From Gammaproteobacteria bacterium (lineage in GTDB: Bacteria > Pseudomonadota > Gammaproteobacteria > Xanthomonadales > SZUA-36): 64,000 bases of DNA. Made by a program: the position numbers and the translations under genes. Below, in pieces: positions 1 through 64,000 of this stretch. The stretch is taken from NCBI GenBank assembly GCA_030426265.1, contig JAUHYP010000003.1:1-64000 (forward strand). The letters are read 5' to 3'. The stretch's first letter is position 1, and the number at the start of each line of letters is the position of its first letter. The notes under the pieces are model-generated. The model searched no databases, was not told the DNA's origin, and worked only from the letters and a program-made list of their open reading frames with translations.

Positions 1-2
1 GC

Positions 3-302
3 ACGGCGGCGGAGTTGCACTGGGCGTCGGCGGAGTTTCTCGAACAGCAAGGCGTCAGCCCCTGGTCCGACATGCCGGTCTGGATTCCGCGGCAGGGTGA
101 CGGCGCCGGCTTCGCCACGCGCTCCAACGCCCGGGCCGTGGCCGCCGGACTGAGCTTCCGTCCCTTTGCGGACACCGTGCTCGCGACGCTGGACTGGTTT
201 CGGGAGCAGCCCGAGGATCGTCAGGCCGAGGTGCGCTCCGGCATCAGCGCGGAGCGCGAGGCGGAATTGCTGGCGGCCTTGACGGCGAGCAATGCCCTTT
301 AA
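3..302 (+). CDS. NAD-dependent epimerase/dehydratase-like protein, C-terminal fragment (5' end outside window)
   Basis: Reading frame is open to the window edge; tail 'PWSDMPVWIPRQGDGAGFATRSNARAVAAGLSFRPFADTVLATLDWF' resembles the C-terminus of SDR/epimerase-type reductases. Confidence 0.6.
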   Translation, partial: TAAELHWASAEFLEQQGVSPWSDMPVWIPRQGDGAGFATRSNARAVAAGLSFRPFADTVLATLDWFREQPEDRQAEVRSGISAEREAELLAALTASNAL

Positions 303-339
303 GCGAAACGCATTCAGGCATCACGGATCACGTGTCGCC

Positions 340-831
340 TCACTCCACCCGCTCGAGTGTGCTGCGTCCGAACACCCGCCACGCCCCGTCGGGCAGCAGC
401 ACTTCGTCCACGACTTCGAGGGTGTCACCGTCGATGCGGTAAGTCGTGCGGCCGCGCTCGGTGGCTTCCGAGCCCCATTGGATGTCCAGGCGGGCTTCGC
501 CCGCAGTGCCGGCCAGGGGCAGGGTCACACCGCGTGAATCCAGCCAGGTGCCGGTGATGGCGCCGTCCTCGCCTGCGCGGTAATAGGCGTGGGCCTTGAA
601 GTGGTACTCGGCGCCGTCCGCGGCGCGCATCGTGTTGTCGAATTCCAGTCGGGTGAAGCCGCCATCCAGCGCCGGGCCCCAGTGCATCCTCTGCTCCGAG
701 GGCATGCCGCGCACTTCGCCGCCGCCGTGCCACTGCCCGGTGAGCTGTTCGAGCGCGTCCGCACCGGCCGGTGCAGAAGCCAGTGCCGTCAGTGCAGCCA
801 GCGCGGCCGCCAGCGATGCCCGCGGCCTCAC
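340..831 (-). CDS. Secreted hypothetical protein (DUF1579/beta-barrel-like)
   Basis: 163 aa ORF with N-terminal signal peptide (LAAALAALTALASAPAGA) and a 'GQWHGGGEVRGMPSEQRMHW' type start of domain. Confidence 0.6.
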   Translation of the reverse strand: MRPRASLAAALAALTALASAPAGADALEQLTGQWHGGGEVRGMPSEQRMHWGPALDGGFTRLEFDNTMRAADGAEYHFKAHAYYRAGEDGAITGTWLDSRGVTLPLAGTAGEARLDIQWGSEATERGRTTYRIDGDTLEVVDEVLLPDGAWRVFGRSTLERVE

Positions 832-1199
832 TGTTGCGTTCCCCCGGCCTGGTAGACGCTCAGCACGTGCCCGTCCGGGTCGAGAAAATCCGCCGACAGC
901 CCGCCGTCCGGGGTGTGGCTGACCGGCATCACGATTTCGACGCCCTTGGCGGCCAGGGCTTCGACCACCTCGTAGATACCCGACTCCAGGCCGAACACCA
1001 CCACCGGGCTGCGCCCGGCCGGCTCTTCGCGGGGAATCAACACGATCTGGGTGGATCCGGCGGCGCCCATGGCGAACGGGCCGTCGTGCCCGTCCAGGGT
1101 GGACATGTCCAGGCCGAGCGTGTCGCGGTACCAGGCGGCCGAGCGCTGCAGGTCACGGACGAAGAAGACGATGGCGCCGATGGAAGCGTGTTCGAACAT
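828..1199 (-). CDS. VOC family (glyoxalase-like) protein
   Basis: 'IGAIVFFVRDLQRSAAWYRDTLGLDM' and C-terminal 'DFLDPDGHVLSVYQAG' VOC motifs. Confidence 0.85.
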   Translation of the reverse strand: MFEHASIGAIVFFVRDLQRSAAWYRDTLGLDMSTLDGHDGPFAMGAAGSTQIVLIPREEPAGRSPVVVFGLESGIYEVVEALAAKGVEIVMPVSHTPDGGLSADFLDPDGHVLSVYQAGGTQQ

Positions 1200-1249
1200 G
1201 GGGGGATTCCTTTTGGGTTGATCTCACTACTTAGGTTGCCGTCACCCGC

Positions 1250-1924
1250 CTATTTGTGAGCTTTGCGCGTCTGAATGCCGATCAGGTGGCCGTCCGGGTC
1301 GTGGGTGCCCAGCTCATCCCCCGACTCGGCATGCCCGCGCACATGGTGCAGCAGCGCGCGCCGGATCAGCCCGAAATCGAGCCGCGCCTCGCCCGTGCGC
1401 CGCGGCTGCGCATAGGCCAGCGCCAGCGCCTCCGCGCGCAGCGGCTCGGGAAGGCGGCCCAGAGACCGGCGCAGCGCCGTGAGGCGCTGCCGGAACGCTG
1501 CCGGTTTGAGCTGCAGCACGTAGCAGATCTCGTCGGGGTTCATGCCGTACAGCGCCAGCACCGCGACGCGGCGGGTGCCTTCGCTGAGTCTCGCCAGCAC
1601 GGCGGCGCGGTCCGGGTCGGCCAGGGTATTGAGTGCTGTTTCGGATTCAGCTTCGGATTGGGTTTGGGCGGGACGCAGCACCTCCGCATCCGTGGCCCAG
1701 CGGGACTCTCGCTGTCGCCTGCGTCCGCCCGCCCGCGCCCGGGCCAAAGCCAGGTTGCGGATCACGCCCGCCAGCCAGGCTCGCTCCGCTTCCGGTCCAA
1801 AGTCGGCGCGGCCAGAACGCACACCCACCTCCAGCGCTTCGTGAAGGAGGTCTGCGGCCTCGGCTTCGTGGTATGCATGGCGCCTGGCGATGGCCAGGCA
1901 GGCGGTGTAATCAGCCAGGTTCAT
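1250..1924 (-). CDS. RNA polymerase sigma-70-like factor with C-terminal extension ending in HDPDGHLIGIQ
   Basis: Region 2-like N-terminus (ACLAIARRHAYHEAEAADLLHEALEVG...WLAGVIRNLALARAR) and region 4-like HTH (VAVLALYGMNPDEICYVLQLKPAAFRQRLTALRRSL). Confidence 0.7.
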   Translation of the reverse strand: MNLADYTACLAIARRHAYHEAEAADLLHEALEVGVRSGRADFGPEAERAWLAGVIRNLALARARAGGRRRQRESRWATDAEVLRPAQTQSEAESETALNTLADPDRAAVLARLSEGTRRVAVLALYGMNPDEICYVLQLKPAAFRQRLTALRRSLGRLPEPLRAEALALAYAQPRRTGEARLDFGLIRRALLHHVRGHAESGDELGTHDPDGHLIGIQTRKAHK

Positions 1925-1998
1925 GGGCTGTCGATGAGGGCGCGTCCATCACAGGCAGTCTATCGCAAGGCGTCGGAGTGACAGGTGCGCCGCCAACA

Positions 1999-2025
1999 AA
2001 AACCCCGCCACAAGGGCGGGGTTTT
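1999..2025 (-). terminator. Rho-independent terminator downstream of groEL
   Basis: AAAACCCCGCC-ACAAG-GGCGGGGTTTT, 11-bp perfect stem with flanking A/T tracts; could act in both directions. Confidence 0.85.
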
Positions 2026-2068
2026 CAATCTTGCTCGATGAACGAGCGGATGTCGTAAGGGGACTCCC

Positions 2069-4046
<1,978 letters not shown>

Positions 4047-4163
4047 GTGAAAAACTCCCTCAAAGATTCAAATCGTTAGCTGAATGATTCGGCCCGGCAT
4101 CCGGGTCCGTTACCTTGTTCGCGCCCAGGGGCGGCGAGCCATGCCACTGGGGCCTGCCCCACC

Positions 4164-4191
4164 ACATAAGGCTGCAAAAATGGTTTTCAAG
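4164..4191 (-). promoter_or_regulatory. Putative sigma32 (heat-shock) promoter of groESL
   Basis: On the minus strand: CTTGAAA - 13 nt - CCTTATGT, matching the sigma32 consensus CTTGAAA / CCCCATnT; about 118 nt upstream of the groES ATG. Confidence 0.7.
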
Positions 4192-4253
4192 GGCTCAGCC
4201 CCCTCGAAAACGTTTGTGCGCCGGGGCCAGGAGCCATTCGAATGCAACGAATC

Positions 4254-4280
4254 TGTAACCATTTTCCGCCCGGTGCGTAC
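4254..4280 (+). promoter_or_regulatory. Putative ECF-type promoter of the sigma/anti-sigma/DUF4252 operon
   Basis: TGTAACC - 15 nt - CGTAC directly upstream of the sigma factor ATG at 4292; the -35 has an AAC core typical of ECF promoters. Confidence 0.4.
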
Positions 4281-4291
4281 TATCCAGTGAG

Positions 4292-4777
4292 ATGAGCAGG
4301 GACTACCAACAGTGGGTGAGGGCCTACCAGGACCAGGCATGGTCGCTGGCGCGGTACCTGCTCAAGGACGCGAGCGAGGCGGAGGACGCCACGCAGGAGG
4401 CGTTCATCAAGCTCTGGCAGCACCGGGAGGACATCGACCCGGAGCGGATCAAGCCCTGGCTGATGAAGGTCACGCGCAATACCTGCCTGGACCGCCTGCG
4501 CCGGCGCAAGCCGGAAACCGAACTGACCGAGGTCCACCTGACCGAGGAACATGGCCCCCAGGCAGGGGCCGAACAGGGGGAGCTGGGACGGTGGCTGCAG
4601 ACGGCCATCGCGGGGCTGAAGGAGCCCTACCGCTCCCTGGTGGTGCTGCGGGACATCCAGCAGCACAGCTATGACGAAGTGGCCGGCGCAACGGAGCTGA
4701 GCCTCGCCCAGGTAAAGGTGTACCTGCACCGGGCGCGCAAACAGCTCCGGGAACGACTGGCGGAGGTACGACCATGA
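4292..4777 (+). CDS. RNA polymerase ECF sigma factor
   Basis: 'DASEAEDATQEAFIKLWQHREDIDPERIKPWLMKVTRNTCLDRLRRRK' region 2 and 'LPYRSLVVLRDIQQHSYDEVAGATELSLAQVKVYLHRARKQLRERL'-like region 4. Confidence 0.95.
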   Translation: MSRDYQQWVRAYQDQAWSLARYLLKDASEAEDATQEAFIKLWQHREDIDPERIKPWLMKVTRNTCLDRLRRRKPETELTEVHLTEEHGPQAGAEQGELGRWLQTAIAGLKEPYRSLVVLRDIQQHSYDEVAGATELSLAQVKVYLHRARKQLRERLAEVRP

Positions 4778-5337
4778 ACGACGACCAAAGGCCGGACATG
4801 ACGGAGTGGGAAGCGCAGGTGAACGCGCTGCTCGATGGTGAACTGGACGACGACCAGGCCGGGGCCCTCAAGGCCGCGGCGGAATCGGACCACGCCCTCG
4901 CCAGCGCCATCATCGAGGCTTACCAGCTGCAGCGCATGCTGGCGGCCCTCCCGCTGGAACGGGCGCCCGACAGCCTGCGCGAGAAACTGCGGCGCATCCC
5001 GGCCGAGCAGGAGTCCCTGCAGCGGACGCGGGTCGCCCGGCATCAAGAAACCCGCCGCCGCTGGTTCGAGCCACGTTGGGCCATGGCCCTGGCGGCGCTG
5101 CCCCTGGTGGTGGCCCTGGGCGTCCAGCTCTCGGGCCCGCGGGCGCCTTCGGATGCGGAGCTCGCCCAGGCGCGGCAGGACCTCGCGATGGCCTTTGGCT
5201 ACCTGCAGAAGGCCAGCCGCGTGACGGAGAGGGAAATCGAACAATCCATCGGTGCGGGCATGCGCGACCCGGTGACGGAGCAGACCGTCCGCACCCTGTC
5301 TGAACAATTTGACCTCGATGAGGAGAAGGAAACATGA
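4774..5337 (+). CDS. Putative anti-sigma factor, single TM segment
   Basis: ATGA overlap with the sigma gene; 'VNALLDGELDDDQAGALKAAAESDHAL' zf-HC2/RseA-like N-terminus; TM 'WAMALAALPLVVALGVQL'. Confidence 0.75.
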   Translation: MNDDQRPDMTEWEAQVNALLDGELDDDQAGALKAAAESDHALASAIIEAYQLQRMLAALPLERAPDSLREKLRRIPAEQESLQRTRVARHQETRRRWFEPRWAMALAALPLVVALGVQLSGPRAPSDAELAQARQDLAMAFGYLQKASRVTEREIEQSIGAGMRDPVTEQTVRTLSEQFDLDEEKET

Positions 5338-5864
5338 AATCCTGGATGAAGAAGATCGGCATCGGCGGCCTGTCCGCCCTGATGGCCCTGCCTGCCCTGG
5401 CGCAGGAGGACGAACTGAAGGCCCTGCCGGGCTACGTGGACTTCGGCACCCTCGAGGCCGTCTACGGCGAGCCCAAGGTGATGGTCAACATCGGCGGCTT
5501 CCTGCTGGGGTTCATGTCCCAGGCCGCCAAGGAAGATCCGGAAATGGCCGGCATCATGGAAGGCCTGAAGGGCGTGCGTATCAACGTCTACTCGACCGAA
5601 GGCCAGGTGGCCCCGGCCATGGAGCAGCTCAACAATGTCAAGTCCATGCTGACGGGCCAGAACTGGGAGCCCATCGTGCAGGTCAACGACGAGGGCGAGA
5701 ATGTACAGATCTTCATGAAGGCCGACGGCCAGGGCATGCAGGGCCTGACGGTCATGGCCGTGAACGGGCAGGAAGCGGTGTTCCTGAACATCCTGGGCTC
5801 CGTCGACCCCGACCAGATCGGCAAGGTCATGGACAAGTTCGACGTGAACGTGGACACGGACTGA
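5334..5864 (+). CDS. DUF4252-like secreted protein
   Basis: Signal peptide (GGLSALMALPALAQ) then 'GYVDFGTLEAVYGEPKVMVNIGGFLLGFMSQAAKEDPEMAGIMEGLKGVRINVYSTEG'. Confidence 0.75.
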   Translation: MKSWMKKIGIGGLSALMALPALAQEDELKALPGYVDFGTLEAVYGEPKVMVNIGGFLLGFMSQAAKEDPEMAGIMEGLKGVRINVYSTEGQVAPAMEQLNNVKSMLTGQNWEPIVQVNDEGENVQIFMKADGQGMQGLTVMAVNGQEAVFLNILGSVDPDQIGKVMDKFDVNVDTD

Positions 5865-6433
5865 TGGCGCGCCGACACCAGGCCGAGGGGCGGACCCTGT
5901 CCCGACTGGGAACCACCGTGGCCGCAACGGGAATCCTGTTGCTGACCGGCTGCGGCCTCACCGCCCCGCGATCCAGCGATGGCTGGGCGGACCTGGACAG
6001 CCTCGGCGTGTTCGACGTCGACAACACGATGACCCTGTCCATCGGCCCCTCGCTGCTGCACTTCGCGGCCCGGCACATGGACGAGGATCCGGAAACCCGG
6101 GCGCTGCTGGAAGGCCTGGACGGGGTACGGATCCGCATCTACGAAGTGGACGGCAGTGTGGTCCGCGTCGCCGGCCGACTGGACCGGATGAGCGCACGCC
6201 TGCAGGACGACGGCTGGTCGCCGGTGGCCGTGGTGCGTGAACCGGGCGAGACCGTGCACATGCTCGTGAAATCCGAGCGCGGGCGCATGACAGGCCTCAC
6301 CGTGCTGGTGCTCGAGGACGATGAAGCGGTGGTGGTCAATCTCATGGGCGAGCTCGCCCCGGAAAACTTCACCGACACCATGGCCGCCCTGGACGTGGAT
6401 GTCGCACCTCGCGTGCAGGTCGCCGCGAACTGA
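5864..6433 (+). CDS. DUF4252-like lipoprotein, paralogue of the preceding gene
   Basis: ATGA overlap start; lipobox 'ILLLTGC'; 'LHFAARHMDEDPETRALLEGLDGVRIRIYEVDG' parallels the upstream protein. Confidence 0.75.
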   Translation: MARRHQAEGRTLSRLGTTVAATGILLLTGCGLTAPRSSDGWADLDSLGVFDVDNTMTLSIGPSLLHFAARHMDEDPETRALLEGLDGVRIRIYEVDGSVVRVAGRLDRMSARLQDDGWSPVAVVREPGETVHMLVKSERGRMTGLTVLVLEDDEAVVVNLMGELAPENFTDTMAALDVDVAPRVQVAAN

Positions 6434-6536
6434 ACCCCGAGGGGCGGTGACACCGCCCTGTTTCCCCCGAACCGGTCAGTGACGGCGGGCGTGAATGTCC
6501 GCCCGGGCCTCCGCGCCCGCTGGTATGATGCCGGCC

Positions 6537-6980
6537 ATGATGATTCGCCGGTTTCTCATTGCCTTCCTGCTTTCTGGCGTGTTCGCCTTCGCCACCGGCT
6601 GCGCCGCGGGCGAACCGCGGGTCGAGCTGAAAGGGCGCGAATTCGCGGTCGACCTCGCCCGCACCCCGCAGGAGCAGGCCCGGGGGCTGATGTTCGTCGA
6701 GGAGATGCCCGCCGACCGGGGCATGCTGTTCATCTTCCCCAGTGAAGCGCCCCGCGCCTTCTGGATGAAGAACACCCGCATCGCGCTGGACATTCTCTAC
6801 TTCGACGCCGAGCTGAGCCTCGTCGCCATGGCGCTCAACGCCCGGCCTTGTGCGGCCGATCCCTGTCCCAACTATCCCAGCCGCGCCCCGGCGCGCTACG
6901 TGCTCGAACTCAACGCCGGCACCGCCGAGGGCATGGGGCTGGAGCACGGCGACCGGCTCACCCTGCTGTTCGAACCCTGA
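6537..6980 (+). CDS. DUF192 family protein (lipoprotein-like)
   Basis: 'ARTPQEQARGLMFVEEMPADRGMLFIFPSEAPRAFWMKNTRIALDILYFD'. Confidence 0.9.
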   Translation: MMIRRFLIAFLLSGVFAFATGCAAGEPRVELKGREFAVDLARTPQEQARGLMFVEEMPADRGMLFIFPSEAPRAFWMKNTRIALDILYFDAELSLVAMALNARPCAADPCPNYPSRAPARYVLELNAGTAEGMGLEHGDRLTLLFEP

Positions 6981-7055
6981 CGTCCCGGACCGAGCCTCGG
7001 AGCCGTCGGGGAGTTATCATGAATGTTGCGTACGGCAATTGGCTGTCGCAAATCT

Positions 7056-7079
7056 GACATTCTGGTGTCACAGAATGTC
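7056..7079. repeat. Perfect 9-bp inverted repeat GACATTCTG-GTGTCA-CAGAATGTC
   Basis: Read directly; lies about 80 bp upstream of the yegP-like gene. Confidence 0.9.
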
Positions 7080-7157
7080 CTGCAAGGCTCTGTCAGGTCC
7101 CGGAGAGCGGGTCGTGGCGGGGGGAAGTACTAAACCCACGACGAGGAGACAGAAAAC

Positions 7158-7487
7158 ATGGCTGGCAAATTCGTATGTTCCAAGCGCAAGGACGGTCAGG
7201 ACACTTTCGTGCTCAAGGCGAGCAACGGGCAGGTGATCCTTTCCGGCGAGGGCTACAAGACCCGCAAGTCCTGCGCCAACGGCATCGAGTCCGTGCGCAA
7301 GAATTCACAGATCGAAAGCCGTTTCGAAGTAAAGACGGCGAAGGACGGGCGCAGCTACTTCGTGCTCAAGGGCGGCAACGGACAGCCGGTCGGCAAGAGC
7401 CAGATGTACAAATCGACCAGCGGCTGCGCCAATGGCATCAAGTCCGTGGCGGCCAACGCACCGGGCGCACCGGTGGTCGAAGCCTGA
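7158..7487 (+). CDS. yegP: YegP family protein with two DUF1508 repeats
   Basis: Two copies of 'FVLKasNGQVILSGEGYKTRKSCANGIESVRKN' / 'YFVLKGGNGQPVGKSQMYKSTSGCANGIKSVAAN'. Confidence 0.95.
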   Translation: MAGKFVCSKRKDGQDTFVLKASNGQVILSGEGYKTRKSCANGIESVRKNSQIESRFEVKTAKDGRSYFVLKGGNGQPVGKSQMYKSTSGCANGIKSVAANAPGAPVVEA

Positions 7488-7608
7488 TCCCGTTCGCGCC
7501 GGCGGGTTTCACCCCCGGCGCTCGATCCTGTACCAACCGCTTGCGATCCGCGTCGCCCCGGGGCGACGCGGTCGCTTGCCTTTCTGATTTCCGATCCGCC
7601 GTCACCGC

Positions 7609-8346
7609 ATGCTGAAGCTCGTCCAGGTCTCCGACTGCCACGTTTCCGCGGAAACGGGCGCGACGTACCGGGGTGTGGACCCGCGCGCCACGCTGGCGGC
7701 GGTGGTCGATGCCGTCATCGACTGGGGCCCGGACCTGGTGCTGGTCACGGGCGACCTGAGCGAGGACGGCAGCGAGTCCTCCTACGCCTGGCTCGCCGAC
7801 GAACTCGCGCGCATCCCGGCGCCCCGTGTGGCCACCCCCGGCAATCACGATGAGCCGGAACCCATGCTCCGCCACTTCCCCGCCAGCGCCGTGGACACGC
7901 CGCTGGCCTTCGAGGACGACTGGCAGCTCATCGCCGTGGGCAGCGCCAAGCCCGGCGAGATTCCGGGGCGCTTCACTCCGGATCAGCTCGCGGCGCTCGA
8001 TTCGCTGCTGGCGTCGGACGGGCGTCCCGCCCTGGTGGCCCTGCACCACCAGCCCTGGCCGGTGGGCAGCCCCTGGATCGACCGCTACCCGCTGCTCGAG
8101 CCGGAGGGGTTTCACGAGTTGCTGGCGCGGCATTCGCGCGTGAAGCTGGTGCTCTGGGGCCACGTGCACCAGGACGTGGTGCTGCGGCAGGGCGGCCTCA
8201 CCGGCCTGGGGTGTCCGTCCACGGTCAGCAACAGCCTGCCCGGACAGGAACGGTTCACGCCGGACCCGGCGGGCCCGGCCTGTCGCTGGCTGGAACTGGA
8301 ACGGAGTGGGGAGTTTCGCACCGGCCTGTTGCGGCCGGCGGACTGA
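7609..8346 (+). CDS. Metallophosphoesterase, CpdA-like (3',5'-cyclic-AMP phosphodiesterase family)
   Basis: 'QVSDCHV', 'LVTGDLSEDGSESSY', 'TPGNHDE', 'LWGHVHQD' motifs. Confidence 0.85.
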   Translation: MLKLVQVSDCHVSAETGATYRGVDPRATLAAVVDAVIDWGPDLVLVTGDLSEDGSESSYAWLADELARIPAPRVATPGNHDEPEPMLRHFPASAVDTPLAFEDDWQLIAVGSAKPGEIPGRFTPDQLAALDSLLASDGRPALVALHHQPWPVGSPWIDRYPLLEPEGFHELLARHSRVKLVLWGHVHQDVVLRQGGLTGLGCPSTVSNSLPGQERFTPDPAGPACRWLELERSGEFRTGLLRPAD

Positions 8347-8365
8347 AGATCGCCTTCGGCCGGCG

Positions 8366-8545
8366 TCAGACCTCGATCATCTCGAAGTCGTCTTTCGGCG
8401 CGCCGCAGTCCGGGCAGGCCCAGTCGTCGGGCACGTCTTCCCAGCGGGTGCCGGGCGCAATGCCTTCCTCGGGCGCGCCCTTGGATTCGTCGTACATCCA
8501 GCCGCAGATGATGCACATCCAGACTTTGTATTCTTCCTCGGCCAT
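8366..8545 (-). CDS. Rubredoxin
   Basis: 59 aa: [59 protein letters not shown]. Confidence 0.98.
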
Positions 8546-8772
8546 GCGCTTCCTGGTGATGGTCGTCAATGGGTCTCCGGGGCGGCCGGAGCGCGTCACT
8601 GTCCCGGGTGTGGGCCCGGGCAGGCGAAACCGAAATTGTACCACCGGGGTGCAGAGTCGTTCGTGATCGATGGGGGTGGGCGGCCTCCGGGCCACGGCGT
8701 TTTCACTCCGACGCCAAATGTCCGAAAATGACCGGCCCGATCACCGCTTATCCAACCGAACTGGAACACGCC

Positions 8773-10056
8773 ATGCTCAGTAACGCCGACCTGTTTCAAC
8801 GCGCCCGCGCCCGCATTCCCGGCGGCGTCAACTCGCCGGTGCGCGCCTTCAACGGCGTGGGTGGAGAGCCCCTGTTCTTCGAGCGCGCCGAGGGTGCGCG
8901 GCTCTTTGGGGTCAATGGCCGTTCCTACATCGACTACGTCGGCTCCTGGGGCCCGATGATCGCCGGCCATGCACACCCGGACGTGGTGCGCGCCGTGCAG
9001 CAGGCGGCCGCCCGCGGCCTGAGCTATGGCGCCCCGGCGCCGGGCGAGGTGACCATGGCCGAGCGGCTGTGCGAACTGGTGCCGTCCCTGGACCTGGTGC
9101 GCATGGTCAATTCCGGCACCGAGGCCACCATGAGCGCCATCCGCCTGGCGCGGGCGGCGACGGGCCGCGACCGCATCATCAAGTTCGAAGGCTGCTACCA
9201 CGGCCACGCGGATTCCTTCCTGGTGAAGGCGGGCAGCGGGGCCCTGACCCTGGGCGTACCCAATTCGCCGGGGGTGCCGGCAGCCCTGGCCGACCTCACC
9301 ATGACCCTGCCCTTCAATGACCTGGAGGCCGTGCGCCAGGCCCTGGAAGTGTCCGGGGGCGAGGTGGCCGCCATCATCGTCGAGCCGGTGGCGGGCAACA
9401 TGAACTGCATCCTGCCGGCGGAGGGCTTCCTGGAGGGCCTGCGTCGCCTGTGCGACCAGCATGGCGTGGTCCTGATCTTCGACGAGGTGATGACCGGCTT
9501 CCGCGTGGCCCTGGGTGGCGCCCAGGCGCTGTTCGGCGTGACGCCGGACCTCTCCACCTTCGGCAAGGTCATCGGCGCCGGCATGCCCGTCGGGGCCTTC
9601 GGCGGCAAGCGCGAGCTGATGGAGCAGGTGGCCCCCCTGGGACCCGTCTACCAGGCCGGCACCCTGTCCGGGAACCCGGTCGCCATGGCGGCGGGCCTGG
9701 CCAACCTGGACCTGATCTGCGCCCCGGGCTTCTACGCCGAGCTGGAGCGCAAGACGACCCTGTTGGTGGACGGCCTGCGCGATGCGGCCCGCGAGGCGGG
9801 CGTCCCCATGGCTTTTGCCCGGGCGGGCGGCATGTTCGGGTTCTTCTTCACGGATGCGACCGAGGTTTCGAGCTTCGCCCAGGCCACGGCCTGCGACCTC
9901 GAGGCCTTCAAGCGCTTCTTCCACGGCATGCTGGAAGCAGGTGTGTACCTCGCGCCTTCGGCCTTCGAAGCCGGCTTCGTGTCACAGGCGCACGAGGAGG
10001 CGGACATCCGCGAAACCGTCGGTGCGGCGGGAGAGGTGCTGCGGCGATTGGGATAG
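8773..10056 (+). CDS. hemL: Glutamate-1-semialdehyde 2,1-aminomutase
   Basis: '[29 protein letters not shown]', '[43 protein letters not shown]'. Confidence 0.98.
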
Positions 10057-10075
10057 GGCCTGACAACAGGCCCTA
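10054..10075. other. Perfect 9-bp hairpin between convergent genes, including both stop codons
   Basis: TAGGGCCTG-ACAA-CAGGCCCTA; no T-tract follows. Confidence 0.8.
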
Positions 10076-12991
10076 GCGCCGTTCGATCTCCTGCCAGGTG
10101 CAGCGGTCGCAGCCGTCGGCGGGCACCAGGAGCTCGCTGCCCCAGGACGTGGTGAACAGGCCGCCCCAGTGGATCACGAACAGGCGGTCGTTGTGGATCA
10201 CGCCGCGCGTGGTTCGGTCCATGCTGTAGCTGTCGTAGTACACCGCATTTTCCCGGGGGACGGAGGTCCAGTCGGCCAGGTCGGCCCGGCCGAGGCGATC
10301 CAGTCGCACCGCGCCCCGTTCACCCACGATTTCGTACATCAGCGCGCCCGTGGCCAGCCACGGATAGGACCAGGACGGGTCGGGGCTGTAGACGCCGTCC
10401 CGGGGCCCGTGCACGTCCACCGGCAGGCTGAACCGGTGCGGGCGTCCGATGGTGGCGTCGCCCGGCAGCCAGGTGAAATTGTGATGGGACTGGAGCACCG
10501 GCGTGGAGCTGCCACTGTCGCCGATCGTGTCCTCGTCCAGCAGGACCGGCGCGCCCGGGTCGGACACGTCGAACAGGCCGACCAGCACGCCCTGCTCGAC
10601 CGTGAATTCCTGGGGTGTCCCTTCGTTGACGTTGATCGCGTCCATGCCCACGCCCAGCAACAGGTCCGCGCCCACCGGGTGGAGGTACTCGGAATAGCCG
10701 GGAATCTCCAGGGCGCCGAGCACGAAGGGATCGTTCGGGTTCGACAGGTCGAGCGCGTACAGCGGGTCGATACGGCGGAAGGTCACCACGTAGCCCCGGT
10801 CGCCGAAAAAGCGCACGGCGTGCACGCTCTCTTCCGGCTTGCCGATGCGCTCCGGACGCTGGTCGTTGGGGAGGACGGCGCGCACGGGCAACAGGAAGTC
10901 GCCGCCCGCCTCGGTGCCGAGAACGGTCAACCGGTTGCTGCCCGCATCGCCCCAGCGCTCCTGCCACCAGCCCGAATCGCTGAGCACCCTGAGGGCGCCT
11001 TCGTGTTCGCTGAGGCGGAACGCCAACCGCCGGGGATCATGGCCGATGCCGCCCTCGATGGTTCCGGAGCCGGCGTATTCCACGCCCTTGTCGCTGATGG
11101 AGAAACGGTGCAGGTCCGTGTCCACGTAGGGCCCGAGCGTCACGCGGCCTTCGGGGGTGATCTCGACATGCTGTCGAGCGCCGGCCACCCAGACGCCTTC
11201 GGGCGTCGCATACAGCCCGTCGGCGCGGCCCAGGATGGCGGCGCTGACCGGGGGCGCCCCCAGGTCGTTGACGTCGAACACGCTGAGCACGTTCAGTTCC
11301 GCCGACAGGCGGTGGCCGGGCAGGGGCGGGATCATCACGCGGTCGGCGGTGACCAGTGTGTGCTCGGAACCGTCTCCCAGGCGGACCCGGGGCAGCAGCA
11401 TTTCGCCGTCCAGGGCCGCGAGGATGGCGCGGAATTCCTCCTGCGTGTAGGCCTCCTTCTGTTCTTCGGAGGGCAGGAACCGGGCCGCGATCGCGTGGAA
11501 ATCGGGTTGGTAACTGGTCAGCAGGAACAGCCGGTCCCCGATGAGCCGGCTGGAGGTGATCCGGCCGTCGATGACCAGTGAGACGTCGACCGTTTCGTCC
11601 GTTCCCTCACCATACTCCCAGGCCTGGACGATGGACCGGGACAGTCCGGTGCCCCAGCAGCTCGATTCCACCTGGCTGCCGAGGTAGAGCATGCGGTTCG
11701 TGTCCTCGGCGCCGGCGTGCAGGAACAGCCCTTCACCCTCGAGGGTGTGCTGGGGACGCTGGACCTCGGGGTAGGTGACCTCGTAGCGCGCTTCGAAGGA
11801 CGGGTTGCCGGCGCCCGGACTCACCTGCCAGCGGGTGATCGATTGCAGGTAATGGCCCTCGTCTCCCTCGCCGTCTTCCGCGGACTCGAAACGCGTTCCG
11901 AAATCCGCCGCGTCGATGCTGAACAGCAGGTCGGTTGTGGCCTTGACCAGGTCCGCCTCGTCCACGCCCGCTTCCTGCACGTTCGTGCCGGAAACCAGCT
12001 CGCCATTGCCGGCATCCGTCGGCGGCGCCGGGCTGAGGATGGGCGCCGGGGCGCAGATGATCGGCATGTCGTAGGTGGGCGAGGCCCGGTAGGCGCGGTC
12101 GAAGAAGTATTTCAGCGCGTCCGCCGAGGCCAGTTTGGCCATCGCGGCGGGGTGGGGGCGGCCCGATGGCGGATCCGAGAGCATCAGCTGCCCCGCATCG
12201 GGGCGGTCCCAGCTGCCGTCGCTGGTCTGCAAGGCGATGCGCATGCGGGTTTCGGTCTCGAACTGCAGGGACAGCTCGCCCGCGGGCTGGTGGTCCGAGC
12301 CGACCTGGGCGCAGGAGGGGCAGCTGCCCGTGGTGCGGGTCAGGTCGAAGCTCCGTTCGCCTTCGCGCCCTGCGCCGGAACGCCAGGTGGGCTCGCCGGC
12401 GGCGTCGTAGTGGTAGATCACCGCATAGACGTGTTCACCCTGGGTTTGCACCGACACGCCGTAACCGGTTTCGGCCGGGTCGTGGTAGATGCCGCTGTGG
12501 TCGTCCAGCGTGGGGGTGGAGGCGAACCGGAACGGCTGCAGGACACGCGAGCCTTCCGCCTCGCCCAGTTCCCACTGGACCTCGGCGATCTGTGGGTGCG
12601 GAAACGCGATGTCCAGCGACCCGACCACCTCGAAGCCTTCGACGGCGCCGGCGGCGTGGTCCCAGCGGTGGCGCATCAGGTCGCCCTGGAAGCGGTTGCC
12701 GTCCATGTCGGCGCCGGCCGTGTACCACACCGGGCTGCCGTCCTCGGCGTAGGTGTACCAGACCACGAACAGGAAATCGCCGATGCGGTTGAGGTCCCAG
12801 CCGCTGCCACCGTGGTCGGGGCTCCACCACAGGCCCTGGCGGAGCACGACGTCGGTCGGGCCCGCGATGCCGTTGCTGGCGCCGGGGTCGTCTGCCTGCA
12901 GGGGTGCGGCAAAAGACAGCGCCACTGCGAGTGCGGCGCCGATGCGTGTCGTGAACCCGCCGGGGCGGCGGGCCGTGTGCGTGAGCGGCAA
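10073..12991 (-). CDS. Secreted beta-propeller domain protein (PF09826-like) with two N-terminal aromatic-rich modules
   Basis: Long ORF; signal peptide 'TTRIGAALAVALSFAAPLQA'; 'NVQEAGVDEADLVKATTDLLFSI' is typical of beta-propeller DUF proteins; TTG start at 12991 proposed from the strong AGGAGG SD 6 nt upstream (the ORF track starts at 13054). Confidence 0.8.
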   Translation of the reverse strand: MPLTHTARRPGGFTTRIGAALAVALSFAAPLQADDPGASNGIAGPTDVVLRQGLWWSPDHGGSGWDLNRIGDFLFVVWYTYAEDGSPVWYTAGADMDGNRFQGDLMRHRWDHAAGAVEGFEVVGSLDIAFPHPQIAEVQWELGEAEGSRVLQPFRFASTPTLDDHSGIYHDPAETGYGVSVQTQGEHVYAVIYHYDAAGEPTWRSGAGREGERSFDLTRTTGSCPSCAQVGSDHQPAGELSLQFETETRMRIALQTSDGSWDRPDAGQLMLSDPPSGRPHPAAMAKLASADALKYFFDRAYRASPTYDMPIICAPAPILSPAPPTDAGNGELVSGTNVQEAGVDEADLVKATTDLLFSIDAADFGTRFESAEDGEGDEGHYLQSITRWQVSPGAGNPSFEARYEVTYPEVQRPQHTLEGEGLFLHAGAEDTNRMLYLGSQVESSCWGTGLSRSIVQAWEYGEGTDETVDVSLVIDGRITSSRLIGDRLFLLTSYQPDFHAIAARFLPSEEQKEAYTQEEFRAILAALDGEMLLPRVRLGDGSEHTLVTADRVMIPPLPGHRLSAELNVLSVFDVNDLGAPPVSAAILGRADGLYATPEGVWVAGARQHVEITPEGRVTLGPYVDTDLHRFSISDKGVEYAGSGTIEGGIGHDPRRLAFRLSEHEGALRVLSDSGWWQERWGDAGSNRLTVLGTEAGGDFLLPVRAVLPNDQRPERIGKPEESVHAVRFFGDRGYVVTFRRIDPLYALDLSNPNDPFVLGALEIPGYSEYLHPVGADLLLGVGMDAINVNEGTPQEFTVEQGVLVGLFDVSDPGAPVLLDEDTIGDSGSSTPVLQSHHNFTWLPGDATIGRPHRFSLPVDVHGPRDGVYSPDPSWSYPWLATGALMYEIVGERGAVRLDRLGRADLADWTSVPRENAVYYDSYSMDRTTRGVIHNDRLFVIHWGGLFTTSWGSELLVPADGCDRCTWQEIERR

Positions 12992-13090
12992 GGAGGACCT
13001 CCTGTCCTTGGACGGGTTGACCTGTCCCCCCAATGTTAGCATCCGCCGGGGCATTCGGCAGGCGCCGCGGGACGGCTGGACCGGCGCTGC

Positions 13091-13912
13091 TCAGTCCAGA
13101 AACAGGTCCTTCATCAGCGGTGCGCCGGGCTTCACCGCGTACCGGTCGAAGTCCTTCACGCCCTCCTGGACCAGCACGTTTTCGTCGATGAAGAATCGGC
13201 CCGTGGTGGTCTTCGCTTCCCGCGAAAGGATGGCGAGGGCCGCGTCGGCCATGACGTCCTCGGTGCGGCAGTTTTCCGGCTTGACCTTGCCGTCGAGCAT
13301 GTTGATGGCGGCGGTGGCGATCACCGTGCGCGGCCACAGCGCGTTCACGCCGATGCCGAACTCGCGAAACTCCTCCGCCATGCCCAGCACGCACATGCTC
13401 ATGCCGTACTTGCTCATGGTGTAGGCCGTGTGGTGCCGGAACCAGGCCGGGTTCATGTTCAGCGGCGGGGAGAGGTTCAGGATGTGCGGGTTCGTACCCT
13501 TGCGCAGGTAGGGCAGGGCCGCGCGCGAGCAGGTGTAGGTCCCGCGGACATTGACCTGGAACATCAGGTCGTAGCGCCGCATGGGCAGGTCCTGCGTATT
13601 GCGCAGCGTGATGGCGCTGGCATTGTTGACCAGCACGTCGATGCCGCCGAAGTGTTCGGCAGCCTGCGCCATCGCTGCGTCCACCGCGTCGTCGTCGCGA
13701 ACGTCCAGGCGGATGGCGAGCGCCTGGCCACCGGCATCCTCGATTTCCTTCACGGCATCGTGGATGGTGCCCGGCAGCTTGGGATGGGGGGTGTCGGTCT
13801 TGGCCGCGACCACCACGCGGGCGCCTTCACGGGCGACGCGTAGGGCGATCGCCTTGCCGATCCCGCGGGAACCCCCGGTGATGAATACGGTCCTGTGCTT
13901 GAGGCTGGCCAT
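13091..13912 (-). CDS. SDR family oxidoreductase, HSDL2-like
   Basis: 'TVFITGGSRGIGKAIALRVAREGARVVVAAKT', 'LVNNASAI', 'YTMSKYGMSMCVLGMAEEF'. Confidence 0.9.
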   Translation of the reverse strand: MASLKHRTVFITGGSRGIGKAIALRVAREGARVVVAAKTDTPHPKLPGTIHDAVKEIEDAGGQALAIRLDVRDDDAVDAAMAQAAEHFGGIDVLVNNASAITLRNTQDLPMRRYDLMFQVNVRGTYTCSRAALPYLRKGTNPHILNLSPPLNMNPAWFRHHTAYTMSKYGMSMCVLGMAEEFREFGIGVNALWPRTVIATAAINMLDGKVKPENCRTEDVMADAALAILSREAKTTTGRFFIDENVLVQEGVKDFDRYAVKPGAPLMKDLFLD

Positions 13913-14029
13913 CGCTGTGATTTCTCCCTTGTTTTCATCGGGCTGTCACGGCGCCCGGTCATGGCTGTCGTATCATAACCGAGTCGGCCCGCCCGCCTGC
14001 TCAATCCACTCCCCTGCGTTCCGGAAAAC

Positions 14030-16120
14030 ATGGACAACGGCTACCTGCAGGAACTGCTCAACTGGATCTCGGAAAACCCCGGGTGGTCCGGCGCGGTGCT
14101 GTTCCTCATCGCCTTCATCGAATCGCTGGTGGTGGTGGGCATCTTTCTGCCGGGCATCCTCATCCTGTTCGGCATCGGCGCCCTGCTGGGGCTGGGGGAC
14201 GCTTCCCTGGCCCCGATCTGGATCGGGGGGTCGCTGGGCGCCTTCTGCGGCGACCTGTTCAGTTTCTGGATCGGGCACCGCTACCAGAACCAGCTGCGGC
14301 GCGTGTGGCCGTTCTCGCGCTACCCCGGCATGCTGTTGCGCGGCGCGGAATTCTTCCGCCGGTTCGGCCTGTGGAGCATCCTCGCGGGCCGGTTCATCGG
14401 CCCCCTGCGCCCCATCATCCCGACCACGGCGGGCATGCTCGGGATGCCGTTGGGCCGGTTCCTGGCCGTGTGCATCCCGGGCTGCATCCTGTGGACGCCC
14501 GCCTACCTGCTTCCGGGCATGCTGTTCGGCGACGCCCTGGAAGTGGCGGCCGAATACGCCGGGCGCCTGGCCCTGGTGATCGGCCTGGCGGTCGGCATCA
14601 CCTGGTTCTGCCTGTGGTTGATCCGCTTGCTCTACGAACTGGGCGTGGTCTGGTCGGCGCGCTGGCTGCGCCGCGCCATCCGCTGGTCACGGCGCCACCC
14701 CGTTCTGGGGCGCGTTTCCGGGCCGATCATCGACCCGTCGCAACCGGAAGTGTTGTCGGTGAGCACCCTGGGCCTGCTGCTGGTGGCGGCCCTGTGCGGG
14801 CTCGTACTGCTGCTGTTCCTCGGCCCCTTCGGTTCCGAACCGGGGCGCAGCGACCTGGCCGTGCTGGCCTGGACCCAGACCCTGCGCAACGACATCACCG
14901 ATCCATTGATGGTGGCCATCAGCCAGCTCTCGCGCACCTGGGTCCTGCTGCCGACCGTGGTGGCCACCGCCCTGTGGCTGCTGGGCGCCAACCGCATCAA
15001 CGCCGCCGCGCACTGGGGCGTGGCCATGGCCGGGGGGCTGGCCCTGCAGTTGCTGATGGATTGGACCCTGCGCTCCATGCCGTTGACCGAAGTCGCGGGC
15101 CAGTCCATGACCTTCCTGCCCAGCGCGCCGATGACCTTCGCCACCGTGGTGCTGGGGTTCTTTTCCGTGATGGTGGCCAAGGAACTGCGCCGCCGGCACC
15201 GTCGCTGGCCCTACCTGGCCTCCACCCTGCTGCTGACCCTGCTGGCCATGGCCCGTGTGTACCTGGGCCTGGACTGGCTCAGTGGCGCGCTGGTGGGCTT
15301 CATCCTGGGCATGGCATGGACGGCGATCGTCGGCATGGCCTACCGGGCGCGCGCCATGCGGGCCTTCTCCGGCACCATGGTCTGCGCCATTTTCTACGGC
15401 ACCCTGGCGCTGACCTTTACCTGGCAGGTGGGCGTCCATCTCGAAAAGGACCTGGTCGCCGTGCGCATTCCGGTCCCGGAATCGCACCTGACGGAGCAGG
15501 CGTGGTGGGAACAGGAATGGCGCACGCTGCCGGAGCAGCGCACGCGCTCCGCATCCGTGGCCGTCCAGGCGTTCAACCTGCAGGTCGCCCTGCCGGTGGG
15601 CACGGTCGTAGAGGACCTCACCGACAAGGACTGGGAGCACGTCGAACCGGCGACCTGGCGGTGGTTCCTCAAGTCGCTCAACCCGGAAGCGAACCAGCGA
15701 ACCCTGCCACTGACCGGGCGAAATTTCCTGGGGCAGGGCGAGGTGCTGGTGCTGCGCCGCGCTACCGACGACCCGCAACGGCAATGGGTGTTGCGGCTTT
15801 GGGATTCCGGGGTTCGCCTGGGGGAGGCCGCCACACCGGTCTATCTCGGCCAGTACACCGTCGAGCAGCTGGAGCAGCGCCTGTGGGTGTTCAGCCACTG
15901 GCGGCCGCAGCCCTCTGCTGAAGGAGATCTCAGGTCGTTCGGGGCCGGTTGGCCGGGAGTGATGGTGCGTGAGGCCCGGGAGGGCCTGCTGCTCATTCGT
16001 CCGGGGAGTCCGTCTGGAACCGCGGCAGCACTTCCAGCAGGGCCTGCAGCCGATCCAGCGGTGCTTCCAGTTCCAGCAGGGCCTGTTTCTCCGCCACATC
16101 CAGCGGCAGCAGCTCGGTAA
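14030..16120 (+). CDS. Bifunctional DedA family / PAP2 phosphatase / LssY_C-like membrane protein
   Basis: DedA core 'FIESLVVVGIFLPGILILFGIGALLG...GRFIGPLRPIIPTTAGMLGMPLGRF', PAP2-like 'SMTFLPSAPMTF...RVYLGLDWLSGALVGFILG', LssY-like C-terminus. Confidence 0.85.
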   Translation: MDNGYLQELLNWISENPGWSGAVLFLIAFIESLVVVGIFLPGILILFGIGALLGLGDASLAPIWIGGSLGAFCGDLFSFWIGHRYQNQLRRVWPFSRYPGMLLRGAEFFRRFGLWSILAGRFIGPLRPIIPTTAGMLGMPLGRFLAVCIPGCILWTPAYLLPGMLFGDALEVAAEYAGRLALVIGLAVGITWFCLWLIRLLYELGVVWSARWLRRAIRWSRRHPVLGRVSGPIIDPSQPEVLSVSTLGLLLVAALCGLVLLLFLGPFGSEPGRSDLAVLAWTQTLRNDITDPLMVAISQLSRTWVLLPTVVATALWLLGANRINAAAHWGVAMAGGLALQLLMDWTLRSMPLTEVAGQSMTFLPSAPMTFATVVLGFFSVMVAKELRRRHRRWPYLASTLLLTLLAMARVYLGLDWLSGALVGFILGMAWTAIVGMAYRARAMRAFSGTMVCAIFYGTLALTFTWQVGVHLEKDLVAVRIPVPESHLTEQAWWEQEWRTLPEQRTRSASVAVQAFNLQVALPVGTVVEDLTDKDWEHVEPATWRWFLKSLNPEANQRTLPLTGRNFLGQGEVLVLRRATDDPQRQWVLRLWDSGVRLGEAATPVYLGQYTVEQLEQRLWVFSHWRPQPSAEGDLRSFGAGWPGVMVREAREGLLLIRPGSPSGTAAALPAGPAADPAVLPVPAGPVSPPHPAAAAR

Positions 16121-16595
16121 GCCGGTAGCTCACCCAGGTGGCGTCGTCGGGACGGGGGTCCTCGAAGGCGGGATAGTCGGTACCGACCTTGTCCATGAAC
16201 CCGCGGATGATGTCCGCCAACAGGCCGAATTCCGGCGGCAGGGGCAGGTCGGGTTCGACCGGCAGGTATTCCACCGTGCCCAGCAGCAGGCCGTCGTCCC
16301 GCGCACGCGTGGAATGCACGACGAAACGCCGCCCGCCACGCGCGACGATGCCCAGCAGACCGTCTTCCAGTGTATGAAAGTCACGGATGTGGGCGTCCGT
16401 GCCGATGCGCACGTGCGTTGCCGGGGCGTCGTCGTCGGGGTGCAGCACCAGGACGACACCGAAGGGCCGGTCCTGGCCGGTGCACTCGCGCACCATGTCC
16501 AGGTAGCGGCGCTCGAAGATTCGCAGCGGGAGATGACCGCCGGGGACCAGGACGACGTTGAGGGGAAAGAGGGCGATGTCCGCCGTATCCGTCAC
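15993..16595 (-). CDS. LON peptidase substrate-binding domain protein
   Basis: GTG start overlapping the mpl stop; 'IALFPLNVVLVPGGHLPLRIFERRYLDMVRECTGQDRPFGVVLV'. Confidence 0.9.
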   Translation of the reverse strand: MTDTADIALFPLNVVLVPGGHLPLRIFERRYLDMVRECTGQDRPFGVVLVLHPDDDAPATHVRIGTDAHIRDFHTLEDGLLGIVARGGRRFVVHSTRARDDGLLLGTVEYLPVEPDLPLPPEFGLLADIIRGFMDKVGTDYPAFEDPRPDDATWVSYRLTELLPLDVAEKQALLELEAPLDRLQALLEVLPRFQTDSPDE

Positions 16596-17953
16596 CCCGA
16601 GAGTTCCTCCGTGAACCGGCGCGGCGCGGCGTCGAATCCGCCGTTGCTCATGAACACCACGTGGTCGCCCGGGCGGGCCTCCTCGAGCATCTGCTTGAGC
16701 AGGTCCCCGGTGCGCGTGACCACGCGCCCGCGCCCTTCCAGCGGCGCCAGTGCTTCCTGCGGATCCCAGTCGATGTCGTCGCCGGTCAGCAGCCAGACCC
16801 GGTCGGCGGCGATCAGCGACGGTCCCAGCCGGTCGGCGTGCACGCCGGCGCGCATGGTGTTGCTGCGCGGTTCCAGGCCCACCAGGATGCGCGCGTTGCC
16901 CACCCGGCGACGCAGGCCGGAGAGCGTCATGCGGATGGCCGTGGGATGGTGCGCGAAATCGTCGTACACCGTGATCTCGTCGAACACGCCCAGCGATTCC
17001 AGGCGCCGCTTCACGCCCCGGAACCCGGCCAGGGCGGCGACGGCCTCGCTGGGATCGACCCCGGCCGCCACGGCCGCGCCCACGGCGGAACAGGCGTTCA
17101 GCGCATTGTGTTCGCCGCAATGATCCCAGCTGACCTCGGCCACGGGCTCTCCGCCACGATAGAAGGCCAGGCGGGAACCGTCGGATTCCATCAGGCGCAC
17201 GCGCCAGTCGGCGTCCTCGGCGGTGGAAAAGCGCTCCAGCCGGCTCCAGCAGCCCTGCTTCAGCACGGTTTCGAGCTGGGGGTCGGCGCCGTTGCTCAGG
17301 ATGGTGCCCTCGCCCGGAATGGTGCGCACGAGGTGGTGGAACTGGGTGCGGATGGCGTCCACGTCCGGGTAGATGTCGGCGTGGTCGTACTCGAGGTTGT
17401 TGAGCACGACGATGCGCGGGCGGTAGTGCACGAACTTCGCGCGCTTGTCGAAGAAGGCCGTGTCGTATTCGTCCGCCTCGACCACGAACAGCTGCTCGCC
17501 GTCGCGGGCGGAGACGCCGAAATTGCGCGGCACGCCGCCGATCAGGAAGCCGGGCGCCCGGCCGGTGGCCTCCAGGATCCACGCCAGCATGCTGGACGTG
17601 GTGGTCTTGCCGTGGGTGCCCGTGACCGCCAGTACAGTCTTGCCGCGCAGCAGGTTCTCGCCGAGCCAGCGGGGTCCGGAAACATAGTTCAGGCCGCGGT
17701 TGAGCACGGCTTCCACCGCCGGGTTGCCGCGGCTGAGGGCGTTGCCGACCACCACGAGGTCCGGCGCCGGGTCGAGCTGCGCCGGGTCCCACCCCTCGGT
17801 GAGTTCGATGCCCTCGGCCTCGAGCTGCGTGCTCATGGGCGGGTAGGTATTGCGGTCGGATCCGGTGACCTTGAAGCCGGCGCGCCGCGCCAGCAGGGCC
17901 ACGCCGCCCATGAAGGTGCCGCAGATGCCGAGGATGTGGATGTGTTTGCTCAT
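16592..17953 (-). CDS. mpl: UDP-N-acetylmuramate:L-alanyl-gamma-D-glutamyl-meso-diaminopimelate ligase
   Basis: 'HIHILGICGTFMGGVALLARRAGFKVTGSDRNTYPPMSTQLEAEGIEL', 'VTGTHGKTTTSSMLAWILEATG'. Confidence 0.97.
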   Translation of the reverse strand: MSKHIHILGICGTFMGGVALLARRAGFKVTGSDRNTYPPMSTQLEAEGIELTEGWDPAQLDPAPDLVVVGNALSRGNPAVEAVLNRGLNYVSGPRWLGENLLRGKTVLAVTGTHGKTTTSSMLAWILEATGRAPGFLIGGVPRNFGVSARDGEQLFVVEADEYDTAFFDKRAKFVHYRPRIVVLNNLEYDHADIYPDVDAIRTQFHHLVRTIPGEGTILSNGADPQLETVLKQGCWSRLERFSTAEDADWRVRLMESDGSRLAFYRGGEPVAEVSWDHCGEHNALNACSAVGAAVAAGVDPSEAVAALAGFRGVKRRLESLGVFDEITVYDDFAHHPTAIRMTLSGLRRRVGNARILVGLEPRSNTMRAGVHADRLGPSLIAADRVWLLTGDDIDWDPQEALAPLEGRGRVVTRTGDLLKQMLEEARPGDHVVFMSNGGFDAAPRRFTEELSG

Positions 17954-18468
17954 AACATGGCCAGGTGCAGCACGATGTAGGTCAGGGCCAGCAGCATCAC
18001 CGTGATCAGCATGGCCACGGGCATGGCGACATCCAGGGCGTGCCGGAAGATGTTCGCGTCCACCGCCAGCGACCAGCCGAACAGGGCGAACCAGACCAGC
18101 GCCAGGATCGGCTGGTTGCCGTCCGGGGACTGCTGCAGCAGCAGGAAGAACACCAGCAGGCGCACGATCGTGCCGGTGGCGGCGAAGGCCAGCAGCGTCT
18201 GCTGCAGGCGCTCGGGCCGCCTGCGCCAGGCCAGCAGCAGCGCCGCGGCGCCGAAATGGATCGCGATGCTGATCAGGTTGCGGGTGGATTCGTCGACCGG
18301 TTCCTTGCCGGGCTCCGTCAGAACCTGGGCCAGCCAGGCGGAGGTGACCATGACCACTGCGACGTACACGACGATGGACACCAGGGTGAACGCGCGGTGC
18401 GACGGCATGTCCTGCGGACCGGCCTTCAGGCGCAGCAGGTCGAGCACGGTGTGCCAGAAACTAGCCAT
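17950..18468 (-). CDS. Multi-pass membrane protein (YIP1-like), function unknown
   Basis: 172 aa with about five hydrophobic segments; 4-bp overlap with mpl. Confidence 0.65.
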   Translation of the reverse strand: MASFWHTVLDLLRLKAGPQDMPSHRAFTLVSIVVYVAVVMVTSAWLAQVLTEPGKEPVDESTRNLISIAIHFGAAALLLAWRRRPERLQQTLLAFAATGTIVRLLVFFLLLQQSPDGNQPILALVWFALFGWSLAVDANIFRHALDVAMPVAMLITVMLLALTYIVLHLAML

Positions 18469-18530
18469 GACGGGACTTCCGAAACGAATGCGGGCTGCGG
18501 GGGCTCACCAGGGACGCCCCGGACGCGGCC

Positions 18531-19106
18531 TCAGCCGTCGACGCCCTGTTGCAGGGCACCCTTGATCCGTTCGAGCACTTCCTCGATCGTGCCTTCGCCG
18601 AACACGCGGGTGAGCAGGCCCAGGTCGGCATAGTGGCCGGCCACCGGGGCGGTCTGCTCCTCGTAGACACGCATGCGCTTGCGCACCACTTCCTCGGTGT
18701 CGTCGCTGCGGCCTTCTTCCATCGCCCGCTTGGCGATGCGTTCGACCACCTGGTCCTCGTCCACCTCGATCAGCACGGCTTCCTGCACGGGCAGGCCGAC
18801 ATCGCCGAGCACGGCGTCCAGGGCTTCGGCCTGGGCGAGGTTGCGGGGGTAGCCGTCGAGGATATAGCCGGCGCGCACGTCCTCCTGGCCCAGGCGTTCG
18901 CGGATCAGGTCCAGCATCACGTCGTCGGGTACGAGCTCGCCGCGGTCCATGATCGCCTTGGCCTGTTTGCCCAGGGCGGTCTCGTTGGCCACGGCCTCGC
19001 GCAGGAGCACGCCGGTGGAGATGTGGGGAATGGAGTAATGGTCTTTCAGGAGCGCAGCCTGGGTTCCTTTTCCGGACCCGGGCGCACCCAGCAGAACGAT
19101 TCGCAT
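18531..19106 (-). CDS. adk: Adenylate kinase
   Basis: 'MRIVLLGAPGSGKGTQAALLKDHYSIPHISTGVLLREAV', 'GYILDGYPRNLAQAEAL'. Confidence 0.97.
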   Translation of the reverse strand: MRIVLLGAPGSGKGTQAALLKDHYSIPHISTGVLLREAVANETALGKQAKAIMDRGELVPDDVMLDLIRERLGQEDVRAGYILDGYPRNLAQAEALDAVLGDVGLPVQEAVLIEVDEDQVVERIAKRAMEEGRSDDTEEVVRKRMRVYEEQTAPVAGHYADLGLLTRVFGEGTIEEVLERIKGALQQGVDG

Positions 19107-19222
19107 GAGACGGATTCCGTCCTCTAGAATAGGGCGTGAAACAGGGTGGCTACGCTACCCGCAAGCCGCCCCCCAGTCAAACCGGAGCCGGGGCGGAAAT
19201 CCGGCTCAATCCAGGATGCCCC

Positions 19223-20485
19223 ATGACCCGTAAAAACGTGCTCTATGCCCAGTCCGGCGGGGTGACCCCCGTCATCAACGCCACCGCCTGCGGCGTGATC
19301 GAAACCGCCCGCGCCCACCGCGACGCCATCGGCAAGGTCTACGCGGGCAAGGACGGCATCATCGGCGTCCTGCGCGAAGAACTGATCGACACCGGCAAGG
19401 AGCGCAAGGCCGACATCGCTGCGCTGCGCCACACGCCCGGCGGCGCCTTCGGTTCCTGTCGCTACAAGCTCAAGGGCATCGAGGACAACCTGCGCGAGTA
19501 CGAACGATTGATCGAGGTCTTCAAGGCGCACGACATCGGCGTGTTCCTCTACAACGGTGGCGGCGATTCCTCCGACACCGCCTACAAGGTCTCGCAGATC
19601 GGCAAGAAGCTGGGCTTCCCGGTGCAGTGCCTGGGCGTGCCCAAGACCATCGACAACGACCTGCCCATCACCGACTGCTCGCCCGGCTTCGGCTCGGTGG
19701 CCAAGTACGTGGCCGTGAGCATCATGGAGGCCAGCCTGGACGTGGAGTCCATGGCCTCGAGTTCGACCAAGGTGTTCATCCTGGAAGTGATGGGGCGCCA
19801 CGCCGGCTGGATCGCCGCCGCCGGCGGCCTGGCCCAGCGCGAGGCGGGCGACCCGCCCCACGTGATCCTGTTCCCGGAAGTCACCTTCGACGAGAAGGCC
19901 TTCCTGGCCAAGGTGGACAAGGCCGTGAAGACGCACGGCTACTGCTCCATCGTGGTGTCGGAAGGGGTGAAAGGCCCCGACGGCAAGTTCCTGTCCGACG
20001 CCGGGGTGCGCGATGCCTTCGGGCATGCCCAGCTCGGTGGCGTGGCGCCGGTGATCGCCGGGCTGGTCAAGGACAGGCTCGGCTACAAATACCACTGGGC
20101 CGTGTCCGACTATCTGCAGCGCTCGGCCCGTCACGTGGCCTCGAAGACCGACGTGGACCAGGCCTACGCCATGGGCAAGGCGGCGATCGAGCTGGCCCTG
20201 GCCGGCAAGTCCGGCGTCATGCCCGTGATCGAGCGGCTCTCGGACAAGCCGTACAGATGGAAGGCAGGCGAGGCGCCGCTCAGCCGCATGGCCAACCGCG
20301 AAAAGAAGATGCCGAAGAAGTTCATCACGAAGGACGGCATGGGCATCACCGCGGCGGCGCGAACCTACCTCGGCCCGCTGATCCGCGGCGAGGACTATCC
20401 CCCCTACGACCGCGAGGGCCTGCCGAAGTACGTGCGCCTCAAGCGCGTGCTGGCCGGGAAGAAGCTGCCGGATTTCGAAGTTTGA
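19223..20485 (+). CDS. Diphosphate (PPi)-dependent 6-phosphofructokinase
   Basis: 'LYAQSGGVTPVINATACGVIETAR', 'YNGGGDSSDTAYKVSQIGKKLGFPVQCLGVPKTIDNDLPITDCSPGFGSVAKY', 'EVMGRHAGWIAAA'. Confidence 0.93.
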   Translation: MTRKNVLYAQSGGVTPVINATACGVIETARAHRDAIGKVYAGKDGIIGVLREELIDTGKERKADIAALRHTPGGAFGSCRYKLKGIEDNLREYERLIEVFKAHDIGVFLYNGGGDSSDTAYKVSQIGKKLGFPVQCLGVPKTIDNDLPITDCSPGFGSVAKYVAVSIMEASLDVESMASSSTKVFILEVMGRHAGWIAAAGGLAQREAGDPPHVILFPEVTFDEKAFLAKVDKAVKTHGYCSIVVSEGVKGPDGKFLSDAGVRDAFGHAQLGGVAPVIAGLVKDRLGYKYHWAVSDYLQRSARHVASKTDVDQAYAMGKAAIELALAGKSGVMPVIERLSDKPYRWKAGEAPLSRMANREKKMPKKFITKDGMGITAAARTYLGPLIRGEDYPPYDREGLPKYVRLKRVLAGKKLPDFEV

Positions 20486-22131
20486 GCCTGGCGTCGCGCG
20501 CCGCCCTGGTCGGGGCGGCCCTACTGGCTTCCATCGCTGCGGTCGCCTCCGAAGCGGCTGCTGAAGCGCCCGGCGGCTTGTCCGGTGAACGCATTCGGGC
20601 GCACATCGAGTTTCTCGCCGACGACACCCTGGCGGGACGCCAGCCCGGAACCCCGGGTTACGACATCGCCGCCAACTACGTGGCCAGCCAGTTCCGTCAG
20701 CTGGGCCTGGCGCCCGCTGGTGGCGGCGACAGCTACCTGCAAGCGGTGCCCCTGCGCGAAGCGTTCCAGATCCCCGGCTCTGCGCGACTGAGTCATCACC
20801 GCGAGGGAGCGACCCGGGAGTTCGTGTTCGTTGAGGAGTTCTTCACCGGCGCCAGCCGCGCCTTCGAGGACAGCGGCGTGCGCGCCCCGCTGGTGTTCGT
20901 GGGTTACGGCATCAGCGCCCCGGCGTTGGACCACGACGACTATGCCGGCATCGACGTCGAGGGCAGGATCGTGGTCGCCTTCGCCGGGCAGCCCGCGTCC
21001 TTCCCCAGCGAGGAAGGCGCCCATTTCTCTTCCCGGACCCAGAAGCAGCGCGCGGCCGAGGCCGCCGGCGCGGTGGGCGCGATCCAGATTTACACGCCCC
21101 GTGCCGCACAGCGATTCGCCTGGGATCGGCTGGAATCCGTGGTCGGCGCGCCCGCCATGGGCTGGCTGGATGCGCAGGGCGAGGTTCATGGCGAGAGCGA
21201 GCAGATTCGGGGCGGCGCCCTGTTGCACCACGAGGCCGCGGATGTGCTGTTCGAGGGCGCGCCGCTGGCGCTCGCGGAACTGATCGCCCTGGACGAGGCC
21301 GCCGAGCCGCTGCCGGTCTTCGCGCTGGCGGGCGAGGCCGAGTTCGCCCAGCGCAGCACCCACGAGAACATCACCAGCCCCAACGTCGCGGCCCTGCTTC
21401 CCGGCGCCGATCCGTTGCTGGGCGATGAGGTGGTGGTCTACACGGCCCACCTCGATCACATTGGCGTCCTGCCCGGCGAAGGGCACGAGGACGCCATCAA
21501 CAATGGCGCCCTCGACAATGCCGCCGGCATCGCCGTGATGCTGGAAACGGCGCGCCGGTTCACCGAGGACGAGCCGCCGCGGCGCTCGGTGCTGTTCCTG
21601 GCCGTGACCGCCGAGGAAAAGGGCCTGGTGGGCTCGGAGTATTTCGCCCACAACCCGACGGTGCCGCGTGAAGACCTGGTCGCCGTGGTCAATCTCGACA
21701 TGCCCATGCTGCTGTACGACTTCGCTGACGTGATCGCCTTCGGCGCCTCTCACTCGAGCCTGGGCGAGGTGGTGGAGGTCGCCGCTGCCGCCGAAGACAC
21801 GGCGCTTACGCCCGACCCCTGGCCGGAGCAGAACATCTTCGTGCGCAGCGACCACTACCGTTTCGTGGAGCAGGGCATTCCCTCGATCTTCCTCGTGACC
21901 GGTGTGAACACGCGGGGCGGCGAGACCGTTGGCGAAGGCATGAGCATCGCCATGAAGTTCCGGGAGGATCACTACCACCGCCCCTCGGACGAGCCCACGC
22001 TGCCCATCGACTATGCCGCCGCCACCCGCTTCGTGCGTATCAACCACGGCATCGGCGAACGCATCGCCAACACTGCCGCACGCCCCACCTGGCACGAAGG
22101 CGATTTCTTCGGCGAAACCTTCAGCCCGTAG
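20482..22131 (+). CDS. M28 family metallopeptidase with PA-like insert, secreted
   Basis: TTG start overlapping the PFK stop; signal peptide; 'VVVYTAHLDHIGVL...INNGALDNAAGIAVMLETAR', 'LFLAVTAEEKGLVGSEYFAHN', 'RSDHYRFVEQGIPSIFL'. Confidence 0.9.
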   Translation: MSLASRAALVGAALLASIAAVASEAAAEAPGGLSGERIRAHIEFLADDTLAGRQPGTPGYDIAANYVASQFRQLGLAPAGGGDSYLQAVPLREAFQIPGSARLSHHREGATREFVFVEEFFTGASRAFEDSGVRAPLVFVGYGISAPALDHDDYAGIDVEGRIVVAFAGQPASFPSEEGAHFSSRTQKQRAAEAAGAVGAIQIYTPRAAQRFAWDRLESVVGAPAMGWLDAQGEVHGESEQIRGGALLHHEAADVLFEGAPLALAELIALDEAAEPLPVFALAGEAEFAQRSTHENITSPNVAALLPGADPLLGDEVVVYTAHLDHIGVLPGEGHEDAINNGALDNAAGIAVMLETARRFTEDEPPRRSVLFLAVTAEEKGLVGSEYFAHNPTVPREDLVAVVNLDMPMLLYDFADVIAFGASHSSLGEVVEVAAAAEDTALTPDPWPEQNIFVRSDHYRFVEQGIPSIFLVTGVNTRGGETVGEGMSIAMKFREDHYHRPSDEPTLPIDYAAATRFVRINHGIGERIANTAARPTWHEGDFFGETFSP

Positions 22132-22201
22132 GGCCGGCCCGGCCCCCCCCGGGGCCCCCGTCTGCGACGCGTTCACGCCAGTTCCGATAGAATTCGCGGC
22201 C

Positions 22202-22522
22202 ATGAACGAGACCATCGCCATCCTGTGCACTTGCCCGGACGAGGCCACGGCGGAACGGTTGGCGCGGGGCATGCTGGACAACCGGCACGCCGCCTGCGTG
22301 AACATCCTGCCGTCCGTGCGGTCCCTGTATGTCTGGAACGGCGAGGTGAAGGACGAGCAGGAGGTGCTGATGATCATCAAGACCACCCATTCCCATTTTT
22401 TCGTCATCGAGCACTGGCTGCAGGAACATCATCCCTATGACGTTCCCGAGTTGCTGTCGCTCGATGCCGAGCACGTGTCCGAGCCCTACCTGAAGTGGCT
22501 GCGGACGACGGTATCGACGTGA
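22202..22522 (+). CDS. cutA: Divalent-cation tolerance protein CutA
   Basis: 'ILCTCPDEATAERLARGMLDNRHAACVNILPSVRSLYVWNGEVKDEQEVLMIIKTT'. Confidence 0.97.
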   Translation: MNETIAILCTCPDEATAERLARGMLDNRHAACVNILPSVRSLYVWNGEVKDEQEVLMIIKTTHSHFFVIEHWLQEHHPYDVPELLSLDAEHVSEPYLKWLRTTVST

Positions 22523-22570
22523 GCGCGCCGCGGCGCTGACCTGGCGCGGCCCCGCGCGGCCCGGACTTCC

Positions 22571-25108
22571 ATGCCCATGACCTTCTTCCTCCGGCTCCTG
22601 GCCCTCTTCCTGATGCTCGCGGGCGGTGGCGCGCGCGCGATCGAACCGGGCGAGGTGCGCCAGTATGGCGATGTGTTCGCGATTTCCGCCCGGGCGCTCG
22701 CCGCGAACCGCGTGGAAGTGCGCTGGGACATCGCCGAGGACTATTTCCTCTACAACAACCGCTTCCTGGCCTTCTCGACCACCACGCCGGGCGTCGAGCT
22801 GGGTGCCCCGGATGTGCCGCCCGGCGAGTTGACCTACGACGAGCTGCTCGGCGAAGAAGTGGTGAAGTTCCGTGATCGCCTGGCGGTGGCGGTACCGCTG
22901 TCCGTGGTGCCGCCCGGCACCCGACAGGTCAGCCTCGACGTCCGCTCCCAGGGCTGCCTGGAAAAGGTCCTGTGTTACCCGCCCACGACCCAGACCGTGC
23001 TGGTGAGCCTGCCCGCCTCGGTGGACATCGCCACCATCCCCGCGCCGCGGGCCCAGACGGAAACCCTGGCGTCGGCGCCGGTTCGGCCGCGGGTCAATCC
23101 GACGGATCCGGCCGCCGCGTCGCCCCAGCCGCTCGCTTCCGATGCGGCATCGAATTCCCTGCGGCCTTCGGCGCAGTCCTCGGCGCTGGACGAACTGCTC
23201 GGCAACGTACCCGCCGGCCCCGGCGCCGGTGACGCAGCGTTGCCGCCGGAGCAGGCCTTCCGCTACGAGGCCATCGCGCTGGACGAGGGGACGGCCCTGG
23301 TGCGCTTCACGGCAGAACCCGGCTACTACCTCTACGTCGACCATTTCGCCTTCCGGGTGGTCGCGGAATCCGGAGCGGCAGCGAGTTCGTCGGCCGCCCC
23401 GCTTGCCGAGGCCATCACGGGCAGCCAGGTCGCCGGAGGCGTGTCGGTCGATGCCGTCGAGCTTCCGGAAGGCACCATCAAGGACGACCCGGAATTCGGG
23501 CCGGTGCCGGTGATTTTCGGCCAGGCGGAAATTCCCGTGCGCTTCGCACGCCCCGCCGGCCCTGCGGTCACGGTCACGCTGGAGGCGGACTGGCAAGGGT
23601 GTCGCGACGGCGACATCTGTTACCCGCCGCAGACCGGGCGCATCCTCGTGGAGTTGCCGGCGGCTGCCGTCGCCCTGCAGGGTTCGGGAGGAGTAGGGGG
23701 CGCGGGAACGGGCGCGGGCCTGCAGCGGTCAGGGTCCGCCGCCGAAGGCGCAGGCGCGTCCGGCGAGCCGGCTTCCGAACCCTTTGGGTCCTCCTCGACC
23801 GCACCGGTGTCCGAGCAGGGCCGCCTGGCCACCCTGTTGCTGGAGAATCCCGCCGGGGCGATGGTCGCCTTCTTCTTGGCCGGCCTGCTGCTGGCCTTCA
23901 CGCCCTGCGTGTTCCCGATGGTGCCCATCCTCTCCGGCATCATCGCCGGCGAAGGCGACCGCATCACCACGGCACGCGCCCTGACGCTGTCGCTGGTCTA
24001 TGTCCTGGCCATGGCGCTGGCCTACACCGTGGCCGGCGTGCTCGCGGGGCTGTTCGGGAAGAACCTGCAGGCCGTGTTCCAGCACCCCGCCATCATCACC
24101 GCGGTGGTGGTCGTGTTCGTGCTGCTGGCGCTGTCGATGTTCGGCTTCTACGAGTTGCGGCTGCCCAGCCGCTGGCAGACCCGCATCACCCAGGCCAGCA
24201 ACCGGATGAAGGGCGGTCGCCTGGGCGGCGTGGCCGTGATGGGGCTGTTGTCGGCGCTGATCGTTGGCCCCTGCGTGGCCCCGCCCCTGGCGGCGGCCCT
24301 GATCGTGATCGGCGAATCCGGCAGCCCGGTGCTCGGTGGCGCGGCCCTGTTCGCCCTGTCCCTGGGCATGGGGGCGCCGCTGGTCGCCTTCGGCGCCTCC
24401 GCCGGCCGGCTGCTGCCGAAGGCCGGCGCCTGGATGAACACCGTCCAGGCCGTGTTCGGCGTCGGCCTGCTGGCCCTGGCCATCTGGATGCTCGAGCGCA
24501 TCGTCCCCGGGGTGCTGGTCATGGTGCTCTGGGGTCTGCTGGCGGTCGGCTGCGGCGTGTATCTCGGCGCACTGGAGCGCATTCCCGAAGGCGCCGGCGG
24601 CTGGGCGCGGCTGTGGAAGGCCCTGGGCGTGTCGCTGCTGCTGTTCGGCGCCATCCAGTTCGTCGGCGCGGCCTCCGGCGGCGACTACTGGCTCAAGCCC
24701 CTGGGACATTTCTCGGGCGGCGGCCAGGCGCAGGAGCACGTCGCCTTTCGCCGCGTCAAGTCGGTCGAGGACCTGGACAACGCGGTGGCCCAGGCCAACG
24801 CGCAGGGCCGGCCGGCGGTGTTCGACTTCTACGCGGACTGGTGCGTTGAATGCATCCGCATGGAGCGCAACACTTTCCCCGAACCCGAGGTCCAGGCCCT
24901 GCTGACGGAGATGACGCCCCTGCAGGCGGACGTGACGGCGCATGACGACGTGGACCAGGCCCTGATGCGACGCCACGGCGTGATCGGCCCGCCGGCCATC
25001 CTGTTCTTCGACCGCTACGGCAACGAACTGGAAGACTACCGCCTGGTGGGATATTTCGAGCCGACCGAATTCGCGGCGCATCTGCGCCAGGTGCTGGCGG
25101 CCTGGTGA
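22571..25108 (+). CDS. dsbD: Protein-disulfide reductase DsbD with two tandem N-terminal alpha domains
   Basis: Two nDsbD-like domains (CLEKVLCYPP; CRDGDICYPP), DsbD membrane core (AFTPCVFPMVPILSGIIAG...VGPCVAPPLAAAL), C-terminal thioredoxin domain (DFYADWCVECIRMERNTF). Confidence 0.95.
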   Translation: MPMTFFLRLLALFLMLAGGGARAIEPGEVRQYGDVFAISARALAANRVEVRWDIAEDYFLYNNRFLAFSTTTPGVELGAPDVPPGELTYDELLGEEVVKFRDRLAVAVPLSVVPPGTRQVSLDVRSQGCLEKVLCYPPTTQTVLVSLPASVDIATIPAPRAQTETLASAPVRPRVNPTDPAAASPQPLASDAASNSLRPSAQSSALDELLGNVPAGPGAGDAALPPEQAFRYEAIALDEGTALVRFTAEPGYYLYVDHFAFRVVAESGAAASSSAAPLAEAITGSQVAGGVSVDAVELPEGTIKDDPEFGPVPVIFGQAEIPVRFARPAGPAVTVTLEADWQGCRDGDICYPPQTGRILVELPAAAVALQGSGGVGGAGTGAGLQRSGSAAEGAGASGEPASEPFGSSSTAPVSEQGRLATLLLENPAGAMVAFFLAGLLLAFTPCVFPMVPILSGIIAGEGDRITTARALTLSLVYVLAMALAYTVAGVLAGLFGKNLQAVFQHPAIITAVVVVFVLLALSMFGFYELRLPSRWQTRITQASNRMKGGRLGGVAVMGLLSALIVGPCVAPPLAAALIVIGESGSPVLGGAALFALSLGMGAPLVAFGASAGRLLPKAGAWMNTVQAVFGVGLLALAIWMLERIVPGVLVMVLWGLLAVGCGVYLGALERIPEGAGGWARLWKALGVSLLLFGAIQFVGAASGGDYWLKPLGHFSGGGQAQEHVAFRRVKSVEDLDNAVAQANAQGRPAVFDFYADWCVECIRMERNTFPEPEVQALLTEMTPLQADVTAHDDVDQALMRRHGVIGPPAILFFDRYGNELEDYRLVGYFEPTEFAAHLRQVLAAW

Positions 25109-25211
25109 ATCCCGTACCGAATCACGGCGCCTGCCCGTCGGTTCCGGGTCACGGGACGCCGGGAGCATCCGCATTGCGGCGCTGTCCCGTTCCGGCAGGG
25201 GCGCCGAGCGC

Positions 25212-25766
25212 ATGAGCCGCACGACACTGCTCGGCCTGGTCGTCGCGCTGGTGGCCGGCCTCGCGGGCGTGCTCACGGGGCTTTGGCTGCAGGAAGATCC
25301 CAACGCGACCGGCGCCGGAGCACCCGGCGAAGGCCCTGCCGCCCTGCACGGACGGCCACGCCCGCCGTTCGAACTGGGCGCCAGCGATGGCCGCCGGGTG
25401 AGCGCCGATGACTTCGACGGCCAGGTGCTGCTGGTCAACTTCTGGGCCACCTGGTGCGCTCCCTGCCGGGCCGAGATGCCCATGCTGGACGAGATCCAGC
25501 AATCCCACGCCGGGCGGGGCCTGGCCGTGGTCGGCATTGCCCTGGACGACGTGGCGCGCGCCCGCGAGTTCGCCGAGCGGCTGGGCATCGGCTACACCAT
25601 CCTGGTCGGGGCCGGGGACGTGATGGCCACCAGCCTCGCCTTTGGCAACCGGGACGGCCTCCTGCCCTATACCGTGCTGGTGGACCGGGAAGGCACGGTG
25701 CGTTGGACGCACCTGGGCGAACTGGAACGCGACGAACTGATGGCGGAGCTCGAGCCTCTGCTCTGA
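25212..25766 (+). CDS. TlpA/ResA-like membrane-anchored thioredoxin
   Basis: N-terminal TM; 'VLLVNFWATWCAPCRAEMPMLDEIQ' CAPC motif. Confidence 0.93.
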   Translation: MSRTTLLGLVVALVAGLAGVLTGLWLQEDPNATGAGAPGEGPAALHGRPRPPFELGASDGRRVSADDFDGQVLLVNFWATWCAPCRAEMPMLDEIQQSHAGRGLAVVGIALDDVARAREFAERLGIGYTILVGAGDVMATSLAFGNRDGLLPYTVLVDREGTVRWTHLGELERDELMAELEPLL

Positions 25767-25898
25767 ACCGCGTTTCGGCGCGCCGTGAGGACTTGCCGGG
25801 CTGGAAACGGTAGCGATCGTCCCCAATACGGCGGCGAATTGTTTACAATGTTCGCCCCGTGGTGCAGACTGCCGCCCCTTGCTGGCCTCCGAGTCGTC

Positions 25899-26339
25899 AT
25901 GACCCGCATTCTCGTCGTCAACGGACCGAACCTGAACCTGCTCGGCACGCGGGAGCCCGGCCAGTACGGCCAGCGAAGCCTGGAGCAGATCCTCGAGGAA
26001 ATGCGTTACGTGGCCGCGGCCACGGGGCTGGAACTCGACGCCGTGCAGAGCAACGCCGAGGGCGACCTCATCGACGCGGTGCAGCAGGCGGGCCGTGACG
26101 GGGTTGACTGGATCATCCTCAACCCGGCCGGCTACACCCACACCAGCGTCGCCCTTCGGGACGCGCTGCTGGCGGTCGCAATCCCATTCATCGAAGTGCA
26201 CCTGTCGGCCGTTTCGGCCCGCGAGCCATTCCGGCAGGTGTCGTATTTCGCGGACATCGCCGAGGGCGTGATCAGCGGCTTTCGCGGCGAGGGCTACCTG
26301 CTCGCGCTGCAGGCGATCCTCAACCGAATCGAACCCTGA
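25899..26339 (+). CDS. aroQ: 3-dehydroquinate dehydratase type II
   Basis: '[21 protein letters not shown]', '[15 protein letters not shown]', '[19 protein letters not shown]'. Confidence 0.98.
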
Positions 26340-26354
26340 GCAGAGGGCAAGGGC

Positions 26355-26831
26355 ATGGACATACGTAAAATCAAGAAACTCATCGAACTGCTGGAGGAAT
26401 CCAGCCTCTCGGAGATCGAGATCGTCGAGGGCGAGGAATCCCTGCGCATCAGCCGCGCCGGCCCGTCGGCGCCGCCGATGGCCTACGCGCCGCAGTACGC
26501 CATGCCGCCTGCACCGGCAGCCGCGGCGCCCGCGCCGGCGTCTGCGCCCGCCGCGGAGGGCGGCGCCGCCCCGGCCGAAGGCGACGGCATTCCGGACGGC
26601 CAGGTGGTCCGCGCGCCGATGGTGGGCACCTTCTACGCCGCCTCCAGCCCGGAAGCCGAGAACTTCGTGAGCAAGGGCCAGACCGTCGCGGTGGGTGACA
26701 CGCTGTGCATCATCGAGGCCATGAAGATGTTCAACCAGATCGAGTCGGACCATTCCGGCACGGTGGTGGCCATCCTCGCCGAGAACGGCCAGCCGGTGGA
26801 GTACGACCAGCCACTGTTCGTGATCCGCTGA
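26355..26831 (+). CDS. accB: Acetyl-CoA carboxylase biotin carboxyl carrier protein
   Basis: [32 protein letters not shown]; biotinylation motif EAMKM. Confidence 0.99.
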
Positions 26832-26843
26832 CCGGCGACGACC

Positions 26844-28208
26844 ATGGCCATCATGGAAAAGATCGTCATCGCCAACCGCGGCGAAATCGCCCTGCGCATC
26901 CACCGCGCCTGCCACGCCCTGGGCATCAAGACCGTGGCGGTGCATTCCACCGTGGACCGCAATCTCAAGCATGTCGCCCTGGCGGATGAGTCCGTGTGCA
27001 TCGGGCCGGCGCCCGGTTCGGAGAGCTATCTCAACATCCCCGCCATCATCGCCGCCACGGAAGTGACGGACGCGGTGGCGGTGCACCCGGGTTACGGCTT
27101 CCTGGCCGAGAACGCCGACTTCGCCGAGCGCGTGGAGGAGAGCGGATTCATCTTCATCGGCCCGCGGCCCGAGACCATCCGCCTGATGGGCGACAAGGTC
27201 TCCGCCATCGAGGCCATGAAGTCCGCCGGCGTGCCCTGCGTGCCCGGCTCCGGTGGCCCCCTGGGCGATGATCCGGAGGAGATCGCCGCCATCGCGGCGA
27301 AGATCGGGTTCCCGGTGATCATCAAGGCCGCCGCCGGAGGCGGTGGGCGCGGGATGCGCGTGGTGCACGAGGAAAAGAACCTCGTCAGCTCCCTGAAGCT
27401 CACGCGCCAGGAAGCCGGCGCGGCGTTCGGCGACGACACGGTCTACATGGAGAAGTACCTGACCAACCCGCGCCACATCGAGATCCAGGTAATGGCCGAT
27501 GAGCACGGCAACGCCATCCATCTCGGCGAGCGTGATTGCTCCACCCAGCGCCGCCACCAGAAAGTCATCGAGGAAGCGCCGGCGCCCGGCATCACCGCCC
27601 AGCAGCGCGCCGAAATCGGCGCGGTCTGCGTCGAGGCCTGCAAGCGCATCGGCTACCGCGGCGCGGGGACCTTCGAGTTCCTGTACGACGACGGCAATTT
27701 CTACTTCATCGAGATGAACACGCGCATCCAGGTGGAGCACCCGGTCACCGAGCGCATCACCGGTGTGGACCTCATCCGCGAGCAGATCCTGGTCGCCGCC
27801 GGCGAGAAGCTGAGTTGGAAGCAGGAAGACATCCAGATTCGCGGCCACGCGATCGAATGCCGCGTCAACGCCGAGGACCCGGAGAGCTTCATGCCCTGTC
27901 CGGGCACGATCGACGGCTTCCACACGCCGGGCGGGCCGGGTATCCGGGTGGATTCCCACATCTACGACGGCTACCGCGTGCCGCCCAATTACGACTCCAT
28001 GATCGCCAAGGTCATCGCCCACGGCCACGACCGTGAGACCGCCATCGCCCGCATGCGCGTGGCGCTGGACGAGATGGTCCTCGGCGGCATCAAGTCCAAC
28101 ATCCCGCTGCACCAGTGGCTGCTGAAGGACCCCGGCTTTCTCGCGGGTGGTTTCAACATCCACTACCTGGAAAAGCGCCTCAAGGAACGGGCCGGCCCCG
28201 AGGAGTGA
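26844..28208 (+). CDS. accC: Acetyl-CoA carboxylase biotin carboxylase subunit
   Basis: '[40 protein letters not shown]'; start could be the ATG at 26853. Confidence 0.99.
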
Positions 28209-29098
28209 GCGGAGAAGCCGCCAAGCCGGCTTTTCTCGAAGTGAGCCTGACCCTGGAACGGCGCCACGTCGAGGTGGCCGAGGAGCTGATGCTCGCCCAG
28301 GGCGCCCTTGCCGTCACCCTGACCGACCACGGGGACACGCCCCTGTGGGAACCGGGCGTCGGCGAAACACCGCTCTGGGAGGCCGTGCGCCTGACGGGTC
28401 TGTTCGACCCGGCGGTGGATCGCGAGCGCCTGCTCGCCGCCCTGGCCCTGTTGCCCCTCGAGAAGGAGCCCGAGACTTCCGGCCTCGACGACCAGCCCTG
28501 GGAACGGGCCTGGATGGACCGCTTCGAGCCCATGCGCTTCGGCCAGCGGTTGTGGATCGTTCCCACCGGCGCCACGCCGCCGGACCCCTCGGCCTGCCTG
28601 CTCCATCTCGATCCCGGCCTGGCCTTCGGCACGGGCACGCACCCGACCACGCGCTTGTGCCTGGAGTGGCTGGACGGCGCCGGCCTGGACGGCAACGGGG
28701 TGCTCGACTTCGGCTGCGGCTCCGGCGTCCTGGGCATCGCCGCGGCCCTGCTGGGTGCGGAATCGGTGCTGTGCATGGACTACGATCCGCAGGCCGTTTG
28801 GGCCACGGACCAGAATGCGGAACGTAACGGCGTCGCGGAGCGCGTCCGGGCCCGGGAAGGCGACCGGCCCGCAGCCGGCGCCTGGGACGTGGTCATCGCC
28901 AACATCCTGGCCGGTATTCTCGAACGCCTGGCGCCGGAGCTGGTGGCCGCTGTCAAACCGGGTGGCCGCCTGCTGTTGACCGGCATTCTCGAGGAGCAGG
29001 CCGATTCCGTTCAGGCCCGCTACCGTGAAGCCGGCCTGGACCTGCGCGTGTCCGGCGCGACGGAGGGCTGGGTGCGCATGGAGGGTGTGCGTTCGTGA
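28205..29098 (+). CDS. prmA: Ribosomal protein L11 methyltransferase
   Basis: GTG start overlapping the accC stop; '[21 protein letters not shown]...[20 protein letters not shown]'. Confidence 0.93.
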
Positions 29099-30096
29099 GT
29101 GCGATGCCGCAGCAGGGGGCCGGACAGGAGGCGGGGAACGAAACCGGGCGCCCGTCGGGTTCCCGTCGTCCCGCCCACGTACCGCGGCTCCCCGGCCCGC
29201 GCGCCCATCCCCTGCGCTGGCTGTGGCAGCAGTTCGTGGACAGCTTCGCCTACTGGCTGTTTCCCTGCCTGTGTTTCCTGCTGCCCGCGCGGGCGGCCAA
29301 TACCGTGGCCCGTTTCCTCTCGGGGCAGGCCTGGCTGTACCGCTTTCACGCCGAGAACGGCCGGGACAACATGGCCGCGGTGTTGAAGGAGGGCGATCCC
29401 GAACAACGCCTGCGCACGCTGCGCCTGGTGCGCTTCCTCGACGCCGTGGACGCCTGGCACGGTCACTTCAGCTCCGACCGACGCATCGCGCGCCACCTGG
29501 TGTCCGGGCCGGAGCGCTGGCCCGAGGCCGACAGCCTGGTGTTGCTCGGCACCCACCTCGGCCCCAGCACCTTGTTCCTGCGCTGCCTCGCCGCCGCCGG
29601 CTACACGCCGCGCTTCGTGTTTCGGGACATTCCCCGCAACTGGCTGTTCCGTTCCCCGGTGTACTACGCGCACCTGCGCTTCCGCATGGCCTACCTGCGC
29701 CGGGTCTGCCGTGGCAAGGAAATCCGGGTACCGGGTGGACGCGACGCCGTGGCGCGCTCCCTGGGCGAACCGGGCGTCGGCCTGGTGCTGCTGCTGGATG
29801 CGCCGGCCGGGCATTCACGGGCGCGGGCCCTCTCACTGCTCGGCCACCGCCTGCCGGTCGACCCCCGGGGACTGGGCATGGCCGTGGAAAAGGGCGCCAC
29901 CGCGGCCCTGTTCGCCATGACCTGGGACGCGGCCAGCGGCAAGCGCGTCATCGAGGTCAGCGACGCCGGCTCCCTGTCCGACCGCGACGCCACCCTGGCC
30001 CGGATGGGCCGGTTCCTGGACGAACGCCTGGCCCGGGACCCGGCACAGTGGCAGCTGTGGACCACGGCGCAGGCCGTGCTGCAGCAAGCCGACTGA
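29095..30096 (+). CDS. LpxL/HtrB-like lysophospholipid acyltransferase family protein
   Basis: '[21 protein letters not shown]...[28 protein letters not shown]...[22 protein letters not shown]'-type organisation. Confidence 0.6.
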
Positions 30097-30175
30097 GCCG
30101 CCGGGGAGACCTCGCGGCTCGATTGAATCCCCCGCCGGCCTGTCCGAAGATGGGTCGCTGAACCAACGGAACGTC

Positions 30176-30832
30176 ATGGCAAAGCTCTACTTCTATTACT
30201 CGGCGATGAATGCCGGCAAGACCACGGTGCTGCTGCAGTCCGCCTGGAACTACCGGGAGCGCGGCATGACGCCGCTGCTGTTCACGCCGCGCATCGACGA
30301 CCGCTACCGGGTCGGCACCATCCGCTCACGCATCGGCCTGGAAGCCGAGGCGCTGACCTTCGATGCCGGCTCCGACCTGCTGGAACGCACGCGGGAGGAG
30401 CTGGAGCGGCACAGCGTCCACTGCGTGCTCGTGGACGAGGCCCAGTTTCTTTCGCGCGACCAGGTCTACCAGCTCTCCGAGGTCGTGGACCAGCTGGACA
30501 TCCCGGTGCTGTGCTTCGGCCTGCGCACGGATTTCCAGGGCGAGTTGTTCGAGGGCAGCCGCCACCTGCTGGCCTGGGCGGACGAACTGGAGGAGCTCAA
30601 GACCATCTGCCACACCGGCCGCAAAGCCACCATGGTCGTGCGGGTGGACGAGCACGGCTACGCCGTCCGCGAGGGCTCGCAGGTGGAGATCGGTGGCAAC
30701 GACCGCTACGTCTCGGTCAGCCGCAAGGAGTTCAAGGCCGTGTTTTCCGGCGGCAAGCGGGTGAAGTTCATCGAGCCTCCGGACGGATCGCAGGACGATT
30801 CGCCGGACCAGGCCGGGGGCGGGCTGCTCTGA
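30176..30832 (+). CDS. tdk: Thymidine kinase
   Basis: '[38 protein letters not shown]', '[44 protein letters not shown]'. Confidence 0.98.
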
Positions 30833-30875
30833 GGAACACTTGCATCGACGACCCGGATCGCGCGATGCTGCGGCC

Positions 30876-31079
30876 ATGCGCTGGTTGCTGATCCTGATCA
30901 TCGTGCTGCTGCTGGGCTGGCAGTTGATGCCCGACCCGGAGCCCGTTCCCATCGAGAAGACCTTCATCGCCGAACCGGTGCAGCGCCTCGAGGACGCCAA
31001 GGCCCTGGAGCAGCAGTATCTTGAGGCGGACGAGGCGCGCAAACAGCGCCTGGAAGACGCGCTGGAAGGCGACGGTTGA
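30876..31079 (+). CDS. Small single-TM protein (67 aa), function unknown
   Basis: MRWLLILIIVLLLGWQLMPDPEPVPIEKTFIAEPVQRLEDAKALEQQYLEADEARKQRLEDALEGDG; fits between tdk and mutM. Confidence 0.6.
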   Translation: MRWLLILIIVLLLGWQLMPDPEPVPIEKTFIAEPVQRLEDAKALEQQYLEADEARKQRLEDALEGDG

Positions 31080-31082
31080 GTC

Positions 31083-31895
31083 TCAGCGCTGGCAGCGCGG
31101 GCAGTAGAAGCTCGAACGCTGGCCGATGACCTTCTGGCGGATTTCCGCCCCGCACTGGAAACATCCCTCTCCCGCACGGCCGTAGACCAGCAGGTCCATC
31201 GCGAAGTAGCCGGGCGCGCCGTCACTGTTCACGTAGTCGCGAAGCGTGGTGCCCCCGCGCTCGATGGAGCGGGCGAGCACGTCGCGGATGGCTCCCGCCA
31301 GCCCCTCGTAGCGCGCCAGCGAGATCCGACCCGCCGGGCGCGTCGGGTGGATTCCGGCCATGTACAGGGCCTCGGAGGCGTAGATGTTGCCCACGCCCAC
31401 CACCACCCGGCCATCCATGATGAAGGTCTTCACCGCCGCGCGGCGGCCGCGGGCCAGACCGTGCAGCCATCGGCCGTCGAAGGTCCCGCCCAGGGGCTCG
31501 GGTCCCAGGTGACTGAGCAGGGGATGGTCCTCGGCGTCTCCCTCGACCCAGAGAAGGGCGCCAAAGCGTCGTGGATCGTTGAAGCGTACGACCGCTTCGG
31601 CCGTTTCCAGGTCGAAATGGTCGTGGGTCCGGGGCGCGGCGCCGTCGGTGACCACCCGCAGTGAACCGGACATGCCCAGGTGCACCAGCAGCGACCCGCC
31701 GGCGTCGGTGTCGATGAGCAGGTACTTGGCCCGGCGCCGCAGTCCGGTGACGGTGGCGCCCCGGGCCTTCTGCACCGCCTCCGGCACCGGCCATCGCAGC
31801 CTCCGTTCGCGCACGGTGATGCCCGCCAGGCGACGGCCCTCCAACCAGGGACGGACCCCGCGCAGGGTGGTTTCGACTTCGGGCAACTCGGGCAT
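31083..31895 (-). CDS. mutM: Formamidopyrimidine-DNA glycosylase
   Basis: MPELPEVETTLRGVRPWLEGRRLAGITVRE; C-terminal zinc finger CFQCGAEI...FYCPRCQR. Confidence 0.98.
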   Translation of the reverse strand: MPELPEVETTLRGVRPWLEGRRLAGITVRERRLRWPVPEAVQKARGATVTGLRRRAKYLLIDTDAGGSLLVHLGMSGSLRVVTDGAAPRTHDHFDLETAEAVVRFNDPRRFGALLWVEGDAEDHPLLSHLGPEPLGGTFDGRWLHGLARGRRAAVKTFIMDGRVVVGVGNIYASEALYMAGIHPTRPAGRISLARYEGLAGAIRDVLARSIERGGTTLRDYVNSDGAPGYFAMDLLVYGRAGEGCFQCGAEIRQKVIGQRSSFYCPRCQR

Positions 31896-31984
31896 GGGCT
31901 GTATCCTCCGGCGGCGAACGCTACCATAGGCGCACCTTTCCGGCATGGGTCCCCGCCATGCGCTCCGCCATTCCATGACGCCCA

Positions 31985-34021
31985 TTGCATGACATCGCAC
32001 TCATGACATCTTCTCCCGACGCGGCCGACCTCGACACGGACGACCCGCCGGTGCTGGTGGGCGTGGACACCGGCGGCACCTTCACCGACCTGGTGGCCTG
32101 GAAGGCGGGCCGCCTGCTGCACGGCAAGGTGCTTTCGACGCCCGACGACCCCTCGCGGGCCATCATCGAGGGCCTGCGCCGCCTCGGCCTCGACGAGCGC
32201 GACGTGATCGTCATCCACGGCACCACCGTGGGCACCAATGCCGTGCTGGAGGGCAAGGGCGCCCGGGTGGCCTACGTCACCAGTGCCGGTTTCCGCGACG
32301 TGCTGAGCCTGGCGCGGCAGAACCGTCGCGAGGTCTATGCGCTGGAGCAGCCGGTCCAGCCCCCGCCCGTGCCCGAGGAACGCTGCCTGGAAGTCGCGAC
32401 CCGCTGCGACCACCAGGGTGCGCTGCTCGCCCGGGCCACCGACGAGGAGCTGGCGGCGCTGAAGGCGTCACTGGACGCCCTGGACGTGGACGCGCTGGCC
32501 GTGAACCTGCTCTACGCCTTTCTCTGCCCGGAAGAGGAACAGCGAATCGCCGCCATCGCGGGCGGTGAGCGCTTCGTCAGCCTGGCCAGCGAGGTGCTGC
32601 CCGAGATTCGTGAGTACGAACGCGGCATCGCCACCTGGCTGAATGCCTCGGTGGGCCCGGTGATCGCCCGCTACCTGGCCCGGCTGGCGGAGGGCCTGCC
32701 GCGGGCGCGGATTTCCGTGATGCAGAGTTCCGGGACGACGGTGGCGGCCGACCAGGCGGCGGCTGGCGCCGTGCGCCTGCTGCTGTCCGGCCCGGCCGGC
32801 GGAATCGCCGCCGCGCGGCTGATCGGCGCGGTGACCGGCCGCCGTCGCTTTCTCACCCTGGACATGGGGGGCACCTCAACGGACGTCGCCCTGCTCGACG
32901 GCGAGATTCCACTCACCCATTCCTCCCGCATCGCCGGCTGGCCGCTGACCGTACCCACCGTCGACATTCACACCATCGGCGCCGGTGGCGGGTCCATCGC
33001 CCGCGTGGACGAGGGCGGCATGCTGCTGGTGGGGCCGGAATCGGCCGGCGCCGAACCGGGTCCGGCCTGTTACGGCCAGGGCGGCGAAGCCGTCACGGTG
33101 ACCGACGCGAACCTCGTGCTGGGTCGAATTCCGGCGGATACGCTGCTCGGGGGCTACCTGCCCCTGGACGCCGAGGCCGCGGCCCGCGCCATGGACGCCC
33201 TGGCGACCGACCTGGGCTGTCGCCGGGTGGCGGCGGCCCGGGGCGTGCTGCGGCTGGCCAACGAGCACATGGCCCGCGCCCTGCGCGTGATCTCGGTGGA
33301 GCGCGGGCACGACCCGCGCGATTACGCCCTGCTGTGCTTCGGCGGCGCCGGCGGCCTGCATGCCTGCGAGTTGGCGGAACTGCTGGACCTCGATACCGTG
33401 GTCCTGCCCGCACTGGCCGGTGTGCTCTCGGCCCAGGGCATGCTGGCCTCCGAGCCGGGAAGGGAGTTGTCCCGGGCCGTGCTCGGGAGGCTGGAAGCGC
33501 AGCGTCGGGAGGACCTGGAGTCGGCCTTTGTGGCGCTGGAAGCCCGCGCCACCGAGGAACTGGCCGCAGAGGGCGTGGCGACCGATACGCTCGGCTTCCG
33601 CCGGCGGTTGGAATTGCGATACGAGGGCCAGAGCGCCACGCTGGTGCTCGACGACGCCCCGGGAACGGACCTCGCCGAGGCCTTCCACGCGGCCCACGAG
33701 GCCGGCAGCGGCCATCGCCTGGAGCGGCCGGTGGAACTGGTCAACCTGCGCCTCTCGGCCCGTGCGCCGGCCGCCATCGACAGCCTGGAGCGGCCGCGTC
33801 GGTCTCCGGCCGGATCTGGCCAGGGGCGGCGCGTGTTCATGACCGACCTGCAACAGGCCGTGCCGGTCCTGGACCGGGACAGCCTGCCGACCGGCGAAGC
33901 CGTCCCCGGCCCCGCCATCGTCACCGACCGCGCCGCCACCGCCTGGGTGGCTCCCGGCTGGCGCGCCGAACCCGACGAATGGGGCAACCTCGTGCTCCGC
34001 CGTCGCGGCTGGAAACGGTGA
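31985..34021 (+). CDS. Hydantoinase/oxoprolinase family protein (HyuA-like subunit)
   Basis: 'VLVGVDTGGTFTDLVAWKAGRLLHGKVLSTPDDPSRAIIEGL', 'LTLDMGGTSTDVALLDG', 'CFGGAGGLHACELAELL'. Confidence 0.93.
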   Translation: MHDIALMTSSPDAADLDTDDPPVLVGVDTGGTFTDLVAWKAGRLLHGKVLSTPDDPSRAIIEGLRRLGLDERDVIVIHGTTVGTNAVLEGKGARVAYVTSAGFRDVLSLARQNRREVYALEQPVQPPPVPEERCLEVATRCDHQGALLARATDEELAALKASLDALDVDALAVNLLYAFLCPEEEQRIAAIAGGERFVSLASEVLPEIREYERGIATWLNASVGPVIARYLARLAEGLPRARISVMQSSGTTVAADQAAAGAVRLLLSGPAGGIAAARLIGAVTGRRRFLTLDMGGTSTDVALLDGEIPLTHSSRIAGWPLTVPTVDIHTIGAGGGSIARVDEGGMLLVGPESAGAEPGPACYGQGGEAVTVTDANLVLGRIPADTLLGGYLPLDAEAAARAMDALATDLGCRRVAAARGVLRLANEHMARALRVISVERGHDPRDYALLCFGGAGGLHACELAELLDLDTVVLPALAGVLSAQGMLASEPGRELSRAVLGRLEAQRREDLESAFVALEARATEELAAEGVATDTLGFRRRLELRYEGQSATLVLDDAPGTDLAEAFHAAHEAGSGHRLERPVELVNLRLSARAPAAIDSLERPRRSPAGSGQGRRVFMTDLQQAVPVLDRDSLPTGEAVPGPAIVTDRAATAWVAPGWRAEPDEWGNLVLRRRGWKR

Positions 34022-34029
34022 GCCACAAA

Positions 34030-34053
34030 AAAACCCGCCGGGTGGCGGGTTTT
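34030..34053. terminator. Bidirectional Rho-independent terminator between hyuA-like gene and rpmG
   Basis: AAAACCCGCC-GGGT-GGCGGGTTTT hairpin between convergent genes. Confidence 0.85.
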
Positions 34054-34078
34054 CGAGGCAAGCGCGGGTGGCTCCGGC

Positions 34079-34246
34079 TTACTTGATCTTTGCTTCCTTG
34101 TAGACCACGTGCTTGCGGACGACGGGATCATATTTCTTGATCTCCATCTTGCCCGGCATGTTCTTCTTGTTCTTGTCGGTGGTGTAGAAGTGGCCGGTGT
34201 CTGCAGTGGACACCAGGCGGATCTTTTCGCGGTTCGACTTGGCCAT
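34079..34246 (-). CDS. rpmG: 50S ribosomal protein L33
   Basis: [55 protein letters not shown]. Confidence 0.99.
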
Positions 34247-34259
34247 GATGCGACTCCCG

Positions 34260-34496
34260 TCAGACGTTTTCGCCGCGGGTGCGCAGATCCGACAGAACGG
34301 CGTCGATGCCCTTCTTGTCGATGATACGCAGACCCTTGGTGGACACACGGAGCTTCACCCAACGGTTCTCGCTCTCCACCCAGAAACGATGGGTGTGGAG
34401 GTTGGGCAGGAAGCGGCGTTTGGTCTTCACATTGGAGTGAGACACGTTGTTACCGGTCATCGGTTTCTTGCCGGTGACCTGACAGATTCTGGACAT
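34260..34496 (-). CDS. rpmB: 50S ribosomal protein L28
   Basis: [65 protein letters not shown]. Confidence 0.99.
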
Positions 34497-34593
34497 GGGA
34501 CTTTCCCGTACGTCAATGGGCAAAACAGCCGCACTTTATACCGAAAAAGCGGAATGGGTGCAAGGTTTTCATGCCCGAATCGCATCATCCGCG

Positions 34594-35250
34594 CTACAGC
34601 ATGCCACGGGCAGCCATGGAGACGGGCTCGCCGTCGCCGACCACGAAGTGATCCAGGAGGCGGATTTCCAGCAGCGCCAGGGCATCCCGAAGACGCCGGG
34701 TGATGGCCTGGTCCGCCAGGCTGGGCTCGGATACCCCGGAAGGATGATTGTGCGCCACGATCACGGCGGCCGCGCCCAGCAGCAGGGCCTTTTCCGCCAC
34801 CACCCGTGGATAGACGCAGGCGCCGTCGATGGAGCCCTTGAACAGCTCCTCGCAGGCGATGACCCGGTGGCGCGTGTCCAGGAACAGGCAGGAGAACACC
34901 TCGCGGCGCCGATCGCGCAGGGCCGCCTTGAGGTAGGCCAGCGTGTCGGCCGGGCTGGTCAGTGGCCGCCCCCGCCTCAGGCCTTCTTCGAGCTGGCGGC
35001 GCACCAGCTCACGGGCGGCCACCAGGGCCCGCGCGCAGGCGGGGTTCCAGCCGGGCAGGGCGGCCAGGGCCGGCTCCGCCAGGGCGCCCAGGCCACGCAC
35101 GCCACCGGCGGCCGAGAGGGCGGAAGCCGCCAGTGCGCGGGCCTGTTCCCGGCCGACGCCGGCGCCGAGCAGATCGGCCAGCAACTGCAGGTCCGCGGCC
35201 GGCGCGATGCGCGCTTCATCCCCCGTGGGTTCGGTTCGACAGGCTTCCAT
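34594..35250 (-). CDS. radC: RadC family JAB-domain protein
   Basis: 'FSCLFLDTRHRVIACEELFKGSIDGACVYPRVVAEKALLLGAAAVIVAHNHPSGVSEPSLADQAITRRL'. Confidence 0.96.
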   Translation of the reverse strand: MEACRTEPTGDEARIAPAADLQLLADLLGAGVGREQARALAASALSAAGGVRGLGALAEPALAALPGWNPACARALVAARELVRRQLEEGLRRGRPLTSPADTLAYLKAALRDRRREVFSCLFLDTRHRVIACEELFKGSIDGACVYPRVVAEKALLLGAAAVIVAHNHPSGVSEPSLADQAITRRLRDALALLEIRLLDHFVVGDGEPVSMAARGML

Positions 35251-35461
35251 GGCCGCAGTGTGCGCCCCGCGCGCCGCCCCGCACAGCGCGGAACCGCCTG
35301 GCGCGGCGTGGGAAAATGCTTAAAAAAATCGGTGAACTCCGACGCCTCCTTGGTATAGTAGGCGCATAGGGAGAACGAAAAACCGGGACCGGCGTAGCCA
35401 CGACGCTGGGCACCAGGGACGGGATATCAGTTGCTGAGACACTCATCAACGCAGGGGAGCC

Positions 35462-35935
35462 ATGGCGGGGGATTCTGAGCGGACGCCGGTGCGTCTGCGC
35501 GTGCTCGATGCCCGATTGGGCAGCGAGTTTCCATTACCGGATTACGCCACCGACGGTTCCGCCGGCATGGACCTGCGCGCCATGGTGGATGCGCCCCTGG
35601 ACATCGCACCCGGAGACACCCGGTTGATTCCCACCGGGTTCGCCATGCACGTGGCCGATTCCGGGCTCGCCGCCATCATCCTTCCCCGCTCCGGACTGGG
35701 CCACAAGCACGGCCTGGTGCTGGGCAATCTCGTCGGACTCATCGACAGCGACTACCAGGGGCAGGTCTTCGTCTCCTGCTGGAACCGCTCCACCACGGCC
35801 TTCCGCGTCGAGCCCGGCGCACGCATCGCCCAACTGGTGTTCGTGCCGGTGGTCCAGGCTGCCTGGGAAGTCGTGGACGATTTCGAGGCCTCTGACCGTG
35901 GCGCCGGCGGGTTCGGCCACACCGGGGCGGGCTGA
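35462..35935 (+). CDS. dut: dUTP diphosphatase
   Basis: '[34 protein letters not shown]', '[22 protein letters not shown]'-type motifs, '[10 protein letters not shown]'. Confidence 0.98.
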
Positions 35936-35937
35936 GC

Positions 35938-38634
35938 ATGGCGCGCCGTACACTCGCGGACATCGTCGGGACCCGTTCCCCGGCCAACAGCATGCTCGCC
36001 GCGCCCTGGCCCTATCTGCTGTCCGGTTCCATCATCGTGATCGTTGCGGCCCTGTTCATGATCATGGGCACCACCGATGAATCCCGATCGGACAAGGCGC
36101 GCAACGAGGCCCGCCAGTCCGTCGACCAGATGAGTCGCGTTGTCCAGGAAATCCAGGAACTGCTGCAGAACGGCACGGTCCAGGCCCTGGCGGAACGGGC
36201 CCTCGCGGGTGAACCGGTCAGTGCGACATTGCTGGCCGAGACCCGGAACCTGATCCCCGAGGTCACCGACGTGCACGTCTACAGGCCGGACGTGTTCATG
36301 ATGGATCTCGACCTGCTGGGCGACAACGGCTTCATTCTGCTGGACATCATGGCTGCGGCCGTTGAAGAGGAACGCTCCCCGGTCCAGATCATCGAGGACG
36401 ATGGCCTGAAATACCTCGCCGGTGGTTCGGCCATCGGCCGCGCCATCCAGGGCAAGGGCTTCCTGGTGGTCTACCTCGACCCGACCTACCTGCTGAACCT
36501 GTTCAACATCGCCGAGCCCGCCGCCGGTTACATCGGGCTCGAACACGCCACCGGCGCCAATGCCCCCGTCAAGCTCAAGGAAATCGGCGGCGGCATCCCC
36601 GCCGGGCACAGCATGCAGCGCGTCCCGGTGCCCGGATCCATGCTGCAGGTGGTGTACCCGGCCAGCCGCCAGGACAGCCTGGTCGGCGGCAGGGAACAGA
36701 CCGTGCTCCTGATCCTCGGCGCCCTGTTGCTGGGCTTTGGTCTGTACCGGCACCGGGTGTTGCACAAGAAGCTGCCTCCCGCGGAGACCATGCCCGAGCG
36801 TTTCGTCACCCTGCGCGAGCGCGATCGTGGAACGGCCGGGCGTCCGCCCACGCTGGCGGACCATCGCCGCGAGCCCGCCCTGGGCCCGCCCGAGCCGAAG
36901 CAGCCTCCGGCCAGGCCCGCGACCAAGCCGCTGACGCCCCAGACCCGGGAGGTCGACCTGGACCGCCCGACCCGCCCGACGGGCTTCGACCGCCCGGCCG
37001 ATTCGCCCTTTGTCGGACGGATTTCCCAGCCGGCGTCTTCAGATGCGGATGAACTCCCGCCCTCGTTGCGCCCTGCGGCGGAAGAAGCGCCGGCGGCAAC
37101 CGTCCAATCGACCCCGCCGGGCCAGCCGCCGGCAGGGGATGACGAACCGCCATCCCTGCGGCCACGCAAGGACGGCGACGCGACGAAGCCCGCCATTGCC
37201 GGCGGCGTGGCGGGCGCTTCCGTGCCCAATGACCCATCCCCGGAGCAGGGTGCCGCCGCCGTCACCCTGAAGAGCGAGATCTTCCGGGCCTACGACATTC
37301 GCGGCGTGGTCGGGAAGACCCTGGACCGCAGCGTCGCCTACCAGATCGGCCAGTCCATCGGCAGCCACGCGCGCGACGGCCTCGCCAACATCGTGGTGGT
37401 GGGCCGGGACGGGCGCCATTCCGGCCCGGAGCTCGCCGAAGGTCTGGTGGAGGGCCTGCGAGCGGCCGGCTGCAACGTCATCGACATCGGCGTGGTGCCC
37501 ACCGGGGTGCTGTACTGGGCCGCCTGGGAGCTGGCCAAGGGCACCGGTGTGATGGTCACCGGCAGCCACAATCCGCCGGACTACAACGGCTTCAAGATCA
37601 TGGTGGGCGGCCACACCCTCGCCGGCGATGACATTTTCCAGTTGTTCGAGCGGATCCGGTCCGGGAATTTGCGGACCGGGAAAGGCCTGGTGCACCGTGA
37701 AGACGTGCTCGAGGGTTACCTGGACCGCATCGCCAACGACATCCAGCTCGCCCGCCCCCTGAAGGTGGTGGCCGATTGCGGCAATGGCGTCGGCGGTGTC
37801 TGTGCGATCGAAGTGCTGCGGGCCATCGGCGCCGAGGTCATTCCGCTGTACGAGGACGTCGACGGCGACTTCCCGAACCACCACCCCGATCCCAGCGAAC
37901 CGGAAAACCTGCGTGACCTGATCGAATCGGTGCGAATGACCGGCGCCGACCTGGGCCTGGCCTTCGACGGGGACGCCGACCGCCTGGGCGTGGTCACGCC
38001 GGCCGGGCAGATCGTGTTCGCCGACCGCGTGATGATGCTGTATGCGCGGGAAGTGCTGTCCCGCAAACCCGGTTCCACGATCATCTACGACGTCAAGTGC
38101 ACCGGCCATCTCGACACCGTGATTCGCAAGGCCGGTGGCGAGCCCGAGATGTACAAGACGGGCCACTCGCTGATGAAGAACCGCATGAAGGAAATCGGCG
38201 CGCCGCTGGCGGGCGAGATGAGCGGCCACTTCTTCTTCGAGGACCGCTGGTACGGCTTCGACTGCGGCATCTATTCCGCCTGTCGCCTGCTGGAGATTCT
38301 CGCCACGAAGGAGGAGGCGCCGGAAGACGTGTTCGCCGCGCTGCCCGACTCGGTGAGCACGCCCGAGCTCAAGGTGCACCTGGCCGAGGGTGAAAATCAC
38401 CCGTTCATCGAGCGCTTCAAGGAAGCCGCCGAGTTTCCGGGCGCGCGCGTCAGCACCATCGACGGCCTTCGCGCCGACTTCCCCATCGGCTGGGGCCTGG
38501 TGCGGGCGTCCAACACCACGCCCATCCTGGTGCTGCGTTTCGACGCCGAGAGCGAAGGCGCGCTGAAGCGGGTGCAGGAAATCTTCCGTGAGCAGTTGCT
38601 GGCGGTGAAGCCGGACCTGGAGTTGCCGTTCTGA
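35938..38634 (+). CDS. algC: Phosphomannomutase/phosphoglucomutase (AlgC-type) with N-terminal membrane/putative periplasmic domain
   Basis: N-terminal TM, about 200 aa domain, second TM, Pro-rich linker, then 'EIFRAYDIRGVVGKTLDRSVAYQIGQSIGSHA', 'VMVTGSHNPPDYNGFKIM', 'LAFDGDADRLGVVT'. Confidence 0.95.
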   Translation: MARRTLADIVGTRSPANSMLAAPWPYLLSGSIIVIVAALFMIMGTTDESRSDKARNEARQSVDQMSRVVQEIQELLQNGTVQALAERALAGEPVSATLLAETRNLIPEVTDVHVYRPDVFMMDLDLLGDNGFILLDIMAAAVEEERSPVQIIEDDGLKYLAGGSAIGRAIQGKGFLVVYLDPTYLLNLFNIAEPAAGYIGLEHATGANAPVKLKEIGGGIPAGHSMQRVPVPGSMLQVVYPASRQDSLVGGREQTVLLILGALLLGFGLYRHRVLHKKLPPAETMPERFVTLRERDRGTAGRPPTLADHRREPALGPPEPKQPPARPATKPLTPQTREVDLDRPTRPTGFDRPADSPFVGRISQPASSDADELPPSLRPAAEEAPAATVQSTPPGQPPAGDDEPPSLRPRKDGDATKPAIAGGVAGASVPNDPSPEQGAAAVTLKSEIFRAYDIRGVVGKTLDRSVAYQIGQSIGSHARDGLANIVVVGRDGRHSGPELAEGLVEGLRAAGCNVIDIGVVPTGVLYWAAWELAKGTGVMVTGSHNPPDYNGFKIMVGGHTLAGDDIFQLFERIRSGNLRTGKGLVHREDVLEGYLDRIANDIQLARPLKVVADCGNGVGGVCAIEVLRAIGAEVIPLYEDVDGDFPNHHPDPSEPENLRDLIESVRMTGADLGLAFDGDADRLGVVTPAGQIVFADRVMMLYAREVLSRKPGSTIIYDVKCTGHLDTVIRKAGGEPEMYKTGHSLMKNRMKEIGAPLAGEMSGHFFFEDRWYGFDCGIYSACRLLEILATKEEAPEDVFAALPDSVSTPELKVHLAEGENHPFIERFKEAAEFPGARVSTIDGLRADFPIGWGLVRASNTTPILVLRFDAESEGALKRVQEIFREQLLAVKPDLELPF

Positions 38635-38732
38635 ACGGCTTGGCGCTGATCGATCCGGGCCCCGGACCTCGTGCGGGTCCTCGACAGGCAGGACCTGCCC
38701 ACAGCGTGGCGAAGGGCTTCAAAGGGTCCTGC

Positions 38733-39095
38733 ATGGTCGCCGCTTGGGCGCTGGTGCTGAGCGGCCCCGCCGTGGCCTGGGAGACGGAGAAGGCGCGCGT
38801 GATCACCCGCGACGCGAAGCCGATGGAGTGCATCTCGCGCGTGTCCGTTCGGCAGGTCGATGGCCGGGAAGCCTTCGTCAGCCCGCAGCAGTTCTACCTC
38901 GACCCGGGGCGCCACTCGTTGAGCGGCACCGTCGCGCTCGACACCCGCTACTGCCCGGTGGGACCGGGCAACGAGTACGCCGCCGTCGCGCCCCTGGAGG
39001 CGGACTTCGAGGCCGGCAAGACCTACTTCCTTGGCTTCGACCACAGCGCGCCCGACCGGGCGGAGTGGTCGCTGGTGGTCTGGAAGGTGGAGTGA
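38733..39095 (+). CDS. Small secreted hypothetical protein
   Basis: Signal-like MVAAWALVLSGPAVAW, then 'VFVSPQQFYLDPGRHSLSGTVALDTRYC'-like region; start uncertain. Confidence 0.5.
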   Translation: MVAAWALVLSGPAVAWETEKARVITRDAKPMECISRVSVRQVDGREAFVSPQQFYLDPGRHSLSGTVALDTRYCPVGPGNEYAAVAPLEADFEAGKTYFLGFDHSAPDRAEWSLVVWKVE

Positions 39096-39107
39096 GGGCG
39101 CCCGCCC

Positions 39108-40472
39108 TCAGTAGGCGAAATCCCTGAACACCGGGTCCACTGACCCGCCCCATTCGTTTTCGAACAATTCGAGCTTCCGGTCGGCCGGTGTGAGGCCGGT
39201 TTCGGCGGTTTCCTGCAGGGGCGAGAGAAAGCCCGTTTCGTTGTCCCCGGCCGCGTCCAGGCGGTTACGGGCCGCCAGGCCGTCATGGGCCAGGCGCAGC
39301 AGTTCCAGCGCGATTTCGCGCAGGTCTCGTCCGCGAATCACCGCCCGCAGCCCGAGACGGGCCGCGTCACGCCGCAGTTGCAAACGCTCGTCCAGGCTCC
39401 AGGTGGCGGCGAGGTCCCAGGCCGCATCCAGGCTGGGGCCGTGATACAGCAGGCCGGCCCAGAACGCGGGCAGGGCGCAGAGCCGCCGCCAGGGGCCGCC
39501 GTCGGCGCCGCGCATCTCCAGGAACCGCTTCAGCCGCACTTCGGGGAAGGCGGTGGTCAGGTGATCCTCCCAGTCCTTCAGCGTCGGCTTCTCACCCGGC
39601 AGGGCGGGCAGTTTCGCGTCCAGGAAATCACGGAAGGACTGGCCGGAGGCGTCGACATAGCGGTCGCCGCGCTTCACGAAGTACATGGGTACGTCCAGCA
39701 TGTAGTCCACGTAGCGTTCGAAGCCCATGTCCCCCTCGAACACCCAGGGCAGCATGCCGGTGCGGTCCGGATCGGTGTCCTCCCAGACGTGGGAGCGATA
39801 ACTGAGGTAACCGCAGGGCCGGCCTTCGACGAAAGGCGAATTGGCGAACAGGGCCGTGGCCACCGGCTGCAGCGCCAGGGAGGTGCGGAACTTGCGCACC
39901 ATGTCGGCCTCTGACTCGAAGTCGAGGTTGACCTGCACGGTGCAGGTGCGGCTCATCATGTCCAGGCCCATGGTTCCGACCTTCGGCATGTAGTTGCGCA
40001 TGATCCGGTAGCGGGACTTGGGCATCCACTGCATGTCCTCCCGGGCCCATTTCGGGTGGAAGCCCATGCCGAGAAAGGCGACGCCCAGGGGGTCGCAGAC
40101 GGCCTTGACCTGGGCCAGGTGTGTGTTGACCTCCCGGCAGGTCATGTGGAGGTCGTCCAGCAGAGCGCCGCTGAGTTCCAGCTGGCCGCCGGGCTCGAGG
40201 GTGATGGAGGCGCCCGTGTCGTCCAGCAGGGCGATGATGTTGCCGTCCTCCACCTGCGGCCGCCAGTCGAACTGGGTGGCCATGCCGCTGAGCACGGCGC
40301 TGATCCCCCGCGGGCCGTCGTAGGGCAGCGGGCGCAGGTCGTCGCGGGTGAATCCGAACTTCTCGTGCTCCGTGCCCAGGCGCCACGCATCGCGTGGTTT
40401 GCAGCCGGAAGCCAGGTACTCGACGAGCTCGCGGCGGTGCTCGATCACCGCGCTGGATGCCTGTCCCCCCAA
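39108..40472 (-). CDS. gshA: Glutamate-cysteine ligase (GCS2/plant-type)
   Basis: '[28 protein letters not shown]', '[28 protein letters not shown]', '[24 protein letters not shown]'; TTG start at 40472 preferred because of AGGAG 8 nt upstream (the ORF track starts at 40607). Confidence 0.93.
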
Positions 40473-40701
40473 GGCCGGGTCTCCTGAATACGAAGGATGG
40501 ATTAGGATAAACCATATCGATGGCGAACCGCGCGGCCCCGCACGCATGATGGGACGCATGATGGACCCCGGGTACGGGGGTGCTTGGACAACCCGCGGGG
40601 CAGCCACCCGTCGCGCTACCTGGACCTTGGGGGACTAGGGCCTGTTCAGACCGACCCACAATCGCACGCTGACGCGCGCCCTCGCGGGCGGCCCGTCGGG
40701 C

Positions 40702-42519
40702 GTGCTCGCCTGCCTGATGGCGGGCGCCCTGTTGCTCAGCGCCTGCGGCGGGGACGGCGAGGCGCCGCGCGATCGTTCGCGCACTGTCCGCCCCGTGGAC
40801 CTGGTGCTCACCGACGCCGGCCGCCCCGATCCGTCGGTGCTCGCCGTCGAACAGGTGCTGCACCGGGACAACGGCGAGGAGCCGCAGACCCTGGACCCGC
40901 ACCTGGCCGAGGGGGTGCCCGCGGGCAACATCCTGCGCGACCTCTTCGAAGGCCTCACCGCGGAGGGCGCGGACGGACGCGTGGTGCCGGGGGCGGCGAT
41001 GCGCTGGAACATCAGCCGGGACGGGCTCACCTACACCTTCTACCTGCGCCGGGAGGCCACCTGGTCCAACGGCGATCCGCTGCGCGCACAGGACTTCGTC
41101 TGGTCCCTCAGGCGCAGTGCCGACCCGATCACCGCCTCGAACTCCGCCGGCATGCTGCTGCCGATCGAGAATGCCGGGTTGGTGCTCGCCGGCCAAAGGC
41201 CGCCCGAGGACCTGGGCGTGGAGGCGCTGGACGAGTTCACCCTGCAGATCCGCCTCGCGGATCCGACGCCGTACTTCCTGTCCCTGCTCAGCCACCCGTC
41301 CACCTATCCGCTGCACCGCGAGAGCCTGGAGCGCCACGGCGATCGCTTCTCCCGCCCCGGCAACCTCGTCTCCAACGGGGCCTTCGTGCTGGACCGCTGG
41401 CGGGTGCGCTCGCGCATCGAACTCGTGCGGAACGAGCGCTACTGGGATGCGGACAACACGTTGCTGGAGCGGGTGGTCTACTACCCCCTGGAGGACCTCT
41501 CCACCTCGCTCAAGCAGTTTCGTTCCGGCAAGCTGCACTGGACCTACGAGGTGCCCAACAACCAGTTCGACTGGCTGCGCCGGCACTACGCGGACGAGCT
41601 GGTCGTCAGTCCCTGGCTGGGCTCGTACTTCTTCGGCTTCAACCTCACCCGCGAACCCTTCATCGAAAGCCCGCAGTTGCGCCGTGCGCTGGTGCTGGCG
41701 ATCGACCGTGAACTGATCACGGAAAAAGTGACGCAGTTCGGCGAGGCGCCGTCCTTCACCCTGGTGCCGCCCGGTGTGGGGGACTACGTGTCGCCGGTGC
41801 CGGAGTACGCCACCTGGACGCAGGAAGAACGCGAAGCCGAGGCCCGTCGTCTCTATGCGGCGGCCGGGTACACCGAGTCCGACCCGCTGCGCATCGAGAT
41901 TCGCTACAACACCAGCGAAAACCACAAGAAAGTCGCCCTGGCGCTGGCCTCGCTCTGGAAACAGGTGCTCGGCGTCCAGGCCACGCTGGTGAACGAGGAA
42001 TGGAAGGTGTTTCTCCAGAACCGTTCGCAGCGCGTGCTGACCCAGGTGTTCCGCGCCGGATGGATCGGTGATTACGCCGACCCCTACAGCTTCCTGCAGC
42101 TGTTCCGCACCGGTGACGGGCAGAATGATTTCGGGTTCAGTGACTCGCTGTATGATTCCCTCCTGCAACAGATCGCCGCCGAACGCATCCCGGCGCGGCG
42201 TCGCCGGCTGATGCAGGAAGCCGAGCGCGTGCTGCTGGAGGACCTGCCGATCATTCCGGTGTACACCTACGTGACCAAGCGACTCGTGGACCCGCACCTG
42301 CGCGGCTGGGACCACAACGTCATGGACCACCACCCCAGCAAGCACATGTTCCTGCTCCGCTCCCGGCCGGCGGCGGACCCGGCGCCGGCGGTCGCGCCCG
42401 CGGAGGCGTCCGGCCCCGAGCCCACGCCCGGGCCCACGCCAGAGCCCACGCCCGAGCCCGATGCGCCGCCGCCGGAAATCGACGCTGCGACGGCCCTGGA
42501 TGCAGGCGACGGCGGATGA
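40702..42519 (+). CDS. oppA: Peptide ABC transporter substrate-binding lipoprotein (OppA-like)
   Basis: Lipobox LLLSAC; 'NGEEPQTLDPHLAEGVPAGNILRDLFEGL', 'FRAGWIGDYADPYSFLQLF'. Confidence 0.93.
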   Translation: MLACLMAGALLLSACGGDGEAPRDRSRTVRPVDLVLTDAGRPDPSVLAVEQVLHRDNGEEPQTLDPHLAEGVPAGNILRDLFEGLTAEGADGRVVPGAAMRWNISRDGLTYTFYLRREATWSNGDPLRAQDFVWSLRRSADPITASNSAGMLLPIENAGLVLAGQRPPEDLGVEALDEFTLQIRLADPTPYFLSLLSHPSTYPLHRESLERHGDRFSRPGNLVSNGAFVLDRWRVRSRIELVRNERYWDADNTLLERVVYYPLEDLSTSLKQFRSGKLHWTYEVPNNQFDWLRRHYADELVVSPWLGSYFFGFNLTREPFIESPQLRRALVLAIDRELITEKVTQFGEAPSFTLVPPGVGDYVSPVPEYATWTQEEREAEARRLYAAAGYTESDPLRIEIRYNTSENHKKVALALASLWKQVLGVQATLVNEEWKVFLQNRSQRVLTQVFRAGWIGDYADPYSFLQLFRTGDGQNDFGFSDSLYDSLLQQIAAERIPARRRRLMQEAERVLLEDLPIIPVYTYVTKRLVDPHLRGWDHNVMDHHPSKHMFLLRSRPAADPAPAVAPAEASGPEPTPGPTPEPTPEPDAPPPEIDAATALDAGDGG

Positions 42520-43460
42520 CCCTGGACCAGAGCTTCGTTCGCCACATCACCCGGCGCCTGCTCAGCGTGCTGCCGACGCTGCTCATGCTCATCACCGTGG
42601 TGTTCTTCCTGGTTCGCGTGGCGCCGGGCGGGCCCTTCGACAGCGAAAAGGCGCTGCCGCCGGAAATCCAGGCCAACCTCGAGGCCAAGTACCACCTCGA
42701 CGAGCCCCTGCTGCAGCAGTATTTCCGCTACCTGGGCCAGATCCTGGTGCTCGATTTCGGCCCGTCCTTCCAGTACAAGGACTGGACGGTCAACGAGCTC
42801 ATCGCCCAGGGCTTTCCCGTTTCCCTCACCATCGGCGCCCTGGCCATGCTGCTGGGCTTCGTGCTGGGCGTGAGCATCGGCGTGGGCGCCGCGCTGCGGC
42901 AGAACTCGGCGGCCGATTTTTCCACCATGGGTTTCGCCATGCTGGGGGTGTCCATACCCAACTTCGTGGTCGCGCCGTTGCTGATCCTGCTGTTCGCGGT
43001 GTACGGCGGCTGGTTGCCTGCCGGGGGCTGGGACTGGACCTGGCAGAGCGCCGTGCTGCCGGTGGTCACCCTGGCCCTGCCGGTGATCGCCTACATCGCC
43101 CGGCTGATGCGCGGCAGCATGATCGAGGTGCTGCACAGCAATTTCATCCGCACGGCGCGGGCCAAGGGGCTGCCGGAGCGGCAGGTCATCCTGCGCCATG
43201 CGCTGAAGCCGGCGCTTTTGCCGGTCATCTCCTACATGGGCCCGGCCACGGCCGCGCTGATCACGGGCTCGGTGGTGGTGGAGCGGATCTTCTCCATACC
43301 GGGGCTCGGCAGCTATTTCGTGCAGGGCGCGCTGAACCGCGACTACACCCTGGTCATGGGCGTGGTGCTGTTCTACGGCGTGCTGATCATCGCCCTGAAC
43401 TTCATCGTCGACCTGCTCTATTCCATCCTCAACCCGAAGATCGCCTATGAAGAGCTCTGA
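42516..43460 (+). CDS. oppB: Oligopeptide ABC transporter permease OppB-like
   Basis: 'LLSVLPTLLMLITVVFFLVRVAPGGPFD', EAA-loop 'TARAKGLPERQVILRHALKPALLPVISYMG'. Confidence 0.95.
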   Translation: MTLDQSFVRHITRRLLSVLPTLLMLITVVFFLVRVAPGGPFDSEKALPPEIQANLEAKYHLDEPLLQQYFRYLGQILVLDFGPSFQYKDWTVNELIAQGFPVSLTIGALAMLLGFVLGVSIGVGAALRQNSAADFSTMGFAMLGVSIPNFVVAPLLILLFAVYGGWLPAGGWDWTWQSAVLPVVTLALPVIAYIARLMRGSMIEVLHSNFIRTARAKGLPERQVILRHALKPALLPVISYMGPATAALITGSVVVERIFSIPGLGSYFVQGALNRDYTLVMGVVLFYGVLIIALNFIVDLLYSILNPKIAYEEL

Positions 43461-44388
43461 GGCGACCACGGCCGGGGTGGGTGCGCCGGCGGCGGAGCTC
43501 GATCCCTTCGAGGCGGCGCTGCACCTGGGCGACGTCAAGGGCCGCTCGCCCTGGGAAGACGCCTGGCACCGGCTGCTGAAGAACCGCGCCGCGGTGACCG
43601 CGGCCATCATCATGGGAGTGATGATCCTGCTGGTGATCATCGGCCCCTGGGTGATTTCCTGGGACATGGACTACACCGACTGGGACCACACCCAATCGGC
43701 GCCCAGCTTCGCCAACGGCCACTGGTTCGGCACCGACGCCGTGGGCCGCGACATCCTGGTGCGGACCCTGGAGGGCGGACGCATCTCGCTGCTGGTGGGC
43801 CTGGTCTCGACCCTGGTCAGCCTGGTGATCGGCGTGAGCTACGGCGCCATTGCCGGCTATTACGGCGGTGTGACCGACCGCGTCATGATGCGGCTGGTGG
43901 ACATCATCTACGCCATGCCCTTCATGTTCTTCGTGATCCTGCTGATGGTGGTGTTCGGCCGCCACATCCTGCTGATCTTCGTCGCGATCGGGGCGGTGAA
44001 CTGGCTGGACATGGCCCGCATCGTGCGCGGCCAGACGCTCTCGCTCAAGCGCATGGAATACGTCGAGGCGGCGCGCGCCTGCGGCGTGGAGAACCGGGAC
44101 ATCATCCGGCGCCACATCGTGCCGAACCTGCTGGGCGTGGTCATGGTGTACGTGACCCTGACCATCCCGCAGGTGATCCTTGTGGAGTCCTTCCTCAGCT
44201 TCCTGGGGCTGGGGGTTCAGGAGCCCATGAGCTCCTGGGGCGCCCTGGTGAGTGACGGTGCGCAGGACATGGAGTCCGCGCCCTGGACCCTGGCCTTTCC
44301 CGCGGCCTTTCTCACCGTGACCCTGTACTGCTTCAACTACATCGGTGACGGCCTGCGCGACGCCCTCGACCCGAAGGACCGCAGCTGA
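43447..44388 (+). CDS. oppC: Oligopeptide ABC transporter permease OppC-like
   Basis: 'HWFGTDAVGRDILVRTLEGGRISLLVGLVSTLVSLVIGVSYGAIAGYYGG', 'FLGLGVQEPMSSWGALVSDG'. Confidence 0.95.
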   Translation: MKSSEATTAGVGAPAAELDPFEAALHLGDVKGRSPWEDAWHRLLKNRAAVTAAIIMGVMILLVIIGPWVISWDMDYTDWDHTQSAPSFANGHWFGTDAVGRDILVRTLEGGRISLLVGLVSTLVSLVIGVSYGAIAGYYGGVTDRVMMRLVDIIYAMPFMFFVILLMVVFGRHILLIFVAIGAVNWLDMARIVRGQTLSLKRMEYVEAARACGVENRDIIRRHIVPNLLGVVMVYVTLTIPQVILVESFLSFLGLGVQEPMSSWGALVSDGAQDMESAPWTLAFPAAFLTVTLYCFNYIGDGLRDALDPKDRS

Positions 44389-45346
44389 TGCCCCTGCTGG
44401 AGGTCAAGGATTTGCACGTGCGCTTCGAGACGCCCGAGGGCGAAGTGCACGCGGTGCGCGGCCTGGATTTCACGCTCGAGCCCGGCGAGGGGCTGGCCAT
44501 CGTCGGTGAATCCGGCTCCGGCAAGACCCAGGCCATGCTGGCCATCCTGGGCCTGCTGGCGGAGAACGGCACGTCTGGCGGACAGGCGCTGTACCAGGGG
44601 GCGGACCTGATGGCCATGGAGCCGCACGAGCTGAACCGGCACCGCGGCCGCGACATCGCGATGATCTTCCAGGACCCGATGACCTCGCTGAACCCCTACC
44701 TCAGCATCGAACGGCAGATGGTGGAGGTGGCCATGCACCACCAGGGCCTGTCGCGCCGCGAGGCGCGGGTACACGCCGTGGAGATGTTGCGGGCCGTGCG
44801 CATCCCGGACCCGGAATCGCGCATCCGCCAGTACCCGCACCAGTTCTCCGGGGGCATGCGCCAGCGCATCCTCATCGCCATGGGCCTGCTGTGCGAGCCG
44901 GACATCCTCATCGCCGACGAGCCGACCACGGCGCTGGACGTGACCGTCCAGGCCCAGATCGCCGGGCTGGTGGAGGAGGTGGTGCAGCGTTCCGGCATGG
45001 CCGCCATCCTGATCACCCACGACCTCGGTGTGGTGGCCGGGGTCAGCGACCGCGTGCTGGTGATGTACGCCGGAGAAATGGTCGAGTACGGCACGGTGGA
45101 GCAGATCTACCGCTCGCCCAGGCACCCGTACACGCGCGGGCTGATCGATTCCGTTCCGCGGCTGGACCGCGCCGACGACGACGCCCTGCACGCCATTCCC
45201 GGAAACCCGCCGAACATGCTGTCGCTGCCCAGCGGCTGCTGCTTTCGCGACCGTTGCAGCCGCGCTTTTGAGGCCTGCGCCGAGGCGCCGGAACTGCGCG
45301 ACGCCGGTGACGGACACCTCAAGCGCTGCCACCTGGAGGAGGCGCC

Positions 45347-45350
<4 letters not shown>
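44388..45350 (+). CDS. oppD: Oligopeptide ABC transporter ATP-binding protein OppD-like
   Basis: Walker A 'GESGSGKTQ', signature 'FSGGMRQRI', Walker B 'ILIADEPTTALDVTVQAQI'. Confidence 0.95.
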
Positions 45351-46384
<1,034 letters not shown>

Positions 46385-46424
46385 TGCGCCGAACAGTGCT
46401 CAATCGCCTTTCCGGAACGTTTTC

Positions 46425-47057
46425 ATGAACCGATTCACGCTCCCGCGCCTGGCCGCGGTCCTCTTCGCTACCCTGGCCGCAGTGCTGCTGGCCGCCTGTG
46501 GCACCACCAAGGTGGTCGACACCTGGCACTCCGACACCGCCACGGTGGAAACACCGGAAAAGCTCGCCGTGCTGGTGGCCTGGCCGGACGACCTGCAGCG
46601 CCTGGTGATCGAGCGCGACGTGGTCGCCTCCCTGCGCGATGCCGGCGCCAACGCCGTGGAAAGCTCGGAGCTGCCCGGAATGCGCGGTGAACTGACCCGT
46701 GAAAAGGTCGAGAAGGCGCTGCGCAACGCCAATGCCGACGCCGTGCTGATGGTGTTCATCATCGGCGGTGGCGCCAGCGCGGGCTACGAACGCGCCGACT
46801 ACTGGCTGGATCATGTCGGCACCGGTGTCGGCGGCTGGTACAGCCCCTACTTCTATGATGTCTACACCGTGCGCGAAGGCCCGGGCTGGGAAGACCAGAC
46901 CCTGGAGCTGATGCTCGAGACGGTCTACGTGGACGTGCGCCGCGTCGAGCGGGTCTGGAGCATGGTGACGCGCAGCAAGGACGTTGAGTACCAGGACGTG
47001 GCCGCGCGCCTGTCCGACCGCATCGTCTCGCAGATGAAGCGGGCCGACCAGATCTGA
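46425..47057 (+). CDS. Lipoprotein, DUF4136-like
   Basis: Lipobox VLLAAC; 'GTTKVVDTWHSDTATVETPEKLAVLV'. Confidence 0.6.
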   Translation: MNRFTLPRLAAVLFATLAAVLLAACGTTKVVDTWHSDTATVETPEKLAVLVAWPDDLQRLVIERDVVASLRDAGANAVESSELPGMRGELTREKVEKALRNANADAVLMVFIIGGGASAGYERADYWLDHVGTGVGGWYSPYFYDVYTVREGPGWEDQTLELMLETVYVDVRRVERVWSMVTRSKDVEYQDVAARLSDRIVSQMKRADQI

Positions 47058-47100
47058 GGACTGGCCCGGTACGCCCGGCCGCGCGGCCTCACCCACGATC

Positions 47101-47748
47101 GTGACCGCTTCCAGGGAGCAGGAACACCAGGCCCTGGAGGCCGGCCTGCGCGGGCTGGGTCTCGACCCGGACACCCGGGCGATGGAGCGACTGCTCGCCT
47201 ACCTGGCCGAACTGCGCCGCTGGGGTCGGACCTACAACCTGGTCGCCCCTGGTGAACTCGACCACCTGCTGGCCCGCCACGTGCTCGACGCCTTGTCCAT
47301 CCATCCGCATGTCCTGACGGGCCCGCTGCTGGACGTGGGTACCGGCGCCGGCCTGCCGGGCCTGCCCCTGGCGATCCTGGACCCGGAACGCACCGTGGTG
47401 TTGATCGACAGCGCCGGCAAGAAGGTGCGCTTCCTGCGCCACGTGGTGCGCGAACTGGGCCTGGAGCGGGTCGAGGCGGTGCACGAACGGGTGGAGCGCT
47501 TCTCAGCGCCGGTCGAGTTCAGTACCATCACCTCGAGAGCGTTCAGTTCCCTGGCGAACTTCGCCACGGCGGTCCGCCACCTGGCGACCCCGGCCACGCG
47601 CCTGCTGGCCATGAAAGGCAAATCCCCCATCGAGGAGCTGGACGCGCTGCCGCCCTGGGTTCGGGTGCTGTCCGAGACGCCGCTCGCCGTGCCCGGACTC
47701 GAGGCCGAACGCCACCTGGTGACCCTCGCGGTCTCCCCCGGGGAATGA
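47101..47748 (+). CDS. rsmG: 16S rRNA (guanine527-N7)-methyltransferase
   Basis: 'RWGRTYNLVAPGELDHLLARHVLDALSIHPHVLTGPLLDVGTGAGLPGLPLAILDPERTVVLIDSAGKKVRFLRHVVRELGL'. Confidence 0.97.
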   Translation: MTASREQEHQALEAGLRGLGLDPDTRAMERLLAYLAELRRWGRTYNLVAPGELDHLLARHVLDALSIHPHVLTGPLLDVGTGAGLPGLPLAILDPERTVVLIDSAGKKVRFLRHVVRELGLERVEAVHERVERFSAPVEFSTITSRAFSSLANFATAVRHLATPATRLLAMKGKSPIEELDALPPWVRVLSETPLAVPGLEAERHLVTLAVSPGE

Positions 47749-47788
47749 TGGTCGAGGGATCGGCCTTGATAACGAAAGAAACAGGACC

Positions 47789-48568
47789 ATGGCCCGCATC
47801 ATCGCAGTAGCCAATCAGAAAGGCGGGGTGGGAAAGACCACCACCTGCGTCAACCTCGCCGCCGCCCTGGCCGACATGAACTACCGCGTGCTGCTGGTGG
47901 ACTTCGATCCCCAGGGCAACGCCTCGACGGGCTGCGGCGTGAACCCGCGCGATTTGGAGCGCACTGCCTACGAGGTGCTGGTCGGCGAGTGTGAACTCAC
48001 CGAGGCCCTTCTGAGTCCGGAGAAGCTCTCCTTCGACCTGCTGCCCTCCAACGGCGACCTCGGCGCGGCCGAGTTCCAGCTGATGAACGTGGAGGGTCGC
48101 GAATACCGCCTGCGCGAGGCGCTCGAGGACGTGGCGCCCCGCTACGGCTGGATCATCATCGACTGCCCGCCTTCGCTGAACCTGCTGACGCTGAACGCCC
48201 TGGCCGCGGCGCACAGCGTACTGATCCCCATCCAGTGCGAGTACTACGCCCTGGAAGGGCTCGCGGCCCTGCTGGAAACCATCGACCAGGTGCGCAGCAG
48301 CGTGAACCCCAAGCTGGAAATCGAGGGCCTGTTGCGCACGATGTACGATATGCGCAACAACCTCGCGACCGCCGTGTCGGACCAGTTGATGGAGAACTTC
48401 GGCGACACTGTTTACCGCACCCTGGTGCCGCGCAACGTGCGCGTCGCCGAGGCGCCCAGCCACGGCCTGCCCGTGCTCCACTACGATCCCGGCTCGCGCG
48501 GCGCCCTGGCCTATATCGGCCTGGCCGGCGAAGTCCTGCGCCGGCGCCGCAAACGCGAGGCCGGCTGA
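47789..48568 (+). CDS. parA: Chromosome partitioning ATPase ParA/Soj
   Basis: 'ARIIAVANQKGGVGKTTTCVNLAAALADMNYRVLLVDFDPQGNASTGCGV'. Confidence 0.98.
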   Translation: MARIIAVANQKGGVGKTTTCVNLAAALADMNYRVLLVDFDPQGNASTGCGVNPRDLERTAYEVLVGECELTEALLSPEKLSFDLLPSNGDLGAAEFQLMNVEGREYRLREALEDVAPRYGWIIIDCPPSLNLLTLNALAAAHSVLIPIQCEYYALEGLAALLETIDQVRSSVNPKLEIEGLLRTMYDMRNNLATAVSDQLMENFGDTVYRTLVPRNVRVAEAPSHGLPVLHYDPGSRGALAYIGLAGEVLRRRRKREAG

Positions 48569-48597
48569 GCGCGGCAACCACCGAGGAATCCATTCCC

Positions 48598-49473
48598 ATG
48601 TCCACCCGCAAGAATCCCCTGGGGCGCAACCTCTCCTCCATGCTCAGCCAGAGCACCCTGCAGAAGGCGTCAGGCAATGACGATGACGGGCCCCGGCTGA
48701 AGGACCTGCCGGTGGAACGCCTGCGGCCGGGCAAGTACCAGCCGCGCTCGGTGTTCGATCCGGAACGGTTGGAGGAACTGGCCGAGTCCATTCGCCGCCA
48801 GGGCGTGATCCAGCCCGTGGTGGTGCGCGCCGTGGGCGGCGACTTCGAGCTGATCGCGGGCGAGCGCCGCTGGCGCGCGGCCCAGCTGGCGGGTGTGGAC
48901 ACCATTCCGGCCATCGTGCGCGAGGTCGCCGACGAGGTGGCGGTGGCGATGGCGCTGGTGGAAAACATCCAGCGCGAGGATCTCAACCCCCTTGAGGAGG
49001 CGACGGCGCTGCGGCGGCTGGTGGATGAGTTCCAGTTGACGCACCAGGAAGCGGCCGAGGCGGTGGGACGGTCCCGCTCCGCGGTGAGCAACCTCCTGCG
49101 CCTGCTCGAGCTGTCCGCCGAGGTGCGCGGCATGGTGGACGACCGGCACCTGGAGATGGGCCATGCGCGGGCCCTGCTGTCCCTGCCCGAGGCGCGCCAG
49201 GCCGAGGCCGCCCGCGAGGTGGTGCGACGGCAGCTGTCGGTGCGCGAGACCGAACTGCTGGTCAAACGCCTGCTGCAGCCGTCGAAACCGAAGACTCAAG
49301 GCGTGAACAGCACGCGCGATCCGGACATCCTGCGCCTGCAGGAGGACCTCACGGAAAAGCTCTGTGCGCAGGTGCGCATCCAGCACAATGCCAAGGGGAA
49401 GGGCAAGCTCGTGATCAGCTACAACTCCGCCGACGAACTCGAGGGCATCATCGGCCACCTCGCCGGGGACTGA
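48598..49473 (+). CDS. parB: Chromosome partitioning protein ParB/Spo0J
   Basis: 'LPVERLRPGKYQPRSVFDPERLEELAESIRRQGVIQPVVVR', 'ALVENIQREDLNPLEEATALRRLVDEFQLTHQEAAEAVGRSRSAVSNLLRLL'. Confidence 0.98.
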   Translation: MSTRKNPLGRNLSSMLSQSTLQKASGNDDDGPRLKDLPVERLRPGKYQPRSVFDPERLEELAESIRRQGVIQPVVVRAVGGDFELIAGERRWRAAQLAGVDTIPAIVREVADEVAVAMALVENIQREDLNPLEEATALRRLVDEFQLTHQEAAEAVGRSRSAVSNLLRLLELSAEVRGMVDDRHLEMGHARALLSLPEARQAEAAREVVRRQLSVRETELLVKRLLQPSKPKTQGVNSTRDPDILRLQEDLTEKLCAQVRIQHNAKGKGKLVISYNSADELEGIIGHLAGD

Positions 49474-49547
49474 TCGCGCTGCATTCGGCTTGAGAGGTTC
49501 CGGCCCTGCCCGCATCTGGAAGGCAAGGCCAATTCGAGGAATCGCTC

Positions 49548-49982
49548 ATGCACCCATTTCCCCATCGCTACCACACCGGCGCCACTGCAACGCCGGATTC
49601 CCAGGTCACGCTGAACGCTGAAGGCGCGCCGGACATCGAGAGCGCGCCGCCGCCCGAGTTTGGCGGGCCGGGCGGATACTGGTCTCCGGAATCGTTGCTC
49701 ACGGCCGCCGTGGCGGATTGCTTCATCCTGACCTTCAAGGCCATCTCGCGGGCGTCGAAGCTGGACTGGGTACACCTGGAATGCGATGTGCAGGGGACCC
49801 TGGACCGGGTCGACGGGGTGACGCGCTTCACGCGCTTCGATCTCACCGCCCGCCTGGCTGTGCCGGCCGGCACCGACCGCGAGAAGGCGGAACGCCTGCT
49901 TCAGAAATCCGAGGCTGCCTGCCTGGTCACCGCCTCCCTCAAGACGGAAAACCACCTGGCCGTCGAGATCATCGAGGGCTGA
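49548..49982 (+). CDS. OsmC family protein
   Basis: 'GYWSPESLLTAAVADCFILTFKAISRASKLDWVHLECDVQGTLDRVDGVTRFTRF'. Confidence 0.93.
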   Translation: MHPFPHRYHTGATATPDSQVTLNAEGAPDIESAPPPEFGGPGGYWSPESLLTAAVADCFILTFKAISRASKLDWVHLECDVQGTLDRVDGVTRFTRFDLTARLAVPAGTDREKAERLLQKSEAACLVTASLKTENHLAVEIIEG

Positions 49983-50008
49983 TCAAGGGTTGATCGGGGC
50001 GGCGGGCG

Positions 50009-50347
50009 TCAGCCGCGTGTCACGCGCCGGTGAAGCGCCCGGACACCGAGCAGGACCACCGACAGCAATCCGGCCGGGCTGTTGATCGGCGCGACGACTT
50101 TCCCGGCCAGGCCCTGGATGTCCAGCAGTGGCGAGAGCAGTGCGCTGGACATCGGGAACAGGGCGTTCTGCAGCGAAAAGGCCGCCGCCACCAGCAATCC
50201 ACCCACGATCAGCCGGTTCGCCATCCGAAGCCGCCCCTGGCGCTTCATGCGCAGGCGCAGGCTGTCGATGAAAGCGGCGTCCTCGGGGAGGTCGGGGGCA
50301 GACCGGAACAGCGCCTGCAGTCCAGGATCGCGGGCTTCGTCCGTCAT
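50009..50347 (-). CDS. Small TM protein downstream of an ECF sigma factor (possible anti-sigma/regulator)
   Basis: ATG overlaps the sigma stop; 'MTDEARDPGLQALFRSAPDLPEDAAFIDSLRLRMKRQGRLRMANRLIVGGLLVAAAFSL'. Confidence 0.65.
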   Translation of the reverse strand: MTDEARDPGLQALFRSAPDLPEDAAFIDSLRLRMKRQGRLRMANRLIVGGLLVAAAFSLQNALFPMSSALLSPLLDIQGLAGKVVAPINSPAGLLSVVLLGVRALHRRVTRG

Positions 50348-50913
50348 TGCCTTTCCTCCGTTTCGATGCGCTCGTCGTAGTCGGCGAGCAGTCCTTGCAG
50401 GCGTTGGGTGCCGCGCCGGATGTGCGACTTGACCGTTCCCGCCGGAAGCCCCGTGGCCGTGGCGATTTCCGGGTGCGTCATGCCCTCGCTGTAGGACAAC
50501 ACGATGCACATCCGGGCGTCGGGCGACAGTTGCGCCAGGGCGCGGTCGAGGTCCATGGCCATGCCCGCCGGGGCGCGTGAGCTGTCTTCAGGTTCCCCGG
50601 TGTCGTCCGCGTTGCGCATGGGGTCGTTCCTGCGGGCATGCTGGCGCCAGGTGTTCACGGCCAGTTGCTTCAGCCAGGGCCCGAAACGCTCCGGGTGCTC
50701 CAGGCCGGGCAGCTTCCGCCAGGCCTGCAGGAAGGCCTTCTGGGCCAGGTCGTCCGCCAGCGCCGCCTCTCCGCAGAGCCGGCGCATCAGGCCGCGAATC
50801 CACGACTGGCGACGACGCACCAGTTCCGTGAACGCGGCCTCGTCGCCGGTCCGGGCCAGGCCGACGACCAACGCTTCGGCGCCGTCGGCATAGTGGGCGG
50901 GAAAGCCGGTCAA
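50344..50913 (-). CDS. RNA polymerase ECF sigma factor
   Basis: 'EALVVGLARTGDEAAFTELVRRRQSWIRGLMRRLCGEAALADDLAQKAFLQAWRKL', 'ATGLPAGTVKSHIRRGTQRLQGLLADY'. Confidence 0.96.
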   Translation of the reverse strand: MTGFPAHYADGAEALVVGLARTGDEAAFTELVRRRQSWIRGLMRRLCGEAALADDLAQKAFLQAWRKLPGLEHPERFGPWLKQLAVNTWRQHARRNDPMRNADDTGEPEDSSRAPAGMAMDLDRALAQLSPDARMCIVLSYSEGMTHPEIATATGLPAGTVKSHIRRGTQRLQGLLADYDERIETEERQ

Positions 50914-50916
50914 GGA

Positions 50917-51339
50917 TCAGGCCAGGCCGCTGGTGCCGGAAGCTTCCCGCTTCTTGGCGCGCTCCACGTACTTGCCTGCGATGAACAGCCCTCCGCCGAT
51001 CACCAGGAGCATCAGGCCGATGCCGTACATCGCGAGGCTCGCCTGGGTATCGAAGTTTCCGAGAAACCAGCCGAAACCCCCCAGCCCCAGGCCCACCGAT
51101 CCGGTGATCATCCCCCCGACCTTGAGGTCGCGGTCCTGGCGGTCCTGGCGTTCCGTCCCGAGGTCCAGGAGCTTGTCCATCAAGGCCGGGTCGACCTTCT
51201 GGCCGCTTTCCACCATGCGGCGCAGCGTTTCCTGCCTGGATTCGCGCTTCTTCGCGCCATCCCAGATGCCCGCGACGACGATGGCCGCGATAAAAAGCCA
51301 GAATCCGGCCGCGCCGATCCCAATGCCCAATCCATCCAT
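50917..51339 (-). CDS. DUF6249-like membrane protein
   Basis: 'KKRESRQETLRRMVESGQKVDPALMDKLLDLG' between TM segments; immediately upstream of the ECF sigma gene. Confidence 0.7.
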   Translation of the reverse strand: MDGLGIGIGAAGFWLFIAAIVVAGIWDGAKKRESRQETLRRMVESGQKVDPALMDKLLDLGTERQDRQDRDLKVGGMITGSVGLGLGGFGWFLGNFDTQASLAMYGIGLMLLVIGGGLFIAGKYVERAKKREASGTSGLA

Positions 51340-51473
51340 TGCGTTCTCCTTTTCGGTTCAAGGTACACCCTGGGAGATGCAGATTGGAGCCGGATTGGAT
51401 GCACCCGGAATGAAAAAACATCGTTCCGGGCCCTGAAACCCTGCCCAAATCGGGTTTTCCGGCAGTGTTTCTG

Positions 51474-51503
51474 TTGCCCCATAGAAAACCGGGATGCTAA
51501 AAT
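51474..51503 (+). promoter_or_regulatory. Putative sigma70 promoter of the atp operon
   Basis: TTGCCC - 18 nt - TAAAAT, about 115 nt upstream of the atpI ATG. Confidence 0.5.
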
Positions 51504-51617
51504 GGGCGGTCTTTGGCGGCGGCTAATGAACTCGGCTCGCCGACGCCATGAAAAGGCGGCGATGACGGCCCGTCGACGGGTGCGTCAAAGCCGCATTTTA
51601 GTGATGGGGCAGTACCG

Positions 51618-53100
<1,483 letters not shown>

Positions 53101-53154
53101 CAGGTCACAGGCCAGCATCGAAGAACGTTTTTTTTAATAGCTACAAACTCTTAG

Positions 53155-53439
<285 letters not shown>

Positions 53440-53508
53440 GAAAGCCCTGATGGCGCGCGGGACGGCACCGGCCGGCCCGCGCCACGGCACCAGAAGAGAG
53501 GAACCGGC

Positions 53509-53979
53509 ATGAATATCAATGCCACCCTGATACTGCAATCGATCGCCATGATGATCTTCGTGTGGTTCTGCATGAAGTTCATCTGGCCGCCGTTGCTCAA
53601 GGCCATGGATGAGCGCCGCGAGAAGATCGCGGACGGTCTGGCGGCCTCCGACCGCGCCGAGAAGGAACTGGCCGAAGCCAAGGATCGCGCTGACCAGCAA
53701 ATCAAGGTCGCGCGGGACAAGGCCGGCGAGATCATCGAGCAGGCCAACCAGCGCCACAGCCAGATCCTGGACCAGGCCAAGACCGACGCCACCACGGAGC
53801 GCAAGCGCCAGGTGTCCGCGGCCGAAGCCGAGATCAGCCAGGCGTCGAACCAGGCCCGCGAGGAGCTGCGCAACGCCGTGGCCGCGCTGGCCGTGGCCGG
53901 CGCCGCCAAGATCCTGGAGCGCGAAGTGGACGAGCAGAAGCACCGCGAGCTGCTCGACAAGCTGATCGCCGAACTATGA
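53509..53979 (+). CDS. atpF: F0F1 ATP synthase subunit b
   Basis: '[54 protein letters not shown]'. Confidence 0.98.
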
Positions 53980-54509
53980 GCAACCTGACGACCCTCGCAA
54001 GGCCGTACGCCAAGGCCGCGTTCGAACTGGCCCGCGAGGCCGGCGACCTGGGCGGATGGGGCGATGCCCTGGCCGTGTCCGCCGCCGTGGTGTCGGAAGA
54101 GGCCATGGCCGACTGGCTGGGCAGCCCGCGCCAGGATACGGACACGTCCATCAGCGTCATCGAAGCCGCGGCCGGCCAGCCGCTGGACCCCGCGTTCAAG
54201 CGCTTCCTCGGTGCGATGGGCGACAACGACCGGCTGCCACTGCTGCCGCAGGTCTCCGAAATCTTCGCCGAATTGCGCGAGGAAGCGGAGAACCGGCTGA
54301 GTGTCCGGGTCGTCTCCGCCGTCGCCCTGGACGAAGGCCAGTCCAGCCGTCTGAGCGAGGCGCTGGCGAAGCGCTTCGAGCGCGAGATCGAGCTGCACAA
54401 CGAGGTGGACGCCTCGGTGATCGGCGGCGCGGTGATCTACGCCGGCGACGAAGTGATCGACGGTTCCCTGAAAGGGCGCCTCGGCCGCCTGGAACGCTCC
54501 CTGGGCTGA
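53976..54509 (+). CDS. atpH: F0F1 ATP synthase subunit delta
   Basis: '[23 protein letters not shown]', '[27 protein letters not shown]'. Confidence 0.98.
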
Positions 54510-54564
54510 AACGAATCGCAGTGAATCCGGCCGTGCCCAAAGGGACCGCGGCTGTCACAGGAAA

Positions 54565-56115
<1,551 letters not shown>

Positions 56116-56139
56116 GGCCCACCCCGACGGGGAACAGAC

Positions 56140-57006
56140 ATGGCAGGCAGCAAGGAAATCACGAGCAAGATCAAGAGTGTCGAGAACACCAAGAAGGTGA
56201 CCTCGGCGCTCGAGATGGTCTCGGCGAGCAAGATCCGTAAATCCCAGGACCTGATGAACGCCACGCGTCCCTATGCGGCGATGATGCGGCGCATCATCAG
56301 CCACCTGGGCAAGGCGAACCCGGAGTACCGGCACCCCTTCACCGTGTCACACGGCAGCGAAGTGAAGAAGGTGGCGTACATCGTCGTCTCGACCGACCGC
56401 GGGCTCTGCGGTGGCCTGAACACCAACCTGTTCAAGCGCCTGCTGGCGCACATGAGCGAGTGGAAGAAGCGCGGCGCCGAAATCACCGTCGTGACCCTGG
56501 GCAAGAAAGCCGGCTCGTATTTCCGCAATATCGACGTGGACATCGCGGCACGGGTCACCGGCATGGGCGAGAAGCCGCAGATCGAGGACCTCATCGGTTC
56601 CATCAAGGTGGTGCTCGACCAGTACCGGGATCAGTCCGTCGACGAAGTCTTCCTGGCCTACAACGACTTCATCAACACCATGGCGCAGAAGCCGGTGGTC
56701 GACCAGCTGTTGCCCCTGCCGGAAACCGACGACGAGGGCATCGGCGACATCTGGGACTACATCTACGAGCCGGACGCCGAAACCCTGCTGGACAGCGTGC
56801 TGATCCGCTACATCGAGTCCCTGGTCTACCAGGCCGTGCTGGAGAACCTGGCGTCCGAGCACGCGGCCCGCATGATCGCGATGAAGAACGCCACCGACAA
56901 TGCGGCGGACCTCATCGACGCCCTGAAACTGGATTACAACAAGGCCCGCCAGGCCGCGATCACGCAGGAAATTTCCGAGATCGTGAGCGGGGCTGCGGCC
57001 GTTTGA
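56140..57006 (+). CDS. atpG: F0F1 ATP synthase subunit gamma
   Basis: '[39 protein letters not shown]'. Confidence 0.99.
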
Positions 57007-58491
<1,485 letters not shown>

Positions 58492-58521
58492 GTCTGACCC
58501 CGGCACTCCCGGAGCGAAAGT

Positions 58522-58950
58522 ATGAGCAAAACCATCCAGTGCGACATCGTTTCGGCCCAGCAGGAGATCTGGTCCGGCCAGGCCGCCCAGGTGTTCGCCA
58601 GCGGGGTGTCCGGCGAACTGGGTGTCTATCCTCGCCACACGCCGCTGATCACCCAGCTCAAGCCGGGCCCGGTGCGCGTCGTTGACGCCAACGGCGAAGA
58701 GCAGTTCTTCTTCTGCGGCGGCGGCATCATCGAGGTGCAGCCGCACATCGTGACCGTGCTGGCCGACACCGCCATGCGCGGCGCCGACCTGGACGCCGCG
58801 GCGGCCCAGAAGGCCAAGGAAGAAGCGGAACGCGCCCTGGCCGATCGCGGTGACACCGTGGATGTCGACAAGGCACAGGCCAAGCTGGCCGAGGCCATCG
58901 CCCAGCTTCAGGCCCTGGAGCAGCTGCGCAAAAACGTCAGCCGCAAGTAG
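58522..58950 (+). CDS. atpC: F0F1 ATP synthase subunit epsilon
   Basis: 'MSKTIQCDIVSAQQEIWSGQAAQVFASGVSGELGVYPRHTPLITQLKPGPVRV'. Confidence 0.98.
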   Translation: MSKTIQCDIVSAQQEIWSGQAAQVFASGVSGELGVYPRHTPLITQLKPGPVRVVDANGEEQFFFCGGGIIEVQPHIVTVLADTAMRGADLDAAAAQKAKEEAERALADRGDTVDVDKAQAKLAEAIAQLQALEQLRKNVSRK

Positions 58951-58977
58951 CGCCGAGGCGACGCAACGGGTTCGATG

Positions 58978-59005
58978 AAAACGCCGGCTTCCACGCCGGC
59001 GTTTT
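58978..59005 (+). terminator. Rho-independent terminator of the atp operon
   Basis: AAAACGCCGGC-TTCCAC-GCCGGCGTTTT, 11-bp perfect stem; may serve both convergent transcripts. Confidence 0.85.
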
Positions 59006-59052
59006 CGTGTCCGGGGGTCGCGCAGTAGGGACGGCGCCCCAAGAGATCGTCG

Positions 59053-59919
59053 TCAGTGCGGCAACACCACCGTCCGCCGGCCGTTCAGGAATACCCGGTG
59101 TTCGGCGTGCCAGCGCACCGCGCGATTGAGCACCGTGCACTCGATGTCCTGGCCCAGGCGGACCAGTTCCTCCGCGGCCATGGAGTGGTCCACGCGCCCC
59201 ACGTCCTGCTCGATGATCGGTCCCTCGTCGAGGTCCGTGGTCACGTAGTGGGCGGTCGCCCCGATGAGCTTGACGCCGCGATCGAAGGCCTGGTGGTAGG
59301 GCCGGGCCCCCTTGAAGCCGGGCAGGAAGGAGTGGTGAATGTTGATGGCCTTGCCGGCGAGCAACTCGCAGGCATGGGGTGAGAGGATCTGCATGTAGCG
59401 GGCGAGCACCAGCAGCTCCGCGCCCGTCGCCTCGAACCGATCGAGGATGCGCGCTTCCTGCGCCGCCCTGGCGCCCGATTCGATCGGCAGATGGTGGAAG
59501 GGCAGGCCGTGCCACTCGACCAGGGAACGCGCGTCCTCGTGATTGGAAACCACGCCGCGGATGTCGATGGGCAGGTGCCCCGAAGCCCATCGGTGGAGCA
59601 GGGCATTCAGGCAGTGGCTCTGTTTCGAGCAGGCCACCAGGGTGGGCATGGGCCGCTCCGCGGGATGCAGGGAGAAGCGCATGCCGAAGCGCCGCGCCAC
59701 GGCTTCCTTGAATCCCGACGCCAGCGCAACGGCGGCGGAATCCGTGTCGGCATCGTCCTCGAAACGGGTGCGAATGAACGATTTCTGGGCGTCTTCATCC
59801 ACGAAATGGGAAAGTTCGGTGAGTAGCGCGCCACGTGCTGCGAGAAAGCCCGACACGGCGGCCACGATACCGACGGTGTCTGTACAGCTGGCGGTGAGGA
59901 TGTAGGTGGGACGGCCCAT
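59053..59919 (-). CDS. purU: Formyltetrahydrofolate deformylase
   Basis: ACT-like N-terminus 'YILTASCTDTVGIVAAVSGFLAARGALLTELSHFVDEDAQKSFIRTRF'; 'INIHHSFLPGFKGARPYHQAFDRGVKLIGATAHYVTTDLDEGPIIEQDV'. Confidence 0.97.
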   Translation of the reverse strand: MGRPTYILTASCTDTVGIVAAVSGFLAARGALLTELSHFVDEDAQKSFIRTRFEDDADTDSAAVALASGFKEAVARRFGMRFSLHPAERPMPTLVACSKQSHCLNALLHRWASGHLPIDIRGVVSNHEDARSLVEWHGLPFHHLPIESGARAAQEARILDRFEATGAELLVLARYMQILSPHACELLAGKAINIHHSFLPGFKGARPYHQAFDRGVKLIGATAHYVTTDLDEGPIIEQDVGRVDHSMAAEELVRLGQDIECTVLNRAVRWHAEHRVFLNGRRTVVLPH

Positions 59920-60105
59920 GGCGGCTCCGGTTCAAGTGTCGAAATGCTGCTTGTCCGGAGTGATGGTAGCGGTGTGGCCGCCTTCTGCGAAGCGCCCTGC
60001 CGCATCGGCCTTTCCTTCAGCGCCGGAACACGCGAAAATACGCGACCTCGCACCGAATGCACGACCGCGGCGGCCCCCGGGCTGCCCGTCCCCAAAGGAA
60101 CCACC

Positions 60106-61173
60106 ATGCACCGAATTCATCGTCGCCGCGCCCCGCGCGCCGCTGCCCTCGTACTTCCCTTCCTGCTGCTCGCTCCCATGGCCCATGCCGGCGACGTGGT
60201 GCTGCGCACCGACCTGGGCGACATCGAGATCGACCTGTTCGAGGAAGAAGCGCCCTTGACCGTGGCCAACTTCCTGGCCTACCTGGAAGCCGGCGAGTAC
60301 GAGCAGTCCGTCATTCACCGCAGCGTGGGGGGCTTCGTGATCCAGGGGGGCGGTTACCGGGTCAGCTACGAGGACGAACCCGAAGGCGAGATCCTGGCCG
60401 TCGAGACCTTCGACCCGGTACCGAACGAGCCGGGTATCTCCAACACCCGTGGCACCATCGCCATGGCGAAGATTTCCGGCCAGCCCAACAGCGCCACGAG
60501 CCAGTGGTACATCAACGTCGGCGACAACACGAGCCTGGATACCGAGGAAGAAGGCTACACGGTGTTCGGTGAAGTGGTCGGGGACGGCATGGACGTCGTC
60601 GATGCGATCAATGCCCTGCCGCGGTACAACCTGGGCGGGGCCTTTTCCTCGACGCCACTGCGCAATTACACCTACCCCGAGTCGGCGACCCTGGACAACC
60701 TGGTGCTGCTGGACGTCGAATCGGTTTCGGACTTCACGATCAACCCGGGCCTGAACGACGCCTGGTACAACCCGGAAACCAACGGCCAGGGCATGTTCTT
60801 CACCGTCTACCCGGACGGCGGGACCTTCTTCCTGTCCTGGTTCACCTTCGATGTCCAGCGTCCGGCGGACGGGGTCACCGCGACGGTCGGCGAACCCGGC
60901 CACCGCTGGATCACGGCCCAGGGCACCTTCAAAGGCAACACGGCCACGCTCACGGCCTACCTGTCCAGTGGTGGCGTGTTCGATGCTGCCCAGCCGGCGC
61001 CGGGAACGGCCAGCTACGGGACGGTCACCGTCACCTTCGAGGGCTGCAACAGCGCCCGGGTGGTGTACGACTTTCCGGATGCCGGGGTGTCGGGCGAAGT
61101 CACCGTCCAGCGCGTCGTGACCGACAACGTGCCGCTGTGCGAGGCGTTGCTGGAAGCAGCCGTCACGCAGTAA
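60106..61173 (+). CDS. Secreted cyclophilin-type peptidylprolyl isomerase with C-terminal aromatic-rich module
   Basis: Signal peptide; 'VVLRTDLGDIEIDLFEEEAPLTVANFLAYLEAGEYEQSVIHRSVGGFVIQGGGY', 'NTRGTIAMAKISGQPNSATSQWYINVGDN'; then 'DAWYNPETNGQGMFFTVYPDGGTFFLSWFTFD'. Confidence 0.93.
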   Translation: MHRIHRRRAPRAAALVLPFLLLAPMAHAGDVVLRTDLGDIEIDLFEEEAPLTVANFLAYLEAGEYEQSVIHRSVGGFVIQGGGYRVSYEDEPEGEILAVETFDPVPNEPGISNTRGTIAMAKISGQPNSATSQWYINVGDNTSLDTEEEGYTVFGEVVGDGMDVVDAINALPRYNLGGAFSSTPLRNYTYPESATLDNLVLLDVESVSDFTINPGLNDAWYNPETNGQGMFFTVYPDGGTFFLSWFTFDVQRPADGVTATVGEPGHRWITAQGTFKGNTATLTAYLSSGGVFDAAQPAPGTASYGTVTVTFEGCNSARVVYDFPDAGVSGEVTVQRVVTDNVPLCEALLEAAVTQ

Positions 61174-61240
61174 GCCGCGCGCTGAACCGCTGAAGCATTG
61201 CGCCGTGGGCGAATCCCGCGGCGCGGGGTACCATGCGCTC

Positions 61241-61831
61241 ATGGAACCCGAGAGCCAATCCGAACAGCCGATGAAGAAAAAGGGCGCCGGCACCGCCCGG
61301 GGCATCGAAACGATGTTCAAGAGCGTCTATCGCGTGCAGATGGACCTCACCAGCCTGGCCGACAACAAGGCCAACATGATGATCAGCATCAACGGGATCA
61401 TCATCTCCATCATCATCGCCGCGGTCGCGCCCAAGCTCGACAGCAACCCCTGGCTGCTGCTGCCCACCACGGTGCTGCTGCTGGGCACCATGGTGTCCCT
61501 GGTCTATTCCATCCTCGCCGCCAAGCCGCGGGTGAGCCCGCACGCCATCAGCCTGGACGACCTTCGCCACAGCGAAGGCAACCTGCTGTTCTTCGGTAAC
61601 TTCGCCCGCCTGGAAGAGCCCGAGTTCATCCGGGGGATGACCGAGTTGATGGAAGAGCGGGAGGAACTGTACGAGGCCATGATTCGCGACATCCATGGCC
61701 TCGGCAGCGTGCTCTCCCGGAAGTTCAGCCTGCTTCAGTCCGCCTACACCGTGTTCATGGTGGCACTGGTCGCCGGCGTGGTGTCCTTCATCGGCGTCTT
61801 CGCCTGGATCGTCCTCGCCGCCCCGCCCTGA
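61241..61831 (+). CDS. Pycsar effector-like membrane protein (DUF5706/PycTM family)
   Basis: 'MFKSVYRVQMDLTSLADNKANMMISINGIIISIIIAAVAPKLDSNPWLLLPTTVLLLGTMVSLVYSILAAKPRV...NLLFFGNFARLEEPEFIRGMTELMEEREELYEAMIRDIHGLGSVLSRKFSLLQSAYTVFM' fits the family by eye. Confidence 0.8.
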   Translation: MEPESQSEQPMKKKGAGTARGIETMFKSVYRVQMDLTSLADNKANMMISINGIIISIIIAAVAPKLDSNPWLLLPTTVLLLGTMVSLVYSILAAKPRVSPHAISLDDLRHSEGNLLFFGNFARLEEPEFIRGMTELMEEREELYEAMIRDIHGLGSVLSRKFSLLQSAYTVFMVALVAGVVSFIGVFAWIVLAAPP

Positions 61832-61869
61832 TCCCGGCGGGCGGTGCATGACCGGTCGCCGGACCGGCC

Positions 61870-63984
61870 CTACTGTTCGATGCCGGCGAGGTCGATGATG
61901 AAGGCGAACTCCTGGGCCGTTTCCTCGTACTGGCGATAGCGCCCTGAGGCGCCGCCGTGGCCGGCCTCGAGGTTCACCCGCATCAGCAGCCGGTTGTCGT
62001 CCGTGCGGCGTTCCCTGAGGCGCGCCACCCACTTGGCCGGCTCGAAGTACTGCACCTGGGAGTCGTGCAGGCCGGTGGTGACCAGCAGGTTGGGGTAGTC
62101 CTGGGCACTGACGTTGTCGTAGGGCGAGTAGGACAGCATGTACTCGTAGGCGTCCTTCTCGTTGGGGTTGCCCCACTCGCGATACTCGCCCGTGGTGAGC
62201 GGAATGGAATCGTCCAGCATGGTCGTGACGATGTCCACGAAAGGCACCGCCGCGATCACGCCGTCGTAGAGTTCCGGTGACAGGTTGACCACCACCCCCA
62301 TCAGCAGGCCGCCGGCGCTGCCGCCCAGGGCGTAGGTGCGCTCGGGATCGATCACGCGTTCGGACTGCAGCGCCCTGGTCACGTCTATGAAGTCCGTGAA
62401 GGTGTTCATCTTGTGCATCAGCCGCCCCTGTTCGTACCACTGCCGGCCGAGTTCCTGGCCACCGCGGATGTGGGCGATGGCGTAGACGAAGCCGCGGTCC
62501 AGCAGGCTGATGACCGAGTTGCGGAACCAGGGGTCGGTGGAAGCCCCGTAGGAGCCATAGGCGTATTGCAGCGCCGGCGCCGAGCCGTCGAGTTTCGTGT
62601 CCTTGTGCCAGGCCAGCGAGACGGGCACGCTCACACCGTCGCGCGCGGTGACCATGCGGCGGCCGGTGCGGTAGTTGGCGCTGTCGAAGTCCCCCAGTAC
62701 GCGATCGGCCTTCATGAGCGTGGTCTGGCCGGTGGCGAGGTCGACGTCCCAGATCTGCCCCGGCGTGACCAGGCTGGAAAAGCCGTAGCGCAGGGTCTGC
62801 GTGTCGGTGCGGGGGTTGGTGGACAACCACATCACGTAGGCTTCCTCGTTGGCCTCGAGGTAGCGGTCGACGCTGCCGTCCAGGGCCAGGGCGCGCACCT
62901 TGCGCAGCCCGTCGGTGCGCTCCTCCAGCACCAGCCAGTCGTCGAAGGCCAGCAGGTCGCGAACCATCGCGTCCTCCCGGTGCGCCACGAGTTCCTTCCA
63001 CTTCGACGTGTCGGACGCGGTTTCGCGGGTGGCCTGCATCACGCGGAAATTCTCCGCCTCCCAGTTGGTACGGATGAAGAAGCGCCCACCCGCGTCGTCG
63101 ACCTCGTATTCGTGGCCGGTCTTGCGCGGCAGGAAGGGCTCGAAGGAACCCAGCGGATCGTCCGCGGCCAGCAACTGCACCTCGGTGGTGTCCGTGTTGC
63201 CGTGGCCCAGCATCAGCCAGTCTCCCGAACGGCTGCGCCAGACGGCGTTGTAGAAGGTGTTGTCCGCCTCCTCGTAGACCAGCACGTCCTCCGCCGGGTC
63301 CGTGCCCCGCTCATGGCGCATGAGGCGGTAGGCGAGCAGCGTTTCCGGGTGCTTGTCCAGGTAGAACAGGTACCGGCCGTCCGCGGACCAGGCCAGAGAA
63401 GCGGCCGCGTTGCCGATGACTTCGGGCAGGTACTCGCCGGTCTGCGTGTCCAGGATGCGGATGTCGTGGATGCGGCGGCTCAGGGTGTCCTCGGCAATGG
63501 CGACGTAGCGGTGGTCGTCGCTGACTTCGAGGTTGCCGAGGTCGTAGTAATCGTGGCCTTCGGCACGCTGGTTGGCGTCCACGAGGACGATCTCGTCCGC
63601 CTCCATGGTGCCCTTGCGGCGGGCGTAGACGGGATATTCCTTGCCGGGCTCGTAGCGGTAGTAGTACCACCAGCCGTCGTCCTCGTAGGGCACGGAGGAT
63701 TCGTCCGGGTCCAGGCGTCCCGTCATCTCGGAGTAGAGGGTGTCCTGGAGCGCCTTCGTGTGCGCCATTTCCTGCTCGAACCATGCGTTCTCGCGCTCGA
63801 GATGCGCCAGCACCTCGGGGTCCTCGCGATCGTCGTCGCGCAGCCAGAAGTAGTCGTCCACGCGCACGTGGTCGTGGATCTCGAGTTCCGTGGGTCGTCT
63901 GTCCGCCATTGGTTCTTCAATGCCCTGGAGTACGGGTTTCGTGTCGTCGCCGATCACCGGGGTGGCGGCGCAGGAAGCCGCCAT
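61870..63984 (-). CDS. S9 family prolyl oligopeptidase / oligopeptidase B-like, likely lipoprotein (5' end probably extends beyond window)
   Basis: 'DDYFWLRDDDREDPEVLAHLERENAWFEQEM', catalytic 'ALGGSAGGLLMGVVVN', 'HIRGGQELGRQWYEQGR'; lipobox-like LMAASC at the N-terminus, and the frame stays open to the window edge. Confidence 0.9.
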   Translation of the reverse strand: MAASCAATPVIGDDTKPVLQGIEEPMADRRPTELEIHDHVRVDDYFWLRDDDREDPEVLAHLERENAWFEQEMAHTKALQDTLYSEMTGRLDPDESSVPYEDDGWWYYYRYEPGKEYPVYARRKGTMEADEIVLVDANQRAEGHDYYDLGNLEVSDDHRYVAIAEDTLSRRIHDIRILDTQTGEYLPEVIGNAAASLAWSADGRYLFYLDKHPETLLAYRLMRHERGTDPAEDVLVYEEADNTFYNAVWRSRSGDWLMLGHGNTDTTEVQLLAADDPLGSFEPFLPRKTGHEYEVDDAGGRFFIRTNWEAENFRVMQATRETASDTSKWKELVAHREDAMVRDLLAFDDWLVLEERTDGLRKVRALALDGSVDRYLEANEEAYVMWLSTNPRTDTQTLRYGFSSLVTPGQIWDVDLATGQTTLMKADRVLGDFDSANYRTGRRMVTARDGVSVPVSLAWHKDTKLDGSAPALQYAYGSYGASTDPWFRNSVISLLDRGFVYAIAHIRGGQELGRQWYEQGRLMHKMNTFTDFIDVTRALQSERVIDPERTYALGGSAGGLLMGVVVNLSPELYDGVIAAVPFVDIVTTMLDDSIPLTTGEYREWGNPNEKDAYEYMLSYSPYDNVSAQDYPNLLVTTGLHDSQVQYFEPAKWVARLRERRTDDNRLLMRVNLEAGHGGASGRYRQYEETAQEFAFIIDLAGIEQ

Positions 63985-64000
63985 GAGGCCGGCGGCGAGC

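Follow-up and report, generated by a model that had tools for sequence, protein, structure and literature searches.

In the window, i.e., the whole stretch of 64,000 nucleotides that was analysed, an open reading frame at 60106–61173 begins with ATG at 60106, ends with a stop codon at 61171–61173, and encodes a protein of 355 amino acids. The protein consists of a signal peptide, a cyclophilin domain (PF00160) and a module of 142 residues, in that order. The signal peptide (MHRIHRRRAPRAAALVLPFLLLAPMAHA; 60106–60189, + strand) was read from the sequence, on the basis of a basic n-region, a hydrophobic core and an AHA end. A PpiA-like cyclophilin domain follows at 60190–60726 (+), with the PF00160 core at 60199–60624, as assigned by Pfam and motifs. 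When the protein was scanned against Pfam, cyclophilin was the sole domain found (residues 32–173, E 1.8e-36, 126.2 bits against a cut-off of 21.7), and the C-terminal stretch of about 145 residues had no match there or in NCBIfam. The catalytic Arg and the substrate-pocket motifs (HRS, GFVIQGG and SATSQWYIN) were present on inspection, and the core motifs HRS, GFVIQGG and SATSQW(F/Y)IN are kept across the aligned cyclophilin orthologues. Thus, the protein shares the signal peptide, the cyclophilin domain and the conserved core motifs with PpiA-type periplasmic cyclophilins, but it has about 145 extra residues that form the module, and it scored below the NCBIfam cut-off for the PpiA equivalog PRK10903 (115 bits against 308).

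Directly downstream, at 61205–61831 of the window (+), lies a gene for a PycTM protein (Pycsar effector, PF18967, E 1.1e-27). It may be noted that the PycTM gene adjoins the cyclophilin gene in two more genomes of the genus (L049 and L060) and resembles a core gene more than part of a defence island. The neighbours of the cyclophilin gene, namely the genes for purU, the PycTM protein and a prolyl oligopeptidase, were found near cyclophilin only at loci of the same genus, purU being present near it also in L067. Since these neighbours are conserved only within the genus, no operon partner explains the module.

The original prediction had noted some 140 extra residues after the cyclophilin domain. 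These proved real, starting at about residue 208–210 and comprising the 142-residue module (60733–61158, +), which was delimited by the alignments A1/A2, the own-genome profile, the AlphaFold2 model and the conservation over 105 modules. The module ends four residues before the C-terminus of the protein (EALLEAAVTQ), and its key residues, in module numbering, are W11, W36, W59, C105, R127 and C136. The fusion is kept co-linear, with 46–59% identity, in 19 of the 39 genomes of the family; the tails after the module in these conserved fusions are of 0–5 residues, one of which was probably truncated where its contig ends. As the C-terminal stretch is co-linear with cyclophilin in 19 of 39 genomes and also occurs alone on many other proteins, it is no chance extension of the reading frame. 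Nor is the 142-residue module a cyclophilin extension. In the genus g12, the same cyclophilin lineage, nested with good support among the module-bearing ones, occurs without the module. The orthologous cyclophilins concerned (L074, L076 and L077) are reading frames of about 620 amino acids, where an unrelated long C-terminal part replaces the module.

A database search of the segment did not place it in any described cyclophilin subfamily, and no credible match was obtained in Pfam, NCBIfam or PDB sequences. When 22 isolated modules were compared with Pfam and NCBIfam, none had a significant match, the best hit of any single module being to DUF7538 (E 0.0086). The best match of the module profile with PDB sequences had an E-value of 0.14. 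Matches with DUF7538 and LtfC were rejected as short or below the cut-off, and so was a short match of one protein with CBM_56 (21.7 bits against a curated cut-off of 27, E 2.4e-4, 22 residues). Ig-like matches to antibody chains in the PDB (E 0.029 and up), obtained with one sequence, vanished with the profile. Plasmid and phage collections yielded no credible relative of the module, and thus no indication of carriage by either. Motif-text and topical searches of the open-access literature returned no description of the module. Judged by sequence, it is an uncatalogued domain that is missing from the protein-family databases searched.

When the C-terminal segment was compared with its own genome by tblastn, 26 places appeared at E up to 1, five of them, besides the segment itself, below 1e-9. 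The reading frames extracted from these places showed two clear subfamilies. Subfamily A, the type carried by the cyclophilin, has the pattern GLNDAWYNP..G.G....VFP....WFTYD..RP......GHRWLTA.G. Subfamily B (G.WYDP...GEGF....YWFTYD..G...W) is shorter and often occurs in tandem. A third and divergent type, subfamily C, is found on the protein at 10073–13054 of the window. Alignment of A with B by hhalign gave a probability of 99.6% and a score of 139.6, the maximum for 100 column-shuffled controls being 19.4. The corresponding values for B and A against the modules of the 10073–13054 protein were 97.9% (score 72.9) and 78.8% (score 35.7), with a maximum of 18.5 for the 100 column-shuffled controls in each case.

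A profile, A2, was built from 22 modules of subfamilies A and B, with no row from the 10073–13054 protein. It detected 43 copies in about 30 proteins of the 3.6-Mb genome at E up to 0.01. The cyclophilin module matched with E 2.2e-36, being itself a row of A2, its paralogues having been found independently by tblastn; it carries the family pattern WY.P..G.G, W(F/Y)T(Y/F)D, W, G, G, C, R/K, C. Both modules of the 10073–13054 protein were detected (E 4.1e-11 and 2.3e-9). A resemblance between the cyclophilin segment and this protein (then delimited as 10073–12991) had been proposed earlier, and the profile, together with hhalign against shuffled controls, established it as significant. It was this profile search that related the two, as pairwise comparison alone would not have done so: BLASTP of the cyclophilin segment against the 10073–13054 protein gave only E 0.021. 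Modules within one genome are very divergent, with about 20–58% identity.

On the 10073–13054 protein, the first subfamily C copy lies at the N-terminus (12512–12853, − strand; profile A2, hhalign, coordinates from A5) and is followed by the second (12164–12511, −; profile A2, coordinates from A5), which has a CPSC motif. The partner of both is a beta-propeller domain, Beta_propel PF09826, at 10160–11992 (−; Pfam E 2.5e-75). Four subfamily C tandems were aligned in A5, i.e., that of the window (12164–12511, −) and those of contigs C65, C14 and C98 (at 186644) of the same genome. The second module of each has a CxxC (CPSC, CRQC, CPGC or CASC) that the first lacks. This CxxC is possibly a metal or disulfide site.

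Within the same family, 38 of 39 genomes gave matches with the profile, each positive genome having 4 to 50 copies, and in the order 153 of 250 genomes did so; copy numbers in the wider searches are lower bounds. The subfamily C profile was positive for 78 of 120 genomes of the order. Most of the members listed for the families f2 and f182 are without the module. Outside the order the module is rare: with the own genome included, 3 genomes among 274 in the class sample and 5 among 398 in the phylum sample were positive. The named relatives are metagenome-assembled Lysobacterales and one Woeseiaceae genome, which suggests Lysobacterales as the order.

The partner domains were tabulated across genomes, as had been suggested, and turned out to be those of many unrelated exported proteins. 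According to Pfam, partners in the own genome are cyclophilin, the PF09826 propeller, GH10 with CBM4_9, glucose/sorbosone dehydrogenase (GSDH), M14 carboxypeptidase, GH5, three M23 peptidases, a beta-lactamase-like domain, an M12B protease, a subtilase (S8), an esterase, cadherin/Big repeats and DUF4397; many partner regions match nothing in Pfam. Among 41 further subfamily A proteins, the commonest partners were NHL propellers (9), GSDH (5), endonuclease I (5) and GDSL hydrolases (3), the less common ones including Kelch, DUF3179, FGE, CAP and GH16. In 22 subfamily B proteins of the order, the partners include cupredoxins (3), GSDH (2), M14 (2), DUF1800 and others. Subfamilies A and B both occur on GSDH and on cupredoxin-type proteins, which suggests that A and B modules are interchangeable.

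Of 28 module proteins of the own genome that were checked, 26 passed a crude test for signal peptides, and the N-termini of the other two look signal-like by eye. Among the 41 subfamily A proteins, 37 have no more than five residues between the module and the stop codon, and in three of the other four the module is N-terminal. Copies of subfamilies B and C either follow the signal peptide directly or form the C-terminus; a single clearly internal copy in the own genome (C9:38514) departs from this.

A tree was built of 70 subfamily A modules, with partner labels assigned partly by eye; modules with the same type of partner tend to group together, but by no means consistently. Well-supported branches force at least three changes of the cyclophilin label, and one SGNH module falls inside a cyclophilin group. 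Moreover, modules of one genome that have unrelated partners appear as supported sisters, namely FGE and SGNH in G008 and CARDB and propeller in G015. This pattern indicates that fusions persist, and also that modules are transferred between genes or replace each other. The proposal of an uncharacterised, mobile and extracytoplasmic module, shared with the 10073–13054 protein and lying outside the cyclophilin fold, was borne out; the binding of carbohydrate, peptide or envelope components that had been envisaged for it is putative.

AlphaFold2 modelling of the module with seven sequences gave a pLDDT of 77.5 and a pTM of 0.75, with two poor loops. (A model of the tandem modules of the 10073–13054 protein, made with no alignment, was poor, at pLDDT 48, and was set aside.) The model has eight strands in an up-and-down meander and a C-terminal helix. 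The lectin-like or immunoglobulin-like beta sandwich that had been envisaged is therefore not what AlphaFold2 predicts, at moderate confidence; the nearest shapes are calycin-type barrels. The nearest solved folds were the barrels of TbpB, nitrophorins, avidins and NHBA, and the similarity was weak (best E 1.8e-3, TM about 0.5), so the resemblance is one of fold class.

Over 105 modules, conservation was 91% for W11, 87% for W36, 94% for W59, 97% for C105, 98% for C136 and 97% for R/K127. In calycins, the signature is a Trp of the first strand latched to an Arg or Lys of the last strand, and a long C-terminal helix is characteristic of most lipocalin-like members (PMC2954199). W11 lies in the first strand of the model and R/K127 in the last, and these conserved residues are predicted to form the calycin latch. 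A Cys105–Cys136 disulfide probably ties the helix to the barrel. The conserved residues of strand 3 (WFTYD) alternate, which places aromatic side chains on both of its faces; in the predicted structure, one of these is likely a functional surface. The module would thus share the eight-stranded meander, the C-terminal helix and the Trp/Arg-Lys pair with the calycin superfamily (lipocalins, avidins and FABPs; Pfam clan CL0116), but it has no significant match to any Pfam family and the fold match is weak. Moreover, most lipocalins are small proteins of a single domain, whereas the module forms the terminal part of dozens of enzymes.

The occurrence of about 43 copies on the ends of about 30 very different exported proteins suggests a shared, so far unstudied, address tag or anchor. 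Many unrelated exported passengers, terminal placement, tandems and exchange between genes make up the pattern of a localisation or export tag and not that of a substrate-specific module; the partners have no common substrate. The reading we lean towards, with confidence somewhat below even, is that the module is a promiscuous terminal domain of exported proteins which holds its passengers at the surface or in the matrix through a common ligand. A small eight-stranded calycin-like beta-barrel, predicted to be closed by the Trp-Arg/Lys latch and stapled to its C-terminal helix by the disulfide, would follow or precede a passenger that crosses the inner membrane by its own signal peptide. The module would then tether the passenger to the cell surface or the extracellular matrix, and we infer that it does so by binding, through its conserved aromatics, a shared component of the envelope or of the exopolysaccharide. 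In the case of the cyclophilin, this would station a proline isomerase at the site where exported proteins act.

A secretion signal would explain the terminal placement and the diversity of partners just as well, and the main rival to retention is that the module determines secretion or sorting, being a folded domain at the protein end that the T2SS or another outer-membrane exporter recognises, in a role like that of the C-terminal domains of T9SS cargo. This we regard as unlikely. The unrelated cargo, the near-strict terminal placement and the lack of a transmembrane tail after the module agree with it, and the T2SS secretin GspD was above the cut-off in 12 of 12 genomes tested; GspD is, however, non-discriminating, as these findings include G337 and G507, from f182 and f2, most of whose listed members are without the module. 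N-terminal and tandem modules exist, unlike in known C-terminal sorting domains, and the modules of one genome are very divergent. It is because copies also work N-terminally, and because of this strong divergence, that retention is favoured over a secretion machine. A terminal cap that only stabilises or protects exported proteins, with no specific partner, would account for the terminal placement, the disulfide-type Cys pair and the many partners tolerated, but the strongly conserved aromatics alternating on both faces of strand 3 suggest a functional surface, and we consider such a cap improbable.

A carbohydrate-binding module bringing enzymes to external polysaccharide substrates appears quite unlikely, if less so than the cap. 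The conserved aromatics would agree with it, the GH5, GH10 and GH16 partners would also suit a substrate-binding module, and one sub-threshold CBM_56 match was seen (above). For most partners, however, polysaccharides are not the substrate (cyclophilin, endonuclease I, sugar dehydrogenase, cupredoxin, DUF3179 and metalloproteases), and that match is short and below the curated cut-off, with isolated modules showing no significant match. Carbohydrate binding by individual copies is possible. Least probable of all is a lipocalin-like barrel for a hydrophobic small molecule, siderophore or haem that adds sensing or scavenging to each partner: the calycin signature residues and the barrel-like model point that way, but a single ligand would not be expected from forty-odd paralogues on unrelated enzymes, and the cavity is only putative.

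The C-terminal domains of T9SS cargo are folded, beta-rich and terminal, and are found on diverse secreted proteins; the T9SS belongs to Bacteroidota. The module resembles them as a folded, beta-rich terminal domain of diverse secreted cargo, but differs in having N-terminal copies as well. With GlyGly-CTERM/rhombosortase and similar C-terminal sorting regions (PMC3237569), it shares the occurrence of a homologous terminal region on many unrelated exported proteins per genome. Unlike GlyGly-CTERM, it is a folded domain of about 140 amino acids that is also N-terminal and tandem, and it reaches about 43 copies per genome against up to 13 (PMC3237569). The 60106–61173 protein lacks the combination of motif, transmembrane helix and basic C-terminus that defines GlyGly-CTERM.

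More tentatively than surface retention as such, we propose a dedicated, order-specific localisation system, where the calycin-like barrel would serve much of the exported proteome as an interchangeable address tag at either terminus, with a putative common receptor or ligand. Throughout much of the order, genomes carry the module by the dozen, on enzymes for the breakdown of sugars, peptides, cell wall and DNA. Because the main family libraries have no entry for it, each genome has dozens of exported proteins whose annotation is only half complete. Should it prove to be a common anchor or export tag, the surface proteome of these largely uncultured bacteria could be predicted, tested and re-targeted in a simple manner, and a calycin-type barrel would have a role not usually described for that fold.

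Module-bearing proteins also occur close together. On contig C26 of the own genome, four are encoded within about 16 kb (59600–76100), and two of these four start, by eye, with a CBM4_9-like stretch that Pfam did not find.
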